The notes under the pieces were generated by a model, which saw only the letters and a list, made by a program, of their open reading frames with translations, had not been told where the DNA came from and made no database searches. A stretch of 64,000 nucleotides of DNA from Nocardia pneumoniae NBRC 100136. Its GTDB lineage: Bacteria > Actinomycetota > Actinomycetes > Mycobacteriales > Mycobacteriaceae. Each line of letters starts with the position of its first letter. Position 1 is the first letter of the stretch. A program made the position numbers and the translations under genes. Positions 1 to 64,000 of this stretch are shown here, piece by piece. The DNA lies in the NCBI RefSeq assembly GCF_000308755.1, contig NZ_BAGF01000084.1, positions 186,001 through 250,000 of the forward strand. Direction: 5' to 3'.

Positions 1-72
1 CCACGCGCGGGCAACAACGGGAACGGCAACGACGCGGGGACGACCGGAACAGCCCCGACCCGCGGCCGGTAG
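1..72 (+). CDS. C-terminal tail of an upstream protein (partial), possibly a class A penicillin-binding protein
   Basis: An open frame runs from the first base to a TAG at 70-72. It encodes 23 residues of Asn/Gly/Thr/Arg-rich low-complexity sequence, which looks like the disordered tail of a longer protein. The next gene starts 11 bases later with a GTG. In mycobacteria the GT87 gene that follows sits directly downstream of ponA1, whose product ends in a disordered tail. Assigning this fragment to a PonA-type penicillin-binding protein therefore rests on gene order alone; no domain is visible. Confidence 0.4.
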   Translation, partial: PRAGNNGNGNDAGTTGTAPTRGR

Positions 73-83
73 CCTCGGGTTCC

Positions 84-1817
84 GTGACCGATCAGCAGCT
101 GGTGGTGCCACGGACGAACGGGAGGCCGCCGCTCTCCGACCGGGCCGGGGCCGGTGGGGCGTACTACGCCGCACCCGCCCCGCTCGCATCGGATCTCCGC
201 TCGGCGGACGCGCGAGACCGGCCGAGCCGCACCGATTCGCTGACCGCCCAGCTGTCCACGGTGATCGGCGGGCCGGTCGGTGATCACGCCCTGATCGGGC
301 GGGTGCGGTTCTGGACGCCGATGCGCGTGCTGCTGGCGTTCGCGGTCGTGTTCCTCGCACTCGGCTGGTTCGGCAAGGCGGGCTGCATTCAGCAGACCAC
401 CGGCGCGGACGGCGACCTGACCCTCGACTGGAACAACGGCCGCCAATACGTGGCCATGTGCTACTCGGACACCGTGCCGCTCTACGGCGCGGAGCGGCTG
501 AACGAGGGCGCCTTCCCGTACAAGAAACATTGGATCGAGCAAACTCCCGACGGCGGCCGGGAGATCCGGTACATGGAATACCCGGTGCTCTCGGGCCTGT
601 ACCAGTATTTCGCGATGCGGATCGCCAAGAGCTGGGACGCCGCGCCGCTGCCCGGCGCGCTGCAAGTGGTGATCTACTTCAACGTCGTCGCGTTCGGGCT
701 GGCGATGGCCTGGCTGGTCACCATCTGGGCGTCGGCGCTGCTGGCCGGTCGCCGGATCTGGGACGCGGCGCTGGTCGCCTGCTCGCCGTTGGTGATCGTG
801 CACGCGTTCACCAATTTCGACGCGCTCGCAACCGCTTTCGCCGCGACCGGCCTGCTCGCCTGGGCCCGGCGCAAACCCGTGCTCGCCGGGATCCTGCTCG
901 GTCTCGGCGGCGCCGCGAAGCTGTATCCGCTGCTGCTGCTCGGACCCATCGTGGTGCTGTGCCTGCGCACCGAGACGATGCAGCGGACCCCGCGCACCCA
1001 CCTCGGCCTGCGACTGCGCGATGTGGACGGCTGGCCGACGTTCCTGGCGTGGGTACGTGAGACGCCCTACCGCATCCAATTCCTCAGCGCCCGCCCGCTC
1101 GGCGCCGCGTCCGTCACGGTGTCGGCGGCACTGGCCACCTGGCTGGCGGTGAATCTGCCGATCGCCGCGCTGTACCCGAACGGATGGCGAGAGTTCTTCC
1201 GGCTGAACACCACCCGGCACGCCGATCCGGACTCGATCTACAACGTGATCTCCTCGTTCACCGGCTGGCCCGGTTTCGACGGCGTACTCGACCACGGGGA
1301 GCAGCCGGTCATCCTGAACGCCGTCTCCCTGCTCGCGTTCGTCGTGGCCTGCGCGGTGATCGGCTATATCGGTCTCACCGCGCCGCGGCGCCCGCGGCTG
1401 GCACAGCTGTGCTTCCTGGTGGTCGCGGCCTTCCTGCTGACGAACAAGGTGTGGAGCCCGCAGTATTCGCTGTGGCTGGTGCCGTTGGCCGTGCTCGCGC
1501 TGCCGCATCGGCGCATCCTGCTGGCCTGGATGACCGTCGACGCACTGGTCTGGGTGCCGCGCATGTTCTACTACCTCGGCCTGGACCGCAAGGGACTGCC
1601 CGAGCAGTGGTTCACCGGCACGGTGCTGCTGCGTGACCTCGCGGTGGTAGGGCTGTGCGCGCTGATCGTGCGCCAGATCTACCGCCCGGAGGAGGACCTG
1701 GTCCGCTTCGACTACGTCGACGACCCGGCCGGTGGCATTGTCGACCGGACGCCGGACCCGCTCTTGCCGTGGCTACCCGAGCCGCTGCGGCCGCGGGTGG
1801 CCGTCGCGCGAGGCTGA
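84..1817 (+). CDS. GT87-family (DUF2029) polytopic mannosyltransferase-like membrane protein
   Basis: A 577-residue protein starting at GTG 84. Residues 1 to about 70 are a polar cytoplasmic tail. The rest is a chain of about ten hydrophobic segments separated by loops, typical of GT-C enzymes that use polyprenyl-phosphate sugars. The first external loop carries CYSD followed by an EYPVLSG motif. A second copy of this signature occurs in the paralogue at 19659-21050. The C-terminal tail after about residue 530 is acidic. Family members in mycobacteria add mannose to cell-envelope glycolipids or have no assigned substrate. The length and position after the presumed PonA tail match the Rv0051 type. 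The exact sugar acceptor cannot be read from the sequence. Confidence 0.8.
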   Translation: MTDQQLVVPRTNGRPPLSDRAGAGGAYYAAPAPLASDLRSADARDRPSRTDSLTAQLSTVIGGPVGDHALIGRVRFWTPMRVLLAFAVVFLALGWFGKAGCIQQTTGADGDLTLDWNNGRQYVAMCYSDTVPLYGAERLNEGAFPYKKHWIEQTPDGGREIRYMEYPVLSGLYQYFAMRIAKSWDAAPLPGALQVVIYFNVVAFGLAMAWLVTIWASALLAGRRIWDAALVACSPLVIVHAFTNFDALATAFAATGLLAWARRKPVLAGILLGLGGAAKLYPLLLLGPIVVLCLRTETMQRTPRTHLGLRLRDVDGWPTFLAWVRETPYRIQFLSARPLGAASVTVSAALATWLAVNLPIAALYPNGWREFFRLNTTRHADPDSIYNVISSFTGWPGFDGVLDHGEQPVILNAVSLLAFVVACAVIGYIGLTAPRRPRLAQLCFLVVAAFLLTNKVWSPQYSLWLVPLAVLALPHRRILLAWMTVDALVWVPRMFYYLGLDRKGLPEQWFTGTVLLRDLAVVGLCALIVRQIYRPEEDLVRFDYVDDPAGGIVDRTPDPLLPWLPEPLRPRVAVARG

Positions 1818-1846
1818 CCGCCCGGCCGATCAGCCTCGTCGAGCGC

Positions 1847-3418
1847 TCACCGGGTGCGCAGGAAGCGCGCCTGCTGCCCCGGCTCCTGCGGCAGCATATC
1901 CAAATCGAGCTGCCACGCACTGCCGGTCCACGGATCGAACAGCGGGGTGCCGCCCACGGTGGGCAGGTGCCTGCACAACTGCGACAGCGACGCCACGGTG
2001 GAGTCGGCGGAATCGGATTCGTTGGCGCCGACGATCACCGTGGACAGACCGATCAAGTCGCCGCGCGCGATCAGCGCACCGATCCGCTGTGCGTCCGAGC
2101 TCTGGTAGCCGTGCGGAAAATCCGCCGCCAGCAGGACCCGATGCTCGCTCGGCGGCGTGAAATCCCCCGTGCTGTAGGCCAATTCGGCCAGCTCGGCGGC
2201 GTCCACCAATGCCTGCAATCGTGCCGAGATGTCGGCGTGGTCGGTGACCGGCGGTCCGTTCAGCACCGGTGCGAGCAGGCCGGTGAAGCCGCTGAACGCG
2301 TCGGTCAGGTCGATGATGTCGACCAGCGCCCGCCGCTGCGGCGCGGTGGCGAGCAGTCGCGCGAGCAGCGCACCCACCACGGGCGCGACCGCGCGGGTCG
2401 ACTCGGTATCGATCCACAGCGGCCGATTCAGCGGCACGGGAACGCAATACGGGATGCGCAGCGGGCCGCGATCGAGCGCGTAGAGCTCGCCGAGCCGGAT
2501 GCCATCGCTCGGCGCGGGCGGCTTGTCCCAGGCGGGCGAATCCCAGGACGCCAGCGCGGGCGGTAGCACCAGGTCGGCTTCGGCGAGTTCGCGCATCAGC
2601 TGTTCGCCGTCGCGCTGATGGTTGTGCTCGGCGGTGGCGATCAGCTCGTCGCTGCGTTGCTGCGCGGCGCGGCGCGCCTCCTCGGCCGCCGGAGTATTCC
2701 TGGTCGCGGGATCGGAAACAGCGAGCGACAGCTCGTGATCCAAGCGCTTGGCCGCGTATTCGCGCGCCGACACCAGCGCGGCGGCCGACCGCGCGGCGTC
2801 CTCGAAGACCATCCACATCCGTTCCAGGCCGTGACCGACTTCCAGCGGCGCGCCGGTGGTCCGCGCATCGCCCGCCAAGGGATCGGCCACGGTATGCGCA
2901 TCCGGCTGTGGGCCTGGAGCAGGCTGTGCGGGCTCACCGTCGACGTCGACGCCGTGCGCGGTGAGCAGCACGGCGAGTCCGCCCGCGTATCCCTGGCCGA
3001 CGGCGCGCAGCTTCCACGCCGAGCCGCGCCGGTATACCTCGAGGCAGATCAGCGCCGTCTCACCCGCCGTCGGTGTTACCGTGAATTCCGCTGTCGCACT
3101 GTCATTCTCGGACAGCGTCGCGGTCACCGGCCCGATCCCGGCGCCGCTCGGCGGGGCGGCTGGGTCGGCACTCGCCACCAGCAACACCGCCTTGGCGTCC
3201 GGACGGACCTCGGCGAGCGTGATCGTCACCCCGTCGGCGGCCAGAGCGACGCCCGCCGCGCTGGGCTGGTTGTAGAAGACGAAATCGTCGCTGGAGAAAA
3301 CCTTCAGGTTCTCGGCGACCACCAGCGCGGAAACATCGAGGGCAGCCTCGGCTTTCGCACTGAAACGAAGGACCTCACCGGTCAGCGGAATGTTCTGACC
3401 GGCCTTCAGTTGAATCAC
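1847..3418 (-). CDS. TerD-domain protein fused to a degenerate FtsK-like module
   Basis: A 523-residue protein with a GTG start. Residues 1-165 are a TerD-superfamily beta-sandwich: an FVFYNQP segment near 46-52, and LEVYRRGSAWKLRAVGQGYA near 126-145, the family's C-terminal signature. A Pro/Asp-rich linker (165-195) leads to a helical stretch (195-290). Residues 305-500 resemble the region that precedes the RecA core in large actinobacterial FtsK/SpoIIIE proteins: VALLARLLAT-type helix, LVDIIDLTDAFSGF, then HRVLLAADFPHGY and an ARGDLIGLSTVIVG strand. The chain ends there, so no Walker A motif is present and the module cannot hydrolyse ATP by itself. It lies 27 bases downstream of the two-domain TerD gene on the same strand, so both are probably one operon. 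TerD proteins bind calcium and act in envelope or phage stress. The FtsK-like assignment is by pattern. Confidence 0.75.
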   Translation of the reverse strand: MIQLKAGQNIPLTGEVLRFSAKAEAALDVSALVVAENLKVFSSDDFVFYNQPSAAGVALAADGVTITLAEVRPDAKAVLLVASADPAAPPSGAGIGPVTATLSENDSATAEFTVTPTAGETALICLEVYRRGSAWKLRAVGQGYAGGLAVLLTAHGVDVDGEPAQPAPGPQPDAHTVADPLAGDARTTGAPLEVGHGLERMWMVFEDAARSAAALVSAREYAAKRLDHELSLAVSDPATRNTPAAEEARRAAQQRSDELIATAEHNHQRDGEQLMRELAEADLVLPPALASWDSPAWDKPPAPSDGIRLGELYALDRGPLRIPYCVPVPLNRPLWIDTESTRAVAPVVGALLARLLATAPQRRALVDIIDLTDAFSGFTGLLAPVLNGPPVTDHADISARLQALVDAAELAELAYSTGDFTPPSEHRVLLAADFPHGYQSSDAQRIGALIARGDLIGLSTVIVGANESDSADSTVASLSQLCRHLPTVGGTPLFDPWTGSAWQLDLDMLPQEPGQQARFLRTR

Positions 3419-3445
3419 GGAACCGCCCTGCTGTTCGCCCGCCGA

Positions 3446-4840
3446 TCAACCGTTGACGAGGAACCGGCCGAGCTGCGGCACCGCCTCACCCGGATGCTTG
3501 GCCTGGAAGCCCTCGCCGAGCGCCTGCAACTTCCAATCGGCGCCGACCCGGTACAGCTTGGACATCGCCATCGCGGTGAACGGCATGCCGCCCGCCAGGG
3601 TGTACCTGGCCAATTCGCCGTTGTTGGTGCCGTCGACCAAGCGGCAGAACGCATTCTGCACCTGCTCGAACGTGTGGCCCTTGTAGGAGGTCACGATGAA
3701 CAGCAGCGTGGTCACGTGCGGCGGGACGCGGGTCAGGTCGACCAGGATCATCTCGTCGTCGCCTTCGCCCTCGCCGGTGAGGTTGTCGCCCTGGTGGCGG
3801 ATCGAGCCGTCCTTGGAGGTCAGCTGGCCGTAGTAGGCGACGTCCACCGGGTTCATGTCGGCGAACATGATGACCGACGCGTCCAGGTCGATGTCGACCG
3901 TGCGGTTGCCGAACATGCCACGGCTGCGCACCGGATCCCAGCCGAGACCCATCTTGACGAAGGTCAGCGCGGCGCCTTCCTTGCGCAGCGTGACCCGCTG
4001 CCCCTTGACCAGGCTGACCGGCCGGTCCTTGGTCAAGCTCACCTCGCCCGCCGGTTGCTGCGGCTGCTGCGGCGGCGCGGGCTGAGCAGGCGGCGGGTAA
4101 CCCGGACCGGGAGGCGGCGGCGGGTACCCCGGGCCGGGTGGGGGGTAACCCGGACCGCCCTGCGGCGGGTAGCCGGGGCCGGGCGGCGGCGGATACGAAC
4201 CGGACGGCGCGTACTGCGGCGCCTGCTGCTGTGTCGGATATGCCGGGGTGGTCGGCGGCGGGTAGTTGGCGGGCTGCTGCGGAGGTGGCGGCGGGGCCTG
4301 CGCGGGCTGCGGAGCCTGCGCGGGCTGGGCGGGCGCGTCGTCGACGGTGACACCGTGGTCGGTGACCAGCGCGGCGAACCCACCGGCGTAACCCTGCCCC
4401 ACCGCGCGCACCTTCCACGCGCCCTGGCGCCGGTAGAGCTCGAGCGCGATCACGATCGACTCGGTGTTCAGGCCGTCGATCTGATACTCGTACAAGCGAT
4501 TACCCGTCCCATCCGACACGATCGCGGTCGGCGGAGCGAACTGTCCGAAGTTGCTGTTCGCGTCGTCCAGCGTGATCACCGCACGGATCTGGTCGATGTC
4601 GGCGGGCACCGCGTTCAACGACACCGCCAGCGACGCCGGCTGTCCGGCGGGGGCGGGCTGCAAATTCACGCCGGGGCCGGTCGGCTGGTTGAAGAAGACG
4701 AAGTCGGCGTCGGAACGGACCTTGCCCCGCTCGGTCACCAGTAGTGCCGACAGATCCGCCGGCGCCGTGAGCTGGATGGAAATCACCACGTCATTGGTGG
4801 CCAGCGGACCGTTCTGGCCCTTGGCGAGTGTTGCGGACAA
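3446..4840 (-). CDS. Two-domain TerD protein with a Pro/Gly/Tyr-rich linker
   Basis: I place the start at TTG 4838-4840, giving MSATLAKGQNGPL, the usual opening of the family, with AAGGG (4847-4851) six bases upstream. A longer reading frame to 4900 exists but lacks support. The product has 464 residues. Residues 1-165 form a first TerD domain ending in LELYRRQGAWKVRAVGQGYA and lacking the acidic calcium motifs. Residues 167-265 are a linker with four GPGYPP-type repeats. Residues 266-464 are a canonical TerD domain with VDIDLDAS and GDNLTGEGEGDDE, the calcium-binding segments known in the family. It is divergently transcribed from the AIM24 genes (127-base gap) and is probably the first gene of the operon that continues into the TerD-FtsK-like gene. 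Confidence 0.85.
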   Translation of the reverse strand: MSATLAKGQNGPLATNDVVISIQLTAPADLSALLVTERGKVRSDADFVFFNQPTGPGVNLQPAPAGQPASLAVSLNAVPADIDQIRAVITLDDANSNFGQFAPPTAIVSDGTGNRLYEYQIDGLNTESIVIALELYRRQGAWKVRAVGQGYAGGFAALVTDHGVTVDDAPAQPAQAPQPAQAPPPPPQQPANYPPPTTPAYPTQQQAPQYAPSGSYPPPPGPGYPPQGGPGYPPPGPGYPPPPPGPGYPPPAQPAPPQQPQQPAGEVSLTKDRPVSLVKGQRVTLRKEGAALTFVKMGLGWDPVRSRGMFGNRTVDIDLDASVIMFADMNPVDVAYYGQLTSKDGSIRHQGDNLTGEGEGDDEMILVDLTRVPPHVTTLLFIVTSYKGHTFEQVQNAFCRLVDGTNNGELARYTLAGGMPFTAMAMSKLYRVGADWKLQALGEGFQAKHPGEAVPQLGRFLVNG

Positions 4841-4967
4841 GTTCGACCCTTCGCTTGTCGGTGCGTACGCCTGACACTCTACGAGAAACGCGCTCGGCAC
4901 CGCTCGTACTGAACGGCCGCGCTACCCCGACACGCGTTGGCACATCGGTTAGGGTGACGGCACGCAG

Positions 4968-5645
4968 ATGGAATACGGCAACTACACCGTGTTCCCGATC
5001 CAGACAGCAGGCAAACACTCCATGGCGCAACTGTTCGAGCAATCGAAGAAGGTGATCGAGGCACACCTCGCCGGAACCAGCCTGCGGGCGATTTCCGGCT
5101 CGATGATCGCCTACGAAGGAAATGTGCAGTTCAAGTCGGCCGGTTTCGGTGGGGGCGACGGCGTGCTCGCCGGGCTCAAGCGGCGGGCGACCGGCGAGAA
5201 GCTCTCGCTGATGGAGTGCTCCGGCAACGGCCGGGTTTTCTTCGCGGTCAACGGCCAGCATGTCACCGTGGTCGACGTGAACAACGAGACGCTGCAAGTG
5301 GAGTCGCAACAACTGCTCGCCTTCGCCGGAAACCTGCGCACCGACGTGCGTTTCGCCGGTGTGCGCGGCGCGTCCACCGGTCAGGGCCTGTTCACCACCA
5401 CCGTCTCCGGACAGGGGCAGGTCGCATTGCTCTCGGCGGGCGGGCCGCTCATTCACCTCGAGGTATCGCCGCAGTATCCGCTGGTGGTGGACCCTGACGC
5501 GTTCGTCGCCGCGCGCGGCAACCTCAACCAGTCGTTCGTCACCGACGTGTCCTGGCGCAGTTTCGTCGGCCAGGACGCCGGCGAAGCGTTCTCGCTGCGC
5601 TGGGATGGGCATGGCGTGGTGTCGATCCAGCCCGCGGAACGGTAG
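4968..5645 (+). CDS. AIM24 family protein, copy 1
   Basis: A 225-residue protein, ATG at 4968. It is all-beta with repeated turns and carries the AIM24/DUF124 pattern: FFAVNGQHVTVVDVNNETLQVES, LLAFAGNLRTDVRF, GQGLFTTTVSGQGQVALLS, and the closing VDPDAFVAARGNL and LRWDGHGVVSIQP. The fold is the TRAP-like double beta-helix family. Bacterial members form oligomers and are repeatedly found beside TerD genes, but their biochemical job is unknown. It is the first of three adjacent paralogues (8-base and 2-base gaps), which must be one transcript. A 127-base divergent promoter region separates it from the two-domain TerD gene. Confidence 0.85.
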   Translation: MEYGNYTVFPIQTAGKHSMAQLFEQSKKVIEAHLAGTSLRAISGSMIAYEGNVQFKSAGFGGGDGVLAGLKRRATGEKLSLMECSGNGRVFFAVNGQHVTVVDVNNETLQVESQQLLAFAGNLRTDVRFAGVRGASTGQGLFTTTVSGQGQVALLSAGGPLIHLEVSPQYPLVVDPDAFVAARGNLNQSFVTDVSWRSFVGQDAGEAFSLRWDGHGVVSIQPAER

Positions 5646-5653
5646 GGGCAGCG

Positions 5654-6352
5654 ATGTTCGAGAAAGTCAACGGCAAGGTCGTCAAGGTCGACGTCGGAAT
5701 GGCGGGCGGCGTGGTCGCCCGCAACGGCGCGATGCTGTTCTACACCGGCGACGTTTCCTTTGCGCCGCATGCCATTCCGGGTGGTCAGGGGATGGGCGGC
5801 ATGGGTGGCGTCATGGGGCTGGCCGGACGCATGATGGCGGGCGAGCACGAGCGCACCATGCTGGCGCAGGGCACCGGCGAGGTGCATTACGGGTTCGCGG
5901 GCCTGGAAGTGCAGGTGGTGCACATGCAGCCGGGCGCGACACTGCGCGTCGAGGCTTCGCGACTGCTGGCCAACACCGCCGGGTTGCAGAGTTCGGTGGT
6001 GTCGGTGATGAGTTCGAGCGGCGGAGGCGGTGGCGGCGGCCTGATGGGCGCGCTGCGCGGCGCCGCGTCGGGTGCGTTGACCGGTCAAGGCATGTTCACC
6101 ACCCAGTTGTCCGGGCACGGCGCTGCGGTGTTGCTCGCGCACGGCGGATTCCTGGAACTGCAAGTGGGCGGTCCGCATCCGATCGTGGTCGACCCGCAGG
6201 CGTTCGTCGCCGCCTACGGCAACGTGCAGACCGAGCTGAAGACGGCGCTGAGCTGGCGGGACGCGGTCGGCCGCGGTTCCGGCGAGGCGATGCAGTTGCA
6301 CTGCGTCGGGCAGGGCGTCGTCTATGTGCAGGCCTCCGAAGAGAAGTTGTGA
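5654..6352 (+). CDS. AIM24 family protein, copy 2
   Basis: A 232-residue protein, ATG at 5654, with AGGGG just upstream. Same family as its neighbours: VQVVHMQPGATLRVEASRLLA, GQGMFTTQLSGHGAAVLLA, VDPQAFVAAYGNVQTELK and a final LHCVGQGVVYVQ. It differs by two glycine-rich insertions: a GGQGMGGMGGVMG stretch near residues 41-55 and an SSSGGGGGGGLMG stretch near 117-129. These probably form flexible loops. It overlaps nothing but is closely spaced on both sides, so co-translation with copies 1 and 3 is likely. Function is unknown beyond the family association with tellurite/stress loci. Confidence 0.85.
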   Translation: MFEKVNGKVVKVDVGMAGGVVARNGAMLFYTGDVSFAPHAIPGGQGMGGMGGVMGLAGRMMAGEHERTMLAQGTGEVHYGFAGLEVQVVHMQPGATLRVEASRLLANTAGLQSSVVSVMSSSGGGGGGGLMGALRGAASGALTGQGMFTTQLSGHGAAVLLAHGGFLELQVGGPHPIVVDPQAFVAAYGNVQTELKTALSWRDAVGRGSGEAMQLHCVGQGVVYVQASEEKL

Positions 6353-6354
6353 GC

Positions 6355-7119
6355 ATGTCCCAGATCCTCAATCCCATGAATCTCGGTGAGAGCGACAACA
6401 TCCCGGGAAACAACTACGCCTACTGCATCGACCTGAACAAGCCGTGGTTCATGCGCAAGGGCGCGATGATCGCCTACTACGGCGACATGCGGTTCCAGAT
6501 GCTCACGCACGGTCTGCACGGCGGTCTGCTGCACATGGTGTCGCAGCAGTTCTCCGCGCCGCTGTTCACCGGCGACTATGTCGTCGCGGAGGGGCACGGC
6601 AAGCTGATCATCGGCGACCGCGGCTACGACATCAATTCCTATGACCTGGAGGACAACGGCAACCTGACCATCCGGGCGGCGAACCTGCTGGCGTTCGAGC
6701 CGGGTCTGTCGCTGAACCAGTCCATCGTGCCGGGGTTCCTCACCCTCATCGGCACCGGCAAGTTCCTCGCCTCGTCCAACGGACCGGTCATATTCGCCGA
6801 GCCGCCGCTGCGGGTGGATCCTGAATCGCTGGTGGGGTGGGCGGATTGCCCCTCGCCGAGTCACCACTACGACCAGCGGTGGGTCACCGACTTCCTGGCC
6901 GCGGGCGCGGCGGCCTTCGGCGTCAACTCCGGTGAGGAGCGCCAATTCGACTTCACGGGCGCGGGAACCGTGCTGATCCAGTCCAGCGAGAAGGTGCTCA
7001 GCGACTCGATGCTGGTGCGCACCATCGAAGGACAGCTCCAGAGCGGCATCACCGTCGGCGGCCTGCAACGGCTGCAAGGTGTGATCGCACAGCAGCTGGC
7101 GGGTCAGCAGCAGTACTGA
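6355..7119 (+). CDS. AIM24 family protein, copy 3
   Basis: I take ATG 6355 as the start, giving 254 residues; an in-frame GTG at 6349 that overlaps the previous stop (GTGA) is a plausible alternative. The frame is open far upstream, but that sequence is out-of-frame with copies 1 and 2 and is not coding. AIM24 features: WFMRKGAMIAYYGDMRFQ, FSAPLFTGDYVVAEGHGKLIIGDRG, LAFEPGLSLNQSI, VDPESLVGW, FDFTGAGTVLIQSS. A C-terminal extension of about 40 residues (IEGQLQSGITVGGLQRLQGV) is helical and Gln-rich, absent from copies 1 and 2. It closes the three-gene AIM24 transcript. Confidence 0.85.
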   Translation: MSQILNPMNLGESDNIPGNNYAYCIDLNKPWFMRKGAMIAYYGDMRFQMLTHGLHGGLLHMVSQQFSAPLFTGDYVVAEGHGKLIIGDRGYDINSYDLEDNGNLTIRAANLLAFEPGLSLNQSIVPGFLTLIGTGKFLASSNGPVIFAEPPLRVDPESLVGWADCPSPSHHYDQRWVTDFLAAGAAAFGVNSGEERQFDFTGAGTVLIQSSEKVLSDSMLVRTIEGQLQSGITVGGLQRLQGVIAQQLAGQQQY

Positions 7120-7201
7120 GCATCGTGATCACTCGCACGGGGGATCCGCCCACGCTCGCGCGGGGGATTCGCGACGCTCGGAACGCGGCTACCGTTCACC
7201 C

Positions 7202-8701
7202 GTGTTTCACATTCTCTCCTCTCGGCTCCTGCGGGTAGCGCTGCCTGCGGCAGCCCTCGCCGCGGCCGCGATACCCGCCGCGGCGGTGCCGATTCCTTCG
7301 GTTCCCGCCGGACCCGATGTCCCACGATTTCTCGGCGCACCCGCGATCGGCGACCCGGTCACCGGCATCGCCCCGGTCCCGCAGCACCCGCACCTGGCGC
7401 CGAACGGCAACTCGGGCGTCCACAACGACGGCTGGATGAGCGATAGCTATACCCGCCCCGGACCGCTCGGCCGGACGCCGCGGACCGATTCGCTGCTGCT
7501 CGGCAGTGAGTGCGGCTCGCTGGCGTTCGATCGTGCCGGTCGCATCGTCACGACCTGCCTCGGCCTCACCCCTGGCCTCTATCTCATCGACCCCACGACG
7601 ATGACCGTGCTGGGCAAACATCCGCTGCCCGGCAAGAGCCCGATCGATACGCTGCAACCCGGCGCGTTCGACAACTTCGTCGGCGGCGGGTACTTCTATC
7701 TCGACGACGCGGACCGCGCGGTAGTGGGCACCAGCACCGGACACCTTCAGGTCTTCGCGGAAACTCCTGCCGCCGACGGCTTTTCGCTGGTGCGCGACTA
7801 CGACCTGACCGGCGTGCTGCGCCCGGGCGAGACGCTGAACTCCGCACTGCCGGACTCGAACGGGTTGATCTGGTTCGTGGCCAAGACGAACGGCGTCGTC
7901 GGCACACTCGACCCGGATACCGGTGCGGCGCAGGTCGTCCGGCTCGGCGCGGGCACGGAGAACCAGATCGAGAATTCGTTCGCGGTCGGAACGGCCGGAG
8001 ATGTCTACATCGCCACCAACCGTCAGCTCCTGCGTTTCGACGCGGCTCCGGATGGCGCACCACAGATCACCTGGCAGATCTCCTACGCCAACAGCAACCA
8101 GCGCAAGCCGGGCCAGGTGGACGACGGAACCGGCACCACACCGACCATCCTCCCCGACGGCTATGTCGCCATTACCGACAATGCCGACCCGATGAACGTC
8201 GTCGTCTACCGCACGGCGCCCTCGGTCGCCGAACGGCAGGTCTGCGCGGTACCGGTCTTCGAACCCGGCCGCGGAGCCACGGAGAACTCTTTGATCGGTG
8301 CGGGCCGCTCACTCATCGTCGAGAACAACTATGGCTATGCGCATCCCGACGCGACCGCGTCCGGCAAGACCACCACGCCGGGTTTCGCTCGCGTCGACAT
8401 CGATGCCGACGGCAGCGGCTGCCATCTGACCTGGACGAACTCGGTCGAAGCCGCGCCGACCGTGGTGCCGAAACTGTCGCTGGCCACGGGGCTGATCTAC
8501 ACCTACACGAAGGGCACCGAGCCGAGCGATCCCTGGTACTGGACCGCTCTCGACTACCGCACCGGTGCGACGGTGTGGAAACAGCTGTCCGGCACCGGCC
8601 CAGGATTCAACAACAATTACGCCGGGATCGCGATCGGACCCGATGGAGCGGCATACCTCGGCACGCTCGGCGGGTTGGTGTCGATGCGCGACGGCGGCTG
8701 A
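7202..8701 (+). CDS. Secreted beta-propeller-like protein of unknown function
   Basis: A 499-residue protein with a GTG start at 7202. The N-terminus is a Sec signal peptide (LRVALPAAALAAAAIPAAAVP), with cleavage likely after AAA near residue 28. The mature part has repeated strand-turn segments of the type GRIVTTCLG, LYLIDPTTMTVLG, GLIWFVAKTNGVVGTLDPDTG, GDVYIATNRQLLRFD and GLIYTYTKGTEPSDPWYWTALDYRTGATVWKQ, like PQQ/quinoprotein-type propellers. No catalytic residues can be assigned. It begins 82 bases after the AIM24 genes, so it could be read with them or from its own promoter. I do not recognise a named family. Confidence 0.7.
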   Translation: MFHILSSRLLRVALPAAALAAAAIPAAAVPIPSVPAGPDVPRFLGAPAIGDPVTGIAPVPQHPHLAPNGNSGVHNDGWMSDSYTRPGPLGRTPRTDSLLLGSECGSLAFDRAGRIVTTCLGLTPGLYLIDPTTMTVLGKHPLPGKSPIDTLQPGAFDNFVGGGYFYLDDADRAVVGTSTGHLQVFAETPAADGFSLVRDYDLTGVLRPGETLNSALPDSNGLIWFVAKTNGVVGTLDPDTGAAQVVRLGAGTENQIENSFAVGTAGDVYIATNRQLLRFDAAPDGAPQITWQISYANSNQRKPGQVDDGTGTTPTILPDGYVAITDNADPMNVVVYRTAPSVAERQVCAVPVFEPGRGATENSLIGAGRSLIVENNYGYAHPDATASGKTTTPGFARVDIDADGSGCHLTWTNSVEAAPTVVPKLSLATGLIYTYTKGTEPSDPWYWTALDYRTGATVWKQLSGTGPGFNNNYAGIAIGPDGAAYLGTLGGLVSMRDGG

Positions 8702-8820
8702 GCCCGGCAAGCATCCGCGTGGCTCGACGTACGGCGGAAGCGGCTGGACACGACGCCCTCCGGAACGGGTTGCCGAGTATCGCGCCACCGCGCACGGGTA
8801 GCCGTGTCGGAGCGAATACT

Positions 8821-8850
8821 GTACGGACAGCAAAGAATTCGCGTCCGTAC
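8821..8850. promoter_or_regulatory. Inverted repeat upstream of the methyltransferase gene
   Basis: GTACGGAC (8821-8828) and GTCCGTAC (8843-8850) form a perfect 8-bp inverted repeat with a 14-base spacer. It lies in the 205-base gap after the propeller gene and about 57 bases before the ATG at 8907. It could be a dimeric repressor operator or a weak hairpin terminator; the spacer is AT-richer than its surroundings, which favours an operator or promoter. Nothing else is visible in this gap. Confidence 0.4.
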
Positions 8851-8906
8851 GGTGAAATCGTCTCGATGCTCGCCGACCCAGGGCGTCGACGGCGGAGAAT
8901 CGGTGG

Positions 8907-9752
8907 ATGGCTGACTTGGCGCTCTCGCCGCAGCGTCGCACGGCGCTGACGAACCTGGTCCAAGACGAATCCACGTTCGCGACCGCGTATCCGCGCGTCG
9001 CGGACTACTGGTCCACCGCGGGCCGGTTGCCCGGCACCGGCGACGACATCGCCGACGCCACCTTCGACCTCCACCTGCTGCACTACATGACCGGCGGCGC
9101 GAGCACCAACCCGTACTGGGACATCGTCGCCGCCGCGGTCTCGCCGGGGCCGCCGGAGCGTGCCGCGCGCCGCGAGGTCAACGGTGGAAACCCGAAAGGC
9201 AGCGCTCGTCTCGCCTATGCCCAAATTCTGCTGCAAGCCGCCTACGCGTATGCCATTCCGTCTCCTGCGACGCTGCGGTGGGTCGCCGACGTCACGGAGG
9301 GCAGGCCGGTCGTGGAGGTCGGGTCGGGTCGCGGCTACTGGGCGCATCAGCTCACCCGGATCGGTGTGCCGACAACCGCTTTCGACTCGCATCCGCCCGA
9401 CCTCGTGACCAATACGGCATTCCCCGCCGCCCCGGGACAGCTGGCGACGTGGCACCCCACCGCGACACCGCCCGCGTCGACGGCGGACCTGGCCGCCGCC
9501 CACGCCGACGACGTCCTGCTCCTGTGCTGGCCGCCCGGCTGGGAAGACCCCATGGCCTCGACCACACTCACCGCCTATCAGGAGGCGGGCGGCCGCACGC
9601 TCGTCTACATCGGCGAGCCACGAGGCGGACGCACCGCCGACACCGCGTTCTTCGACATCCTGGACGCCGACTGGACCCGGCTCGACCAGGACCCCGACTA
9701 CGTCTCCTGGTGGAACCTCGCCGACACCGCCCAGTGCTGGCAGCGGCGATGA
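8907..9752 (+). CDS. SAM-dependent methyltransferase-like protein
   Basis: A 281-residue protein, ATG at 8907. The SAM-binding glycine-rich loop is visible as VVEVGSGRGYWAHQL near residues 134-148, followed by TAFDSHPPD, where the acidic residue that holds the ribose would sit. A second strand, DDVLLLCWPPGWEDPM, matches motif II. The N-terminal 120 residues are helical and have no recognised domain. It converges with the next gene (16-base gap). The substrate is unknown and I do not see a specific partner gene. Confidence 0.6.
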   Translation: MADLALSPQRRTALTNLVQDESTFATAYPRVADYWSTAGRLPGTGDDIADATFDLHLLHYMTGGASTNPYWDIVAAAVSPGPPERAARREVNGGNPKGSARLAYAQILLQAAYAYAIPSPATLRWVADVTEGRPVVEVGSGRGYWAHQLTRIGVPTTAFDSHPPDLVTNTAFPAAPGQLATWHPTATPPASTADLAAAHADDVLLLCWPPGWEDPMASTTLTAYQEAGGRTLVYIGEPRGGRTADTAFFDILDADWTRLDQDPDYVSWWNLADTAQCWQRR

Positions 9753-9768
9753 CCGAACGCGCGGCCGG

Positions 9769-10566
9769 TCAGCTCGCGCGCTGGAATTCCCAGGGGTCGT
9801 GCGCGCTGATCAGCGTGACGTCGTCGGCGTGATCGCGGTGTAGTTCGCGCAGCCGCGCCTGGGTGCCCATCCGCAGGTCGTGGTGGACCTCGGAGGTGGT
9901 CTGCACGATGTCGAGCACCGGGTGCGGCTGCGGGGCCGGATCGAGCTCGCGGTGGTAGTAGTAGGCGTCGCCGCAGTGCAGCAGCCAGCGCTCACCGTCG
10001 CGGACGGCGACGCCGGTATGGCCCGCGGTGTGGCCGCCCAGCGGAATCAGCTGGAAGTCTTCCGGCAAGTCCTTCGGCTGAATCGCATGGAAGCCGAACC
10101 ACTTTCCGGTGGCATCCGACGGGTAGGTCACCCACTGCGGGTCGTGCGCCCAGTGCGCGGGACGGTAGCGGAAACTCGGCGCTTCGGCGCGGGCGGCCTC
10201 CAGTTCAGCGGCCAGCACGTGGACCCGCGCGTGCGGAAAGTCGGGCAGCCCGCCGCAGTGATCCACGTCGAGGTGGGTCAGGATGATGTGCCGCACGTCG
10301 CCGGGGTCGTAGCCGAGACGCCGCACCTGCCGGATGGCGGTCTCGTCCTCGGACAGGACCGGCTGCGCCATCGCGACCCAGTCCGCGCCCAGGGTGCCCG
10401 CCGGGTCGCGGACATCGTCCAGCCCGAGGCCCGTCTCGATCAGGACCAGCCCGTCGGATTCGGTCTCGACCAGCAGGCAGTGGTTGACGGCGTGGGCGGG
10501 CGGGAGTCCGTCGTAGGTGGCCTCGATCTGCCGCACCGATCCGCAATTGAGGTGATGAACTGTCAT
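9769..10566 (-). CDS. Metallo-beta-lactamase-fold hydrolase (lactonase-like), MerR-controlled
   Basis: A 265-residue protein; I start at ATG 10566 (MTVHHLNCGS) although the frame stays open to 10599. The metal site is complete: THLDVDHCGGL (HxHxDH-type variant T-H-L-D-V-D-H), GGHTAGHTG, LLHCGDAYYY and a final ISAHDPWEF. The first histidine of the usual HxHxDH motif is the only one in HLDVDH, as in AHL-lactonase-like and related enzymes. No ribosome-binding site precedes the ATG. The promoter described at 10574-10604 would start transcription about one base upstream, so the mRNA looks leaderless. The substrate (a lactone or thioester) is a guess; the neighbouring MerR regulator suggests induction by a metal or reactive small molecule. 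Confidence 0.8.
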   Translation of the reverse strand: MTVHHLNCGSVRQIEATYDGLPPAHAVNHCLLVETESDGLVLIETGLGLDDVRDPAGTLGADWVAMAQPVLSEDETAIRQVRRLGYDPGDVRHIILTHLDVDHCGGLPDFPHARVHVLAAELEAARAEAPSFRYRPAHWAHDPQWVTYPSDATGKWFGFHAIQPKDLPEDFQLIPLGGHTAGHTGVAVRDGERWLLHCGDAYYYHRELDPAPQPHPVLDIVQTTSEVHHDLRMGTQARLRELHRDHADDVTLISAHDPWEFQRAS

Positions 10567-10573
10567 GCGAGCT

Positions 10574-10604
10574 AGTCTGTGACTTGAAGCGCGGTTCAAG
10601 TCAA
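10574..10604 (-). promoter_or_regulatory. MerR-type operator within a 19-bp-spaced promoter
   Basis: TGACTTGAA (10580-10588) and TTCAAGTCA (10595-10603) form a perfect 9-bp inverted repeat with a 6-base spacer. On the minus strand it sits inside a promoter: -35 TTGACT (10604-10599), 19-base spacer, -10 CAGACT (10579-10574). MerR-family activators act on promoters with this overlong 19-20 bp spacer. Transcription should begin next to the ATG at 10566. The right arm also touches the AAGGAG ribosome-binding site of the divergent merR gene, so the regulator could limit its own synthesis. Confidence 0.7.
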
Positions 10605-10613
10605 GGAGTCAGG

Positions 10614-11000
10614 ATGACCGATCTGCTCGATATCGCCGAAGTAGCCGACCACACCGGCCTCGCCCCCTCCGCCCTGCGCTTCTACGAGAAACGCGGACTG
10701 ATCGCCGCGACCGGCCGCAACGGCCTGCGCCGCGCCTACCACCCCGATATCCTCGGCCGCTTGGCCCTGATCACCTGCGCCCGCGGCGCCGGTTTCACCC
10801 TCGCCGAAATCGCCCGCTTCCTCCGCGCCTCCCCCACCGACGCCGAACTCCGCACCCGCATGGCCGAGAAGGCGAACCAACTCGACGAAGACATCGCCCG
10901 CCTCATCCGCATGCGCGACAGCCTCCGCCACGCCTCTACCTGCACCCACGACCCCCTGGTCGAATGCCCCGACTTCAAGTCGACCTTCGAACCGGCGTGA
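10614..11000 (+). CDS. MerR family transcriptional regulator with a CueR-like Cys loop
   Basis: A 128-residue protein, ATG 10614, with AAGGAG five bases upstream. Residues 1-70 are the MerR winged helix-turn-helix (LDIAEVADHTGLAPSALRFYEKRGLI). A long dimerisation helix follows (about 75-108). The end carries C-THDPLVE-C, a C-X7-C spacing identical to the metal loop of CueR, after an MRDSL segment that also aligns with CueR. The residue aligned with the CueR selectivity serine appears not to be Cys, so divalent ZntR-type sensing is less likely. It is divergent from the metallo-beta-lactamase-fold gene, and the perfect dyad between them is the expected operator. The inducer is unknown. Confidence 0.85.
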   Translation: MTDLLDIAEVADHTGLAPSALRFYEKRGLIAATGRNGLRRAYHPDILGRLALITCARGAGFTLAEIARFLRASPTDAELRTRMAEKANQLDEDIARLIRMRDSLRHASTCTHDPLVECPDFKSTFEPA

Positions 11001-11058
11001 TACTCCACCGGCCCGGTTCGCTCCTGTACTGCCGCGACCGCAGCAGGGGTGCGAACGC

Positions 11059-11913
11059 TTATGCGTCACAGTGGTCAGGGGCCGCTTTGATGAACCAGTT
11101 GATGATTTCCTCGCCCGCGAGGATGCCTTCGGCGCGGGTGACGGTGAGGTTGGGGTGGGTCCAGTTGAGTTGTTCCAGTTCGCCGTGGCGGGGGCGGATG
11201 GCGGAGTCGGCGGCGCGGAGCATTTCGGCGTCGAGGGCGCCGTCGCCCGCGGCCAGGGTCCTCGCGTCATCGGCGAGTTCGCCGCTTTCCCAGAGGCGTT
11301 TGCGGACTTCGTCGACCGCGCGGCTCTTGCAGACGGCGAGCGGCATGGTGTAGATCTTGCGGCCCTGCTGGGACGCCGACCAGCCACGGGGACGGCACCA
11401 GGCGTCCCATTCGGCGAGGAATTCTTCGGGCACGGCCTTCGGTTTCACCACCAGATAGCAGAACAGGTGGTCGGCCACCCGGAATTTGGTCACCCATGAA
11501 TCATCGATGCGGGCGTGCAGTTCCCTGGTCACCTCCGACAGGGTGGCGCCGCCCGCGCGCACCTTGGCGTCGATGTCGATGCGCCAGCTCAGGTCGGGCA
11601 CACCGTCGACCAGAATGTTCCCCCCATTGCTGGTGATCGCGTATCGCCACGGCGCCCCGGGTAGTCGGATGCGCCCGAACTGCTTGATGGTGCGGGTGGT
11701 GGTGGGAATGACGGCGGCGGGTTGGGTGAGGGACTGCATCCGCAGCGCCGCGGTTGTGGTCATGAACGACAGCGGAGCGCCTTCCAGATGCTCCACACAG
11801 ACCGTGGCCACGTCGGCTGTGGTGCTGAAGGCGTTACGCGAGTAGATCATCGTCCGGTCCAGGTCGGTCGCGATCAGCGCACGTCTTCGCTGCGCTCTCC
11901 GAGATAGGTTCAC
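11059..11913 (-). CDS. HAD-family phosphatase of the Ter biosynthetic module
   Basis: A 284-residue protein. I place the start at GTG 11911-11913, whose G is the last base of the upstream TAG stop, so the genes overlap by one base; the longer frame to 12051 lies inside the StiP gene. HAD motifs: DLDRT (motif I, nucleophile Asp) at residues 16-20, TSNGG in the substrate-cap region, a Lys/Arg-rich helix, and AAGDGALDAEM (motif IV). A large cap between motifs points to the Cof/sucrose-phosphatase subclass. In Ter loci this enzyme is proposed to dephosphorylate the nucleotide-like product of the two phosphoribosyltransferases encoded upstream. It is the last gene of the operon. Confidence 0.85.
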   Translation of the reverse strand: MNLSRRAQRRRALIATDLDRTMIYSRNAFSTTADVATVCVEHLEGAPLSFMTTTAALRMQSLTQPAAVIPTTTRTIKQFGRIRLPGAPWRYAITSNGGNILVDGVPDLSWRIDIDAKVRAGGATLSEVTRELHARIDDSWVTKFRVADHLFCYLVVKPKAVPEEFLAEWDAWCRPRGWSASQQGRKIYTMPLAVCKSRAVDEVRKRLWESGELADDARTLAAGDGALDAEMLRAADSAIRPRHGELEQLNWTHPNLTVTRAEGILAGEEIINWFIKAAPDHCDA

Positions 11914-13049
11914 TACTGCACGTCCTTGATCAGTCCCATACACGAATATGCCAGGTCGTCGACGACTTCCACGGGAACCCCGCGTGCGGCGGCGAGCAAC
12001 CGGATATGCGCGTGCTCTGGCGCGTCCGCCTCGCGGACCAGCACCCGCCACGGGACGCGCCGCAACAGCACCCGGGTGGTCTCGCCGACGCCGGGCTTCA
12101 CGAAGTTGACGCTGCCGATGCCGTACCGCTCCCTGACCTTCTCCACCGACGCCCAGCCGGTCCAGGTGGGCGTGCGGTCGCTCGCGCGGATCGCGGCCAC
12201 CTCGGCCGCCACCCGATCGCGGACCGCGTCGAAGGCGCCGCTCACGGTGTCCAGCAGCCGTCCGGACACATCGTCACCGGCCAGCTCCCGGTAGAACTTG
12301 GCGCCGTGGAAATCGCCAGGGCCGATCAGCGTGTCGTTCAGCACGGTGCGCGAGATCAGACCGGACACCGTCGAATTCAGGCAGGCCGAGGCGATCAGGA
12401 AGTCGTCGCGGGTGCCGTAGGTGCGCACGCAGTGCCCCGGATCGGCCAGCACCGCCAGCTCGTCGTTGAACCGTGCACCCCCGGCCGCACGGTAGGCGTC
12501 CAGCGCCTCGGTCAGCTCGCGGGTGATCGCCCCCTTGCCGGTCCATCCGTCCACGAACACGACGGAGTCCGGGTCGTGGTGCTCGGCCAGGTAGTCCAGC
12601 GCCACCGCATCGATGCCGCGATCCCGCACGATGGACACCGCGTAGTGCGGCGCCGCGAGGGTCGGCCGCCGCGCACGCAGCCAGCGGCGCATCAGGATGC
12701 CGACCGGCGTGCCCGCCCGGGCCAGCGACACCAGCACGATATCCTCGCCGCGTTCGGCGACGACCAGTTCCGACACGGTCGCGACGGCGAGCGCCAGCCG
12801 CTCGGCGCTGGCCGTGAGCACTTCGTCGAACAGCGCCCGGTATCGCGCGTCCGGTTGGTATTCGATCGGCAGCGATTCCGCGTAATGCGCCCGCCCGGCT
12901 TGGATCTTCCGTTCCCGCTCGGCGACGTCGCGCTCCAGATCGACGTCGGACAGGTCCTTGAGCAACCAGGAAACCTCGTCCGCCGCGTAGGAGCCGAACT
13001 CCGGACCGTGCAGCGGAAAGGGCAACGCAGCCACCCTCGTGCTCGTCAT
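11913..13049 (-). CDS. StiP-family phosphoribosyltransferase-like protein with C-terminal PELOTA domain
   Basis: A 378-residue protein with an ATG that overlaps the previous stop (ATGA, 13046-13049). Residues 60-280 match the Ter-associated PRTase_1/StiP family: VLVSLARAGTPVGILMRRWL, HYAVSIVRDRGID and a PRPP-loop-like VVFVDGWTGKGAITREL near 165-181. Cys residues at CVRTYG and ACLNSTVSGL fit the alternative protease annotation of this family. Residues 290-378 match the PELOTA RNA-binding domain that is fused to it elsewhere (VNFVKPGVGETTRVLLRR, AHIRLLAAARGVPVEVVDDLAYSCMG). Family studies disagree on whether it is a transferase or a cysteine protease; the PRPP-like loop and operon context favour the former. 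Confidence 0.85.
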   Translation of the reverse strand: MTSTRVAALPFPLHGPEFGSYAADEVSWLLKDLSDVDLERDVAERERKIQAGRAHYAESLPIEYQPDARYRALFDEVLTASAERLALAVATVSELVVAERGEDIVLVSLARAGTPVGILMRRWLRARRPTLAAPHYAVSIVRDRGIDAVALDYLAEHHDPDSVVFVDGWTGKGAITRELTEALDAYRAAGGARFNDELAVLADPGHCVRTYGTRDDFLIASACLNSTVSGLISRTVLNDTLIGPGDFHGAKFYRELAGDDVSGRLLDTVSGAFDAVRDRVAAEVAAIRASDRTPTWTGWASVEKVRERYGIGSVNFVKPGVGETTRVLLRRVPWRVLVREADAPEHAHIRLLAAARGVPVEVVDDLAYSCMGLIKDVQ

Positions 13050-14515
13050 AGCCGACTCGCCTTCGGTGACTCGGCGCGTTCCGCGTGGAGTAGCCGCGGG
13101 TCGGCTTCCCGCAGCACCGCGAGCAGCACGTCGGCGCCGGAAGCGGTCAGCACATCGATCAACCCGCCGTCGGCCCGCAGCTGTGCGGTGTCGGCGGGCG
13201 AGTCGACCACGACGACGAGCACCGGATCGGACGCGGGAGCGTCGCCTTCCGCGCCGCTGTCGACGCCGTCATCGGTGATCGTGACGTCCTCGCCGCGCCC
13301 CGAAGCCGCGCTCGCGACCAGTTCTCCGAGCCCGGCCATATCCGCCTCGAAAAGGTCCAGCGAATCACCGGGCCAGTGCGCGTTGTACAGGTAGCGCGGC
13401 GCGGTGTCTCCCGGTTCCGGCGCGACGAACCGGAACCCGCGTCGCAAGGGATATCCCGGTTCGTCCAGCACATACGCGGGCGATCGCGTGGTGGTTTGGA
13501 AGCGCGTGGGCCTACCGGCTTCGGCGAGCAGCGCCGCCAGCCGCAGCGGGAGATACATCAGCTCCTCGTGACCGAGCACGATCGCGGGCCGACCAGCGAA
13601 ATCAGTGTCGAGCCGCGCGGTCAGCACCTCGGCCGCGGTCAGGAGCGCCTCTTCGAACGCTTCGGTTTCCGAGGCGAGTATCCCGTGCCTGCCGCCCTCC
13701 GGCACCGAAGCAGGCCAGGGCAGTTCCATCCGCCGGAACGAGCCGGGACGACCGGCGGTCGGGTTGAGCCGGGGCTCGGGGAGGGCGCCGACCGCGTCGA
13801 CCAGTCCGTCCGGCAGCGTCGCGCGGCCGGTGGCGAGACAGACCGTGTCGATGCGCGCACCGAGTTCTGCCGCGGCCGCGTCGAATTCGGCGCGGTCGGC
13901 CCCGCCGCGCAGGTCGACCAGCGACGCCAGCACGTAGTGCGCCCGCGGCGAGAAGGCGTGCAGCGCGCGCACCGCGTCGATCGCCGTTGCTCCGGTGGAG
14001 ATTTCGTCGTCGACCAGCACCAGCGGCAGGTCGTTGACGAAGATGTCGGCGGGCGCCGGTTGCAGCAGATGCGAGGTCGCGTGCGAATGTCCCTCCTCGA
14101 ACCCGGCGAGCGTCCGCGCGTGCGGCACCTCGCGCCGGGTCGAGTGGAGATAGCAGCTCGCGCCGATCCGCGCCGCCACGCAGTGGCCGAGTCCGGTCGC
14201 GGTCTCGGCGAACCCGAGTACCACCGCTTCGCGCTCGCCGAGCACCTCGCGCACCAGATCACCCAGGCGGTCACCCGCCCCGAGCACCACCCGAGGATCG
14301 GTCGGGAGATGCTTGCCGAGCACGGTGGACACCAGCAGGTGCGCCCGGCGCGGATTGTTGTGGCGGACCCCCGGCTGGATCAGCGCGGTGATCGGCAGCC
14401 GGACCGAGCGGAGGCGGTCCGCGTCACGCTCGGCATCGTGATGCAGTTCGATACCGAGAAACCTTGTCGCCCAGGGTATTTCGTTGTGTCCGAACTCGAT
14501 AGCCGTCTGGCTCAT
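13046..14515 (-). CDS. Phosphoribosyltransferase (PRTase_2/TRSP type) of the Ter module
   Basis: A 489-residue protein starting at ATG 14515, which overlaps the stop of the upstream lyase gene (ATGA). The PRPP-binding loop is clear: LVLVDDEISTGATAIDAV near residues 185-202, preceded by the flexible-loop region HSTRREVP. The C-terminal half (about 300-489) matches the TRSP extension found only in this family: LGHEELMYLPLRLAALL, FQTTTRSPAYVLDEPGYPLRRG, and APRYLYNAHWPGD. It contributes a second phosphoribosyl transfer step to the Ter-linked pathway. An extension of the frame to 14932 is an artefact of overlap with the lyase gene. Its own stop overlaps the StiP start, so the whole set is translationally coupled. 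Confidence 0.88.
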   Translation of the reverse strand: MSQTAIEFGHNEIPWATRFLGIELHHDAERDADRLRSVRLPITALIQPGVRHNNPRRAHLLVSTVLGKHLPTDPRVVLGAGDRLGDLVREVLGEREAVVLGFAETATGLGHCVAARIGASCYLHSTRREVPHARTLAGFEEGHSHATSHLLQPAPADIFVNDLPLVLVDDEISTGATAIDAVRALHAFSPRAHYVLASLVDLRGGADRAEFDAAAAELGARIDTVCLATGRATLPDGLVDAVGALPEPRLNPTAGRPGSFRRMELPWPASVPEGGRHGILASETEAFEEALLTAAEVLTARLDTDFAGRPAIVLGHEELMYLPLRLAALLAEAGRPTRFQTTTRSPAYVLDEPGYPLRRGFRFVAPEPGDTAPRYLYNAHWPGDSLDLFEADMAGLGELVASAASGRGEDVTITDDGVDSGAEGDAPASDPVLVVVVDSPADTAQLRADGGLIDVLTASGADVLLAVLREADPRLLHAERAESPKASRL

Positions 14516-15726
14516 ACGGTGACCAACGCCGTCAATAGATCCACGAACGACACTCCCTTGTTCGCGACGCCGAACACCCTGGCGCGCAACAGCGTCTGCC
14601 GCGCCCAACTGCGATGCGGCCGCATCTCGTTCATCTTGTTCCGGTAGCCCGAGGCGGCTACGCCACCGACATCGGCACGCAGAATGTCCAGCGCGTCCGA
14701 GTACTCCTCGTGCGTGACCACCGACAACGCGTGCACCGCGGCCACATGCGACGGATGGATCACCGTCTTGCCCTGAATGCCGTTGGCGCGGTCCAACGTG
14801 ATCTCCCGCAGAAGTCCGTCCAGATCCCGGCTGACCAGGTACTGCCGGAACGGCACGGCATCGGACTCCTCGAACGGCGCGGTGCGCAGCAGCGGCCGGA
14901 ACATCCGCTCGTGGTCGGCGAAGTACTCCCACACCGGCCCGGTGATCACGAAACCCGTTCCGTCCGCGCGCCCCAGATAGTTCACGATGTCGGCGATGAC
15001 GTCGGCGACCACCCGCACGTCGTAGATGGTCAGGTCACGATCGCGCCGGATGCCGAAGGTCGAGCACATGTCCGTCGCGCCGACCCGCACCGCCAGCACC
15101 CGGTCCCGATGCGCGGCCAGCAGCGCCGCGATCTGCGTGAGCTCGTAGTCGCGGGTCTCCCGGTGCACCAGGCACGGCGACTCCAGCACCGGCATCCCGT
15201 ACAGCGGCCGGTCCACCCGCTGGGCGGCCACGTTCAGTGCGTTGAGGTACTTCGGTCCGGAAACGCTGTCGAACTTCGGGAACACGAACCCGGTCAGCGT
15301 CCGCGCCCCAGGGCCGAGCTGCTCGACGATCTCGGTGATCGTGTCCGCGTCCCGCACCCGCACGAACAGCAGCGGGTTGGCGTCGTGGCTGGCCGCCAGC
15401 AGATCGAGCGCGGCGACGGTCTGCTGTTTGGCGTACTCCACCTCGTCGTCGGCGACCGCGTCCTCGAGATCGATCACCATCGAACAAACCCCGCGCTCGG
15501 CCCGCTTACTGATCGTCAGCGCGAGATCGGGCCTGGTCGCGGGCGCGTACAGCGTCGCACCGAGCCCGAACGCGAGTAATTCCCGGTCCGTGCGGTCGCT
15601 GGCGAACGGTTCGGGCTGCCGGTGAAAAAGACGCCTCGCCTCTGGGCCGTGCAACTGCCGGAAGTGGCGCAGCGGCATTCGCTTCCGCAGGGAAACCTCC
15701 TGCTGGACGGCGATGCCTGCGGTCAT
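14512..15726 (-). CDS. HpcH/HpaI-CitE-like C-C bond lyase of the Ter module
   Basis: A 404-residue protein, ATG at 15726. It has the TIM-barrel citrate-lyase-beta pattern: LYAPATRPDLALTISKRAERG, CSMVIDLEDAVADDEVEYAK (acidic residues that bind the divalent metal, near 84-95), LFVRVRDADTI, GFVFPKFDSVSGP, RVGATDMCSTFGIRRDRDLTIYD and GIQGKTVIHPSHV. It is longer than ordinary CitE by about 100 residues, as expected for the C-C_Bond_Lyase family restricted to tellurium-resistance-type operons. It probably makes or cleaves a carboxylated intermediate for the downstream phosphoribosyltransferases. It sits 13 bases after the helical-protein gene and overlaps the next gene by four bases. Confidence 0.85.
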   Translation of the reverse strand: MTAGIAVQQEVSLRKRMPLRHFRQLHGPEARRLFHRQPEPFASDRTDRELLAFGLGATLYAPATRPDLALTISKRAERGVCSMVIDLEDAVADDEVEYAKQQTVAALDLLAASHDANPLLFVRVRDADTITEIVEQLGPGARTLTGFVFPKFDSVSGPKYLNALNVAAQRVDRPLYGMPVLESPCLVHRETRDYELTQIAALLAAHRDRVLAVRVGATDMCSTFGIRRDRDLTIYDVRVVADVIADIVNYLGRADGTGFVITGPVWEYFADHERMFRPLLRTAPFEESDAVPFRQYLVSRDLDGLLREITLDRANGIQGKTVIHPSHVAAVHALSVVTHEEYSDALDILRADVGGVAASGYRNKMNEMRPHRSWARQTLLRARVFGVANKGVSFVDLLTALVTV

Positions 15727-15739
15727 CGTTGCCCCATCC

Positions 15740-16954
15740 TCATTCTCGTCGTGGTCCTGCTTGTTTTCTCATTCGATCCACTATCCCGGCTATGAATTCG
15801 GTGACGGCATCCAATTCCGCCACATAGGCCAAGTAGTCGGGGTGACGCCCCGCCAGTGTGTCGCTGATTCGGTCGATCCGTGCCGCCTGCGCGTCGAGCG
15901 CCGATCCCCATTCGGCGACGAGCCCGCGGCTCACCGCGAGCATCTGCGCATCCCGCAGCCGGAATCGTACGGCCTTGGCGTGTTCTTGCGGGTCGGCCCG
16001 TATCGCGCGCAGCAAGGTGAGCCGCTTGGTGACGGCATCGATCTGCTGCTCGGCCTCGGCGAGGAACCCGCGCGCGGATGTGGTCAGTTCAAGTGCAAAC
16101 TCCGGGTTGTTTTCCGCCGCTGCCGCACGCGCTCTGCCCAGAGCCGCGTCTGCGGCCTCGATGGCTCGCCGACTTTCCCGCTCATTGTCAGCCAGATCCG
16201 CCGAACTCGCAGCGTTGAACTCGCGCAGCAGCGCCGAGTACGCTGGCGCGACCCCTTCGGCCCTGGTCCGGACGGCGGCCAGGCGAGTGGTCACCGAGGT
16301 GATCGCGGTCCGCGCCGCGGCGGCCCGAGATGGCGCCTGCGCCAACGCTTCCGCCAACTCCTTGGTGGCGCTCTCCAGCCGGTTCGCGGCCTCGCGCAGG
16401 GAGCCGGGCGCGTCGGATCCGATGGCTTCCAGTGTGACCAGCGCCTCATCCACCGCGGCCGCGCGTTCCCGCACCGAGGGATAGTTCGTGAACTCGGATT
16501 CGGCGGCCCGCCCGCGCACGCCCGCCGCGGCGAGCTTCACCTGCCGCACCAGCCGCGGCACCGCGGCGAGCACGGCGACCGCCTCGTCGAGCCCGCGCCG
16601 GTTGCCGTGATAGAACTCGTCGACGGCACGGGCCGCGTCGGTCAACTGCCGCACCGCGGCATCGACCCGCTGCTGCCCCTGCGGTATCGGCGCGCCGCCG
16701 CGCTGCGCGCCGTCCAACTCCTCACTCAGCGCCAGGTAGATTTCGACCGCGCCATAGCACCTGTCGCGCACCGGTTCCCACCGTGCGCCCATCGCCCGCT
16801 CCGGGAAAATCCGCTCGGCGGCGTGCACCGCCGCGTCGGCCGCGCTCTGCCGCCGATCCATATCGAGAAACGCCGAGGCCAGCGCCGTGCGGGCATGCTC
16901 GATCCATTCGTCGTTCCCCGACGACCGGAACCAGCCACGCCTTCGGTCTGCCAC
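15740..16954 (-). CDS. Helical/coiled-coil protein at the head of the Ter biosynthetic operon
   Basis: A 404-residue, almost entirely alpha-helical protein with high Ala/Arg/Glu content and heptad patterns, for example in 170-225 and 255-330. No catalytic motif, signal peptide or membrane segment is visible. It is the first gene of a five-gene minus-strand operon, so its expression is tied to the lyase, phosphoribosyltransferases and phosphatase. The divergent canonical TerD gene starts 145 bases away, so both probably share one control region. It could be a scaffold or a distant relative of the TelA-type helical proteins of these loci, but I see no diagnostic motif for that and do not name it. 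Confidence 0.65.
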   Translation of the reverse strand: MADRRRGWFRSSGNDEWIEHARTALASAFLDMDRRQSAADAAVHAAERIFPERAMGARWEPVRDRCYGAVEIYLALSEELDGAQRGGAPIPQGQQRVDAAVRQLTDAARAVDEFYHGNRRGLDEAVAVLAAVPRLVRQVKLAAAGVRGRAAESEFTNYPSVRERAAAVDEALVTLEAIGSDAPGSLREAANRLESATKELAEALAQAPSRAAAARTAITSVTTRLAAVRTRAEGVAPAYSALLREFNAASSADLADNERESRRAIEAADAALGRARAAAAENNPEFALELTTSARGFLAEAEQQIDAVTKRLTLLRAIRADPQEHAKAVRFRLRDAQMLAVSRGLVAEWGSALDAQAARIDRISDTLAGRHPDYLAYVAELDAVTEFIAGIVDRMRKQAGPRRE

Positions 16955-17099
16955 GCCCCGATGGTAGGAGATCTTCCTGTTCGCCGAGGGTTACGCGGGT
17001 TCCTACGAAAGTTCGCCGAAACCTACTACTGTCGTATGGCGTCCCCGGCGATTCGGACATGCTGGGAACCAATGACGGACTATTGAAAGGGAATCCCGC

Positions 17100-17675
17100 A
17101 TGGGTGTCAGTTTGTCCAAGGGCGGCAATGTCTCGCTGACCAAGGCGGCGCCTAACCTGACCGCTGTTTCGGTCGGCCTGGGGTGGGATGTGCGGACCAC
17201 CACCGGCACCGACTTCGACCTCGACGCGAGCGCCATCGCGACCGGCGCGGACAAGAAGGTCGTGTCCGATCAGCACTTCGTCTTCTTCAACAACCTGCGT
17301 TCCCCCGAAGGCACCATCGAGCACGCGGGTGACAACCGCACCGGCGAGGGCGAGGGCGACGACGAGGTCATCAACGTCGACCTGGCGAACACCCCGCCCA
17401 GCATCGAGAGCATCTTCTTCCCGGTCTCCATCTACGACGCCGATTCCCGCTCCCAGTCGTTCGGCCAGGTCCGCAACGCCTACATTCGCGTCGTCGACCG
17501 CAGCAACGGCGAGGAACTCGCCCGCTACGACCTCACCGAGGACGCGTCGACCGAAACCGCCATGATCTTCGGCGAGCTGTACCGCAACGGCGCGGAGTGG
17601 AAGTTCCGGGCGATCGGCCAGGGCTACGCCTCCGGCCTGGCCGGCATCGCCCGCGACTACGGCGTTAACGTCTAA
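17100..17675 (+). CDS. terD: TerD family calcium-binding stress protein
   Basis: A 191-residue protein of standard TerD length. ATG 17100 is preceded by AAAGGGA (17086-17092). It opens with MGVSLSKGGNVSLTK and carries both acidic calcium-binding segments: DFDLDASA near residues 38-45 and GDNRTGEGEGDDEV near 79-92. The closing GELYRNGAEWKFRAIGQGYASGL and RDYGVNV are family signatures. No changes to the ligand residues are apparent. TerD proteins are cytoplasmic or membrane-associated and support resistance to tellurite, oxidative stress, pore-forming colicins and phage in other bacteria. It is divergent from the Ter biosynthetic operon and is followed by a strong hairpin terminator. Confidence 0.95.
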   Translation: MGVSLSKGGNVSLTKAAPNLTAVSVGLGWDVRTTTGTDFDLDASAIATGADKKVVSDQHFVFFNNLRSPEGTIEHAGDNRTGEGEGDDEVINVDLANTPPSIESIFFPVSIYDADSRSQSFGQVRNAYIRVVDRSNGEELARYDLTEDASTETAMIFGELYRNGAEWKFRAIGQGYASGLAGIARDYGVNV

Positions 17676-17692
17676 GGAATTCTTCGCTGTTC

Positions 17693-17720
17693 GCAGGGGG
17701 CCCGGCGACGGGCCCCCTGC
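17693..17720 (+). terminator. Hairpin terminator after terD (12-bp stem, GCGA loop)
   Basis: GCAGGGGGCCCG (17693-17704), loop GCGA (17705-17708) and CGGGCCCCCTGC (17709-17720) form a perfect 12-bp stem closed by a GNRA tetraloop. No T-tract follows, as is usual for actinobacterial terminators. It starts 17 bases after the terD stop. Confidence 0.85.
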
Positions 17721-17837
17721 TCATGCGACCCAGGCATGCCGGTGCGCCTAGGGAACAGCGTTGGACAACCGGCGATCCAGCGGCCACGCTGGTAGCAACC
17801 GTCGCCGACTCGTTTTCACTTCACGAAAGGTCCCAGC

Positions 17838-18938
17838 GTGGTCCTGCGCATATTCGGCATGTCCCTCGTCGTCACGGTGCTCTCGCTCGTGGTGGCGCTC
17901 GTGTACGGCGGCCCGACCGCCCTGGCACTCGCCGCGATCCTCGGCATCCTCGAGGTTTCGCTGTCGTTCGACAATGCCGTGATCAACGCCACCGTCCTCG
18001 AACGAATGAGCGCGTTCTGGCAAAGGATCTTCCTCACCATCGGCGTGCTGATCGCCGTCTTCGGCATGCGCCTGGTCTTCCCGCTGGCGATCGTCTGGAT
18101 CACCGCGGGCCTGAACCCGGTCCAGGCGTTCGACCTGGCGCTCAACCCGCCACCGAACGACGCGCTGACCTTCCCGGACGGCAGCCCCAGCTACGAGAAG
18201 CTGCTCACCGACGCGCACCCGCAGATCGCGGCGTTCGGCGGCATGTTCCTGGCGCTGCTGTTCCTCAACTTCATCTTCGAGGAGCGCGAGATCACCTGGC
18301 TGGGCTGGCTGGAGCGGCCGCTGGCCAGAGCGGGCAAGCTCGACATGCTCTCGGTGGTGGTCGCCGGTATCGGCCTGATCCTGACCGCGGAGTTCATCGC
18401 GACCGAGCACGAGCGCGCCACCGTCCTGGCCGCCGGCCTGCTCGGCATGGTCACCTACATCGCGGTCGACGGGCTCGGTTCGATGTTCCACACCGAGGAG
18501 CTGGAGCACAGCGGTCCGTCCGAACTGGCCAAGGCCACCGGTAAAGCGGGCTTCTTCCTGTTCCTGTACCTGGAGGTGCTGGACGCGTCGTTCTCCTTCG
18601 ACGGCGTGATCGGCGCGTTCGCCATCACCTCCGACCCGATCATCATCGCGCTGGGCCTCGGCCTGATCGGCGCCATGTTCGTCCGGTCGATCACGGTGTA
18701 CCTGGTGCGCAAGGGCACCCTCTCGGAATACGTCTACCTGGAGCACGGCGCGCACTGGGCAATCGGCGCGCTGGCGGTGATCCTGCTCGTCTCGATCGGC
18801 GTGCACATCAACGAGATCGTCACCGGTCTGATCGGTGTCGCGTTCATCGGCGCGGCCTTCCTCAGCAGCATCATCCGCAACGGCCGCGAGGACGAGGAAG
18901 AACTCGACAGCGAACGGGAACCCACGCCGGTAGGCTGA
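17838..18938 (+). CDS. DUF475/TerC-like integral membrane protein
   Basis: A 366-residue protein starting at GTG 17838, with GAAAGG eight bases upstream. It has about nine membrane segments. The paired acidic motifs of the TerC/DUF475 family are present: LEVSLSFDNAVIN near residues 39-51 and EVLDASFSFDGVIGAF near 248-263, which form a symmetrical metal-binding site in the membrane. Between them is a hydrophilic loop with FEEREITWLGW. The C-terminus is a short acidic tail. TerC-type proteins work with TerD in metal and envelope stress and have been linked to manganese export. A hairpin terminator follows directly, so it is probably a single-gene transcript. Confidence 0.9.
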   Translation: MVLRIFGMSLVVTVLSLVVALVYGGPTALALAAILGILEVSLSFDNAVINATVLERMSAFWQRIFLTIGVLIAVFGMRLVFPLAIVWITAGLNPVQAFDLALNPPPNDALTFPDGSPSYEKLLTDAHPQIAAFGGMFLALLFLNFIFEEREITWLGWLERPLARAGKLDMLSVVVAGIGLILTAEFIATEHERATVLAAGLLGMVTYIAVDGLGSMFHTEELEHSGPSELAKATGKAGFFLFLYLEVLDASFSFDGVIGAFAITSDPIIIALGLGLIGAMFVRSITVYLVRKGTLSEYVYLEHGAHWAIGALAVILLVSIGVHINEIVTGLIGVAFIGAAFLSSIIRNGREDEEELDSEREPTPVG

Positions 18939-18965
18939 TTCCCGGCATGCAGCCGAAGACCCGTT

Positions 18966-19003
18966 GCGGCAGCGGCCCCATCCCCAGGGATGGCCGCTGC
19001 CGC
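18966..19003 (+). terminator. Long hairpin terminator after the TerC-like gene
   Basis: GCGGCAGCGGCC (18966-18977) pairs perfectly with GGCCGCTGCCGC (18992-19003). The intervening sequence can add an ATCC/GGAT inner helix. TCTCGTTTG follows, giving a weak T-rich tail. It lies 27 bases after the stop codon. Confidence 0.85.
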
Positions 19004-19032
19004 TCTCGTTTGCACAGAGGGGGGAGCGCGCC

Positions 19033-19656
19033 ATGGCGATCGAAGCCAACCCTGGCGGCGTCAACCTGTCCAAGGTGACCCTGTCGAAGGCGACACCGAG
19101 CATCAACCTGACCAAGCCGGGCGAACAGCAGGGCACCATGCGGGTGAACCTGAACTGGTCGAGCGGTCCCAGGGGATTCTTCCGGCGCTCCAAGCCGGTC
19201 GACCTGGACCTCGGCTGCCTCTACGAGCTGGCCAACGGCGCCAAAGGTGTCGTGCAGGCGATCGGGCACAACTTCGGCGCACTGGACGTCGAGCCCTACA
19301 TCAAACTGGACGGCGACGATCGCAGCGGCTCGGCCTCCAGCGGCGAGAACCTGCACATCAACCTGGCCAGGCCCGAGCTGTTCCGGCGCATCCTGATCTT
19401 CGCCTTCATCTACGAGGGCGTGCCGAACTGGGCCGCCGCCGACGGCGTGGTGACGCTCTACCCCACGACAGGTCCGCAGATCGAGATGCGGCTCGACTCC
19501 CCCGTGGACGGTGCCCGCTCCTGTGCCATCGCCCTGCTGCAGAACCAGGGCACCGGGATCACCGTGCACCGGGAGGTGCACTACGTCAACGGCGCCCAGC
19601 GCGAGATCGACCAGGCCTACCACTGGGGGATGCAGTGGCACAACGCGCGCAAGTAG
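19033..19656 (+). CDS. TerD-superfamily protein (TerA-like, single domain)
   Basis: A 207-residue protein. ATG 19033 is preceded by a strong purine run (GAGGGGGGAG), so I reject the longer frame that starts within the terminator. It has duplicated VNLSKVTLSK / INLTKPG openings, then MRVNLNWSSGPRG, VDLDLGCLYEL and YIKLDGDDRSGSASSGENLHINL, where the acidic calcium segments of TerD are replaced by a shorter GDDRSG loop. FIYEGVPNWAAADGVVTLYP and the CAIALLQNQG strand match TerA-type proteins. It is the last Ter gene of the island and converges with the second GT87 gene, whose stop is two bases away. Confidence 0.8.
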   Translation: MAIEANPGGVNLSKVTLSKATPSINLTKPGEQQGTMRVNLNWSSGPRGFFRRSKPVDLDLGCLYELANGAKGVVQAIGHNFGALDVEPYIKLDGDDRSGSASSGENLHINLARPELFRRILIFAFIYEGVPNWAAADGVVTLYPTTGPQIEMRLDSPVDGARSCAIALLQNQGTGITVHREVHYVNGAQREIDQAYHWGMQWHNARK

Positions 19657-19658
19657 GA

Positions 19659-21050
19659 CTAGGGCACCGGAACGAGATCACGCGGGTCGGACCGCGGCGT
19701 CGACCGCGACACTGATCGGTACCCGCGCGGCAGCGCCCACAGGAACACGAAGAACAACACCACCAGCAGGCTCGCGCGTCCCCACACCCCGAATTGGACG
19801 ATGTTCTCCATCAGCTCGACCGAGGTGCCCGAACCCATCGAGTAGAAGTAACGGAACACCCCGATACCGATGGCCGCGTCGGCGAGGAGGTAGCCTCCGA
19901 TCAGCCACCACGGCACCTCGAGCAGCACCAGGAACGGCACCAGCCACAAGGTGTACTGCGGCGAATGCACCTTGTGGAACAGCAGGAAGCCACACAGCAT
20001 CGCACCGCTGACGCCGACCCACGGGAACACGCCGGTACTCAGGTACCGCTTCCAGCCGAGCCACATGGCCAGCGCGAACGCCACGAGCACCAGCGCGGGC
20101 GAGACGACCGAGACCAGCTCCTGGAACGCGGCCTCGCCGCGCGCGTCCGGACCGAACATCGGCCGAAGTCCCCAGTACCAGATCGAATTCGTGGTGATGT
20201 CGGCCTGACGGAGCTGCTGGAACGTGATCGATGCCCGCCAGCCCTCGTAACCCGTCAACGCGAACGGCAGGTTGACCGCGACGACGGTTCCGATGGCCGC
20301 GGCCGCGGTGAGCAGCGCACCGCGCACGTCCACACCGCGATCGCGCTCGTCGGCGTCGCGTTCCACGCCGCCGGTCAGCACATATGCCACCAGCGGCAGC
20401 ACGAAGATCCCCGGGTACAGCTTGAGGCAGAACCCGAGCCCGAGTAACACGGCTGCCGCGATGCCCCTGGTGCGCACGGAAAAGCGGGTCAGCGTCGTCA
20501 CCACGTAGACGGCCGCAACGGCCATGCACACAACGGGGAGTTCCCAGTTGTGGAAGGCATAGAGCACCAGCGGCGGACCGGCCGCCCACAGCAGAGCCGC
20601 ACCCCCGGCCAATCGGGCCAACATCCACGCGGTGAGCAGCGCGAAGGGCGCGAGCAGCAGGGCGGAGTTGCGCAGGAACTCCGCGTCGTTGTCCGCGCCG
20701 ACCGCACCGAGCCACATCAGTACGCCGCTGAGCACCGGATACTCCACTGCCCCGCCGACCAGCGCGCCGTCATCGGTGATGCCGCCGGACACGTAGGGAA
20801 AGACGTGCTCGTTGATATCCCTGCCGAGCCAGAGGAATTGGATATCCGAGTAGCAGACGTCCGAATCCTTGATGACGTCGAACACCGCGCTGCGACCGTC
20901 CCCGTTGAACGGGTCCCCCGCACAGCGCGCCTTGTTCGCATACGCCAAGGCGAGGGTGAGGCCGCACAGCAGCACGACCACCGCGGCCAGCGCCGCAGGG
21001 CGTCGCACACGGCCTGCGGGCAGGTCGCGGGCGGCGAGTCCGGTCGGCAT
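19659..21050 (-). CDS. GT87-family membrane glycosyltransferase, second paralogue
   Basis: I start at ATG 21050 (MPTGLAARDL), giving 463 residues; an ATG at 21122 in the same frame would add 24 residues and run into the rpsF control region. Ten or so membrane segments are present. The external loop contains VCYSD and later EYPVLSG, the same signature as the protein at 84-1817, and HKVHSPQYTLWLVP parallels NKVWSPQYSLWLVP there. Both are therefore paralogues of one GT-C family that uses lipid-linked sugar. It is divergent from rpsF. One of the two presumably corresponds to the single mycobacterial Rv0051-type gene. Confidence 0.8.
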   Translation of the reverse strand: MPTGLAARDLPAGRVRRPAALAAVVVLLCGLTLALAYANKARCAGDPFNGDGRSAVFDVIKDSDVCYSDIQFLWLGRDINEHVFPYVSGGITDDGALVGGAVEYPVLSGVLMWLGAVGADNDAEFLRNSALLLAPFALLTAWMLARLAGGAALLWAAGPPLVLYAFHNWELPVVCMAVAAVYVVTTLTRFSVRTRGIAAAVLLGLGFCLKLYPGIFVLPLVAYVLTGGVERDADERDRGVDVRGALLTAAAAIGTVVAVNLPFALTGYEGWRASITFQQLRQADITTNSIWYWGLRPMFGPDARGEAAFQELVSVVSPALVLVAFALAMWLGWKRYLSTGVFPWVGVSGAMLCGFLLFHKVHSPQYTLWLVPFLVLLEVPWWLIGGYLLADAAIGIGVFRYFYSMGSGTSVELMENIVQFGVWGRASLLVVLFFVFLWALPRGYRSVSRSTPRSDPRDLVPVP

Positions 21051-21163
21051 GACCACCACCCTAAGCGGGCCCGCCCGACCATGCCGGTGTACCCCGAGGA
21101 ACTGATCGATTTCGCTGCTCAACGGCCGCTCATGTAGCCTTGTCGGGTTGCTGACGCAACGAC

Positions 21164-21209
21164 CCTCCTGCCACGGACCGTCCGTGGCCGTTTCCTAGTC
21201 CACAGGAGG
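21164..21209 (+). promoter_or_regulatory. Candidate S6:S18-binding leader that occludes the rpsF ribosome-binding site
   Basis: CCTCCTG (21164-21170) is perfectly complementary to CAGGAGG (21203-21209), the rpsF Shine-Dalgarno. Inside this outer stem CCACGGA (21171-21177) pairs with TCCGTGG (21181-21187), and CCG (21188-21190) follows at once in the 3-prime bulge. A bulged CCG between an outer stem and a hairpin is the hallmark of the known rpsF leader bound by the S6:S18 complex. A second small hairpin, GTTGC-TGAC-GCAAC, lies at 21147-21160. The structure implies translational feedback by S6 and S18. Confidence 0.65.
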
Positions 21210-21219
21210 TGATTGGTCC

Positions 21220-21507
21220 GTGCGTCATTACGAAGTGATGGTCATCCTCGATCCGAGCCTGGACGAGCGCACTGTTGGTCCGTCGCTGGACAACCTGCTC
21301 AGTGTCGTTCGCACCGAGGGCGGCAAGATCGACAAGGTCGACATCTGGGGCCGCCGCCGGCTCGCCTACGAGATCGCCAAGCACGCCGAGGGCATCTACG
21401 CCGTGGTCGACCTGACCGCCGAGCCCGCCACCGTGAGCGAACTCGACCGCCAGCTCGGTCTCAACGAGTCGGTGCTGCGCACCAAGGTTCTGCGCCACGA
21501 CAAGTAG
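21220..21507 (+). CDS. rpsF: 30S ribosomal protein S6
   Basis: A 95-residue protein of usual length. It starts at GTG 21220, nine bases after AGGAGGT. The sequence [39 protein letters not shown] and [15 protein letters not shown] is characteristic of S6. It binds S18 on the platform of the small subunit. It heads the rpsF-ssb-rpsR-rplI operon. The leader just upstream looks like an S6:S18 autoregulatory element. Confidence 0.98.
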
Positions 21508-21596
21508 TCCGGCAACCCTCGTTTGCGTCAGAGCCTGTGCCTAGGCTCTAGCGCAACAGCGAGACGCGGACTGCACACCGAGCAGGAGGAACCACC

Positions 21597-22127
21597 ATGG
21601 CAGGCGACACGGTCATCACCGTCATCGGAAATCTGACGGCCGACCCGGAGCTTCGATTCACACCGGCGGGACAGGCGGTGGCGAATTTCACCGTCGCGTC
21701 GACCCCCCGGGTATTCGACCGTAATTCGAACGAATGGAAAGACGGCGAAGCGCTGTTCCTGCGCTGCAATATCTGGCGCGAAGCCGCGGAGAATGTCGCC
21801 GAAAGCCTGACCAGAGGTTCCCGTGTCATCGTGAGCGGACGGCTCAAGCAGCGCTCCTACGAAACCCGCGAGGGCGAGAAGCGCACGGTCGTCGAGCTCG
21901 AGGTCGATGAGGTCGGTCCCTCGCTGCGCTACGCCACCGCGAAGGTCAACAAGACCAGCCGCGGCGGCGGTGGCGGCGGCTTCGGGTCCGGCGGCGGTGG
22001 CGGCTACGCCTCCTCCGGTGGTGGCGGTGGGCGTTCCGGCGGTGCCGAGGACGACCCTTGGGGCAGTGCGCCCGCGGCCGGCTCCTTCGGGAGCGGCGGC
22101 CGCATGGATGACGAACCGCCGTTCTGA
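21597..22127 (+). CDS. ssb: Single-stranded DNA-binding protein
   Basis: A 176-residue protein, ATG 21597 with AGGAGGA upstream. Residues 1-115 are the OB fold ([59 protein letters not shown]). Residues 122-160 are a flexible Gly/Ser-rich linker, and the chain ends in DDEPPF, the acidic tip that recruits repair and replication proteins. It coats single-stranded DNA during replication. It lies 89 bases after rpsF in the standard actinobacterial order. Confidence 0.98.
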
Positions 22128-22140
22128 CAACGGCTACATC

Positions 22141-22159
22141 GGCCCGCCTTATTCGGGCC
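22141..22159 (+). promoter_or_regulatory. Hairpin between ssb and rpsR
   Basis: GGCCCG (22141-22146) and CGGGCC (22154-22159) form a 6-bp stem with a 7-base loop in the 57-base gap before rpsR. It could adjust the ratio of ssb to rpsR expression or protect the mRNA; it is too short to be a firm terminator and the operon must continue through it. Confidence 0.4.
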
Positions 22160-22184
22160 ATCATTGATTACGGAGTACAAGACC

Positions 22185-22436
22185 ATGCCTAAAGCGCCCG
22201 CGCGCGAAAAGGTGCTCAAGAAGAAGGCTTGCTCGTTCTGCAAGGAGAGCAAGTCCGGAACCGTCACGATCGATTACAAGGACACGGCGTTGCTGCGCAA
22301 GTACGTCAGCGACCGCGGCAAGATCCGCGCTCGCCGCGTCACCGGCAACTGTGTGCAGCACCAGCGCGATATCGCGGTTGCGGTCAAGAACTCGCGTGAG
22401 GTGGCTCTGCTGCCTTACGTGTCGACGGCTCGCTGA
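22185..22436 (+). CDS. rpsR: 30S ribosomal protein S18, zinc-binding (C+) form
   Basis: An 83-residue protein, ATG 22185. The N-terminus [19 protein letters not shown] is followed by [42 protein letters not shown]. The CxxC pair and the later C-V-Q-H provide four zinc ligands, so this is the C+ type. Mycobacteriales often keep a second, cysteine-free S18 elsewhere that replaces it in zinc starvation; none is in this window. It partners S6. Confidence 0.98.
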
Positions 22437-22453
22437 GAAAGGGAGGCACGCAA

Positions 22454-22906
22454 ATGAAGTTGATTCTGACTGCTGATGTGGACAACCTCGGTGCCCCCGG
22501 CGACACCGTGGAGGTCAAGGACGGTTACGGCCGCAACTACCTGCTGCCGCGCGGCCTGGCGATCGTGGCCAGCCGTGGCGCGCAGAAGCAGGTCGAGGGC
22601 ATTCGCCGGGCACAGGAAGCTCGCCGGGTCCGCGACCTGGACCACGCCAACGAGCTGAAGCAGGCCATCGAGGGCCTGGAGTCGGTCTCGCTGTCGGTGA
22701 AGACCGCGGGCACCGGCAAGCTGTTCGGGTCGGTGACCCAGTCGGACGTCGCGGCCGCGATCAAGGCTGCGGGTGGTCCCGTCGTCGACAAGCGCAGCAT
22801 CGAACTGCCGAAGGCGCACATCAAGACGACCGGCAAGCACGGCGTCGTGGTGCACCTGCACCCGGACGTGGTGGCGAAGTTCGACCTGACGGTCACGGCC
22901 GCCTGA
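22454..22906 (+). CDS. rplI: 50S ribosomal protein L9
   Basis: A 150-residue protein of normal length, ATG 22454, with AAAGGGAGG upstream. It has the N-terminal L9 RNA-binding domain ([36 protein letters not shown]), the long connecting helix (residues 40-75) and the C-terminal domain ([28 protein letters not shown]). It starts 17 bases after rpsR and ends the operon, which is closed by a strong terminator. Confidence 0.98.
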
Positions 22907-22921
22907 TTCGGGCATCCGTCG

Positions 22922-22955
22922 AGGACCACTCCCGTGGCGACACGGGAGTGGTCCT
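22922..22955 (+). terminator. Terminator of the rpsF-rplI operon (15-bp stem, GCGA loop)
   Basis: AGGACCACTCCCGTG (22922-22936), loop GCGA (22937-22940) and CACGGGAGTGGTCCT (22941-22955) form a perfect 15-bp hairpin 15 bases after the rplI stop. There is no T-run. The loop sequence equals that of the terminator after terD. Confidence 0.9.
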
Positions 22956-23064
22956 GATTGCGCTGCGCTCGCTAAATAGCTAATTGTTTGCCGAATGGCC
23001 GGAGCGTCATTCGGGGCATTTGGGCTGCTCATCACCTTGCGATAGGACACCTGTTTTTCCAGCC

Positions 23065-23308
23065 TGTGGATTACCGGCCGAACCAACCGCCCGCGCTGTG
23101 ATCCAGATCATATTCACCTCACGTGCTGTTAACCCAACACGCCCGGCTGTTCAACTTGGCCGACACGCCGTAACTTCATTAATCCACACGGTGGAAAATG
23201 CGGAAATCGCTGTCTATCTGCGTATTCGGCCGCACCCACCTGTGTTTTCCCCAAGTTGTACACAGGGGGTGCACACCGTTGGGTGAACTCTCCCCAAGTT
23301 ATCCACAG
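23065..23308. promoter_or_regulatory. Cluster of DnaA-box-like sites upstream of dnaB
   Basis: The 566-base gap between rplI and dnaB (22956-23521) has no convincing gene. It is AT-richer than its surroundings and holds one perfect DnaA box, TTATCCACA (23299-23307), and three near matches: TGTGGATTA (23065-23073, reverse of TAATCCACA), TAATCCACA (23180-23188) and TTGTACACA (23256-23264). The last two boxes lie in a 17-bp direct repeat, CCCCAAGTTGTACACAG (23249-23265) and CCCCAAGTTATCCACAG (23292-23308). DnaA may control dnaB or bind here as a titration site. The dnaB promoter is presumably between 23310 and 23521. Confidence 0.55.
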
Positions 23309-23521
23309 CTGTGTGCACAGTCCGGTTTGGCGGGTGCGCGCCGGGTCGCCTAGGTTCGTCGCATCGCCGTGTGCGCATCCCCCGAACGGCGTGCACGGGC
23401 GGGTGCCGCAGCGGTAGCTGGACCCCTGGTCAGCGGCGGTGACGAACCTGTCGGTGCCCAGGGGTAGAACGAGTCGACAGGGTGGAACCCGGTCGTGGGG
23501 TAGAGAGGACGGTCGAGTCTG

Positions 23522-24904
23522 GTGACAGCCACCGATGACCGCGGGCACACGGGTTTCCCGCCCGAACCCCCCGGCGAAGACTTCGGCCGCCAACCGCCAC
23601 ACGATATGGCGGCCGAGCAGTCGGTGCTCGGCGGCATGCTGCTGAGCAAGGACGCCATCGCCGATGTGGTCGAGGTACTCCGCCCCGGCGATTTCTACCG
23701 TCCCGCCCACCAGGCCATCTACGACACGATCCTCGATCTCTACGGGCGTGGTGAACCCGCCGACCCGGTCACCGTCGCCGCAGGGCTGGACCGCCGCGGT
23801 GAACTGAAGCGCATCGGCGGTGCGCCGTATCTGGTCACGCTCACCCAGACCGTGCCGACGGCCGCCAACGCCGGCTACTACGCCGAAATCGTCGCGGAGA
23901 AAGCCATTCTGCGCCGCTTGGTCGAGGCGGGCACCCGCATCGTGCAGTACGGCTACGCCGGCGCCGACGGGCAGGATGTCGCCGAGGTCGTCGACCGCGC
24001 CCAAGCCGAGGTCTACGAGGTCACCGAACGCCGCACCAGCGAAGACTTCCTCCCGCTCGAGGAGTTGCTCCAGCCGACGATGGACGAGATCGACTCCATC
24101 GCCAGCCGCGGCGGCATCTCCCTCGGCGTCCCCACCGGCTTCACCGAACTCGACGAGATCACCAACGGCCTGCACCCAGGACAGATGATCATCGTCGCGG
24201 CCAGGCCCGGCGTGGGCAAATCAACTTTGGGAATGGATTTCATGCGCAGTTGCTCGATCAAGCATGGCTTGGCGAGCGTTATCTTCTCGTTGGAGATGAG
24301 CCGCACCGAGATCGTCATGCGGCTGTTGTCCGCCGAAGCGAAAATCAAACTCGGTGATATGCGGTCCGGGCGAATGAGTGACGACGACTGGACCAAACTG
24401 GCGCGGCGGATGAGTGAGATCAGCGAAGCGCCGCTGTTCGTGGATGATTCGCCGAATCTGACCATGATGGAGATTCGCGCGAAGGCACGGCGGCTCAAGC
24501 AGCGCCACGATCTCAAACTCGTTGTGGTCGACTACCTCCAGCTGATGACCTCTGGAAAAAAGGTAGAGTCGCGCCAGCAAGAAGTCTCGGATTTCTCTCG
24601 GAATTTGAAGCTGCTAGCAAAGGAACTGGAAGTTCCGGTAGTCGCGATCAGCCAGCTCAACCGCGGTCCCGAACAGCGAACCGATAAGCGCCCTATGGTC
24701 TCTGACCTGCGCGAAAGTGGCAGTCTGGAACAGGATGCCGACATGGTCATTCTTTTGCATCGCCCGGATGCTTTCGAACGGGATGACCCGCGTGGCGGTG
24801 AGGCCGACCTGATTCTCGGCAAGCATCGTAACGGGCCGACCGCAACGATTACCGTTGCACACCAACTGCATTTGTCTCGGTTCGTGGATATGGCTCGCGG
24901 CTGA
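23522..24904 (+). CDS. dnaB: Replicative DNA helicase DnaB (intein-free)
   Basis: A 460-residue protein with GTG start at 23522. The N-terminal domain (residues 25-130; PPHDMAAEQSVLGGMLLSKDAI) joins a RecA-like core with Walker A ARPGVGKST near 227-235, Walker B LVVVDYLQLM, and the LRESGSLEQDADMVILLHR segment with the Arg finger. The hexamer unwinds DNA ahead of the fork. Many mycobacterial and nocardial DnaB proteins carry an intein at the Walker A or later; here every motif is continuous, so none is present. The cluster of DnaA-like boxes upstream suggests replication-linked control. Confidence 0.97.
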   Translation: MTATDDRGHTGFPPEPPGEDFGRQPPHDMAAEQSVLGGMLLSKDAIADVVEVLRPGDFYRPAHQAIYDTILDLYGRGEPADPVTVAAGLDRRGELKRIGGAPYLVTLTQTVPTAANAGYYAEIVAEKAILRRLVEAGTRIVQYGYAGADGQDVAEVVDRAQAEVYEVTERRTSEDFLPLEELLQPTMDEIDSIASRGGISLGVPTGFTELDEITNGLHPGQMIIVAARPGVGKSTLGMDFMRSCSIKHGLASVIFSLEMSRTEIVMRLLSAEAKIKLGDMRSGRMSDDDWTKLARRMSEISEAPLFVDDSPNLTMMEIRAKARRLKQRHDLKLVVVDYLQLMTSGKKVESRQQEVSDFSRNLKLLAKELEVPVVAISQLNRGPEQRTDKRPMVSDLRESGSLEQDADMVILLHRPDAFERDDPRGGEADLILGKHRNGPTATITVAHQLHLSRFVDMARG

Positions 24905-24941
24905 TCCGCTGTGGCGGCGGCTGGGCAGCGTGTGCCGACTG

Positions 24942-26177
24942 TCAGGCGAGTGCGGAGCGGAGGTACGTTTCCAGTACTTCGATGCGGTGGCGTTGGAGGT
25001 CGGTGAATTCCGGTGGATGGTGGATTTCTACGCTCAGGCGGCCTGCGAAGGTGCTGATGACGCAGGTGCCGCCGCCTGGTTGCTGGGGGCGGCGGCCGGT
25101 CAGGTCCGGTTTCGCGAGCATGGTGGAGTGGAAGTCGTCGATGCGCAGGGCGTCTTGGTGGGGCAGCTGGGGGATGGTGCCCCAGTTCGTCGCGATCACC
25201 ACGCCGGGCAGCGCCGGTGGGGGTGCGGCGGCCATGTCGGGGATGTTCAAGGGCGTGCGTTGCACGATGCCCGCGGACAGGCCCGCGTGCAGGGCTTCGC
25301 TGATGCCACGAGCCAACTCGACCAGTGTCACGTCGGCTTCGGGGGACAGGTAGTTGGCGAAGCCGAGAACGTTCGTGCCCTCGGTGGCGCCGACTTCGGG
25401 GCTCATCCTGGTCCGTAGGTCGACGGAGTACAGGTAGAGCAGTCCGGTCAGGGGTAGTTCGCGAACCTCGGCCTCGGTCCGCAGCAATGCCGCCGACACC
25501 AGGCCGTGCACCGTGACGTTCTCGCGATGACCGAGTTCGACCAGCACCGCGGTCTCGTCTCGAGTGAGCTGGCAACGGGTCGTATGCAGTACCGGGTACT
25601 CGTCGTCGCGCGGCTGCGAAACCGGTGGCGGAGAAGTCGATTCGCCCGGGGGTGGCGCTCCTGGCAGCGTCATCTTCTCGATGCCCCGCGCCGCGAGCAG
25701 CTGCTCCACCGGCTCGGGAAACGCGTGCACGGGCAGGTCGAGCGGGCGCCCGGCGAGCGCGTCCCGGTACCCGGCCCACAGCGCGCCGACCACCGCGAAA
25801 GCGTGATAGGCGTCGGCGACGCTGTGGTGGATCATGAGCGTCACGCTGGCGGTATCGCCCGCGCGCACCACGCACAAAGCACAAAGGCCGAGGCGCTGAT
25901 CGAATTTCGCGCCTGCGAGCGGATTGTCGGGGTCCGCGTCGGCGACGAAGACCTCCGGGGTGGCATCCGAGACAGCGAACACATGCCCGCCCCCTTCGGC
26001 CACCTCGATGCGGGCGCGCAGGATCGGATGCGCGCGGGCGACGGCCTCGAAGGCGGCTGTCAAAGCCGTCAGGTCCAATGGGCCCGATACCCGTGCCGAA
26101 TACCCGATGAAGACCTCGCCCGCGGCGAACATCTCTTCGCTCGGGGCCAGCCTGCGGATCACGTCGACCACGATCAT
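24942..26177 (-). CDS. PapA5-like acyltransferase (condensation-domain fold)
   Basis: A 411-residue protein, ATG 26177. The condensation-domain active site is MIHHSVADAYHAF near residues 116-128; it keeps the HHxxxD catalytic histidine and aspartate but has Ala in place of the usual final Gly. Other signatures are ARAHPILRARIE and GTNVLGFANYLSPE. Phthiocerol dimycocerosyl transferases and related PapA proteins move polyketide or fatty acyl chains from carriers to alcohols. No partner polyketide synthase lies beside it; the nearest is 25 kb away, so the donor is unknown. It converges with dnaB and is divergent from the EamA transporter gene. Confidence 0.75.
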   Translation of the reverse strand: MIVVDVIRRLAPSEEMFAAGEVFIGYSARVSGPLDLTALTAAFEAVARAHPILRARIEVAEGGGHVFAVSDATPEVFVADADPDNPLAGAKFDQRLGLCALCVVRAGDTASVTLMIHHSVADAYHAFAVVGALWAGYRDALAGRPLDLPVHAFPEPVEQLLAARGIEKMTLPGAPPPGESTSPPPVSQPRDDEYPVLHTTRCQLTRDETAVLVELGHRENVTVHGLVSAALLRTEAEVRELPLTGLLYLYSVDLRTRMSPEVGATEGTNVLGFANYLSPEADVTLVELARGISEALHAGLSAGIVQRTPLNIPDMAAAPPPALPGVVIATNWGTIPQLPHQDALRIDDFHSTMLAKPDLTGRRPQQPGGGTCVISTFAGRLSVEIHHPPEFTDLQRHRIEVLETYLRSALA

Positions 26178-26308
26178 GCATTCCCTTCGCTCCCGGCGAG
26201 ACTAGCTCGAATCCGGTTGCCTCGCCGCTCATTCGGGAAAATCGGACGAAGTGGACAGTCCGACCAGCGAGAAACCGGCCTTGTCACAGTCGAGAACTGG
26301 ATCTGTCG

Positions 26309-26323
26309 GATGATCGGATCATC
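26309..26323. promoter_or_regulatory. 15-bp palindromic operator candidate between acyltransferase and transporter genes
   Basis: GATGATC-G-GATCATC is a perfect 7-bp inverted repeat with a one-base centre. It lies in the 234-base divergent region, 132 bases before the acyltransferase start and 89 before the transporter start. Such short-centre palindromes fit TetR, MarR or GntR-type dimers. No regulator gene is adjacent. Confidence 0.45.
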
Positions 26324-26411
26324 TGTTTAAGCTTCGAGTGGTCGAAAGCGAGCGGAGCATGTCACGAACCGACCCGATCCTGATTCCTCGGCGCCGATCG
26401 GCGGTCGCGCG

Positions 26412-27329
26412 ATGACGCGACGCGGGTGGGCGTTGTTCCTGGCGATGGGCGTGATCTGGGGTGTGCCCTACGCGATGATCCGGATCGCGGTGGAGGATCT
26501 CGACCCGATCGTGGTCGCGTTCGGGCGCACGCTGATCGGCGGCCTGCTGCTGTTGCCGATCGCGCTGTACCGCGACGCGTTGACTCCAGCGCTGCGGCGA
26601 TGGCGGCCGCTGCTGCTCTACACCCTGGTGGAGATCACCGGCCCGTGGTTCCTGATCGGGTACGCGGAGACCACGCTGAACAGTTCGACCGTCGGTTTGC
26701 TGATCGCCGCGGTTCCGCTGATCGCCGTGGTGATCGTGACCAAGCTCGGCCACGACCGGTTCGACGCGCGCCGGGTGACCGGCCTGCTCGTCGGATTCGC
26801 CGGTGTAGCAGCACTCGTCGGCCTGGATATCGACCTGGCGAATCCGGCGGCTATCGGCGCGATCGGCCTGACGACCATCGGATACGCGGTCGGCCCGATC
26901 ATCATCAACCGCGCGCTCGCCGACCTGCCTCCGCTGGGTGTGGTCACCGGCTCGCTGGTGCTGGCCGCGGCGATCTACGCCCCGCTGGCGGGCTGGCGGT
27001 GGCCGTCGCGTATCACGGCCGATTCGGCGTGGTCTGTGCTCGGCCTGGCGGTGATCTGCACGGCCGCGGCGTTCCTGTTCTTCTTCGCGCTGATCTCCGA
27101 AGTCGGTCCCGCGCGCGCCACGGTGATCACCTACATCAACCCGGCGGTGGCGATCCTGCTCGGCGTCACGGCGCTCGGCGAGCCGCTGACCGCGGGCATG
27201 GCGATCGGCTTCCCGCTGGTCATCCTCGGCTCGATTCTCGGCACCGCGCGCAGCCGCGCCCAGCCGGCTCCCGAGGATCCGCCCGTAGCCACCATTCCCG
27301 AGGCGGCTGCCCCATTACCCGAGAGGTAA
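26412..27329 (+). CDS. EamA/DMT-superfamily transporter
   Basis: A 305-residue membrane protein, ATG 26412. Ten hydrophobic segments are arranged as two five-helix EamA repeats: FLAMGVIWGVPYAMIRIA at the start of repeat one, and IGLTTIGYAVGPIIINRAL at the start of repeat two, with INPAVAILLGVTALGEPLT near the end, which is a well-conserved segment. These carriers export metabolites or amino acids; the substrate is not predictable. The next gene (NTF2-like) begins 77 bases later and might be co-transcribed. Confidence 0.85.
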   Translation: MTRRGWALFLAMGVIWGVPYAMIRIAVEDLDPIVVAFGRTLIGGLLLLPIALYRDALTPALRRWRPLLLYTLVEITGPWFLIGYAETTLNSSTVGLLIAAVPLIAVVIVTKLGHDRFDARRVTGLLVGFAGVAALVGLDIDLANPAAIGAIGLTTIGYAVGPIIINRALADLPPLGVVTGSLVLAAAIYAPLAGWRWPSRITADSAWSVLGLAVICTAAAFLFFFALISEVGPARATVITYINPAVAILLGVTALGEPLTAGMAIGFPLVILGSILGTARSRAQPAPEDPPVATIPEAAAPLPER

Positions 27330-27406
27330 TCGCTCCGCGGCGGGAACCGACCGAGAATGAGAACGCGTCGCACGGTCCCGCGGCGCCGCTTCGAAAGGAC
27401 CCGTCG

Positions 27407-27844
27407 TTGTCAGTCACGGAACCGACCACCCGTGCGGTGGTCGAAGAGCTGTTGCGCCGAATCGGTTCCGGTGATCCGGAGTCGGTCGCCGAGCTGTACG
27501 CCGAGCACGCGGATTGGCGGCTGAATTGGCCGCAGGCCGAACACGGCCGGGCGGCGACACCCTGGATCCGGCACCGGTCGACCCGTGCCGACGCGGCAGC
27601 GCATTTCCGCTCGATCGCCGAACACCATGTGCCCGAGGAGGCCGCGACCAGCGTGGACCGTGTGCTCGTCGACGGTGCCGATGCCGTGGTGCTCGGGGAG
27701 ATCCGCCAGACCGCTCGCCCCACCGGCCGCGCGTACAGCGCTCGCTTCGCGCTGCATCTCACGGTGCGGGACGGTCTGATCACGCGTCACCACGTCTACG
27801 AGGACAGTCTGGCCGTAGCTCATGCCTTCGATCCGATCGCCTAA
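27407..27844 (+). CDS. NTF2/SnoaL-like small protein
   Basis: A 145-residue protein. I choose TTG 27407, with GAAAGGA (27393-27399) seven bases upstream; an apparent longer frame back to 26426 is a shadow of the transporter gene. The pattern is NTF2-like: VVEELLRRIGSGDPESVAELYAEHADWRLNWP, HFRSIAEHH, RVLVDGADAVVLGEI, and a final GLITRHHVYEDSLAVAHAF. These cone-shaped alpha-beta proteins are ketosteroid isomerases, polyketide cyclases or limonene-epoxide-hydrolase-like enzymes. The substrate is unknown. Confidence 0.75.
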   Translation: MSVTEPTTRAVVEELLRRIGSGDPESVAELYAEHADWRLNWPQAEHGRAATPWIRHRSTRADAAAHFRSIAEHHVPEEAATSVDRVLVDGADAVVLGEIRQTARPTGRAYSARFALHLTVRDGLITRHHVYEDSLAVAHAFDPIA

Positions 27845-27857
27845 TACGCTGCTGGGA

Positions 27858-28523
27858 ATGCCCGACTCGACCGCAGACTTCGCTGGCGAATTCGCCGATG
27901 TGACCGCTACACGCAACGCCTACGACGACGTTGCCGACCTCTACGCCGACCTGTTCCGACACCAGCTCGATGCCCAGCCGCTGGACCGGGCGATGCTCGC
28001 CGTGTTCGCGGAGTTGGTGGCGGACAACGGTTCCGGGCCGGTCGCGGATCTCGGCTGCGGCCCCGGGCGGATCACCGGGCATCTGGCGGCCCTCGGCGCG
28101 CGGGTGTTCGGCATCGACCTCTCGCCGCGAATGGTCGCGATCGCGCGGGCGGAATTTCCACACCTGTCGTTCGACCAAGGTTCCTTGGAGCAGCTACCGA
28201 TCGGCGACGGAGAGCTCGGCGGCATCGTCGCCTGGTATTCCATGATCCACCTCCCGCCCGATCGCGTGCCGCAGGTGTTGGGCGAGTTTTCTCGGGTACT
28301 CGCGGACAAAGGCCACCTGTTGCTGGCGTTCCAGACAGCCGATGTGTCCGATGCGGTACAAGCCTTCGACCACAAGGTGACTCGCGCCTATCGGTGGGCG
28401 CCGAAACAGCTCGCGCGTCTGCTCACCGATGCCGGGTTCACCATGATCGCCCGCATGGTCCGTGAGCCGGAGCCAGACGAACGGTTCGGGCAGGCATGCC
28501 TGCTGGCCACGAAGGTTCGGTGA
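27858..28523 (+). CDS. Class I SAM-dependent methyltransferase
   Basis: A 221-residue protein. I prefer ATG 27858, 13 bases after the preceding stop; an in-frame ATG at 27822 overlaps that gene. SAM motifs are complete: VADLGCGPGRITGHLAALGARVFGIDLSPRM (motif I and the acidic ribose contact), LPIGDGELGGIVAWYSMIHLP (motif II) and RVLADKGHLLLAFQ (motif III). The fold is the small-molecule methyltransferase type. It probably forms a transcription unit with the NTF2-like gene. The methyl acceptor is unknown. Confidence 0.8.
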   Translation: MPDSTADFAGEFADVTATRNAYDDVADLYADLFRHQLDAQPLDRAMLAVFAELVADNGSGPVADLGCGPGRITGHLAALGARVFGIDLSPRMVAIARAEFPHLSFDQGSLEQLPIGDGELGGIVAWYSMIHLPPDRVPQVLGEFSRVLADKGHLLLAFQTADVSDAVQAFDHKVTRAYRWAPKQLARLLTDAGFTMIARMVREPEPDERFGQACLLATKVR

Positions 28524-28659
28524 TTCACCGAACACGACCCCTCCGCTGCGGGTAAGTTGATCGTGTCGCGGCGGTTTTCATGGGCTGCGCGGGCCCGCCG
28601 ACAACGTGGTCGATCGCACATCACCAACTTTCACCACTGTCGTCAGGGGGCGACTCGTC

Positions 28660-29997
28660 ATGGAATTCATCGCGCCGGTCGATGCGGTCTTTCTGCTCGC
28701 CGAATCCCGCGAACAGCCGATGCACGTCGGATCGCTGCAGCTGTTCGAGCCGCCGGAAGAGGCGGGCCCAGATTTCGCCGCGCAGGTTCATGAAAAGCTC
28801 TTACGTTGCACCGATATCGATCCCACCTTCCGCAAGCATCCCGCAACGGTGCTCGGCACACCGCAGTTGGCGTGGACGTACGCCGAGGACGTCGAGCTCG
28901 ATTATCACGTGCGGCGGCTGGCGGTGCCCGGCCCCGGACGAATGGACCAACTCGTCGAGCTGGCATCCGGGCTGCACGGCAGCCTGCTCGACCGGCATCG
29001 CCCGCTGTGGGAGATCCATCTGATCGAGGGCCTGGCCGACGGACGGTTCGCGCTGTATTCGAAGATGCACCACGCGTTGATCGATGGCGTTTCGGCACAA
29101 CGCCTTTTGCGACGCACGTTGACCAGCGACCCGTCCTCCACGGCGGCGCCGGTGCCGTGGCATCTGCCCAGGGCACGACGTAGGGCCGAGCCATCCGGTG
29201 TGCGCGCCGCGACGCGAAACCTCTTCTCCGCCGCCATATCCGGCGTTTCGCTGCTGCGTGCCGCCCGGGAAGCCCTGCTGCGGCAGCAGCCTTTCGCGGC
29301 GCCGCGCACGATGTTCAATGTGCCGATCGGCGGCGCGCGCCGTTCGGTGGTGCGGTCCTGGCCGTTGGAGCGGTTGCAGCAGGTGAAGAAGGCGACCGGT
29401 TCGACGCTCAACGATGTGGTGCTGGCCATGTCGGCGGGCGCGCTGCGCCGCTATCTGCTCGAACGGAACGCTTTGCCGGACAAGCCGTTGATCGCGATGG
29501 TGCCGGTGTCGCTGCGTTCGGAGGACGACAACGAGACCAACGGGGTGAAGGTCGGTGCGGCCCTGTGCAATCTCGCCACCGATCTCGCCGATCCGCTGGA
29601 GCGGCTGCGCGTGGTCAGCGCGTCGATGCACGACAGCAAAGAGGTCTACCGCGCGCTGTCGTGCAATCAGACGATGGCGCTGTCGGCGTTGATGCTCAGT
29701 CCGCTGGCCCTCAATCTCGTGCCCGCGCTGATCCCGTGGACCAATCCGACGTTCAACATCGTCATCTCCAACGTGCCGGGTCCGCGTGAACCCATGTACT
29801 GGAACGGGGCGCGTCTCGATGCGGGTTACCCGCTGTCGATCCCGTTCGACGGGCAGGCGGTGAACATCACGCTGACCTCCAACGCGGGCAACCTCGATTT
29901 CGGCCTGGTGGGCTGCCGCCGCAGCGTGCCGCAGCTGCACCGGCTGCTCGATCACCTGGAGGACTCGCTGGCCGAACTCGAGCTGGCCGCGGACTGA
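28660..29997 (+). CDS. Wax ester synthase/diacylglycerol acyltransferase (WS/DGAT)
   Basis: A 445-residue protein, ATG 28660 after an AGGGGGCG purine run; the frame is open to 28606. It opens with MEFIAPVDAVFLLAESREQPMHVGSL, the family N-terminus. The catalytic motif HHALIDG is near residues 141-147. Later family blocks are STLNDVVLAMSAGALRRYL, PLIAMVPVSLR, FNIVISNVPGPREPMYWNGARL and PLSIPFDGQAVNITLTS. These enzymes make triacylglycerol or wax esters from acyl-CoA, which Nocardia-type bacteria store in droplets. Mature family length is 440-480, so it is complete. Confidence 0.92.
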   Translation: MEFIAPVDAVFLLAESREQPMHVGSLQLFEPPEEAGPDFAAQVHEKLLRCTDIDPTFRKHPATVLGTPQLAWTYAEDVELDYHVRRLAVPGPGRMDQLVELASGLHGSLLDRHRPLWEIHLIEGLADGRFALYSKMHHALIDGVSAQRLLRRTLTSDPSSTAAPVPWHLPRARRRAEPSGVRAATRNLFSAAISGVSLLRAAREALLRQQPFAAPRTMFNVPIGGARRSVVRSWPLERLQQVKKATGSTLNDVVLAMSAGALRRYLLERNALPDKPLIAMVPVSLRSEDDNETNGVKVGAALCNLATDLADPLERLRVVSASMHDSKEVYRALSCNQTMALSALMLSPLALNLVPALIPWTNPTFNIVISNVPGPREPMYWNGARLDAGYPLSIPFDGQAVNITLTSNAGNLDFGLVGCRRSVPQLHRLLDHLEDSLAELELAAD

Positions 29998-30021
29998 CGC
30001 GGCGGGACTCCCCCCGAAAAC

Positions 30022-30035
30022 TAGAACGTGTTACT
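30022..30035. promoter_or_regulatory. KstR-like operator upstream of nitronate monooxygenase
   Basis: TAGAACGTGTTACT fits the KstR consensus TnnAACnnGTTnnA at seven of eight fixed positions; only the last base differs. It lies 180 bases upstream of the ATG at 30215, in a 217-base intergenic region. KstR is the sterol/cholesterol-catabolism repressor of mycobacteria and Nocardia-like genera. The single mismatch and the distance leave this uncertain. Confidence 0.4.
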
Positions 30036-30214
30036 GTCGATGCATGGTGGGCGGGCCTGTCGATGACGCCGCGGCCGCTTCATGGCGATATTCGCGGTTT
30101 GCGGCGGCATCGACGCGCTGGCTGCCTGCCGGACCGCGCGACAATTATGTAACTCGTTCTATGACATCTGCGCCGCGCCGTTCGCGGCGGAGCAGTTAGG
30201 GAGACCAGCACGCC

Positions 30215-31339
30215 ATGCGTACCGAAATCTGCGAACGGCTCGGGATCGAATTCCCCATCTTCGCCTTCACCCACTGCCGCGACGTGGCGGCCGCGGTCAG
30301 CAACGCCGGTGGGCTCGGCGTGCTGGGTGCGGTCGGCTTCACCGCCGAGCAGTTGGAGGTCGAGCTGGCTTGGCTCGACGAGCACGTGCAGGGCGTCTAC
30401 GGCGTCGACCTGGTGATTCCGTCCAAGTACGAGGGCAAGGGAATCGACGGCCTCACCCCCGAGCAGCTGGAAGCGAAACTGGCCGAGCTGGTCCCGCAGG
30501 GTCATCGCGACTTCGCCGAGAAGATCCTCGCCGACCACGGCGTGCCCAAGCTGCCCGACGGCGAGCACCACAACCAGCTGCTCGGCTGGACCGCCACCAC
30601 CGCGGGCCCGCAGGTGGAGGTGATCCTGCGGCATCCGAAGGCGAAGCTGGTCGCCAACGCGCTCGGCACCCCGCCCGAGGACGTGATCAAGCAGGTGCAG
30701 GACTCCGGCCGGTTGATCGGCGCGCTGTGCGGCTCGGTCAAGCACGCGCTCAACCACAAGAAGGCGGGTCTGGATTTCGTGGTCTGCCAGGGCACCGAGG
30801 GCGGCGGCCACTGCGGTGAGGTCTCCTCGCTGGTGCTGTGGCCGCAGGTGATCGACGCGGTCGGCGACCTGCCGGTGCTCGCCGCGGGCGGCATCGGGAA
30901 CGGCCGCCAGGTCGCCGCGGCCATGGCGATGGGCGCCGCGGGCGCGTGGACCGGCTCGGTGTGGCTGACCGTCGAGGAGGCCAACGTGCCGCCCGCGCAG
31001 ATGCAGACCTACCTCGACGCCACCAGCCACGACACCGTGCGGTCGCGCGCCTGGACCGGCAAGCCCGCCCGTATGCTGCGCAACGACTGGACCGAGGCGT
31101 GGGAGCGGGCCGACACCCCCGATCCGCTGCCGATGCCGCTGCAGATGATGGTGGCCCTGGACGGCGTGAAGCGTGGCCACCGATACCCCGAGGCCGCCAA
31201 GGACGTCAACTTCAACCCGGTCGGGCAGATCGTCGGCATGATGAACCGGGTGGAGCGCTCCGCCGACGTGGTGAACCGGCTGATCGAGGAGTACGTGGAG
31301 GCGTGCGAACGTCTCAACAAGATCAACGGCGGCCTCTGA
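30215..31339 (+). CDS. Nitronate monooxygenase-family flavoprotein
   Basis: A 374-residue protein, ATG 30215, with GGGAG upstream. A TIM-barrel of the NPD/nitronate monooxygenase family: LGIEFPIFAFTHCRDVAAAVSNAGGLGVLGAVGF, DFVVCQGTEGGGHCGEVSSLVL (the flavin-phosphate and catalytic His region), LPVLAAGGIGNGRQVAAAMAMGAAGAWTGS. It is larger than most by an insertion around residues 60-110 and a helical C-terminus. The family oxidises alkyl nitronates with FMN, or in some branches acts on other carbon acids. A possible KstR site upstream would tie it to lipid or sterol breakdown. It ends convergently with the GntR-type gene. Confidence 0.82.
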   Translation: MRTEICERLGIEFPIFAFTHCRDVAAAVSNAGGLGVLGAVGFTAEQLEVELAWLDEHVQGVYGVDLVIPSKYEGKGIDGLTPEQLEAKLAELVPQGHRDFAEKILADHGVPKLPDGEHHNQLLGWTATTAGPQVEVILRHPKAKLVANALGTPPEDVIKQVQDSGRLIGALCGSVKHALNHKKAGLDFVVCQGTEGGGHCGEVSSLVLWPQVIDAVGDLPVLAAGGIGNGRQVAAAMAMGAAGAWTGSVWLTVEEANVPPAQMQTYLDATSHDTVRSRAWTGKPARMLRNDWTEAWERADTPDPLPMPLQMMVALDGVKRGHRYPEAAKDVNFNPVGQIVGMMNRVERSADVVNRLIEEYVEACERLNKINGGL

Positions 31340-31424
31340 GTCGTCGGAGAGCTCTCGGCGGAGCGGAGCGGATCGGGCGACGTTCGCAGCGTGGCTGCGC
31401 GGCCGCCCGATCGGTCCGACGGCA

Positions 31425-31458
31425 GGACCCGCCTGCGGACACGTCGACCGGCGGGTCC
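31425..31458. terminator. Hairpin in the convergent gap after the nitronate monooxygenase
   Basis: GGACCCGCC (31425-31433) and GGCGGGTCC (31450-31458) form a perfect 9-bp stem with a 16-base loop, 85 bases after the stop. A second, smaller hairpin ACTGCC/GGCAGT lies at 31497-31513. The remaining part of the 311-base gap (31340-31650) holds nothing I can support. The two convergent genes could share this as a bidirectional terminator. Confidence 0.5.
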
Positions 31459-31650
31459 GCGCCGGAATCTGGCGCTCGGCCGGTCGCCGGGGGCCGACTG
31501 CCGATGGGGCAGTTACAAGCCGACTGCCTCAGACAGACTTGGCTCATTTCCGGCCTGCATGCCGCCACGGAATACGCCGTATCGAGTATCGCCTCGGCGC
31601 GTGAACCATTCGCGTCCGAGACGGACTGTGCAGTGTACGAACGACAGCGG

Positions 31651-32427
31651 CTATGCCGTGGCGGCGCGCATTTCGTCGACACCCGATTCGACCCCGCCCA
31701 CCAGTTCCTCGAACCGCGCGATGACCTTCTCGTGGTACATGCCGAACAGATCCTCGAACAGCGCCAGCTGCGCCTCGCTCGGCCCGGAGCCGGAATCCCA
31801 CACCGCGGCAAGCGCCCGCCAGACCAGTACGTGCAAGTCGGGCGCGCCCGCGAAGTACGCCTCGACCGCCTCGGGGACCTCGAGCACCATCTCGCCGATC
31901 GAGTTCAGGATCGCGCGCTGCATGGTGAGACCGAGCGCGGTCAGCATCCTGCGCACCAGCGCGACTTCGATGGTCAGAAGCTGCCGCAGGTCCGGAACGT
32001 CCTGCCGGGCAATCGTTTCGAGTTCGTCGATCGAGGCCTTCCACTCGGCCGTGTCGATCTCCTGCTCACCACTGGTGAAGGCGAGCAGCGCCTCGAACAC
32101 CAGGTTGCGCTCCACGTCCACGATGTCGCGGAACATCTCGATCGCGATGTCGGGCATGGGAATCGAGAAGCGGAACAGCTGGCGGTACACATCGACGCCG
32201 CCGCACTCCCGGACGTCCCGAATGGTGAATCCCTTGCCGCGCCGAGCTTCGACGAAACCGTACGACTCCAGCCGACCCAGCGTCAGCTGCGCCGTCGCGC
32301 GGTTCATGTCGAATTCCTCGGCGACCTGACGCACCGACGGCATGAGATCCCCCGGTTGATATTCACCCGCGGCAACCCGGCGCGCCAGCTCGTCGGCAAC
32401 GTCGGCGACCACCGTCTGGGATCCCAT
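31651..32427 (-). CDS. GntR-family transcriptional regulator (FadR-like)
   Basis: A 258-residue protein. I start at ATG 32427, with AAAGG eight bases upstream; a GTG nine bases earlier overlaps that site and is less likely. Residues 5-70 are a GntR winged helix-turn-helix (ADELARRVAAGEYQPGDLMPSVRQVAEEFDMNRATAQLTLGRLESYGFVEARRGKGFTI). The rest (80-258) is all-helical and matches the FadR-type ligand domain in size rather than sequence. Known relatives sense acyl-CoAs or organic acids. It is divergent from the ABC1 kinase gene (105 bases), which it may control. Confidence 0.85.
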   Translation of the reverse strand: MGSQTVVADVADELARRVAAGEYQPGDLMPSVRQVAEEFDMNRATAQLTLGRLESYGFVEARRGKGFTIRDVRECGGVDVYRQLFRFSIPMPDIAIEMFRDIVDVERNLVFEALLAFTSGEQEIDTAEWKASIDELETIARQDVPDLRQLLTIEVALVRRMLTALGLTMQRAILNSIGEMVLEVPEAVEAYFAGAPDLHVLVWRALAAVWDSGSGPSEAQLALFEDLFGMYHEKVIARFEELVGGVESGVDEMRAATA

Positions 32428-32532
32428 CGAAGTCACCTTTCGACTACTTTCGAATACGTCCCAGACAGTCTAGGCCCTACTGTGCGGTACTGCACCTGTG
32501 TCACACTTGTCCGCGCAACTGTGAGGTGAGTC

Positions 32533-34008
32533 ATGACCATCCGGCCCATCGGTGAACGCCCCGAGGAGCGCTTCACAGGCAAGCGATCTCGGCTCTTCGC
32601 GTCGCGATCCTCCGATAAACCTCCAGTTCACAGCGCAATTCGCGGTGCCAAGCTCGCGGCGCTCCCGGTGGCGTTCGCCGGACGACATGCCGCGGGCGCG
32701 GGTAAACGCGCATTCGGAAAATCGGCTGAAGAAGTCAATCGCGACATCCAGCTCCGCACCGCGCAGCACATTTTCGAAGTGCTCGGCGAGCTGAAAGGCT
32801 GCGCGGCGAAACTCGGGCAACTGCTGGCCATCTACGAGCTGGCGCTGCCGCAGGAGCTCGCCGAGCCGTACCGGATCGCGCTCAGCAGGCTGCAGGACGC
32901 CGCGCCCGCCATGCTGCCGCACACCGTGCACGCCGCGATGGCGGCCAGCATGGGCGAGCAGTGGCGGTCGCGATTCCGCGAGTTCGACGACCGGCGCGCC
33001 GCCGCGGCCTCGCTCGGACAGGTGCATCGCGCGGTCTGGCACGACGGCAGGCAGGTCGCGGTCAAGGTGATGTATCCCGGCGGCAGGCAGGCGGTGGCGG
33101 GCGATCTGGAGCAGCTGCGCCGGACCTCCTATCTCGCAGCGGTATTCATGCCCGGCGCGGACGTCAAGTCGGTGACCGAGGCAATCTGCGCATCGATCAC
33201 CGACGAACTGGACTATGCGGCCGAGGCGGACCACCAAAGGGTTTTCGCCGCCGCCTATGCCGACGACCCGGAGTTCCACGTGCCGAACGTTGTCGCGCAA
33301 CACGGTGACGTGCTGATCAGCGAATGGATCGCGGGCACGCCGGTGCAGCGGATCATTGCCTCCGGGTCGCGGGCCGAGCGAGACCGGGTCGGCATGCTCA
33401 TGGTCCGCTTCGTCACCTCGGGCTGGGGTCGGCACGGCCTGCTGTACGCCGATCCGCATCCGGGGAACTTCCGGGTGCTGCCCGACGGCCGGCTCGGCGT
33501 GGTGGATTTCGGCGCCTGCTGCGCTTGGCCGCCCGCGGGTTTCGCCGAGCTGACCCTCGATTACTGCAAGGCGATCTTCACCGGCGGTCCCGAGGACCTG
33601 GCGGCCGCCACACGCAGGCACGGATTCGTGCAAACCGGGCGGGTCTTCGACAGCGCGGCGCTCTACGCCGCGATCAGTCCGTGTGGCGAGCCGCTGCGGC
33701 ACTCGACCTATCGGCTGACCACGCGCTGGTTGCGCCGTCAGGTGCTGCGCACCACGAACCCCCGCTTGTCGAACGTGCTCCGGCAGACGACCATGCCTGC
33801 CTACTGCACTCCCTTCGCCCGCTCGTTCCTCACTCTGGTCGGCGTGCTCGGCCAGTTGGAGACCGAGGGCAGCTACCGCGACGAAATCCTGCGCTGGCTG
33901 CCGGAATTGGCCGAGGCATTCAGCTCCGACGAGGAGCGCGCCGGTGCTGCACGGCCGGTGGATCTGGACGCGGCGCGCAGGCGGCGGTCCGCGGCGTCCT
34001 CGCGCTGA
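32533..34008 (+). CDS. ABC1/AarF (UbiB-like) atypical kinase
   Basis: A 491-residue protein, ATG 32533 with GAGGTGAG upstream. The UbiB signature set is present: KLGQLLAIYELALPQELA (KxGQ motif near residues 92-109), AAASLGQVHRAVWHDGRQVAVKVMYPG (Ala-rich nucleotide loop and catalytic Lys), TDELDYAAEADHQ (ExD motif), LLYADPHPGNF (catalytic loop) and LGVVDFG (metal-binding Asp). The family regulates isoprenoid-quinone or lipid metabolism through ATP-dependent activity. It has no membrane anchor at the C-terminus. It converges with the SGNH hydrolase gene (4 bases). Confidence 0.9.
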   Translation: MTIRPIGERPEERFTGKRSRLFASRSSDKPPVHSAIRGAKLAALPVAFAGRHAAGAGKRAFGKSAEEVNRDIQLRTAQHIFEVLGELKGCAAKLGQLLAIYELALPQELAEPYRIALSRLQDAAPAMLPHTVHAAMAASMGEQWRSRFREFDDRRAAAASLGQVHRAVWHDGRQVAVKVMYPGGRQAVAGDLEQLRRTSYLAAVFMPGADVKSVTEAICASITDELDYAAEADHQRVFAAAYADDPEFHVPNVVAQHGDVLISEWIAGTPVQRIIASGSRAERDRVGMLMVRFVTSGWGRHGLLYADPHPGNFRVLPDGRLGVVDFGACCAWPPAGFAELTLDYCKAIFTGGPEDLAAATRRHGFVQTGRVFDSAALYAAISPCGEPLRHSTYRLTTRWLRRQVLRTTNPRLSNVLRQTTMPAYCTPFARSFLTLVGVLGQLETEGSYRDEILRWLPELAEAFSSDEERAGAARPVDLDAARRRRSAASSR

Positions 34009-34012
34009 TCGG

Positions 34013-34612
34013 TCAGCGGGACAACCACTCCCGCCACGGCGGCGCGATCAGGGCGGCGATCTCGTCGTAGCCCGCCGCCCCCGGATGCGCGCCGTCGCCC
34101 GACCGGACCTCGGCGGCCCACACCGCGTTGTCGCACAGCGGCTGATGCACGCCCACGTAGGGCACGCCCGACGCCGCACAGGTCTGTGCGAACCGCGCGT
34201 CGAGGGCAGCGGTGCGGGCATTGTGTTCGGCGTCCGCGATCGGCGGCGGCGCGACCACCAGCACCGGCCAGCGTCGCTCGGCGGCCTGCCCGAGCAGACG
34301 TTCCAGATTGGCCACCGACTGCGCGGGCGGCACTCGTGGACCGCCGTTCTCGTCCATGGCGTCGTTGACGCCGAACGACAGGACCACTCTGGCGTCCACG
34401 CCCTCGGGCAGCCGCGGGGCACACTCGATCAGCCAGCGGTCCAGGATCTCGGTGGAGGTCTGCCTGCGCACGCCCAGGTTGTACGCGGTCAGCGGCACCC
34501 CCTCCGCGTGCGCCGCGGCTGCGAGCCGCCCTGCCCAGCCCAGGCAGCGTTCGTCGCCGACACCGGCGACGAAGGAGTCCCCGACGAAACACACACGCAG
34601 ATCACGACTCAT
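34013..34612 (-). CDS. SGNH/GDSL-type esterase
   Basis: A 199-residue protein. I start at ATG 34612 (MSRDLRVCFVGDSFVAG); an ATG at 34774 in the same frame would run through a dispersed repeat. Block I FVGDSFVAGVGD has the nucleophile Ser, block II contains the Gly in NLGVRRQTS, block III FGVNDAMDEN has the oxyanion Asn, and block V GDGAHPGAAGY carries the catalytic Asp and His. No signal peptide is evident, so it is probably cytoplasmic. The substrate is unknown. Confidence 0.85.
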   Translation of the reverse strand: MSRDLRVCFVGDSFVAGVGDERCLGWAGRLAAAAHAEGVPLTAYNLGVRRQTSTEILDRWLIECAPRLPEGVDARVVLSFGVNDAMDENGGPRVPPAQSVANLERLLGQAAERRWPVLVVAPPPIADAEHNARTAALDARFAQTCAASGVPYVGVHQPLCDNAVWAAEVRSGDGAHPGAAGYDEIAALIAPPWREWLSR

Positions 34613-34666
34613 CCCGCCGATCCTGGCAGGGCCGAGACTCGGCCGTGCAACGGGTGCGGGCAATAT

Positions 34667-34734
34667 GCGGCTGCCTCGCCTTCGCTCGGCCCGGCGCGGG
34701 CTGAGGACGGACTCCGTCCGGCTGCGCCCCTTAT
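34667..34734 (+). repeat. Dispersed intergenic repeat, copy R1
   Basis: This segment begins GCGGCTGCCTCGCC and ends GGCTGCGCCCCTTATGA. It contains GGACGGA-C-TCCGTCC, a palindrome. It lies between the divergent SGNH hydrolase and 2OG-oxygenase genes. Copies R2 (40887-40956) and R3 (50936-51004) have the same order of blocks and the same orientation. Confidence 0.7.
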
Positions 34735-34764
34735 GATCGCGGATGGTCAGACCGGGAGGGAGTG

Positions 34765-35550
34765 ATGGTGACAACCGAGTCGGGGCTCGCGGTTCCGCAG
34801 TGGTTCGCGCAGTTGTTCGCCCATCGGCGCTGGGTCCGGCGCAGCCAACCGTTTCCGCACGTGTACGCCCGCGATGTCTTCGTTCCGGAGTTCTATCAGC
34901 GATTGACCGGCGAACTGGACCGGGTTCGCCGCGAGCGTCCTGAGCTGTTCGGTTCGGTCGCCGACGGCTACAGCGCGGACGGCATTCGCCTGGCCGACCT
35001 GCGCGATGGGCCGCTGGCGATATTCAGCTCGCGGGAGTGGCACGACTTGGTCGCCCGGGTCGGCGGCGTCGAGGCGACCGGCGATGTCGAGGGATCGGTG
35101 CACCATCACGGTCCCGGCAGTCCGTTCGGCTGGCCGCACAACGACTTCAACCCGGCTTGGTTCCAGGGACCGCCTCCTGGTCCCGGCGAGGTACGGCTGC
35201 CCGACGGGACGGTGGACACCAAGACCGGGGCACGCGCGCCTGGCGTCGTCGCCCGGGAAACCGTGCGTGCCGTAGCGGTGCTGTTCTATCTGGGCAATCC
35301 GGGGTGGGAGCCCGGCGACGGCGGCGAGACCGCGCTATACGACCACGTTGCCGACGACGCCACGCTCCCTTCGGTGACCCTCGTTCCGCCGCTGGACAAT
35401 TCGCTGATCCTGTTCGAGGTCACGCCGCGTAGCTGGCACACCTTCGCGGGCAACAACGCCAACGACCGCAACAGCGTGGTGATGTGGGTGCATCGCACCA
35501 AGGCGGATGCCGAACGGCGCTGGGGAGGAGACAAGATTGTCCACTGGTGA
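34765..35550 (+). CDS. 2-oxoglutarate/Fe(II)-dependent dioxygenase
   Basis: A 261-residue protein. ATG 34765 follows GGGAGGG (34754-34760); GTG codons at 34762 and 34768 are alternatives. It has the double-stranded beta-helix pattern of the prolyl-4-hydroxylase class: FGWPHNDFNPAW supplies the HxD iron ligands, SWHTFAGNNANDRNSVVMWVHR supplies the distal His and the Arg that binds 2-oxoglutarate. GDGGETALYD lies between. No substrate is obvious. The stop overlaps the next gene's start by 14 bases, so the hydroxylase and the dehydrogenase are made together. Confidence 0.85.
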   Translation: MVTTESGLAVPQWFAQLFAHRRWVRRSQPFPHVYARDVFVPEFYQRLTGELDRVRRERPELFGSVADGYSADGIRLADLRDGPLAIFSSREWHDLVARVGGVEATGDVEGSVHHHGPGSPFGWPHNDFNPAWFQGPPPGPGEVRLPDGTVDTKTGARAPGVVARETVRAVAVLFYLGNPGWEPGDGGETALYDHVADDATLPSVTLVPPLDNSLILFEVTPRSWHTFAGNNANDRNSVVMWVHRTKADAERRWGGDKIVHW

Positions 35551-36319
35551 ACGCCGCGTCTGCCTGCTCACCGGCGCGAGCGGTACGCTCGGCGACGCCT
35601 TCTGCCGCGCCTACTACCGCGACTACGACATCGTCGCCGTGTGCCGCACGCGGACGCCCGCCGCGCCGTCCCAACTGGAGTGGTATGTCGATCCGCTGGC
35701 GCCGGACGCAGTGGTGCCGGAGAACGATTCGCGCATTTTCGTGGTTCGGTCGGATCTGACGCAGCAGGGTGAGGTGGAGCGGGTCGTCGACCTGGCGCTG
35801 GCCCGGTTCGGGCACGTCGACCTGCTGGTGAACAACGCGGCGCACATGCGGTCGCACCCGCGCGGCATCGTCGACGGAGACGCGGCACTGGAAGACTTCG
35901 ATCGCCATTTCGCACTGAATGTGGCTGTGCCGCTGCGTCTTTCGGCGCGCGTGGCGCAGCGCTGCTGGTTGCACGCCGGTGCGGAGAACCGCGCCCGCAA
36001 CCGCAACATCGTCAACGTCTCGAGCATCTCCGGATCGGAGGTGTACCCGGGACAGACACTGTATTCGGCGTCGAAAGCCGCGTTGAATCAACTGACTCGC
36101 AATATCGCCGCCGAGTTCGCCGAGTTCGGTGTGCGCGCCAACGCCATCGCGCCCAACAGTTTTCCCGCGCTCGTGCCCACCGAGCAGGTCGCTCGGGCGA
36201 TCGTCGAGCTCGACGCGAGCGACCGGTCTGGTGCGGTGTACGGCGTGGGCGTCGGGCTGGACCAGGTGGACGAGCCGGAGGGCGTCGACTCCCTCCGGCT
36301 CGCCGACGCCGAACCGTGA
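35537..36319 (+). CDS. Short-chain dehydrogenase/reductase coupled to the 2OG dioxygenase
   Basis: A 260-residue protein. I choose TTG 35537, six bases after GGGGAGGAG and inside the end of the previous gene; the ATG at 35507 is poorly placed. SDR motifs: LLTGASGTLGDAF (nucleotide-binding Gly loop), LLVNNAAHMR, NIVNVSSISG (catalytic Ser) and YSASKAALN (YxxxK). Classical SDR length. Sharing a transcript with a hydroxylase suggests a hydroxylate-then-oxidise sequence on an unknown substrate. Confidence 0.85.
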   Translation: MSTGERRVCLLTGASGTLGDAFCRAYYRDYDIVAVCRTRTPAAPSQLEWYVDPLAPDAVVPENDSRIFVVRSDLTQQGEVERVVDLALARFGHVDLLVNNAAHMRSHPRGIVDGDAALEDFDRHFALNVAVPLRLSARVAQRCWLHAGAENRARNRNIVNVSSISGSEVYPGQTLYSASKAALNQLTRNIAAEFAEFGVRANAIAPNSFPALVPTEQVARAIVELDASDRSGAVYGVGVGLDQVDEPEGVDSLRLADAEP

Positions 36320-36323
36320 GCCG

Positions 36324-37181
36324 CTATTCCGTGGTCGCGATGCCGGTGGCCTGCTCGGACAGCGTCCACAATCGCTGTGCGAGATCGGCGTCGATCGCCT
36401 GCTTGTTGCTCGGCGGCTCCAGCTTGAAGCGGTGGAAGTACTGCCCGTTGATCGCCTCGCCGTCGGCGGTGGTGGCCAGGTGCACCAGGGGCTCGGCGCC
36501 CTTGTCGGGGCGGATGAAGAACGGGCGCGACAGCGGGGACCGGATGAACCAGCCGAGACCGAGCGGGGCGTTGTCGTAGACGTGGGTGGCGACCGCCCCG
36601 GGGTGGAAGGCCGCGGTGGTGAGGCCGGTGCCCGCGGTGCGGCGGGCCAGTTCCCTGGTGAACAGGATGTTCGCCAGCTTCGACGCGCCGTACGCGCCGA
36701 GTTGGTTGAACGAACCGGTCGGCGCGTTGACCGTGTCCAGGTCCAGCTTGGCCATCCGGTAGGTCATGCTCGAGGTGTTGACCACCCTGGCCCGCGACTG
36801 GGTCAGGCGCTCCAGCAGGAGGTTGGTCAGCAGGAACGACGCCAGGTGGTTGACTTGGAAGGTCAGCTCGTTGCCGTCGTCGGTGACGGTGCGCTTGGGC
36901 CAGGCGCCGCCCGCGTTGTTGGCCAGCACATCGATGCGCTGATACCGGTCGAGCAGCTGATCGGCCAGCTTGCGCACGTCGTCGAGCCGGGCGAAGTCGG
37001 CGACGAACGGCTGCGCGCCCACGCTCGCCGCCACCTCCGCGGTGCGTTCCGGCGAACGGCCCACCACCGCGACGGTGGCGCCGCGGTCCGCGAGCCGCTG
37101 CGCCGCCGCGGCGCCGATGCCGGAGCTCGCGCCGGTCACCACCACCGTCTTTCCGGTCAGATCCTTGTCCTGCACTGCCAT
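36324..37181 (-). CDS. Short-chain dehydrogenase (retinol-dehydrogenase-like)
   Basis: A 285-residue protein, ATG 37181. Motifs: VVVTGASSGIGAAAAQRLADRGATVAVVGR (TGxxxGIG), VLANNAGGAWP (NNAG), VVNTSSMTYRM (catalytic Ser) and YGASKLANILFTREL (YxxxK). The sequence around the substrate loop and the C-terminal extension resemble WWOX/retinol-dehydrogenase-like enzymes, which are common in Mycobacteriales and mostly uncharacterised. It converges with the previous SDR gene (4 bases apart). Confidence 0.85.
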   Translation of the reverse strand: MAVQDKDLTGKTVVVTGASSGIGAAAAQRLADRGATVAVVGRSPERTAEVAASVGAQPFVADFARLDDVRKLADQLLDRYQRIDVLANNAGGAWPKRTVTDDGNELTFQVNHLASFLLTNLLLERLTQSRARVVNTSSMTYRMAKLDLDTVNAPTGSFNQLGAYGASKLANILFTRELARRTAGTGLTTAAFHPGAVATHVYDNAPLGLGWFIRSPLSRPFFIRPDKGAEPLVHLATTADGEAINGQYFHRFKLEPPSNKQAIDADLAQRLWTLSEQATGIATTE

Positions 37182-37201
37182 TCCCGCCTCCCGAGCATCG
37201 G

Positions 37202-38101
37202 CTATGTGACCCGATCGTCTTCGGATCGCGCCGATTCGGCAAGTGCCGACGCGCCCGCGTAGTGCTCGGCAATTTCGTCGCTAGTTGTCAGCCACACCCC
37301 GGGATGCGTCGCCACGTACTCGAGCGCTTGGTCGAGGTATTTGATCCGGAACGCCTGACCGATCACGAACGGGTGCAGGGCGAGCGCCATCACGCGGCCG
37401 CTGTCGGCCGACTCGGCGTAGAGCTGGTCGAGTTGATCACGAACGATCCGCACGAATTCGGGACCGCTGGTGGCCTTGCCGAGGAACAAGGTGTTGTCGT
37501 TGAGCTCCACGGAGTAGGGGACGCTGAGCACGCCGGGCACGGACAGGCGATACGGCTGATCGTCGTTGGTCCAGTCCAGCACATAGTCGAGGCCGAGTTC
37601 GGCGAGCAGTCGCGGCGTCTGGAAGGTCTCGGTGAGCGCCGGGCCCATCCAGCCGCGCGGCCTGCGGCCGGTCGCTCGTTCGATGGTCGCGACGACGTCG
37701 GCGAGATAGGCGCGCTCCTCGTCCACCGACATGTCCGCCTGGAAGATCGAGTTGTTCTTCCCGTGCGCCAGCCATGCCCAGTCACGCCGCAGCCCTGCGG
37801 CGATGATCTGCGGATTGCGGGCGGCGACATCGGAGTTGAGCAGCGCGCTGGCCCGGACGCCGTGCCGGTCGAGCACCTCGATCACCCGCCAGATGCCGAC
37901 TCGCGGCCCGTAATCGCGCCAGCCGTAGTTCAGCGGATCGGGCGCCAGCCCGGCGGTGCCGGGAAAGATGCTCGTGCTGGGCCGGTCCACCTGGTAGTGC
38001 TCGACGTTGAGACCGACATAGAACGCCACCCTGGCCCCGCCGGGCCAGTGCAGCGGCGCGCGCTCGACGATCGGGCTGTAGTCGAAGAGTTCGTTGTCCA
38101 T
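37202..38101 (-). CDS. Polysaccharide deacetylase-family protein (allantoinase/PuuE-like)
   Basis: A 299-residue protein. I start at ATG 38101 (MDNELFDYSPIVERAPLHWPGGARVAFYVGLNVEHY), the typical opening of the family; the frame extends to 38245 through sequence with no support. NodB-type barrel: LNSDVAARNPQI, WLAHGKNNS, GWMGPALTETFQT, YVLDWTNDDQPY, and LHPFVIGQAFRI as the late His block. The metal ligand set fits cofactor-light PuuE-type allantoinases better than chitin deacetylases. It precedes the SDR gene on the same strand with a 20-base gap, so both are probably one operon. Confidence 0.78.
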   Translation of the reverse strand: MDNELFDYSPIVERAPLHWPGGARVAFYVGLNVEHYQVDRPSTSIFPGTAGLAPDPLNYGWRDYGPRVGIWRVIEVLDRHGVRASALLNSDVAARNPQIIAAGLRRDWAWLAHGKNNSIFQADMSVDEERAYLADVVATIERATGRRPRGWMGPALTETFQTPRLLAELGLDYVLDWTNDDQPYRLSVPGVLSVPYSVELNDNTLFLGKATSGPEFVRIVRDQLDQLYAESADSGRVMALALHPFVIGQAFRIKYLDQALEYVATHPGVWLTTSDEIAEHYAGASALAESARSEDDRVT

Positions 38102-38288
38102 GCCCACATGCTCGAACTTGACACCAATGTGAAGATCAACCCCGGATGCGAGTGATGTAGGGCACAGTGGGTTGCGGAACATCACCCCACCACCGGATAT
38201 CAAGAACATCGCCACGTGCGCTGGGCAGTATCGTGCAGCGAACACAACAACTCATAACAACTGAGAACGCAACAACTGATCTCGTACG

Positions 38289-38528
38289 CACATGGGTAAC
38301 TCGCCGGGCACGCCCAGAACTCGAGCGGCACCCAACGCAGGACCTGAACGCACATCCTGCGCCCCCGACTAGTACGGCCTCGAGACCCGGAGAGGCGGAG
38401 GAGCACAGCACATGGGTAACTCGTCGGGTACGCCCAGAACTCGAGCGGCACCCAGCGCAGGATCGGTACGCGAGTCCCGTGTCACCCGACTGGTGCGGCC
38501 CGCGTACTCGGAGAAGCGGAGGAGCGGG
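38289..38528 (+). repeat. 120-bp imperfect tandem duplication at the start of the AglD-like gene
   Basis: The block beginning CATGGGTAACTCG recurs with a spacing of exactly 120 bases (ATG 38292 and ATG 38412). The first about 60 bases are almost identical (CGCCCAGAACTCGAGCGGCACCC in both, then divergence) and similarity continues to CGGAGAG/AAGCGGAGGAG at the end of each copy. The upstream copy would encode 26 residues before a TAG. The downstream copy is the real gene start, with GGAGGAG at 38397-38403. Upstream of copy one, ACAACT is repeated three times at 38245-38277. Confidence 0.75.
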
Positions 38529-40886
38529 CGCGAGATCCCGGTCACGGGGAGCCTGCTACAGCCGATGGTGCGGCGGACGAGCGACATCGTCCGGGTGGTC
38601 CTCGCGATGCTGGGGGTGGCGATCGTCGTCGCGGCATCGCTGATCACCCGGCCGGAATGGCTGGCGCTGGAGCGTTCGGTATCCAACATCGTCGGCTTCC
38701 TGAATCCCGCCCAGTCGAATCTGGTGTATCTGGTCTACGGCATGGCGATCCTGGCCTTGCCGTTCGCGATCCTGATCGAGCTGATCATCGGCAGGCAGTG
38801 GAAGCTACTGGCGGGCTATGCCGCGGCGGGAGTGGTCGCCGGACTGCTGCTGTCCATCACCGGCACGGGGCTGTCCGCGCCGAAATGGCACCTCCAGGTG
38901 CCGGACCGGTTGGACACGTTCCTGTCCCAGTTCCTGGACGATCCGCGCTGGATCGCGATGATCGCCGCGGTGCTCACCGTGTCCAGTCCCTGGCTGCCCG
39001 TTCGGCCGCGTCGCTGGCTGTGGTTCCTGCTGCTCGCCTTCGCGCCGATCCATCTGGTGGTCAGCACCGTGGTCCCGGCGCGGGCGATGTTCGGGCTCGC
39101 GGTCGGCTGGCTGGTCGGCGCGGTGATCGTGCTCGTGGTCGGCACGCCCGCGCTCGAGGTTCCGCTCGACGCCGCCGTCCGGGTGCTCGCCAGGCGCGGC
39201 CACGCCGTCACCGGGTTCACCGTGGTGCATCCGGCCGGTCGCGGGCCGCTGGTGCTGGCCGCCGCCGTCGAGGGCCCCGAGCGCGAGCTGATCGTCGAGA
39301 TGTTCGGCAAGAACCAGCGCAGCTTCGGCGCGCTGCGGCAGGTGTGGCGCTGGCTCACCTTCCGCAGCAGCGAGACCGCGGCCATGCACGGTTCCATGCA
39401 CCGCGCGGTCGAGCATCGCGCGCTGATGGCGATCGCCGTCGGTGACCTCGGTCTGGCCAGCTGCACTCCGGTCGCGGTCGCCGCGCTCTCCCGCGGCTGG
39501 ATGCTGTTCGCGCACACTCAGCCGCGGGGTAAGCCGATCACCGAGGCGACCGACGAGGTGCTGCCCGGTCTGTGGCAGGCACTCGACACCCTGCACGGGA
39601 AGCAGATCTCGCACGGGGATCTGCGACCGATCGACATCCGCGTCATCGACGGAGCGACAAGTTTCGGCGGCTTCGGCAACGCCGAGTTCGGGGCGTCGGA
39701 CGCGCAGTTGCAGTCGGATATCGCCCAATTGCTGGTGACCACCACCGCGGTCTTCGGCAAGGAGCCCGCGGTGCGCGCGGCCATCGGCGCGCTCGGTGAG
39801 CCGAGGGTGCTCGCCGCGGCGAGCCGGTTGACCAAGTCGGCCATACCCACCGGGATTCGCAAGTCGGTCCCGGACTGGAAACGCGCGCTGTCCGAGGCCA
39901 AGGAGGAGGTGCGCAAGCAGACCGGGCAGGACCGGATCGAAGCCGAGCAGATCACCCGGTTCTCCCGCAACCAGATCATCCAGCTGGTGCTGCTGATCGG
40001 GCTGGTGTATGTCGCGTATCCGTTCATCAGCGCGGTGCCGACCTTCTTCACCCAGCTGCGAACGGCCAACTGGTGGTGGGCGCTGCTCGGACTCGCGGTC
40101 TCGGCGCTGACCTACATCGGCGCGGCGGCGGCGCTGTGGGCCTGTGCGTCCGGTGCGGTGAGCTTCCGGAATCTGGTGATCATGCAGATCGCCAACACCT
40201 TCGCCGCGACGACGACGCCCGCGCGCGTGGGCGGGCTCGCGCTGAGCGTGCGCTTCTTGCAGAAGGGCGGCATCGGTGCGGTCCGTGCGACCGCGGCGGT
40301 GGCGCTCCAGCAGGCCGTGCAAGTGATCACGCACGTGAGCCTGCTGGTCGCGTTCAGCATCGTGGCGGGCACGTCGGCGGATCTCTCGCACTTCGTCCCC
40401 GATGCCACGGTGCTGTATCTGCTCGCCGGTGTGGGCGTGGGCATCGTCGGCACCTTCATGTTCGTGCCGAAGCTGCGCCGGTGGCTGAACAACGCGGTCC
40501 GGCCGCAATTGCAGGAAGTCCTGGGCGAGCTCGCCGATCTGGCCCGCGACCCCAAGCGGTCCGCGGTGATCGTGCTCGGCTGCGCGGCGATCACCCTCGG
40601 CCTCGCGGGCGCGCTGTGGGCAAGTGTGGGGGCGTTCGGCGGCGGCACGACGTTCGTCACCGTCACCATCGTCACCATGATCGGCGGCACGCTGGCCTCG
40701 GCCGCGCCGACTCCGGGCGGTGTCGGTGCGGTCGAGGCCGCGCTGATCGGCGGTCTGGCCGCGTTCGGACTGCCCGCGAACATCGCGGTGCCCTCGGTGC
40801 TGCTGTACCGCGTGATCACCTGCTGGCTGCCGGTGTTCTGCGGCTGGGCCACCATGCGGTGGATGACCGCGAAGGACCTGATCTGA
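38412..40886 (+). CDS. AglD/UPF0104-type membrane protein with a kinase-like cytoplasmic segment
   Basis: An 824-residue protein, ATG 38412, with GGAGGAG eight bases upstream. Residues 1-55 are basic and disordered, and partly lie in duplicated DNA. Residues 58-230 contain about six membrane helices. Residues 255-470 resemble a small-molecule or protein kinase: VLAAAVEGPERELIVEMFG, then QISHGDLRPIDIRVID near 397-412, which parallels the HGDxxxxN catalytic loop, but no clear DFG follows. Residues 505-824 match the lysylphosphatidylglycerol-synthase transmembrane (UPF0104) family, with AATTTPARVGGLALSVRFLQ and TPGGVGAVEAALIGGL. Mycobacterial relatives exist with the same order. It may flip or modify envelope lipids. 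Confidence 0.8.
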   Translation: MGNSSGTPRTRAAPSAGSVRESRVTRLVRPAYSEKRRSGREIPVTGSLLQPMVRRTSDIVRVVLAMLGVAIVVAASLITRPEWLALERSVSNIVGFLNPAQSNLVYLVYGMAILALPFAILIELIIGRQWKLLAGYAAAGVVAGLLLSITGTGLSAPKWHLQVPDRLDTFLSQFLDDPRWIAMIAAVLTVSSPWLPVRPRRWLWFLLLAFAPIHLVVSTVVPARAMFGLAVGWLVGAVIVLVVGTPALEVPLDAAVRVLARRGHAVTGFTVVHPAGRGPLVLAAAVEGPERELIVEMFGKNQRSFGALRQVWRWLTFRSSETAAMHGSMHRAVEHRALMAIAVGDLGLASCTPVAVAALSRGWMLFAHTQPRGKPITEATDEVLPGLWQALDTLHGKQISHGDLRPIDIRVIDGATSFGGFGNAEFGASDAQLQSDIAQLLVTTTAVFGKEPAVRAAIGALGEPRVLAAASRLTKSAIPTGIRKSVPDWKRALSEAKEEVRKQTGQDRIEAEQITRFSRNQIIQLVLLIGLVYVAYPFISAVPTFFTQLRTANWWWALLGLAVSALTYIGAAAALWACASGAVSFRNLVIMQIANTFAATTTPARVGGLALSVRFLQKGGIGAVRATAAVALQQAVQVITHVSLLVAFSIVAGTSADLSHFVPDATVLYLLAGVGVGIVGTFMFVPKLRRWLNNAVRPQLQEVLGELADLARDPKRSAVIVLGCAAITLGLAGALWASVGAFGGGTTFVTVTIVTMIGGTLASAAPTPGGVGAVEAALIGGLAAFGLPANIAVPSVLLYRVITCWLPVFCGWATMRWMTAKDLI

Positions 40887-40956
40887 GCGGCTGACTCTGC
40901 CTTCGCCCAGCCCGGAGCAGGCTGTGGACAGAGTCCGTCCGGCACCGCCCTTTATG
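40887..40956 (+). repeat. Dispersed intergenic repeat, copy R2
   Basis: Runs from GCGGCTGACTCTGCC to CCGCCCTTTATGG, immediately after the AglD-like stop. It holds GGAC-AGA-GTCC as the palindromic part. Its TTTATG end supplies the TAA stop of the minus-strand methyltransferase (40952-40954), so the repeat has contributed a gene end. It is the most diverged of the three copies. Confidence 0.6.
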
Positions 40957-41638
40957 GCTTGGTGGCCAGCAGCACGCCGGTCGAGGGTCGCACCGCGACG
41001 AACTGCACGTCCTGGAATCCGCTGGCGCGCAGCATATCTCGATACCGGCGGATATCGACGCTCGCCACGGGATCGTCGGCGTCGTGTGCGGCATCGTGCG
41101 TACGATGCGCGGCGAAACGCGCCATGACGCGCACGACCGCGGAAAGGACCGGGCCGGTCGGGTCGGTGTCGGCGAGCAACAGCCTGCCACCGGGTCGCAG
41201 CACCCGGAACATCTCGTCGAGGGCGCTGGAGCGATGCGCCGCGGGGATGTGGTGCATGGCGAAAGTCGAGGTCACCAGGTCCGCGGATGCGTCGGGCAGC
41301 GGAAGTGATTGCGCCGTACCGAGTTCGAATCGGCAGTTCGTCAGGTAGCGGGCGCGCGCGGTCGCATAGTCGATCATCCGAGGCGACGGATCCACGCCGG
41401 TGACCTGCCCGGCGGTGCGAGCCAGTACGCGAACCAGATCGCCTGGGCCGCAACCGATATCGACGACGTCCGCGCCGGGGAGCGGCCGGGCCAGCTCGGC
41501 CAGGCGCTCGTTCAGGCGGCCGCCGCGGCCGAGCAGGAACGCGGCCTTGAACGCCCGGTAGCGGCGCGGCTGGGTGAGCAGCACGCCGATGTCGTCGTCG
41601 TGCTGAGGGATGGCAGACTTGGGTTCGTTTCGGGTCAT
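40952..41638 (-). CDS. Class I SAM-dependent methyltransferase
   Basis: A 228-residue protein. I start at ATG 41638 (MTRNEPKSAIPQHDDDIG); the frame is open to 41701. SAM motifs: DVVDIGCGPGDLVRVLARTAGQVTGVDPSPRM (motif I), ADLVTSTFAMHHIP (motif II) and RVLRPGGRLLLADTDPTGP (motif III). It resembles UbiE-type enzymes in order and length. It is divergent from a TetR regulator gene (98 bases between starts), and is probably its target. Confidence 0.8.
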   Translation of the reverse strand: MTRNEPKSAIPQHDDDIGVLLTQPRRYRAFKAAFLLGRGGRLNERLAELARPLPGADVVDIGCGPGDLVRVLARTAGQVTGVDPSPRMIDYATARARYLTNCRFELGTAQSLPLPDASADLVTSTFAMHHIPAAHRSSALDEMFRVLRPGGRLLLADTDPTGPVLSAVVRVMARFAAHRTHDAAHDADDPVASVDIRRYRDMLRASGFQDVQFVAVRPSTGVLLATKP

Positions 41639-41736
41639 ATGTTCAGGATCGGTGGACGTCACGGTGCCGACCAGGGGCAATGTGGCGGAAACCATCCGCA
41701 ACCGGACACCTACGGAAGATTCGTTCAGGAGGCATC

Positions 41737-42357
41737 GTGCCGGATCGACAGGACACCGCGGACAGCGCAGATCGCCGGGTCCGGCGCACCAGGAACCTGC
41801 TGCACCGGGCGCTGATCGAGCTCATGCTCGAACGCGGCTACGACCGGATCACCGTCCGGGACATCTTGGACCGCGCCGATGTCGGGCGCTCGACGTTCTA
41901 CGCGCACTACCGCGACAAGGACGATCTGCTCCTGCGCAGCAGCACCGATTACCTGCGCGCCGCCATGGCGGCGGCGGAGACGGACACCGGCGCCGACGAA
42001 CCGCTCGCGCCGGTTCGCACCCTGTTCCGGCTGGCCGCCGACAACCCCGAGGTATATCGGGCGCTGCTCGGCCGCAAGAGCGGCACCGTGCTGTTGCGGA
42101 CGACCAGGGTGATGGTCGGACAGATCCTTGCCGAGCGGCTGGAGGACCGGCTGGCGATGCCGGAGGACGAATTCACCACCACCGTGACATTCCTGTCCTG
42201 GGGCGTGGTCGGCATGCTCGGCACCATCGCCGAGCCGCATCCGCCGCTTTCGGCCGAGGAGGCCTACCAGCACTTGGTCCAGTTGGTCGGCCCCGGATTG
42301 AACAGTCGGGTCCGCAGCGAACGAACAGCATCTTTTGACGAATCCTTGCTACTCTAG
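41737..42357 (+). CDS. TetR/AcrR-family transcriptional regulator
   Basis: A 206-residue protein. GTG 41737 has CAGGAGG (41726-41732) four bases upstream; the longer ATG frame at 41680 lacks a site. Residues 15-65 are the TetR helix-turn-helix (RRTRNLLHRALIELMLERGYDRITVRDILDRADVGRSTFYAHYRDKDDLL). The remaining helical ligand domain has no recognised effector motif. The divergent methyltransferase is the likely target, though I see no clear palindrome in the gap. Confidence 0.88.
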   Translation: MPDRQDTADSADRRVRRTRNLLHRALIELMLERGYDRITVRDILDRADVGRSTFYAHYRDKDDLLLRSSTDYLRAAMAAAETDTGADEPLAPVRTLFRLAADNPEVYRALLGRKSGTVLLRTTRVMVGQILAERLEDRLAMPEDEFTTTVTFLSWGVVGMLGTIAEPHPPLSAEEAYQHLVQLVGPGLNSRVRSERTASFDESLLL

Positions 42358-42408
42358 GGCTAATTTCTTGACGATGCCCATACAGCCGAACTCATACGCT
42401 CGGAAATC

Positions 42409-43263
42409 GTGCGGCCCACCCCCTGGCAGATCAGAGAAGCTCGATATGAGCAGGCCGACTCAGCAGGCGGGACGCAGCGAAGTCGATGGAATGATGCGCG
42501 GCTGCGGGCCGTAGTCCTGGGAAAGCGGCTGCGGACCGCGTCCGACGGAAACTGGGGTCACCTGTCCGCCGCTGTCGGCTGCGTCATCACATTCGCCCTG
42601 CTGTTCCAGCCATGGCTGACCACGAACACGGGCGGAACCGACGGCACGATCCACGCTAACGCCTTCGGCCGACTCCAGGTGACCACCTTCTGGGTAGATC
42701 TCTGGGCGCGGTCCTCAGTGCCCAGCCCCAAGGCAAGCGGGGCGTGGGGCATCCTCACCAGCGTTGCGATCTGCGTTGCCGTGTGCAGTGTGGCGGCAAA
42801 TTTGCTGGTCCACGCCAAGGCGCTCAGGCACCTATCGACCGCCGCAACAGTCTTCGTCGCGGTCTTCACGATCGCCACCGCGCTGTACCTCAACAGCAAA
42901 GGCGACGAACTGACGCGCGTGGTTTCCTATGGCACGGCCCGAGATCCGGGTACACAAATCGGATTGCTGCTCCGATGGGCCAGGGGCCACGACAACTATC
43001 CGGCCCCCGGATTTCTCCCGGTTTCCTACGCCACCGCCAGCCTCACCTGGTCCGCGATACTCGCCTGCGCGATCTCGCTGGCCTCGGCCATCGCCGCTGT
43101 CGCCCAGCGACTGATGGATCGCATGGCCGCCGACGACAGCGGACCCACCAACGAACCGTTGGCCAACGCCCTAGCGTGGGCCCGTCCGCGAGTGGCACAC
43201 CACGGAGAGGGTTACTCGGCCGATGCCGCAGCCATGCGCCACTCGCGGGATGGGGTTCGCTAA
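42409..43263 (+). CDS. Membrane protein of unknown function
   Basis: A 284-residue protein, GTG 42409. Residues 1-45 are polar and basic. Four membrane segments are predicted by eye near residues 48-66 (HLSAAVGCVITFALLF), 112-133, 140-160 and 205-230. A loop of about 45 residues (KGDELTRVVSYGTARDPGTQ) lies between the third and fourth. The C-terminus is cytoplasmic with no motif. I do not recognise it. The start is uncertain because no strong ribosome-binding site precedes the GTG. It is followed by a 179-base gap with nothing I can support. Confidence 0.6.
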   Translation: MRPTPWQIREARYEQADSAGGTQRSRWNDARLRAVVLGKRLRTASDGNWGHLSAAVGCVITFALLFQPWLTTNTGGTDGTIHANAFGRLQVTTFWVDLWARSSVPSPKASGAWGILTSVAICVAVCSVAANLLVHAKALRHLSTAATVFVAVFTIATALYLNSKGDELTRVVSYGTARDPGTQIGLLLRWARGHDNYPAPGFLPVSYATASLTWSAILACAISLASAIAAVAQRLMDRMAADDSGPTNEPLANALAWARPRVAHHGEGYSADAAAMRHSRDGVR

Positions 43264-43442
43264 CGCGGCGAGGTTAGTGGAATGGCGGTGCGACACGCCG
43301 TCGCCAACCGCCTTTCGACTACCGTCGCGGGCCGCCTTCGCCGAACAACTCGGGATCGAAGAGGCAGTCCGTCACCGGCGAGTGAAGCTGCCACCGCACG
43401 AACGGTGATACCGACCCTCAGCACGCTAGGAAGCAGGCAACG

Positions 43443-43960
43443 ATGACGCGAATAGGCTTGGGGCGCAGACATGATTGGGCAGCACTCGCCAGCGGGATCG
43501 TCGTCCTCGGCATCCTCGAGACAGCCGTATTGCACTTCCTCGCGCACGCTTTCCTGCCGCCCGCACCGGCCCTCGCCGTCGATGCCATCGCCGCGGCCTT
43601 CACCCTGTTGGTGATCGCCGCCTTCGCCTCACCGCTGTGGGGCTCGTTCCGTCTGGACTCCACCACGCTACGACTCCGATTCGGATGGCTTGCGGCCGTC
43701 GACATTACGCTGTCGGGAATCGACACCATCCGTCCCCACAAGGCAGACATCCGCGATCCCGCGGAACTCGGCCTCGACTTCGACCGGGAATCCGCCCTGT
43801 TGACAGTAGTCCGCTCCCCGTCGTCCCCTCTGGTACGCATCGAACTGACCGCCGAGGTCGCCGCACGCACCCAGGGCTGCAAGCACGTCGGGCGCGCATC
43901 CTTCTCGTCAGCACCGACGACGCCGACATCCTGTGCCACCATGTCACCGAGGCCAGCTAG
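43443..43960 (+). pseudogene. Small membrane protein gene with a probable frameshift
   Basis: ATG 43443 (GGAAG upstream) opens a frame of two membrane helices (residues 14-35 and 43-67) followed by a beta-rich domain: WGSFRLDSTTLRLRFGWLAAVDITLSGIDTIRPHK and RSPSSPLVRIELTAEVAARTQG. After about 43885 this frame turns into Ser/Arg/Pro-rich sequence to 44009. In the -1 frame the same DNA continues naturally as LQARRARILLVSTDDADILCHH to a TAG at 43958-43960. The natural ending suggests a lost base near 43870-43890 or a sequencing error. Function is unknown; the sequence looks like a PH-like cytoplasmic domain on a membrane stem. Confidence 0.6.
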
Positions 43961-44207
43961 TCAGGCAATGCAGCGGCGATCGAACCGGCGGTCGCGACGG
44001 CCTTGGTGAAGGCGTCCCATTCGTTCGGTTGCCGATCCGAGATCAACGAACGCACCGAGCGAATCAGGCGACTTGCGGACCCGGCGGCCATCACCGAAAT
44101 GGTGACCGCCTACCGGACCGCGATGCCGCCTTCTTCGATCGCTGCCTTACTCGACCCACGGGTCGGTCACTACACCCGTGTCATTCGGCGATGCTGGACA
44201 GCGACAG
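43961..44207. other. Region without a supported gene
   Basis: Several short frames cover this stretch. One plus-strand frame from 44003 contains NERTERIRRLADPAAITEMVTAYRTAMPPSS-type sequence, which has a protein-like composition. It has no ribosome-binding site and overlaps the small minus-strand secreted protein. It may be the remains of a gene. I do not annotate a product. Confidence 0.3.
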
Positions 44208-44402
44208 CTATGCCGACTGGCTGGCGATCAAGCACCACAAGCCGAGAACGGGGTTGGCGTCACACCACCCCCCGGCGACAGACTCGGTCGGCGCCGGTGT
44301 GAACGTTTCGAGCGGAAGGGGCTCGGCCGTGGCGGCGCCGCCGCCGACAAGGGTCGCGGCACCGATCAGAGCGCCGACGAAGATTCCACGCAGTGCGAAC
44401 AT
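44208..44402 (-). CDS. Small secreted two-cysteine peptide
   Basis: A 64-residue protein, ATG 44402, with AGGAG (44413-44409) six bases upstream. The first 26 residues form a signal peptide (MFALRGIFVGALIGAATLVGGG), with cleavage likely after ATA-E. The mature part is about 38 residues and includes WCDANPVLGLWC, whose two cysteines could form a disulphide. It is followed by no terminator that I can see. No known family is evident. The good start site, signal peptide and paired cysteines support a real gene. Confidence 0.6.
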   Translation of the reverse strand: MFALRGIFVGALIGAATLVGGGAATAEPLPLETFTPAPTESVAGGWCDANPVLGLWCLIASQSA

Positions 44403-44437
44403 CTGAAACTCCTAATACGTTGGGTGGTAGCGATTTC

Positions 44438-44965
44438 TCAGGGCAGCGATCTGAACGGGCGGGCCCCGACCACATTCGCGTCCGAGCAGGGGTCGCCCAC
44501 ATCGGTCTGGACGCGAATATTGCGCACCGCGAACACGATGCTGCCGAATGCGGCCGGGGTGCCGACATCGCAGGTCAGCTTGTGCGTGTCCGCCACCGAT
44601 CGGTATTGGATCACCTGCCGACCGTAGAATTCGGTCCTCCTGAGATCCTGGTACGTCCCGGGTTCGAGCAGATCGTTGATCGTGCGATCGGACGCGCGGC
44701 TGTGGGGCCGGACTCCCAGATGTGGTGGCATCGACATCGACCCGGGTGGCTTCCGGGCGGCCGATTCACCATCGGCACGGGTCGTCGTGGGCGCGGCGGC
44801 AGTGCTCGTCGCGGAGGCGGCCCCACCCGGTGTCGACGTGGTGTCCATGGAGGTGGTCGCACGGCCTGCGAGCAGCATCACCGCGCCACACGCCACAGCT
44901 GCGACACCACGCGCGGCAGCCCTTTCGTCATCTCGGGATCCCGCTTCAGTCAGACTTTCACGCAA
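44438..44965 (-). CDS. Secreted or membrane-anchored protein with a degraded lipobox
   Basis: A 175-residue protein. An N-terminal hydrophobic stretch (AAVACGAVMLLAG) leads to R-ATTS, where a lipoprotein would have LLAGC; one base change (TGT to CGT) would explain the loss of the cysteine. The following 35 residues are Thr/Ser/Ala-rich, as in many actinobacterial lipoproteins. The C-terminal domain has EPGTYQDLRRTEFYGRQVI, LTCDVGTPAAFGSIVFAVR and GDPCSDANVV with two Cys that could pair. It may be an exported periplasmic binding-type domain. It lies upstream of the small two-cysteine peptide on the same strand with a 35-base gap. Confidence 0.55.
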   Translation of the reverse strand: MRESLTEAGSRDDERAAARGVAAVACGAVMLLAGRATTSMDTTSTPGGAASATSTAAAPTTTRADGESAARKPPGSMSMPPHLGVRPHSRASDRTINDLLEPGTYQDLRRTEFYGRQVIQYRSVADTHKLTCDVGTPAAFGSIVFAVRNIRVQTDVGDPCSDANVVGARPFRSLP

Positions 44966-45087
44966 CGGTGAGCCCGACCTGCGCGGCGACCGCCGCCGTG
45001 GTCATCACACAGAGTTGGCCCGATAATCGTTGAGCGGTAACGCTTTTCAGTCGCATGACCATCTTGTCGGGCCGCACCCACAGTCCG

Positions 45088-45678
45088 TTACAGCTCGGGT
45101 GGGCGACGGGCGAATTGGCCGACGGCGACAAGAACTTCAGGCAGCGAAGTGACGCCGTCCGAAGCGAGGAAGTGACCGGCTCCGGGAACCACCTGCACGC
45201 AAGTTCCGAGGAGGTCGGCAAGACGGTCGGTGTGACCGACGGGAACCAGCGGGTCGGAGTCGGACCGGATGACCGCGAGTCGACCGATGTGGTCGCTGAG
45301 CCCCTCCACATCGCAGCCGTCTCCGATGTATGCGTTCAGTTCCGGGAGCGCGGGCAGTTGGTCGACGAATCCGGACACCAGCACGAGGGTTCCGACGTGC
45401 CAGGGCTCTGGAAGTGAGCGCAGATAGCGCAGCACGGTCAGACAGCCCAGGCTGTGCGCGACGATGATCGAGTTCTCGTCGAGGGTGCCCAGCGCGGCGC
45501 GGATCGCCTCGGTCCACTGCGACCGGTCCGGCTGGTGTGGATTCGGCAGAGCCGGAACCGTGGTCGGTATGCCGACCGCGTCGAGTTGCCCGGCCAGCCA
45601 ACCGAACCAGTGATCCTCGGGCGACGCGGAGTAACCGTGGATGATCGAGGCCCGCCTCTGGGTTGTTCGAGTTGTCAT
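45088..45678 (-). CDS. Alpha/beta hydrolase (RBBP9/YdeN-like), MerR-controlled
   Basis: A 196-residue protein, ATG 45678. Catalytic elements: SIIVAHSLGCLTVLRYL (nucleophile Ser in the elbow, near residue 75), SDSDPLVPVGH (Asp) and PGAGHF (His). RBBP9-type hydrolases have this short form. It is transcribed from a promoter with a 20-base spacer bearing a MerR-type dyad. The start is seven bases beyond the -10, so the mRNA is leaderless. The substrate is unknown. Confidence 0.85.
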   Translation of the reverse strand: MTTRTTQRRASIIHGYSASPEDHWFGWLAGQLDAVGIPTTVPALPNPHQPDRSQWTEAIRAALGTLDENSIIVAHSLGCLTVLRYLRSLPEPWHVGTLVLVSGFVDQLPALPELNAYIGDGCDVEGLSDHIGRLAVIRSDSDPLVPVGHTDRLADLLGTCVQVVPGAGHFLASDGVTSLPEVLVAVGQFARRPPEL

Positions 45679-45685
45679 ACGGCGG

Positions 45686-45717
45686 AGGCTATGGGTTCAC
45701 GTCAGCGTGAATGTCAA
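45686..45717 (-). promoter_or_regulatory. MerR-type operator within a 20-bp-spaced promoter
   Basis: On the minus strand, -35 TTGACA (45717-45712) and -10 TAGCCT (45691-45686) are separated by 20 bases. The spacer contains the perfect dyad TTCACG-TCAG-CGTGAA (45696-45711). The -10 ends seven bases before the hydrolase ATG (45678). This is the geometry MerR activators use. The plan is the same as at 10574-10604, although the dyad sequence differs. Confidence 0.7.
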
Positions 45718-45738
45718 GCCGATGAGGAGGGACCAAGG

Positions 45739-46110
45739 GTGCTGATCAGCGAACTCGCCAAGTTGACCGGCGTGAGCGCGCGAGCGCTACGCCACTACGA
45801 GGATCGAGGACTATTGGTCCCGACTCGTAACAGCAGCGGGTACCGGGAGTACTCCGAATCCGATGTCACCCGCGTGGCCCAGATCACAACGATGGTCTCC
45901 GCCGGTTTGGCAACCGCGACCATCCGAAAATACCTCGGTTGCGCCCACACCGGCGATCATGGCGTCTTCCTCGAAATATGCCCCGAACTGCGGGCGGAAC
46001 TGGACGACGTGGCACGACGCATCCAAGCCCGACAGGCGGAACTCAGCGAGACGCGGCGGCGATTGGACAGGCTCGCATCCACTGGTGGAAGCAGGTCGAT
46101 AACATCATGA
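45739..46110 (+). CDS. MerR family transcriptional regulator
   Basis: A 123-residue protein. GTG 45739 follows GAGGAGGG; an apparent longer frame back to 45454 is a shadow of the hydrolase gene. Residues 1-70 are a MerR helix-turn-helix (LISELAKLTGVSARALRHYEDRGLLVPTRNSSGYREYSESDV), followed by a dimerisation coiled coil with GCAHTGDHGVFLEICPEL inside. The Cys pair in that loop could sense a metal or electrophile, but the spacing fits no known class. It is divergent from the alpha/beta hydrolase, whose promoter carries the matching dyad. Confidence 0.87.
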   Translation: MLISELAKLTGVSARALRHYEDRGLLVPTRNSSGYREYSESDVTRVAQITTMVSAGLATATIRKYLGCAHTGDHGVFLEICPELRAELDDVARRIQARQAELSETRRRLDRLASTGGSRSITS

Positions 46111-46133
46111 CAGGCAACAACTAGGTCAGGCCG

Positions 46134-46736
46134 TCAGCCGCTGACCAATTCCAGCGCCTGTGCGGCGTGCAGGCATCCTGCCGTGACGAGCTCGAGGTTG
46201 GCCAGCGCGGCGTCGTGCGCTTCCAGGCTCCCCGCGGCCACGCAGTCGGACACCGGGTGCACGGTGAACCCCAGGTCGGTGCCGTGCCGAGCGGTCTGCT
46301 CGACGGTCAGGTTGGTCGCCACGCCGGTGATGAACAGAGTTTCGATGCCATGATCGGCCAACCACTCCGGAAGTTTGCTGCCCGCGAGCCCGGACAGCTT
46401 CTGGTTGTCGAACACATCTGTGGGCTGCGCTTCCATCTCTGGAATGATCGCGGTGCCGGGGGAGTCGGGGCGGAACTCGGTTTGCGCCGCGCCGACCGAG
46501 CGCATGAAGCCGGTGTTGCGCACGAGCTCGCCCTCGCCGACTGGGATGGTGAAGCGGGTGAACACCACCGGCACCTCCAGCGCGAGCGCCGCCGCGTGGA
46601 AGTCCTTCGCACGAGGCACCACACCGCTGGCCGCCACGGGCGCGGCCAACATCGGCCCGAAGAACCCTTCCGGTCGAACGACATTCACCTGCCAGTGCAG
46701 CGCCAGCACGGCGGCGCGGATGCGTCGGATCGCCAT
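46134..46736 (-). CDS. Isochorismatase-family protein lacking the catalytic Asp and Cys
   Basis: A 200-residue protein, ATG 46736. The fold is clear: VLALHWQVNVV, FDNQKLSGLAGS and FITGVATNLTVEQTARHGTDLGF. In cysteine hydrolases of this family the first strand carries DxQ; here it is H-W-Q. The Cys in TNxCVExTAR is replaced by Thr (TNLTVEQTAR). The Lys is still there. True isochorismatases lose the Cys but keep the Asp, so this is unlike them too. It may be a binding or regulatory protein, or use other chemistry. The parS-like site lies in its upstream region. Confidence 0.8.
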   Translation of the reverse strand: MAIRRIRAAVLALHWQVNVVRPEGFFGPMLAAPVAASGVVPRAKDFHAAALALEVPVVFTRFTIPVGEGELVRNTGFMRSVGAAQTEFRPDSPGTAIIPEMEAQPTDVFDNQKLSGLAGSKLPEWLADHGIETLFITGVATNLTVEQTARHGTDLGFTVHPVSDCVAAGSLEAHDAALANLELVTAGCLHAAQALELVSG

Positions 46737-46774
46737 GGGACGACCTTACGCATCGACACCCAGTCGCAGTGTCC

Positions 46775-46788
46775 GATTCACGTGAAAC
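46775..46788. promoter_or_regulatory. Candidate parS (ParB-binding) site
   Basis: GATTCACGTGAAAC matches the actinobacterial parS core GTTTCACGTGAAAC at 13 of 14 positions, with one change in the left arm. The central TTCACGTGAA palindrome is intact. It is in the 67-base gap between the isochorismatase-like gene and the FadD gene. ParB sites usually cluster near oriC, and the window's rpsF-dnaB block lies in the origin-proximal half of mycobacterial chromosomes. A transcription-factor palindrome is the alternative. Confidence 0.55.
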
Positions 46789-46803
46789 GTGCGTGTCGCC
46801 AGG

Positions 46804-48375
46804 TCAGGACGAATAGTCCTTGCGCAACTGCACTTTCACGACCTTGCCGCTGGCGTTGCGGGGCAGCTCGGGAACCAGCACCAAGTCTTTGGGGTGCTTG
46901 TAGCGGGCCAGGTTCTCGTTGAGGAACGGCTCCAGCTCGGCCAGCGTCAGCTCGTCGTCGGGGTTCTCCAGCGCGACCACCGCCACCGGCACCTCGCCCC
47001 ACTTCTCGTGCGCGCGGCCCACCACCGCCGCCTCCCGGATCTTCGGGTGCGCGAACAGGACGTTCTCCACCTCGGCGCAGTAGATGTTCTCGCCGCCGGA
47101 GATGATCATGTCCTTCTTGCGGTCCACCACATAGATGAAACCCTCGTCGTCCTGGCGGACCAGATCGCCGGAGTGGAACCAGCCGCCCGCGAACGCCTCC
47201 GCGGTGGCTTCCGGCTTGTTCCAGTAGCCCCGCATGAGAGTGGGTCCGCGATAAACGATTTCGCCCACCTCGCCGGGCGCGACGTCGTTCATCTCGTCGT
47301 CGACGATGCGCGCCTGAATGGTCGGGATGGGCTTGCCCACCGAGCCGATCTTGCGGATGGCGTCCTTTCCCTCCAGCACGCAGGTGATCGGCGACATCTC
47401 CGTCTGACCGAACACCGCGACATTGAACGCGTTCGGGAAGCACTCGGCCATCGCGCGCAGCACGGTGTCCGACGCGGGCGCCGCGCCCCAGCTCAGTACC
47501 TCGAGCGCGAGTTTGCGCTCCTTCACGGTCGGGTGGTCGCAGACCAGCTGCCACTGCGCGGGCACGCAGAAGGCGGAGGTGGCCTGCTCTCGCTCCAGCG
47601 CGTCGAGGAATTCCCCGGCGTCGAAGGCGCCGAGCGGGTGCAACACCGTCTTCGAACCGAGCAGGAACGCCGGTGCGAGGCTGCCGAGTCCGGCGATGTG
47701 GAACAGCGGCGAGGTGCACAGGCCGATCGAGTCCGGTTCCAGCGCCAGCGCCCGGATGCAGGTGAGCGCCTGGGCATTCATGTTCGCGTGGGTCAGCACC
47801 GCGCCCTTCGGGCTGCCCGTGGTGCCCGAGGTGTACATGATCAGGCTGGGAGTGTCTTCGGGAATGTCCAGCGGGGTATGCGGTTCGCCATCTTCGGCGA
47901 GCAAGTCGTCGAAGCCGATCACGCCGTCGCCGGACGCGCCGCCGATCACCACGCAGGTCTCCAGGGCGGGAGCTTGTGCGCGCACCACGGTGGCCAGCGG
48001 TTGCAGCACGGTGTCGGTGACGATCGCCTTGGCGCCGCTGTCGCTCACGATGTAGGCGACTTCGGGGGGCGTGAGCCGGAAGTTGACCGGGACCGCGATC
48101 GCGCCGAGCGCGGTGATGCCGAAGACGGCTTCGAGGTATTCGGGGTAGTTCAGCGCGAGAATCAGCACCCGATCGCTGGATCCGACGCCGCGGCGCGCCA
48201 GTCCGTCGGCGAATTTCAGTGACCGCTCGTGCAATTGGCGCCACGTGGTGTCCACGCCACGGAACCGCACCGCGACCGCGTCCGGGCGCATTTGCGCATG
48301 CACGGCGATCTGGTTGTTCCAGTGGTTGCGCCGCGACCTGATCGGCTCGGTGAGCGCTGCTGCCCTGGTGGTCAT
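46804..48375 (-). CDS. Acyl-CoA ligase (FadD family)
   Basis: A 523-residue protein, ATG 48375. Adenylate-forming motifs: IMYTSGTTGSPKGAVLTHANM (A3), FGQTEMSP (A5), GEIVYRGPTLMRGYWNKP, GWFHSGDLVRQDDEGFIYVVDRKKDMI (A7/A8) and PRNASGKVVKVQLR (A10 Lys). It has the C-terminal domain of full-length acyl-CoA synthetases and no FAAL-type insertion, so it should make CoA thioesters. It resembles the FadD5 type of mycobacteria in length. The upstream quasi-palindrome at 48441-48459 is a likely operator. Confidence 0.88.
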   Translation of the reverse strand: MTTRAAALTEPIRSRRNHWNNQIAVHAQMRPDAVAVRFRGVDTTWRQLHERSLKFADGLARRGVGSSDRVLILALNYPEYLEAVFGITALGAIAVPVNFRLTPPEVAYIVSDSGAKAIVTDTVLQPLATVVRAQAPALETCVVIGGASGDGVIGFDDLLAEDGEPHTPLDIPEDTPSLIMYTSGTTGSPKGAVLTHANMNAQALTCIRALALEPDSIGLCTSPLFHIAGLGSLAPAFLLGSKTVLHPLGAFDAGEFLDALEREQATSAFCVPAQWQLVCDHPTVKERKLALEVLSWGAAPASDTVLRAMAECFPNAFNVAVFGQTEMSPITCVLEGKDAIRKIGSVGKPIPTIQARIVDDEMNDVAPGEVGEIVYRGPTLMRGYWNKPEATAEAFAGGWFHSGDLVRQDDEGFIYVVDRKKDMIISGGENIYCAEVENVLFAHPKIREAAVVGRAHEKWGEVPVAVVALENPDDELTLAELEPFLNENLARYKHPKDLVLVPELPRNASGKVVKVQLRKDYSS

Positions 48376-48440
48376 GCCACGAACTCCTCTCGGACCGCCG
48401 GGATGCCCGCGGCGGCGACGGGCTGAATCAGGAGCAGAAT

Positions 48441-48459
48441 AGCAACTAACTTAATTGCT
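48441..48459. promoter_or_regulatory. 19-bp quasi-palindrome in the FadD upstream region
   Basis: AGCAACTAACTTAATTGCT reads almost the same on both strands; only one base pair in each arm deviates around a single central base. It is 66 bases upstream of the FadD ATG and 247 bases upstream of the divergent nitronate monooxygenase. The local AT-richness contrasts with the surroundings. TetR-type fatty-acid regulators bind sites of this length. No regulator gene is adjacent. Confidence 0.5.
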
Positions 48460-48480
48460 CGACAAGGGAGACAGAGATGA

Positions 48481-49955
<1,475 letters not shown>

Positions 49956-50935
49956 GAGTTCGATGTCGTCGGGCAGCGCGTGCAGGCGGTGGATCGTGGT
50001 GAAGGCGGCGTCGCGGTCGGAGTCGAAGAGTTTGCCGGGCATCGGGGCCTTCTCCCGCAGCAGATCGACCTGCAACTTGCTCCAGACGGCGTCGCCCGCG
50101 AACAGCACCCGGCTGCCGTCGTCCACGGCGAGCAGCACGCCGATGCTGCCCGGTGTGTGGCCTGCGAGATCCACCAGCAGCACCGAACCGTCACCGAACA
50201 GGTCTTTGCTGCGCGAGAAGGTGAGCACCGGCGGTCCGTCCAACTCGAACCGGTCGAACGTGCGACCGCGCAGGGGCCCGCGCGCCACACCGGCCGGGGC
50301 GTGCGGGCCGCCCATCGCCCAGTCGTATTCGACGCCGGGCAACCGGACCTCCACCGAGGGTGGCAATTCCAGCAGGCCCGAGACGTGGTCCCAGTGCAGA
50401 TGGGTGGGCAGCACGAAATCGATGTCGGAGCCCGCGATGTTGTGCTCGGCGAGCACGTCGGACAGACCGAGAACCGGTTTGTCCGGCGCGACGAGCAGCG
50501 GGACGGGGAACGGCAACTCGGGTAGCACCCGGTCGTGCACGCCCGCGCACAAGGCGGGATCGACCAGGAAACGCGCCTTCGGATGCTCGACCAGGAACGC
50601 CGCCATCGACAGCGTCATCTCCCGCAGGCTGCGCACGCCCTCGGCCACGATGGTGGTCGGCGCCGACATGGTGGCCTGATTCAGCACGGTGAGCCGCACC
50701 GCGGCGCTCGCCGTGGGCAGCGGCCGCACCTCGAGGTTCGCCAGCAGCGCGGTGTCGGGGCGGCGCGGGCGCAGTAGGCGGCCGGGCGTCGCCGCCAGCG
50801 CGGCACAGCAGCGCAGCAGAGTGGGCACGATCGGAGTGCGCTCGGCGCGGGTGGCGGCACCGCTGTCCGGTTCGGTCACCATGCCACCGTAAGTGATCGC
50901 CGTGGTTCGCGAAAGGCTGGGCAGGCAGCGGAAAC

Positions 50936-51004
50936 GCGGCTGCCTCGCCGTCGCTCGGCCCGGCGTGGGCTTCGGACGGACTACGTCCGGCTGCGCCGTC
51001 TATG
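50936..51004 (+). repeat. Dispersed intergenic repeat, copy R3
   Basis: Runs from GCGGCTGCCTCGCCGTCGC to TGCGCCGTCTATG and is close to R1. The palindrome here is CGGACG-GACTA-CGTCCG. It lies in the divergent region between the MBL-fold gene and the ACP gene. The rest of that gap (51005-51096) probably carries the ACP promoter, with GGGGAGGGAGG as the ribosome-binding site. Confidence 0.7.
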
Positions 51005-51096
51005 CGACCTTGCTCCGGCCGATTTCTGCGGCATAATCGCGTGAGTACCGTTCTTTAGTTGGTCGCAGCAGCCGGGAGACGGGGAGGGAGGACGCG

Positions 51097-51393
51097 ATGC
51101 CGCCCAGTCTTCCGGACGGGCACAGTGGTGCGCAGGGGAATGACGGTTCGCTCGGCTATCGCCGACGCACCGCGCTGACTTGCGCCGCCGTCTCGGCCGT
51201 CGCGGACCTACTAGGGGTCGACGCCGCCACGGTGTCGACCAGCTCGCCCTTTACCGATCTCGGCCTCAGTTCCACCCAGCTTGCGAGGCTGACCGCCCAT
51301 CTCGAAGACGCTATGGGAGTCGAGGTTCCGCTGACCGCGATCTACGACCATCCAGACATCGAGCAGCTTGTCGAGTATCTCGCGATGCGATGA
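51097..51393 (+). CDS. Free acyl carrier protein of the polyketide locus
   Basis: A 98-residue protein, ATG 51097, with a GGGGAGGGAGG site upstream. The phosphopantetheine-attachment motif is DLGLSSTQL near residues 54-62, with Ser as the attachment site. The N-terminal 25 residues are polar and probably flexible. It ends LTAIYDHPDIEQLVEYLA, the usual ACP helix-four region. The stop overlaps the synthase start (ATGA), so ACP and synthase are co-translated. It is the natural acceptor for the acyl-adenylate made by the downstream FAAL; that role is inferred. Confidence 0.9.
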   Translation: MPPSLPDGHSGAQGNDGSLGYRRRTALTCAAVSAVADLLGVDAATVSTSSPFTDLGLSSTQLARLTAHLEDAMGVEVPLTAIYDHPDIEQLVEYLAMR

Positions 51394-54300
51394 GCAGCGC
51401 GGATACTGACTCGATCGGCTCGCATCCCCCCGTCTCCATCATCGGCATCGGCTGCCGACTGCCCGGAGCGGCGAGCGTCGCCGAATTCTGGCGGCTGCTA
51501 CTCGACGGTGTGGACGCCACGTCCACACCGCCCGCAGGCCGCCTCGGCACCCGGCGCGGCGGCTACCTCGACGATGTCGAGTCGTTCGACAACGACTGGT
51601 TCGCCATCGCCGCGCGGGAGGCCGCCGTCATGGACCCGCAACAGCGGATCGCGCTGGAAGTCGCGGTGGAGGCTCTCGACGATGCCGGAATCGGCTATCG
51701 TGCACGGGGATCCGGCGCGGCCGTGGTGTTCGGCGCGTCCGGGTACGACCACGGCATCGCGGTGCTCGGCCGGGAAGGCCACGACGCCCCGTACGCGGTG
51801 ACCGGATCGGCGCTCAGCATCATCGCCAACCGGCTGTCGTACGTGCTCGATCTGCACGGGCCGAGTCTGGTGCTCGACAGCGCGTGCTCGTCCTCCCTCG
51901 CCGCGGTGGACCTCGCGGTCCGGTTGCTCGCCGACGGCACGGTCCCGTTCGCCATCGTCGGCGGCGTGAATCTGGTGCTGTTGGAGCACACGTCGAACTA
52001 CCTGGCCGAGAGTGGTTTCCTGTCGCCGGACGGGCGAACGGCGCCATTCGACGCCACCGCCGACGGCTATACCCGCGGCGACGGATGCGCGGTGGTCGTC
52101 CTGCAACGGACCGCGGACGCGCTGCGCGAGGGCAACCGGGTGTACGCGGAGATCATCGGAACGGCCGTCGGATCGGACGGACGCTCCAACGGCCTGTACG
52201 CACCGAACGGCCGCGCACAGCAGGAGACCCTGCGCACCGCGTGGTCGCGTGCCGGTAGCACCCCGCGCAGCGCTGGATACATCGAATGTCACGGCACCGG
52301 AACACCTTTGGGTGACGCGGTGGAGATCGGCGCGCTGGCCGCCGCGCTCGGTGAGAGCACTGAGTGGTGGAGCGAGTCGCGCATCGACGCGAACGATCCG
52401 ATCTGGATCGGCTCGGTGAAGTCCAATATCGGACATCTGGAAGCCGCCGCCGGAGTCACCGGGCTGGTCAAGACCGCCCTGTCCATCCATCACGGCGTGA
52501 TCGCGCCGACGATCAACCTCCGCACCGAACACCCGTTGCTGCACCTGGCGGAGCGCGGTCTGCGTGTGCCGACCGAGCCGGTGGACTGGAGCCACGTGCC
52601 CGCACCGCAGCGGATGGCGGGCGTCAGCTCGTTCGGATTCGGTGGCACCAACGCGCATATCGCGGTGCGCGGGGTGGCCGCGCCACAGCACGCCCGAAGC
52701 GATCCGTTTCCGGTACTGCTCACGCTGACCGCCCGCGACGACGGGGAACTGCGCGAGCACGCACTGCGGCTTGCCGACGAGCTGGACCACGCCGACCCGC
52801 CGCTGAGCGAGTTCGCCGCGGCCACGGCGCGATTGCTGCCCGAGACGGCGCGGGCGGCGATCCTGGCGCACGACCACCGGGACGCGGTGCACCGGCTGCG
52901 CACCTTCGGCCGCGGCGACGCCGACGCGGCGCTCGGCCCGGTGCGCAACCGCCGTCCTGGCGGCCTGCTCTTGTTGTTCTCCGGTCAAGGTGGCCAGCAT
53001 CCGAGAATGGGTCGCGCGCTGGCGGCGCGATATCCGGTGTTCGCCACCGGGCTCGCCGAGGCGACAGACGCCATCGTGACGGCGGGTGGACCGCGAATCT
53101 GGACGCCGCGGCACGGTTTCACCTTCGCGGGCGCCAGCGAGTCGCACGCCACCGAATTGGTGCAGCCCGCGCTGTTCACGTTCCAAGTTGCGGCGGTGAG
53201 ACTCCTGGCGGAGTTCGGGATTCGTCCCGACGCGGTGGCCGGGCACAGCCTCGGCGAGATCGCCGCCGCGACCGTCAGCGGCGCGCTGTCCCTGGCCGAC
53301 GCGGCGCGCATCGTGGTGCTGCGCAGCGCGACCCTGGCCCACCTGGACGGCCACGGCGCGATGGCGGTGCTGGAGGCGGGCCCGGACGTAGCGGCGAAAA
53401 TGGTGGAGCCGATGCGCGGGGAGGTGGGCATCGCCGCGATCAACGGCCCCAGATCGGTGGTGGTGTCCGGGACGCCGCGCTATATTGACACGCTGGTGCG
53501 CCGAGCCACCCGCCGCAACATGTTCGCGCGTCGGCTCGCCGTCGACTTCGCCGCGCACGGCCCGCAGGTCGCCGCCGTGCTCCCATCGTTCGTCGGGGCG
53601 TTGAGCGAGATCACACCGCTGGTGCCGCAGGTACCGGTGTACTCGACGGCTCGGCGCGGCGCGAAGATCACCACAGCCGCCATGGACCGCGAGTACTGGG
53701 CCGACAATGCCGCGGGCACAGTGGAATTGGCGGCGGCGATGGAAAGGGCGGCTGAGGACGGCATCTCGACCGTGCTGGAGATCGGGCCGCATCCCGTGCT
53801 CGCGTCCGCCGTGCGGGAGTACCCGGATTTCCGGGAGGGCACGCATCCGGTGGCGTCGCGCGAGGACGAGGCGGGCGGGTTCCTCGCCGGTCTGGCGCGG
53901 CTGTACTTGGAAGGGCGGCCGGTCGACTGGTCGGCGCTCGGTCCGTACCATGGAGCATTCCCGCGCCAGTGGCGCAAGCGAAGGTTTCCGCTCCTGGTGT
54001 CGGGCCCCGCGAACGGGCACACCCCCGAATCCGCCTTTCTCTCCGAGGATCTCACCGACCACGTGGTGAAGGGCGACAGCACCGTCCCCGCCGTGTTCTG
54101 GCTGCGTAGGCTGCTGCACCTGGCCCGAACGACCGCCGGGGTGACCAGGCTCGCCGACTTCGTCGTGCACGAGCGGACCGATTCCAGAACACTGCCCGAG
54201 GTCGTCTATCGCGGACCGGGCGCCGAGGAAAGCGTGCGGGCGGAGGTCACTGGCACCGAGACGCTGGCTTCGGCCCGGCCCGCCGGTGACCCCACACCCG

Positions 54301-56441
54301 CGGATATCGTCGCATGGATGCGGGTGGTCGACGCAAACCGGGCCGCCCGCCACCATATGCGTGTCATCGCCACCGGCACTTTCTACGAGGAACTGCGCCG
54401 CAGGGGATTGGAGTACGGACCGCGTTTCCGTGCGCTGCGCGGCATCGCGGCGGGCACCGGACGGGCGCTCGGCCTGTTCGACGCCGCCGAATTGCACCGC
54501 ACCGCAACGCTGGACGGGTGCCTGCAAGTGCTCGCTGCGGCGCTGTTCGACGAGCTGCCCGCCGCGTCGATTCCGCTGCCGATCGGCATGGACTCCGCCT
54601 GGCTGTCGACCGAACCGAATCGCCATGTGCTCGAGGTGCACGCGCTGATCCGGGAGCGCAGCGACAACGGGCTGGTGGGCGACGTCATCGCGACCGATCA
54701 GCACGGCGTGCCCTGTCTTGCCTTCTCCGGCGTGCACATTCGCTACGCCGCACCCGATGACGCGGACGGGATCGGCGTACTGCGAACGCCACGCGCCGGA
54801 CAGGACGCGTCGTTCCGTCACGAGACGTGGATATCGCGCGATCCGGAGTCGCTGGGGCTCGGCGACGCGCCGGACGCGTTCGGGCGGCGCGCGGTCGTGG
54901 TCGGCGCCTCCGAACTCGCGGTCCGGCTCGCCAGGGCACTTGATGCCACCCTTCCGACCGAGCGCATCGCGCGCGAACCGGACGACGCTGGCCCCCTCGT
55001 CACGGCGGTCCTCACCGGGCGCGATCACGCGCGGACCGCCGTGGTGGTGGTCTGTCCGGCGGACGACGGCGCGAGCGATGCGCAGGAAGGCATCGCATCG
55101 CTCGGGCGCGTCCTCGATCTGCTGCAACGGATTTCCACCGACGAGGCCACCGGGTCCATGACGGTCGTCCTGCCACGGCACGACCTGCGATCCGCGGCGA
55201 TCGCGGGCCTTGTGCGCTCGCTGCAACTCGAGTCGGGTCGGCCGGTGCGCCTGGTGTGGGCCGATACCGACCCCGCCAGTGTGCCGGTGCTCGGCCGTCT
55301 GGTGTCCGCTGCCGACCTTCCCGACGAGCTGCGCCTGTCCGCGGGTGAGGTCGCGGTCCGGCGCTTCACGCCCGCACGAGCGCGGGCACTGCCGGTCGCG
55401 AGTATCGATACGAATGGAACCTATGTCGTCACCGGCGGGCTGGGGACGCTCGGGTCGGTCGCCGTCCGCTGGCTGCTCGACGCGGGCGCGCGAGACGTGG
55501 TGGTGCTGACGCGCGCACCTCGCCCGGTGCCCGCGCTGCTGGACGGCTTGGAGGACCGCATTGTCGTGGTGCGCTGCGACGCGGCCGACCGGGACGATCT
55601 GGCGAACGCGCTCAGCGACATCCGGGCGTGGGGGGCGGCCATTCGCGGTGTCGTGCACGCCGCAGGGGCGCTGGAGGATGCCGCGTTCGACGCGGTCACG
55701 GCAAGTCAGCTGGCCAGGATGTACGCCCCCAAAGCCACCGCGGCGAGCAATCTGATCGAGCTCACCGCGGCCGACGCGACCGACTTCGTGCTGCTGTTCT
55801 CCTCGGCGACCGGCGCACTCGGCGCACCTGGCCAAGCCGCCTACGCCGCGGCGAACGCGGCCATGGACGCCATGGCCGCGGGTGACCCGGGCAGGCGGAT
55901 TCTCAGCATCGGCTGGGGCCTCTGGGATTCCGGGCTCGCCGCGGCGGCCGGTGGGGCGAGCCACTTGCGACGCGCGGGCGTCGGGGCGTTCGACGTGCGC
56001 CGTGGAACCGCCGTGCTCGCCCAGGCCCTCCGCTACGAAAGCCCGTATCTGCTCGCACTGGAGTACACACCAACCACCGACACGTCACCGGTGGCCGCGC
56101 GTCTGACGAATCTTCTTGTACCGCTGGTCGATTCAGCGTCCGGTCGAGACAACGCACCGAAGCCCCTTCCCATGCCGTCGGACTCCGCCGAGCCACTGAC
56201 CACCACCATTCGCCGCGTGCTGGCGAGCACACTCGGCCTGCCCGCCGAACACATCGACCCCGCCGCCGACTTCAACGACCTCGGCCTCACTTCCCTGCTC
56301 GCGATCGAGATGCGCCGCAATCTGGAGACCCGGCTGCGCGTCCGGATCGCGACCGCGGAGCTGTTCAAACACCCCACCATCACCGCACTCGGCGCCGCCC
56401 TGCTGGACCGAGTCGCGGCGAACACCAGCGAGGCGTCGTGA
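51390..56441 (+). CDS. Single-module type I polyketide synthase (KS-AT-DH-KR-ACP)
   Basis: A 1,683-residue protein starting at ATG 51390. KS: VSIIGIGCRLPG, DSACSSS (Cys near 164), HGTGT and SNIGHLEAAAG. AT: FSGQGGQHPRMG near 529, GHSLGE near 617, and VDFAAH as the specificity motif, intermediate between methylmalonyl (YASH) and malonyl (HAFH) types. DH: HVVKGDSTVP near 890 with a later TLDGCLQ. KR: VVTGGLGTLG near 1347, LLFSSATGALG and YAAANAAMD; LED suggests B-type stereochemistry. ACP: DLGLTSLLAIEM near 1630. There is no ER or thioesterase, so release is by another protein. The locus order free ACP, synthase, FAAL suggests a starter chain loaded by the FAAL. Confidence 0.92.
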   Translation: MSSADTDSIGSHPPVSIIGIGCRLPGAASVAEFWRLLLDGVDATSTPPAGRLGTRRGGYLDDVESFDNDWFAIAAREAAVMDPQQRIALEVAVEALDDAGIGYRARGSGAAVVFGASGYDHGIAVLGREGHDAPYAVTGSALSIIANRLSYVLDLHGPSLVLDSACSSSLAAVDLAVRLLADGTVPFAIVGGVNLVLLEHTSNYLAESGFLSPDGRTAPFDATADGYTRGDGCAVVVLQRTADALREGNRVYAEIIGTAVGSDGRSNGLYAPNGRAQQETLRTAWSRAGSTPRSAGYIECHGTGTPLGDAVEIGALAAALGESTEWWSESRIDANDPIWIGSVKSNIGHLEAAAGVTGLVKTALSIHHGVIAPTINLRTEHPLLHLAERGLRVPTEPVDWSHVPAPQRMAGVSSFGFGGTNAHIAVRGVAAPQHARSDPFPVLLTLTARDDGELREHALRLADELDHADPPLSEFAAATARLLPETARAAILAHDHRDAVHRLRTFGRGDADAALGPVRNRRPGGLLLLFSGQGGQHPRMGRALAARYPVFATGLAEATDAIVTAGGPRIWTPRHGFTFAGASESHATELVQPALFTFQVAAVRLLAEFGIRPDAVAGHSLGEIAAATVSGALSLADAARIVVLRSATLAHLDGHGAMAVLEAGPDVAAKMVEPMRGEVGIAAINGPRSVVVSGTPRYIDTLVRRATRRNMFARRLAVDFAAHGPQVAAVLPSFVGALSEITPLVPQVPVYSTARRGAKITTAAMDREYWADNAAGTVELAAAMERAAEDGISTVLEIGPHPVLASAVREYPDFREGTHPVASREDEAGGFLAGLARLYLEGRPVDWSALGPYHGAFPRQWRKRRFPLLVSGPANGHTPESAFLSEDLTDHVVKGDSTVPAVFWLRRLLHLARTTAGVTRLADFVVHERTDSRTLPEVVYRGPGAEESVRAEVTGTETLASARPAGDPTPADIVAWMRVVDANRAARHHMRVIATGTFYEELRRRGLEYGPRFRALRGIAAGTGRALGLFDAAELHRTATLDGCLQVLAAALFDELPAASIPLPIGMDSAWLSTEPNRHVLEVHALIRERSDNGLVGDVIATDQHGVPCLAFSGVHIRYAAPDDADGIGVLRTPRAGQDASFRHETWISRDPESLGLGDAPDAFGRRAVVVGASELAVRLARALDATLPTERIAREPDDAGPLVTAVLTGRDHARTAVVVVCPADDGASDAQEGIASLGRVLDLLQRISTDEATGSMTVVLPRHDLRSAAIAGLVRSLQLESGRPVRLVWADTDPASVPVLGRLVSAADLPDELRLSAGEVAVRRFTPARARALPVASIDTNGTYVVTGGLGTLGSVAVRWLLDAGARDVVVLTRAPRPVPALLDGLEDRIVVVRCDAADRDDLANALSDIRAWGAAIRGVVHAAGALEDAAFDAVTASQLARMYAPKATAASNLIELTAADATDFVLLFSSATGALGAPGQAAYAAANAAMDAMAAGDPGRRILSIGWGLWDSGLAAAAGGASHLRRAGVGAFDVRRGTAVLAQALRYESPYLLALEYTPTTDTSPVAARLTNLLVPLVDSASGRDNAPKPLPMPSDSAEPLTTTIRRVLASTLGLPAEHIDPAADFNDLGLTSLLAIEMRRNLETRLRVRIATAELFKHPTITALGAALLDRVAANTSEAS

Positions 56442-56715
56442 CCACGAGTGACCACATGCCAGGAGCGATCCTCGCGGCTCAGGTAGCCCACTCGGCAACT
56501 CCACCGGACGAGCCCGCCTACACCGAACTGCGCTACCGCCTGCAAGAACGCGCGCCCGTCACGGCGATATCAGCGAGGCATCGTGACAGCAAGTGACCAC
56601 ACGACGGGCAATGTCCTCGCTGCCCAGGTGGCCCACTGGGCGGCGACTCGACCGGATGACCCGGCATACACCGAACTGCGCTACCGCCTGCAAGAACGCG
56701 TGCCCGTCACGGTGA
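56426..56715 (+). repeat. 145-bp tandem duplication covering the start of the FAAL gene
   Basis: CAGCGAGGCGTCGTGAC (56426 on) recurs as CAGCGAGGCATCGTGAC (56571 on). Each copy contains a GTG start, ACCAC/AGTGACC, CCTCGC(G)GCTC(C)AGGT and CACCGAACTGCGCTACCGCC, AAGAACGCG. The copies differ by a three-base indel and many substitutions, so the duplication is old. The first copy follows directly on the synthase stop. Only the second is continuous with the ligase. Confidence 0.85.
56438..56596 (+). pseudogene. Duplicated, truncated FAAL N-terminus
   Basis: A GTG (56438) overlapping the synthase stop (GTGA) opens a 52-residue frame resembling the first 50 residues of the ligase: AILAAQVAHSATPPDEPAYTE and LRYRLQERAPVT match NVLAAQVAHWAATRPDDPAY and LRYRLQERVPVT. 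It then turns into unrelated sequence and stops at 56594-56596, past the true GTG at 56583. It cannot make ligase. It might be translated as a short peptide that couples synthase to ligase translation by re-initiation. Confidence 0.7.
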
Positions 56716-58754
56716 CCTACGCAGACCTGCACGCCGCCGCGGGGGCGATCGCGGCACGACTTCGAGAGGAGAGCGCGCCCGGCGACCGGGTCGCCATCCT
56801 CTGCGCCCACGGAATCGATTATGCGGTCGCCTTTCTCGCCTGCCTGTACAGCAATCGCATAGCGGTACCGCTGTTCCCCGCAGCTGGAACGCGCAACCGA
56901 GACCGCTTGCACGCGATCCTCGCCGACGCCCGCCCCACCCTGACCCTGCTCTCCGCCCACGACGAAACCACCGCCGCGACCCTCGGACCGGCACTGGGGC
57001 GCATTCTTACCGTGCCGTCGGAACCTTCAGCGGATTGGGTCCTGTCACCCGCATCGGCGGCAGCTTCGGCCTCCCCGGAGCAGCCAGTTCCAGCCGGACA
57101 ACCAACCGCATCGCGCGCTGAGTCAACCCCATCGGCTGCGCACTCCGCCGCACCAGCGACGTACTCGGCCGCGCAGTCACCAACGTCGGTAACCGAATTC
57201 GCCCTACCGCACGCGGGCGCGCATGTCGCACGACAAACGACGCCAGCGGCGGACCCGCTATCACCGATGACGCAGGCAGACAGACCGATTCCGCGCCCAG
57301 CCGCGCAGCCGACCTCGACAGTGGGGGACCTGGTAGCACCGATCACACTGCCGCTGCGCCCACCCGAACCCAGGCCGCTCTCCGCCGCACAGCGCGCGCG
57401 ACGAAGCACACCGGCCGCGAGCGAGCGCGACGATGCATCGCGCAGCAGGAATGCGGCCACGCGGATGACAGTGCCCGCTGCGACTGATGCGCCCGTCGTC
57501 GACCCGGTGTGCAGCGAGCTCGCGTATCTCCAATACACCTCCGGGTCGACCAAGTCTCCTGCCGGTGTTCGGGTCACGCATGCGAATCTGGCCGCGGCGC
57601 TGGCGCAGTTACGGGATGCGCTGTCCTCGGTCAGGGATCGGCCCATCGTGACCTGGCTGCCGTTCTTTCACGACATGGGGCTGATCCTGGGCTTGGCGCT
57701 GCCGCTCTGGCTCGGTGTGCACGGCGTCACCCTGGCGCCCGCGGAATTCGTGAAGCGGCCCATCCGCTGGCTGCGCGCGATCGCCGACTACGGCGCGGGC
57801 ATCACGGGATGCCCCAATTTCGCGTTGACGCTCGCGGTGTCGGGAACGACGCCGCAGGAGCGGACCGGTCTGGACCTGTCGGGGCTGGACGTCTTGCTCA
57901 ACGGCTCCGAACCGGTCCGCGCCGACGCGCTGGAGGAATTCACCAGGACGTTCGCCCCCTACGGCTTCCGCCACCACGCGCACACACCCGGATTCGGCCT
58001 CGCCGAGGCCACGCTCACGGTCACCGTCTGCGACGCGCGCGAGGAACCGGTGTGGCACCACTTCGACCGCGCCGCGCTCGCCGAAGGCCGCGCGGTCGCG
58101 TTCCCCGACGACGCGCGTGAATCGCGGAGCGGCACGCAGCTCGTCGGCTGCGGCGCACCAGCGGGACAGGCGGTATGTGTGGTCGATCCCGTCACCGGGG
58201 TGGTGCTGCCGCCGGGGCACGTCGGCGAGATATGGGTGGCCGGAAACAATGTGTGCGACGGCTATTTCGGCAGGCCCGACGCCACCGAGGAGACCTTCGG
58301 CGCCACGCTGCCCGGTGCCGACGTCCGCTGGCTGCGCACCGGCGACCTCGGCTTCCAGCACGAAGGCCAGCTCTACATCGCCGGACGCCGCAAGGACGTC
58401 ATCGTGGTGGACGGACGCAATCACTATCCCACCGACATCGAGACGACCGTGGAAGCGTGCTCGGCGGATATCCGGCCGGGCCATGTGACGGCGTTCGGGC
58501 ACGATGACGGGCGCCGGGAAGACTTGGTCGTGGTCGCCGAAGTCGTCACCATCGGCGCCGCCGAACCCGCCGAACTGTCCGCGCTGGCCCGTCGCATCCG
58601 CTCCGCGGTCGCGTCCACGCACGAGGTGATGCCCGGCGCGGTGATGCTCGTCGAGCCGGGGCGGATTCCCAAGACCAGCAGCGGAAAGCTCCGGCGCGGG
58701 GAATGCAGGGCTCGCTACGTCGCAGGCCATCTACGCCCAGTCGCGATGATCTGA
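56583..58754 (+). CDS. Fatty acyl-AMP ligase (FAAL) with a 150-residue low-complexity insertion
   Basis: A 723-residue protein, GTG 56583. Adenylate motifs: LQYTSGSTKSPAGVRVTHANL (A3), LPFFHDMGLILGLALPLWLG, PGFGLAEATLTV, EIWVAGNNVCDGYF, RTGDLGFQHEGQLYIAGRRKDVIVVDGRNHYPTDIE and PKTSSGKLRRGECR (Lys). The HYPTDIE block and the position after a synthase mark a FAAL, which activates fatty acids and hands them to an ACP instead of CoA. FAALs are about 580 residues. The excess is residues 155-305, an Ala/Ser/Thr/Pro-rich stretch between the N-terminal fold and A3. It ends 62 bases before a convergent S4 gene. Confidence 0.9.
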   Translation: MTASDHTTGNVLAAQVAHWAATRPDDPAYTELRYRLQERVPVTVTYADLHAAAGAIAARLREESAPGDRVAILCAHGIDYAVAFLACLYSNRIAVPLFPAAGTRNRDRLHAILADARPTLTLLSAHDETTAATLGPALGRILTVPSEPSADWVLSPASAAASASPEQPVPAGQPTASRAESTPSAAHSAAPATYSAAQSPTSVTEFALPHAGAHVARQTTPAADPLSPMTQADRPIPRPAAQPTSTVGDLVAPITLPLRPPEPRPLSAAQRARRSTPAASERDDASRSRNAATRMTVPAATDAPVVDPVCSELAYLQYTSGSTKSPAGVRVTHANLAAALAQLRDALSSVRDRPIVTWLPFFHDMGLILGLALPLWLGVHGVTLAPAEFVKRPIRWLRAIADYGAGITGCPNFALTLAVSGTTPQERTGLDLSGLDVLLNGSEPVRADALEEFTRTFAPYGFRHHAHTPGFGLAEATLTVTVCDAREEPVWHHFDRAALAEGRAVAFPDDARESRSGTQLVGCGAPAGQAVCVVDPVTGVVLPPGHVGEIWVAGNNVCDGYFGRPDATEETFGATLPGADVRWLRTGDLGFQHEGQLYIAGRRKDVIVVDGRNHYPTDIETTVEACSADIRPGHVTAFGHDDGRREDLVVVAEVVTIGAAEPAELSALARRIRSAVASTHEVMPGAVMLVEPGRIPKTSSGKLRRGECRARYVAGHLRPVAMI

Positions 58755-58816
58755 GATCGGAGCACCAACCGCTGTCACAGCGACATCGCGGTGGACTCGT
58801 CAGAATTGCTCCGCGG

Positions 58817-59221
58817 TCAGCGATCAGCCCGGCCCATGAGGCGGTCGGTCTCACGCCGCTCGCGCTTTGTGGGTCGTCCCGCACCGCGATCCCGACGCGG
58901 CATGCTCGCCACGATTTCCCGTGGCGGGGGCGGCGGACTGCGATCGATCAGGCACTGCGCGGCGATCGGGGCGCCGACGCGCTTGGTGACGATGCGCTCC
59001 ACGATGACGATGCGCTCGTGACCGCCAGACCGGATGCGCACCTCGTCACCGGGGCGCACTGGCTGTGCGGGTTTGGCCGTCGAGCCGTTCACCCGCACAT
59101 GCCCACCACGACATGCTTCCGCGGCGGCGGATCTGGTTTTGAACAGGCGCACGGCCCAAGTCCACGAATCGACGCGGGCCTGGGTCGCGCTGCTCTGGAT
59201 GCCGGATTCGGCGCGGGCCAC
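58817..59221 (-). CDS. S4-domain RNA-binding protein (Hsp15-like)
   Basis: A 134-residue protein, GTG 59221. Residues 15-75 are an S4 fold: RVDSWTWAVRLFKTRSAAAEACRGGHVRVNGSTAKPAQPVRPGDEVRI. The C-terminus is Pro/Arg-rich with GRPTKRERRETDRLMGR, as in Hsp15-type proteins that bind stalled large ribosomal subunits. Length is typical. It lies four bases downstream of the NlpC/P60 gene's stop-side neighbour on the same strand, so it may be read with it. It converges with the FAAL gene. Confidence 0.85.
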   Translation of the reverse strand: MARAESGIQSSATQARVDSWTWAVRLFKTRSAAAEACRGGHVRVNGSTAKPAQPVRPGDEVRIRSGGHERIVIVERIVTKRVGAPIAAQCLIDRSPPPPPREIVASMPRRDRGAGRPTKRERRETDRLMGRADR

Positions 59222-59224
59222 TCG

Positions 59225-59881
59225 TTAGACGATACGGCGTGCGGTGACCACCATGTCGGGGCGCAGCGGGGTGTAGGACACCGGCGTACCGGACTGGACC
59301 GCGTTCAGAAGTTTGCCGTCGCCCGCGTAGATGCCGACGTGACCGCCGCCGTTGGTGACGACGATGTCGCCCGGCTGCAGCTCGTGGTAGGCGACCGGGG
59401 CTCCGACGTGCGACTGTTCGAAGCTGGTGCGGGGAAGTTCGATGCCCGCCTGACGGAACGCCCACTGGACGAGGCCGGAGCAGTCGAAGGAGCGGGGACC
59501 CGCGGCGCCCCAGGAGTACTGCGCGCCGACCTTGGTCTTGGCGGCGTCGAGGGCGATGTCACCCGGGGTGCTGTGCTGGGCGAACAGACCCGGAAGCACC
59601 GGCGCGAGACCGGGAAGCTGAGGAGCCACCTGCGCCTCGGGGGCGGGCGCGGGGGCGGCGGGAGCGGCCGCGAGCGCCTGCTGGATCTGCTGATTGAGCT
59701 GCTGGACCGGCTGTTCCCATTCCTGCGGAACGTCGAAGTTACCGACACCGGGAACGTTGATGGTCGCGGCCATGGCCGGAATCGCGGGCATGGCGCCGGT
59801 CGCGGCCACCGCACCCATGACAATCGCACCCTTGACGGAATTCGGAACCCGAGAATCCCGTTGCAAGCTGTGTTTACCCAC
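59225..59881 (-). CDS. Secreted NlpC/P60 peptidoglycan hydrolase
   Basis: A 218-residue protein, GTG 59881 with a weak GGAG upstream. A signal peptide covers residues 1-38 (VKGAIVMGAVAATGAMPAIPAMA). Residues 45-105 are an Ala/Pro/Gln-rich spacer. The NlpC/P60 domain (110-218) has FDCSGLVQWAF (nucleophile Cys), GHVGIYAGDGK (His) and a third polar residue downstream. It cuts D-Glu-mesoDAP bonds in cell-wall stem peptides. The 360-base leader upstream may be a c-di-AMP riboswitch, which is common in front of cell-wall hydrolases in Actinobacteria. Confidence 0.92.
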   Translation of the reverse strand: MGKHSLQRDSRVPNSVKGAIVMGAVAATGAMPAIPAMAATINVPGVGNFDVPQEWEQPVQQLNQQIQQALAAAPAAPAPAPEAQVAPQLPGLAPVLPGLFAQHSTPGDIALDAAKTKVGAQYSWGAAGPRSFDCSGLVQWAFRQAGIELPRTSFEQSHVGAPVAYHELQPGDIVVTNGGGHVGIYAGDGKLLNAVQSGTPVSYTPLRPDMVVTARRIV

Positions 59882-60241
59882 CGAGCTACGTCTCCGATCT
59901 TGCTACGCTCCCGCCGACCGAGTTCGAGCCGGGAGAACGGCCCTACCCAGACGATCCTCTGAGTCCTCGGTACGACCGCCGAGCCCGGTTGGCCCCGACT
60001 GCCGTTTAGGCGGTAACTAGTGGCGCCGCTTCTCTTACGAAGCGACTGGTTCCACTAAGTCACGAAGAGATTACGGTGTTGGCGCGGTGTTGTCCAGCGC
60101 ACAGAGCTGCTTGTTTTCGATCACCGTGCGAGCCCCTGCAGGGCGCGGAAACCAGACCCGCGGGCGCAGGGTCACAACTAGATCTCGACCGACTCCGCCG
60201 GATCACCGAATGGACAACCCAGCCCGGATCCGGAGCCGTAC
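59882..60241 (-). promoter_or_regulatory. Structured leader of the NlpC/P60 gene; candidate c-di-AMP (ydaO-type) riboswitch
   Basis: No gene fits this 360-base gap. Read on the minus strand towards the gene it contains GTCGGGGCCAACCGGGCTCGG, then GTAGGGCCG, CTCCCGGCTCGAAC and TCGGTCGGCGGG. These resemble the order of conserved blocks in actinobacterial ydaO elements. The later CAGCTAACC block of ydaO is not seen where I expect it. GC-rich complementary stretches suggest strong folding. Support is moderate at best. Confidence 0.35.
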
Positions 60242-60499
60242 TCAGGATCGGCCGCCGCGGATCACGCGCTCGAGTTCCTCGATTCGGCGTCGCGCGTCGG
60301 CCAACTCGATCTCGAGCTTGCCCAGCGCCATGACCAGCGGACCGACCGCGAGGTCCGCGACCAACTGGGGGTCGTCATAACCGCGTTCGATCGCGACGAG
60401 GATGTTCGATCTGATGCGCTGGGCCACCGTGGCGCCCGCGGGAACGTTCCACGACTCGACCACCTCGGCGGTGCCGGCCGGGGTTGGTTCGTCGGACAT
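60242..60499 (-). CDS. Small protein with a C-terminal coiled coil
   Basis: An 85-residue protein, ATG 60499, with GGAGGG three bases upstream. Residues 18-60 are helical (TVAQRIRSNILVAIERGYDDPQLVADLA); residues 60-80 form heptads (LGKLEIELADARRRIEELER). No known family is apparent. It is divergent from the AAA ATPase (134 bases between starts), so the two may share control. It is upstream of the NlpC/P60 leader on the same strand. Confidence 0.7.
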   Translation of the reverse strand: MSDEPTPAGTAEVVESWNVPAGATVAQRIRSNILVAIERGYDDPQLVADLAVGPLVMALGKLEIELADARRRIEELERVIRGGRS

Positions 60500-60633
60500 G
60501 ACCCCTCCCTTCTCGGGTCGGCCCGGAGGACCGACGGCGACAGCAATAGTGCAATACGGACCGCTAAGGCTCTCTAGGACACGCCGTAGACGTGCCCAGA
60601 TTATTCGGACCCGACGCGCTACGGTGTCGGGGC

Positions 60634-61815
60634 ATGGACCCCGTGCGGAATCCGTATGCACCCGGAGCGGGACAGCGCCCACCCGAATTAGCCGGGCGCG
60701 ACAAGCAACTCACCGCGTTCGACATCGTGCTCGAACGCATCGCGCGCGGCCGCCCGGAACGCAGCGTCATGCTCACCGGCCTGCGCGGCGTCGGAAAGAC
60801 GGTGCTGCTCAATCAACTTCGCTCGGCGGCGATCTCGCGCGGATGGGGCACCGGCAAGATCGAGGCGCGGCCGGATCAGGAATTGCGCCGACCGCTGTCC
60901 TCGGCGCTGCACATGGCGGTGCGCGCGATCGCCATGGCGCATCGCAATCCGGAACGGGTGGACGACTTCCTCGGCATCCTCAAGGCCTTCGCTCTGCGAG
61001 CCACCGCGGACAAGGGCATGCGGGAGCGCTGGCAACCCGGCATCGACGTGCCTGCGGTCAGCGGGAGGGCCGATTCCGGCGACATCGAGATCGACCTGGT
61101 GGAACTGCTGGTCGATGCGGCGGCGCTGGCCGGCGACATCGGGGTCGGCATCGCGATCTTCATCGACGAGATGCAAGATCTCGGCCCCGCCGACATCTCG
61201 GCGATCTGCGGCGCCTGCCACGAACTGAGTCAGGACGCCGCGCCGCTGATCGTCGTCGGCGCGGGTCTGCCGCATTTGCCCGCCGTGCTGTCCGCCTCGA
61301 AGAGCTATTCGGAGCGACTATTCAGTTATCACCGCATCGACCGGCTGGACCGGGAATCCGCGGACCAAGCGCTGATCGCGCCCGCACAACGCGAGAACGT
61401 GAAGTTCACCGATGGGGCACTGGACGCGCTGTACCAAAAAGCCGACGGTTACCCCTATTTCGTGCAGGCTTACGGCAAAGCGGCCTGGGACCAGGCGCCG
61501 GAGAGCCCGATCACGGCCGAAGACGTCGAGGTCGCCTCACCTGCCGCCGAGGAGGAGTTGGCGGTGGGGTTCTTCGGTTCCCGCTATGAGCGGGCAACGC
61601 CCGCTGAGCGCGAGTACATGCGCGCCATGGCGGACCTGGCCGGGGACGACGGCCCGGTGGCGACCGCGGCGGTGGCCAATGAACTCGGCCGCAAACCGGC
61701 CTCGCTGTCGCCCGCCCGCGACGGGCTGATCAAGAAGGGTCTCATCTACTCCGCCGAGCGCGGCACGATCGGCTTCACCGTGCCGCACTTCGGCCGCTAT
61801 CTGCGCTCGGTCTGA
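60634..61815 (+). CDS. AAA ATPase of the AAA_16/ORC-like type
   Basis: A 393-residue protein. I choose ATG 60634 (MDPVRNPYAPGAG); the frame is open to 60592. Walker A TGLRGVGKTVLLNQL near residues 49-63; Walker B IAIFIDEMQDLGPADI near 174-189; sensor-one-type PLIVVGAGLPHLP; then a helical lid and a C-terminal winged helix (LGRKPASLSPARDGLIKKGLIYSAERGTIGFTVP). It resembles the stand-alone ORC1/CDC6-like STAND-type ATPases of Actinobacteria. No nuclease or toxin partner is adjacent. The role is unknown. Confidence 0.85.
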   Translation: MDPVRNPYAPGAGQRPPELAGRDKQLTAFDIVLERIARGRPERSVMLTGLRGVGKTVLLNQLRSAAISRGWGTGKIEARPDQELRRPLSSALHMAVRAIAMAHRNPERVDDFLGILKAFALRATADKGMRERWQPGIDVPAVSGRADSGDIEIDLVELLVDAAALAGDIGVGIAIFIDEMQDLGPADISAICGACHELSQDAAPLIVVGAGLPHLPAVLSASKSYSERLFSYHRIDRLDRESADQALIAPAQRENVKFTDGALDALYQKADGYPYFVQAYGKAAWDQAPESPITAEDVEVASPAAEEELAVGFFGSRYERATPAEREYMRAMADLAGDDGPVATAAVANELGRKPASLSPARDGLIKKGLIYSAERGTIGFTVPHFGRYLRSV

Positions 61816-61949
61816 CCTGCCGCGTGGCAGCCGGACGTGGCTGCGGCCGATTGCCCACTATTCGCCCCTCTTGCAAGATCAATAGATATTCATAGATTTC
61901 TCTCGACCAAGAGCCCTACCGACGGGTAACAAAGTCTCCTACACTCGAA

Positions 61950-61965
61950 TGTGATCCTGATCACG
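61950..61965. promoter_or_regulatory. CRP-like binding site upstream of the acyl-CoA dehydrogenase
   Basis: TGTGATCCTGATCACG fits TGTGA-N6-TCACA, the Crp/Cmr-type consensus of mycobacteria, with one mismatch at the last base. Its inner part GTGATC-CT-GATCAC is a perfect dyad. It sits 17 bases upstream of the ATG, with the GGGAGGA ribosome-binding site between, so binding would block transcription or mark a start further upstream. The region 61816-61949 is AT-richer and probably holds the promoter. Confidence 0.5.
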
Positions 61966-61981
61966 TCCGAGGGAGGACATC

Positions 61982-63937
61982 ATGGCGACAGCCGCGAAAG
62001 TCGACGCCACCGAAGAACAGGCCCGCGCACTGGTCGAGGAGTCCCGCGAAACGAGCTGGGCCAAGCCCTCATTCGCCAAGGAGATGTTTCTCGGACGGTT
62101 CCGGCTGGATCTGATCCACCCGTACCCGCAGCCGAGCCCCGAGGACGCCGCGCACACCGAGGCGTTTCTGACCCGGCTGCGGACGCTGTGCGAGTCCATG
62201 GACGGAGCGGTGATCGAAGCCGAGGGCCGGATTCCGGACGAGTACGTCAAAGCCATGGCCGAGCTCGGCTGCTTCGGCCTGAAAATACCGCAATCGTATG
62301 GCGGCCAAGGTCTTTCCCAATTCGGCTACAACCGGGCGCTGATGCTGGTCGGCTCGACGCACCCGAGCCTCGGCGTCCTGCTCTCGGCGCATCAGTCCAT
62401 CGGCGTGCCGGAGCCGCTGAAGCTGGCGGGCACCCCCGAGCAGAAAGCCGAGTTCCTGCCCCGCTGCGCGGCGGGCGCGGTCAGCGCGTTCCTGCTCACC
62501 GAGCCCGACGTGGGCTCCGACCCGGCCCGGATGGCCAGCACCGCGACGCCGACCGAGGACGGCGAGGCCTACATCCTCAACGGCGTCAAACTGTGGACCA
62601 CCAACGGCGTCGTCGCCGAGCTGCTGGTGGTGATGGCGCGCGTGCCCAAGAGCGAGGGGCATCGCGGCGGCATCTCGGCGTTCGTCGTGGAAGCGGACTC
62701 GCCGGGCATCACCGTGGAGCGGCGCAACGCCTTCATGGGTCTGCGCGGCATCGAGAACGGCCTGACCAGGATGCACAACGTCCGGGTGCCCAAGCGCAAC
62801 CTGATCGGCCGCGAGGGCGACGGCCTCAAGATCGCGCTCACCACGCTCAACGCGGGCAGGCTCGCCATCCCCGCCATGTGCACCGCGGCTGCGAAGTGGT
62901 CGCTGAAGATCGCGCGGGAGTGGAGCGCGCAGCGGGTGCAGTGGGGGAGGCCGGTCGGCGAGCACGCGGCGGTCGGCCAGAAGATCTCGTTCATCGCGGC
63001 CACCACGTTCGCGCTGGAGGCGGCGCTGGACCTGTCGGCCACCATGTGCGACGAGGCGCGCAACGACATCCGGATCGAGGCGGCGCTGGCCAAGCTGTGG
63101 GCCAGCGAGATGAGCTGTCAGATCGCCGACGAACTCGTGCAGATCCGCGGCGGCCGCGGCTACGAGACGGCCGCCTCGCTCGCCGCCAGGGGCGAGCGCG
63201 CCGTGCCCGCCGAGCAGTTGGTGCGCGATCTGCGGATCAACCGCATCTTCGAAGGCTCCAGCGAGATCATGCGGCTGCTGATCGCCCGGGAGATGGCCGA
63301 TGCGCACATGGCGGCCGCCGGGGCTCTGGTGGACCGCAAGGCCGAGTTCAAGGACAAGGCGAAGGCGGCCGTCGGCGCGACCGGCTTCTATGCGAAGTGG
63401 TTCCCCCAGCTGGCCGTCGGAGCGGGCACGGTACCGGCCGCCTACACCGAATTCGGTGTGCTGGCTCGTCATCTGCGGTTCGTCGAACGCAGTGCGCGCA
63501 AGCAGGCCAGGTCGCTGATGTACGCGATGGGCCGCTGGCAGGCCGGGCTGGAATACCGGCAGAACTTCCTGGGCCGGATCGTCGACATCGGCGCGGAGCT
63601 GTTCGCCATGTCCGCGGTCTGCGTGCGCGCGCAGGCGATGCGCACCGAGGGCGCGCCGGAGGCCAAGGCCGCCGAAGAGCTGGCGGATACGTTCTGCAGG
63701 CAGTCGCGGCTGCGCGTGCGCAAGCTCTTCGACGAGCTGTGGGAGAACACCGACGACGACGATCGCACCCTCACCCGCGGCGTGCTCGACGGCCGCTATC
63801 AGTGGCTGGAGGAGGGCGTGCTCGACCCCAGCGAGGGAACCGGACCGTGGATCGGGGAGTGGCAGATGGGCCCGTCGACCGAGGCGAACCTGTTGCGCCC
63901 CTTCCTGCCCTCGACCCGCAGCCGCGCGGAGGCGTGA
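61982..63937 (+). CDS. Long acyl-CoA dehydrogenase (FadE type)
   Basis: A 651-residue protein, ATG 61982, with GGGAGGA upstream. Flavin-binding and catalytic blocks: FLLTEPDVGSDPARM, LNGVKLWTTNGVV, GLRGIENGLTRMHNVRVPK, LAIPAMCTAAAKWSLKIAREWSAQRVQWGRPVGEH and QIRGGRGYETA (near the catalytic Glu region), NRIFEGSSEIMRLLIAREM. It has about 100 extra N-terminal and 180 extra C-terminal residues compared with medium-chain enzymes, as in VLCAD-like actinobacterial FadE proteins of 600-650 residues. It oxidises acyl-CoA in beta-oxidation. A CRP-like box and a strong terminator frame the gene. Confidence 0.92.
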   Translation: MATAAKVDATEEQARALVEESRETSWAKPSFAKEMFLGRFRLDLIHPYPQPSPEDAAHTEAFLTRLRTLCESMDGAVIEAEGRIPDEYVKAMAELGCFGLKIPQSYGGQGLSQFGYNRALMLVGSTHPSLGVLLSAHQSIGVPEPLKLAGTPEQKAEFLPRCAAGAVSAFLLTEPDVGSDPARMASTATPTEDGEAYILNGVKLWTTNGVVAELLVVMARVPKSEGHRGGISAFVVEADSPGITVERRNAFMGLRGIENGLTRMHNVRVPKRNLIGREGDGLKIALTTLNAGRLAIPAMCTAAAKWSLKIAREWSAQRVQWGRPVGEHAAVGQKISFIAATTFALEAALDLSATMCDEARNDIRIEAALAKLWASEMSCQIADELVQIRGGRGYETAASLAARGERAVPAEQLVRDLRINRIFEGSSEIMRLLIAREMADAHMAAAGALVDRKAEFKDKAKAAVGATGFYAKWFPQLAVGAGTVPAAYTEFGVLARHLRFVERSARKQARSLMYAMGRWQAGLEYRQNFLGRIVDIGAELFAMSAVCVRAQAMRTEGAPEAKAAEELADTFCRQSRLRVRKLFDELWENTDDDDRTLTRGVLDGRYQWLEEGVLDPSEGTGPWIGEWQMGPSTEANLLRPFLPSTRSRAEA

Positions 63938-63950
63938 ACTAGCGATAGGC

Positions 63951-63989
63951 CCCGTCACGGTCGGTAGCTCGGGGACCGACCGTGACGGG
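63951..63989 (+). terminator. Terminator after the acyl-CoA dehydrogenase (15-bp stem)
   Basis: CCCGTCACGGTCGGT (63951-63965) and ACCGACCGTGACGGG (63975-63989) form a perfect 15-bp stem with a nine-base loop, 13 bases after the stop. No T-run follows before the window ends. Confidence 0.85.
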
Positions 63990-64000
63990 CGGCTGTCGCT

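Follow-up and report, generated by a model that had tools for sequence, protein, structure and literature searches.

A TerD domain joined to a predicted FtsK-type RecA core without a P-loop in Nocardia pneumoniae and other actinobacteria

Although Ter proteins occur widely, how they act is still unsettled. Within the TerD family (PF02342), represented by the structures from K. pneumoniae (2kxt/2kxv) and S. coelicolor (3ibz), the acidic loop binds calcium, and the structure title of 2kxt mentions calcium-binding properties of TerD. The Ter enzymes reportedly make a nucleoside-like metabolite, according to the title of a 2012 Ter review as it stands in a reference list. Among the FtsK-related motors, EccC carries degenerate ATPase domains next to active ones on a single chain, and the DUF domain of EccC5 is degenerate. 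Inactive FtsK domains are also predicted in NTP-dependent conflict systems, in the available portions of PMC7159879, where they constitute a module as in the protein described here; in those portions, however, the inactive FtsK is the effector domain of other systems, and no TerD-FtsK fusion is present.

The window, i.e. the whole stretch of 64,000 nucleotides of Nocardia pneumoniae NBRC 100136 that was analysed (contig NZ_BAGF01000084.1, positions 186,001 to 250,000), contains a single coding frame in the interval 1847-3418. The frame lies on the minus strand, running from a GTG start at 3418 to a stop codon at 1847-1849, and encodes 523 aa, while the plus-strand frame of the same interval is interrupted by a stop according to the frame check. 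The order of the encoded parts is TerD, helical hairpin and FtsK-like putative pseudo-ATPase, all on the minus strand. Residues 1-158 (2945..3418) adopt a TerD fold but lack its acidic calcium loop, as indicated by Pfam, VIA and the loop pattern, and are followed by a Pro/Ala/Gly-rich linker of low confidence at residues 159-191 (2846..2944; pLDDT below 50 at 161-194). In the AlphaFold model, residues 192-285 (2564..2845) form a long hairpin of two helices (192-234 and 243-283), and residues 286-523 (1850..2563) are predicted, on the basis of models, Foldseek, VIA and hhalign, to be a catalytically degenerate RecA core of the FtsK/EssC type. Within this core, the expected P-loop site was placed at residues 334-343 (2390..2419) by DSSP of the model and alignment, and the strand at the Walker B position at residues 425-435 (2114..2146) by the alignment rows. 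Purifying selection acts on the C-terminal domain, for which four pairs gave dN/dS values of 0.11, 0.12, 0.13 and 0.26.

The TerD half matched PF02342 at residues 21-154 with an E-value of 1.1e-19 (bit score 71.1, curated cut-off 25.3), and the N-terminal half of the model was aligned by VIA with TerD 3ibz at Z 19.2 (145 aligned residues, rmsd 2.4). A TerD fold in the N-terminal third had been proposed in an earlier note on this DNA and was confirmed here, for residues 1-158. The domain is alike to the TerD family in fold and sequence, but it has neither the acidic loop nor the DxDxS motif, and the protein has 365 extra residues. The strict loop pattern GDNxTGxGxGDDE was found in none of 64 unique Nocardia proteins, which were drawn from 81 loci with a full-length match, and the DxDxS motif was likewise absent from the first 60 residues of all 64. 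The strict pattern missed partner genes with an insert in the loop in genomes of g45, a large genus (see below), and a relaxed pattern was used for a mixed set of 18 neighbourhoods, i.e. the window, four Nocardia regions and 13 regions from other genomes of several families. By this relaxed pattern, none of the 18 fused copies had the loop, and all 19 further TerD proteins called around them did. The designation of a calcium-binding stress domain in the earlier note is therefore unsupported for this copy. As a separate observation, the FVFYNQ segment of the TerD domain was retained in only 30 of the 64 unique Nocardia copies, and for this reason the domain appears to be drifting in some lineages. 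The best structure match of the TerD half was 9a6r_B, which is an integrative model of another protein pair.

For the C-terminal part, no Pfam family, PF01580 included, was matched at E-values up to 1, and NCBIfam produced two stray weak matches (E-values 0.089 and 0.19), each in one of 19 members. The last 227 residues returned no match from the PDB by phmmer, and a profile search of the PDB gave two TerD sequences and the non-significant 3bb9 (E-value 0.49). PADLOC had no match for the 523-aa protein, its neighbour or a g45 copy. Profile A2, made from the last 345 residues and searched in 394 genomes of the class, matched 51 of these. The strong matches were orthologs, and weaker matches were obtained in seven genomes of the family f32, with E-values of 3.2e-11 to 5.3e-4 per genome, of which the best remain significant and the weakest does not when corrected for 394 genomes. 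Six f32 copies (L139-L144) were fetched from five of these seven genomes; each of the six had a Walker A motif about 300 residues downstream of the A2 match, and PF01580 was identified in all four copies tested by Pfam.

When 48 rows of the family were aligned by hhalign with seven regions, i.e. those preceding the ATPase in the six FtsK proteins together with L145, which has no ATPase, a score of 134 was obtained (E-value 7.8e-19, probability 99.1, 171 columns), against at most 23.8 in 20 column shuffles and 18.4 for reversed columns. This comparison is a refinement rather than a fully independent test, because it was with A2 that the regions had been selected. With the hairpin included for two of the FtsK sequences, 218 columns were aligned with a score of 122, and the alignment reached the second helix. 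In the reverse direction, profile A5 matched the 523-aa gene at an E-value of 3.1e-9, and 120 of the 394 class genomes, TerD-fused copies and some marginal partial matches included. The likeness to the large FtsK/SpoIIIE proteins thus amounts to profile-level homology over 171 columns, and to the hairpin end in two sequences, whereas those proteins continue to an active domain with Walker A and the 523-aa protein stops there and carries TerD in front. Compared with the active FtsK ATPase itself, the hhalign score was 26.8 with a probability of 4.5% (20 shuffles at most 17.2, reversed 15.0), which is only suggestive.

Two further observations were made on these regions. The N-terminal half of the large f32 FtsK proteins was blank in Pfam in the four copies tested, and it is homologous to the putative dead RecA core. 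L145 (3028-5256, minus strand), a 743-aa protein from the g45 genome G272 and a further weak A2 match, carries the FtsK pre-ATPase module, with neither TerD nor PF01580 by Pfam, and its C terminus has a weak PADLOC match to PDC-M14B.

Modelling of the full protein by AlphaFold2 together with 41 Nocardia sequences gave a pLDDT of 81.3 and a pTM of 0.56, and because of the latter value the mutual arrangement of the domains is not fixed by the model, which consists of TerD, the low-confidence linker (161-194), the hairpin (192-283) and an alpha/beta domain from residue 307. With this model, Foldseek retrieved TerD structures and the EssC D3 domain 6tv1 (3.7e-7), and VIA aligned model residues 291-523 with the FtsK motor 6t8b at Z 14.4 (211 residues, rmsd 3.9). 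When the C-terminal domain was modelled alone (pLDDT 79.6, pTM 0.79), Foldseek returned 6tv1 at 1.4e-7, and VIA gave Z 14.7 for 6t8b (215 residues, rmsd 4.2), 12-14 for EssC, EccC and TcpA (EssC 5fv0 Z 14.0), and 9-10 for other RecA-fold proteins. The EccC5 DUF domain 8rin, at Z 9.9 (202 aligned residues, rmsd 4.6), equals this general RecA level.

The C-terminal half is predicted to be a RecA core of the FtsK/EssC/EccC type without a P-loop, an assignment that rests on the models because hhalign finds little similarity to the active FtsK ATPase. The RecA fold would be common to this protein and the EssC/EccC ATPase domains (6tv1, 4nh0), and may extend to the DUF domain of EccC5 (8rin), whereas the 523-aa protein has one core only, with no second or third ATPase domain. 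Through homology, the module in front of the active ATPase of the FtsK proteins L139-L144 would itself be an FtsK-type core.

The residues expected of an active core are missing. Walker A was found in none of the 64 unique full-length Nocardia proteins and in none of 47 unique C-terminal rows, and the relaxed pattern [AG]xxxxGK occurred in one of the 64, located inside the hairpin. By DSSP and alignment, the strand at 334-337 (LWID) passes into the helix 342-357 with no GxxxxGK[ST] between them. At the Walker B position, Asp433 is present in 46 of 48 rows and the next residue is Phe in 45 of 48, which indicates at the sequence level that the Walker B Asp is kept and the catalytic Glu is lost. 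The motifs DFPHG and DPW (DPW...W) are conserved on the putative dead core.

The results agree with several points of the earlier note, in which the last 200 residues had been assigned to the region preceding the ATPase of FtsK proteins. The motifs named there, VDIIDLTDAFSGF, HRVLLAADFPHGY and LSTVIVG, are all present in the translation; the match to the pre-ATPase region is beyond chance, with an HMM-HMM comparison of the kind proposed in the note being significant (E-value 7.8e-19; score 134, the highest of 20 shuffles being 23.8); and structure prediction of the protein alone gave an FtsK-type fold rather than an unrelated one. The lack of a Walker A motif holds across the 64 unique Nocardia proteins, and an absence of pumping is consistent with the catalytic residues missing from the C-terminal core. 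The statement that the FtsK-like module lacks the ATPase core was wrong, as the predicted fold is that of an FtsK-type RecA core (Z 14.7 with 6t8b); since the P-loop is missing from this predicted core, the protein would be a pseudo-ATPase and not a piece ending before the core.

In the window, a TerD-TerD partner gene of 484 aa (3446..4900, minus strand; Pfam 4e-78 in two stretches) lies upstream, 27 bases from the 523-aa gene, and its second TerD domain has the calcium loop. Divergent from this TerD pair are AIM24 genes on the plus strand at 4968..5645 (Pfam 3.8e-35) and 5654..6352 (Pfam 3.1e-26); a third AIM24-like gene on the same strand, at approximately 6355-7119, was read by eye. Genes of the Ter enzyme set were identified by Pfam on the minus strand, i.e. 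StiP-PELOTA (11913..13049), PRTase_2-TRSP (13046..14932, the true start probably lying further in) and a C-C bond lyase of the HpcH/HpaI-like type (14512..15726; Pfam 3e-122), and are followed on the plus strand by a classical TerD of 191 aa (17100..17672; Pfam 1.5e-83) and a TerC-like membrane protein (DUF475/TerC, by Pfam; 17838..18935). The StiP gene is on the same strand as the 523-aa gene at a distance of 8.5 kb, with other genes between them. The Ter region is flanked by similar-looking polytopic genes of glycosyltransferase type, at 84-1817 (plus strand), which matches GT87, and at 19659-21122 (minus strand), which was read by eye.

TerD is a modular domain, being fused in the same genome also to vWA, AIM24, exonuclease-BRCT and HNH. 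Two such fusions were noted in particular: an Exonuclease (RNase_T)-BRCT-TerD protein in frame 1-1932 of L005 (region G000:C113:83869), and a TerD-DUF2510 protein with a C-terminal HNH nuclease in frame 4-2475, minus strand, of L006 (region G000:C126:129319).

In total, 65 loci were found with the last 347 residues, all labelled Nocardia by a tool that reaches close relatives only, and the gene was preceded in all 65 by a TerD ORF on the same strand, with a gap of about 6-375 bases (median about 27). In 19 of these loci, the local matches of the preceding ORF span both TerD domains. TerD also precedes the gene in all of the 18 mixed neighbourhoods, 17 by gene calling and one (L152) by reading frame. 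Among genomes of the genus of the window, the 523-aa gene was matched in 21 of 36, its own included, and among others of the order in one of 24. One of the 15 same-genus genomes without a match (G014) has the gene cut by a contig end, and one of the 21 with the gene (G007) has a second match. The TerD-TerD gene was present without the 523-aa gene in three of three genomes (G001, G010 and G018), which had been chosen for their good TerD-TerD matches, and in five others without the 523-aa gene (G002, G005, G009, G011, G021) no close TerD-TerD match was found by sequence search.

Homologs occur in several families with 34-41% identity, and four records of a plasmid collection were matched, against three when a more distant query was used. 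The gene order is HpcH-PRTase-StiP-ORF-TerD-homolog on the Mycolicibacterium alvei plasmid, where a DUF4236 gene follows the homolog on the same strand, and PRTase-StiP-HAD-VWA-TerD-homolog on the Prescottella equi plasmid. On both plasmids the homolog, annotated as "TerD family protein", is the last Ter gene of the operon. The gene is linked to the Ter operon (StiP, PRTase, lyase, TerD, TerC).

In the g45 genomes, the C-terminal module was found in 94 of 101. In six of six g45 neighbourhoods, the homolog is located between UvrB (then TerD) and TerC clusters, with Pfam identities taken from L151, and 27 g45 loci were fetched; TerD precedes the module in frame in 26 of them, and the remaining one begins at a contig edge. 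Excerpts of the respective papers identify SCO1966 as excinuclease subunit B (PMC3897704) and SCO1963 as an integral membrane export protein (PMC3087709); SCO1965 is entered under tellurium resistance proteins in one paper (PMC7244524) and named "export associated protein", not tellurium resistance protein, in another (PMC3293853). Since these annotations fit the gene order, g45 appears to be Streptomyces, and the S. coelicolor ortholog would by the same order be SCO1964, which receives no mention in the papers found for the tags SCO1963-SCO1966.

The reading preferred here, with a probability of about 0.5, is that the 523-aa protein serves the Ter stress system of actinobacteria as a pseudo-ATPase scaffold. 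Its observed anatomy consists of a TerD domain without the loop, a hairpin and a predicted dead core, encoded directly 3' of a TerD gene. The protein would work with the calcium-loop TerD from the preceding gene: the TerD half would dock on TerD arrays, so joining the dead core to TerD with the loop, the hairpin would be a spacer, and the dead RecA core, by homology, would form or cap a ring through the oligomerisation surfaces of the motors. The number and geometry of TerD units might thereby be fixed at a membrane complex with TerC, with no DNA or protein being moved. In favour of the scaffold are the FtsK/EssC fold scores above those of other RecA-fold proteins, the loss of catalytic residues and the purifying selection, together with the constant TerD in front, the Ter operon context and the presence in 94/101 g45 genomes. 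Against it, the ring is argued from homology and the RecA fold rests on models; TerD-TerD occurs without the 523-aa gene (3/3 genomes) and 15 of 36 genus genomes are without a match; and the homolog is followed by the DUF4236 gene in M. alvei. Asp433 and DPW...W could moreover belong to a binding site, for which a protein that acts only as a scaffold would have no use.

This last point is shared by another, rather improbable reading, in which the degenerate NTPase pocket would be a receptor for the product of StiP, PRTase and the lyase and would report to the TerD complex. The sensor is favoured by the conserved Asp433, DFPHG and DPW on the dead core and by the operon linkage with these enzymes in two other genera, and in PMC7159879 it is considered that TerD itself may bind specialised nucleotides. 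However, the g45 neighbours are UvrB and TerC rather than Ter enzymes, and the P-loop is absent, so that binding would require a new mode. Similarly doubtful is the adaptor view of the earlier note, here taken to mean that the dead core docks on or mixes into the hexamer of an active motor of the FtsK or EccC type and couples this motor to TerD. The homology to FtsK, the predicted fold match to EssC/EccC and the precedent of EccC, in which degenerate domains accompany active ones (EccC5 DUF domain 8rin at Z 9.9), speak for such an adaptor, as do the 13 PF01580 matches of the genome, several of them in frames of 893 to 1712 aa. None of the 13 is on the contig of the window, though, and the active FtsK profile over 274 genes of the 18 neighbourhoods gave marginal matches only (E-values 3e-4 to 6e-4). 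These came from a single family of genes of some 1000 aa at four loci, perhaps UvrA, when a true FtsK reaches an E-value of 1e-164. Profile A5, searched in the 7.6-Mb genome of 151 contigs, matched the 523-aa gene alone and no FtsK with the module, an absence which is not absolute because the scoring covered 52 of 104 first-look candidates. With no FtsK carrying a matching module detected in the genome, a homotypic FtsK adaptor is unsupported. The single second match among the 21 same-genus genomes with the gene also speaks against the adaptor.

A decaying fusion from a domain accident, with a C-terminal part without function, would agree with the lost catalytic residues and with the lack of a match in 15 of 36 genus genomes, but the selection on the C-terminal domain (dN/dS 0.11-0.26) already contradicts it, and the module in 94/101 g45 genomes and the homologs of 34-41% identity in several families likewise make this reading very improbable. 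Returning to the scaffold, a more specific form of it is speculative and itself unlikely, namely that a nucleotide-free FtsK-type ring is a fixed scaffold which templates TerD assembly, is kept in nearly all apparent Streptomyces genomes, and is perhaps tied to DNA repair through the uvrB position.

TerD modularity and predicted inactive FtsK domains are individually known; their joining, and the interpretation of the pre-ATPase module as a core that is dead, are apparently new. Neither was found in the open-access literature covered by the search, and an earlier depiction of the TerD-FtsK fusion in the 2012 Ter review or the 2004 FtsK-HerA paper is possible. Papers pairing TerD with FtsK concerned, by title and abstract, mostly replication-terminus sites. 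For the FtsK family, the results suggest that many actinobacterial members have a second RecA core, a dead one, in front of the ATPase. For the Ter system, the combination of a dead FtsK-type core with TerD, extending across several families, hints that a RecA-like ring may be the base on which Ter complexes are assembled, or may control them.
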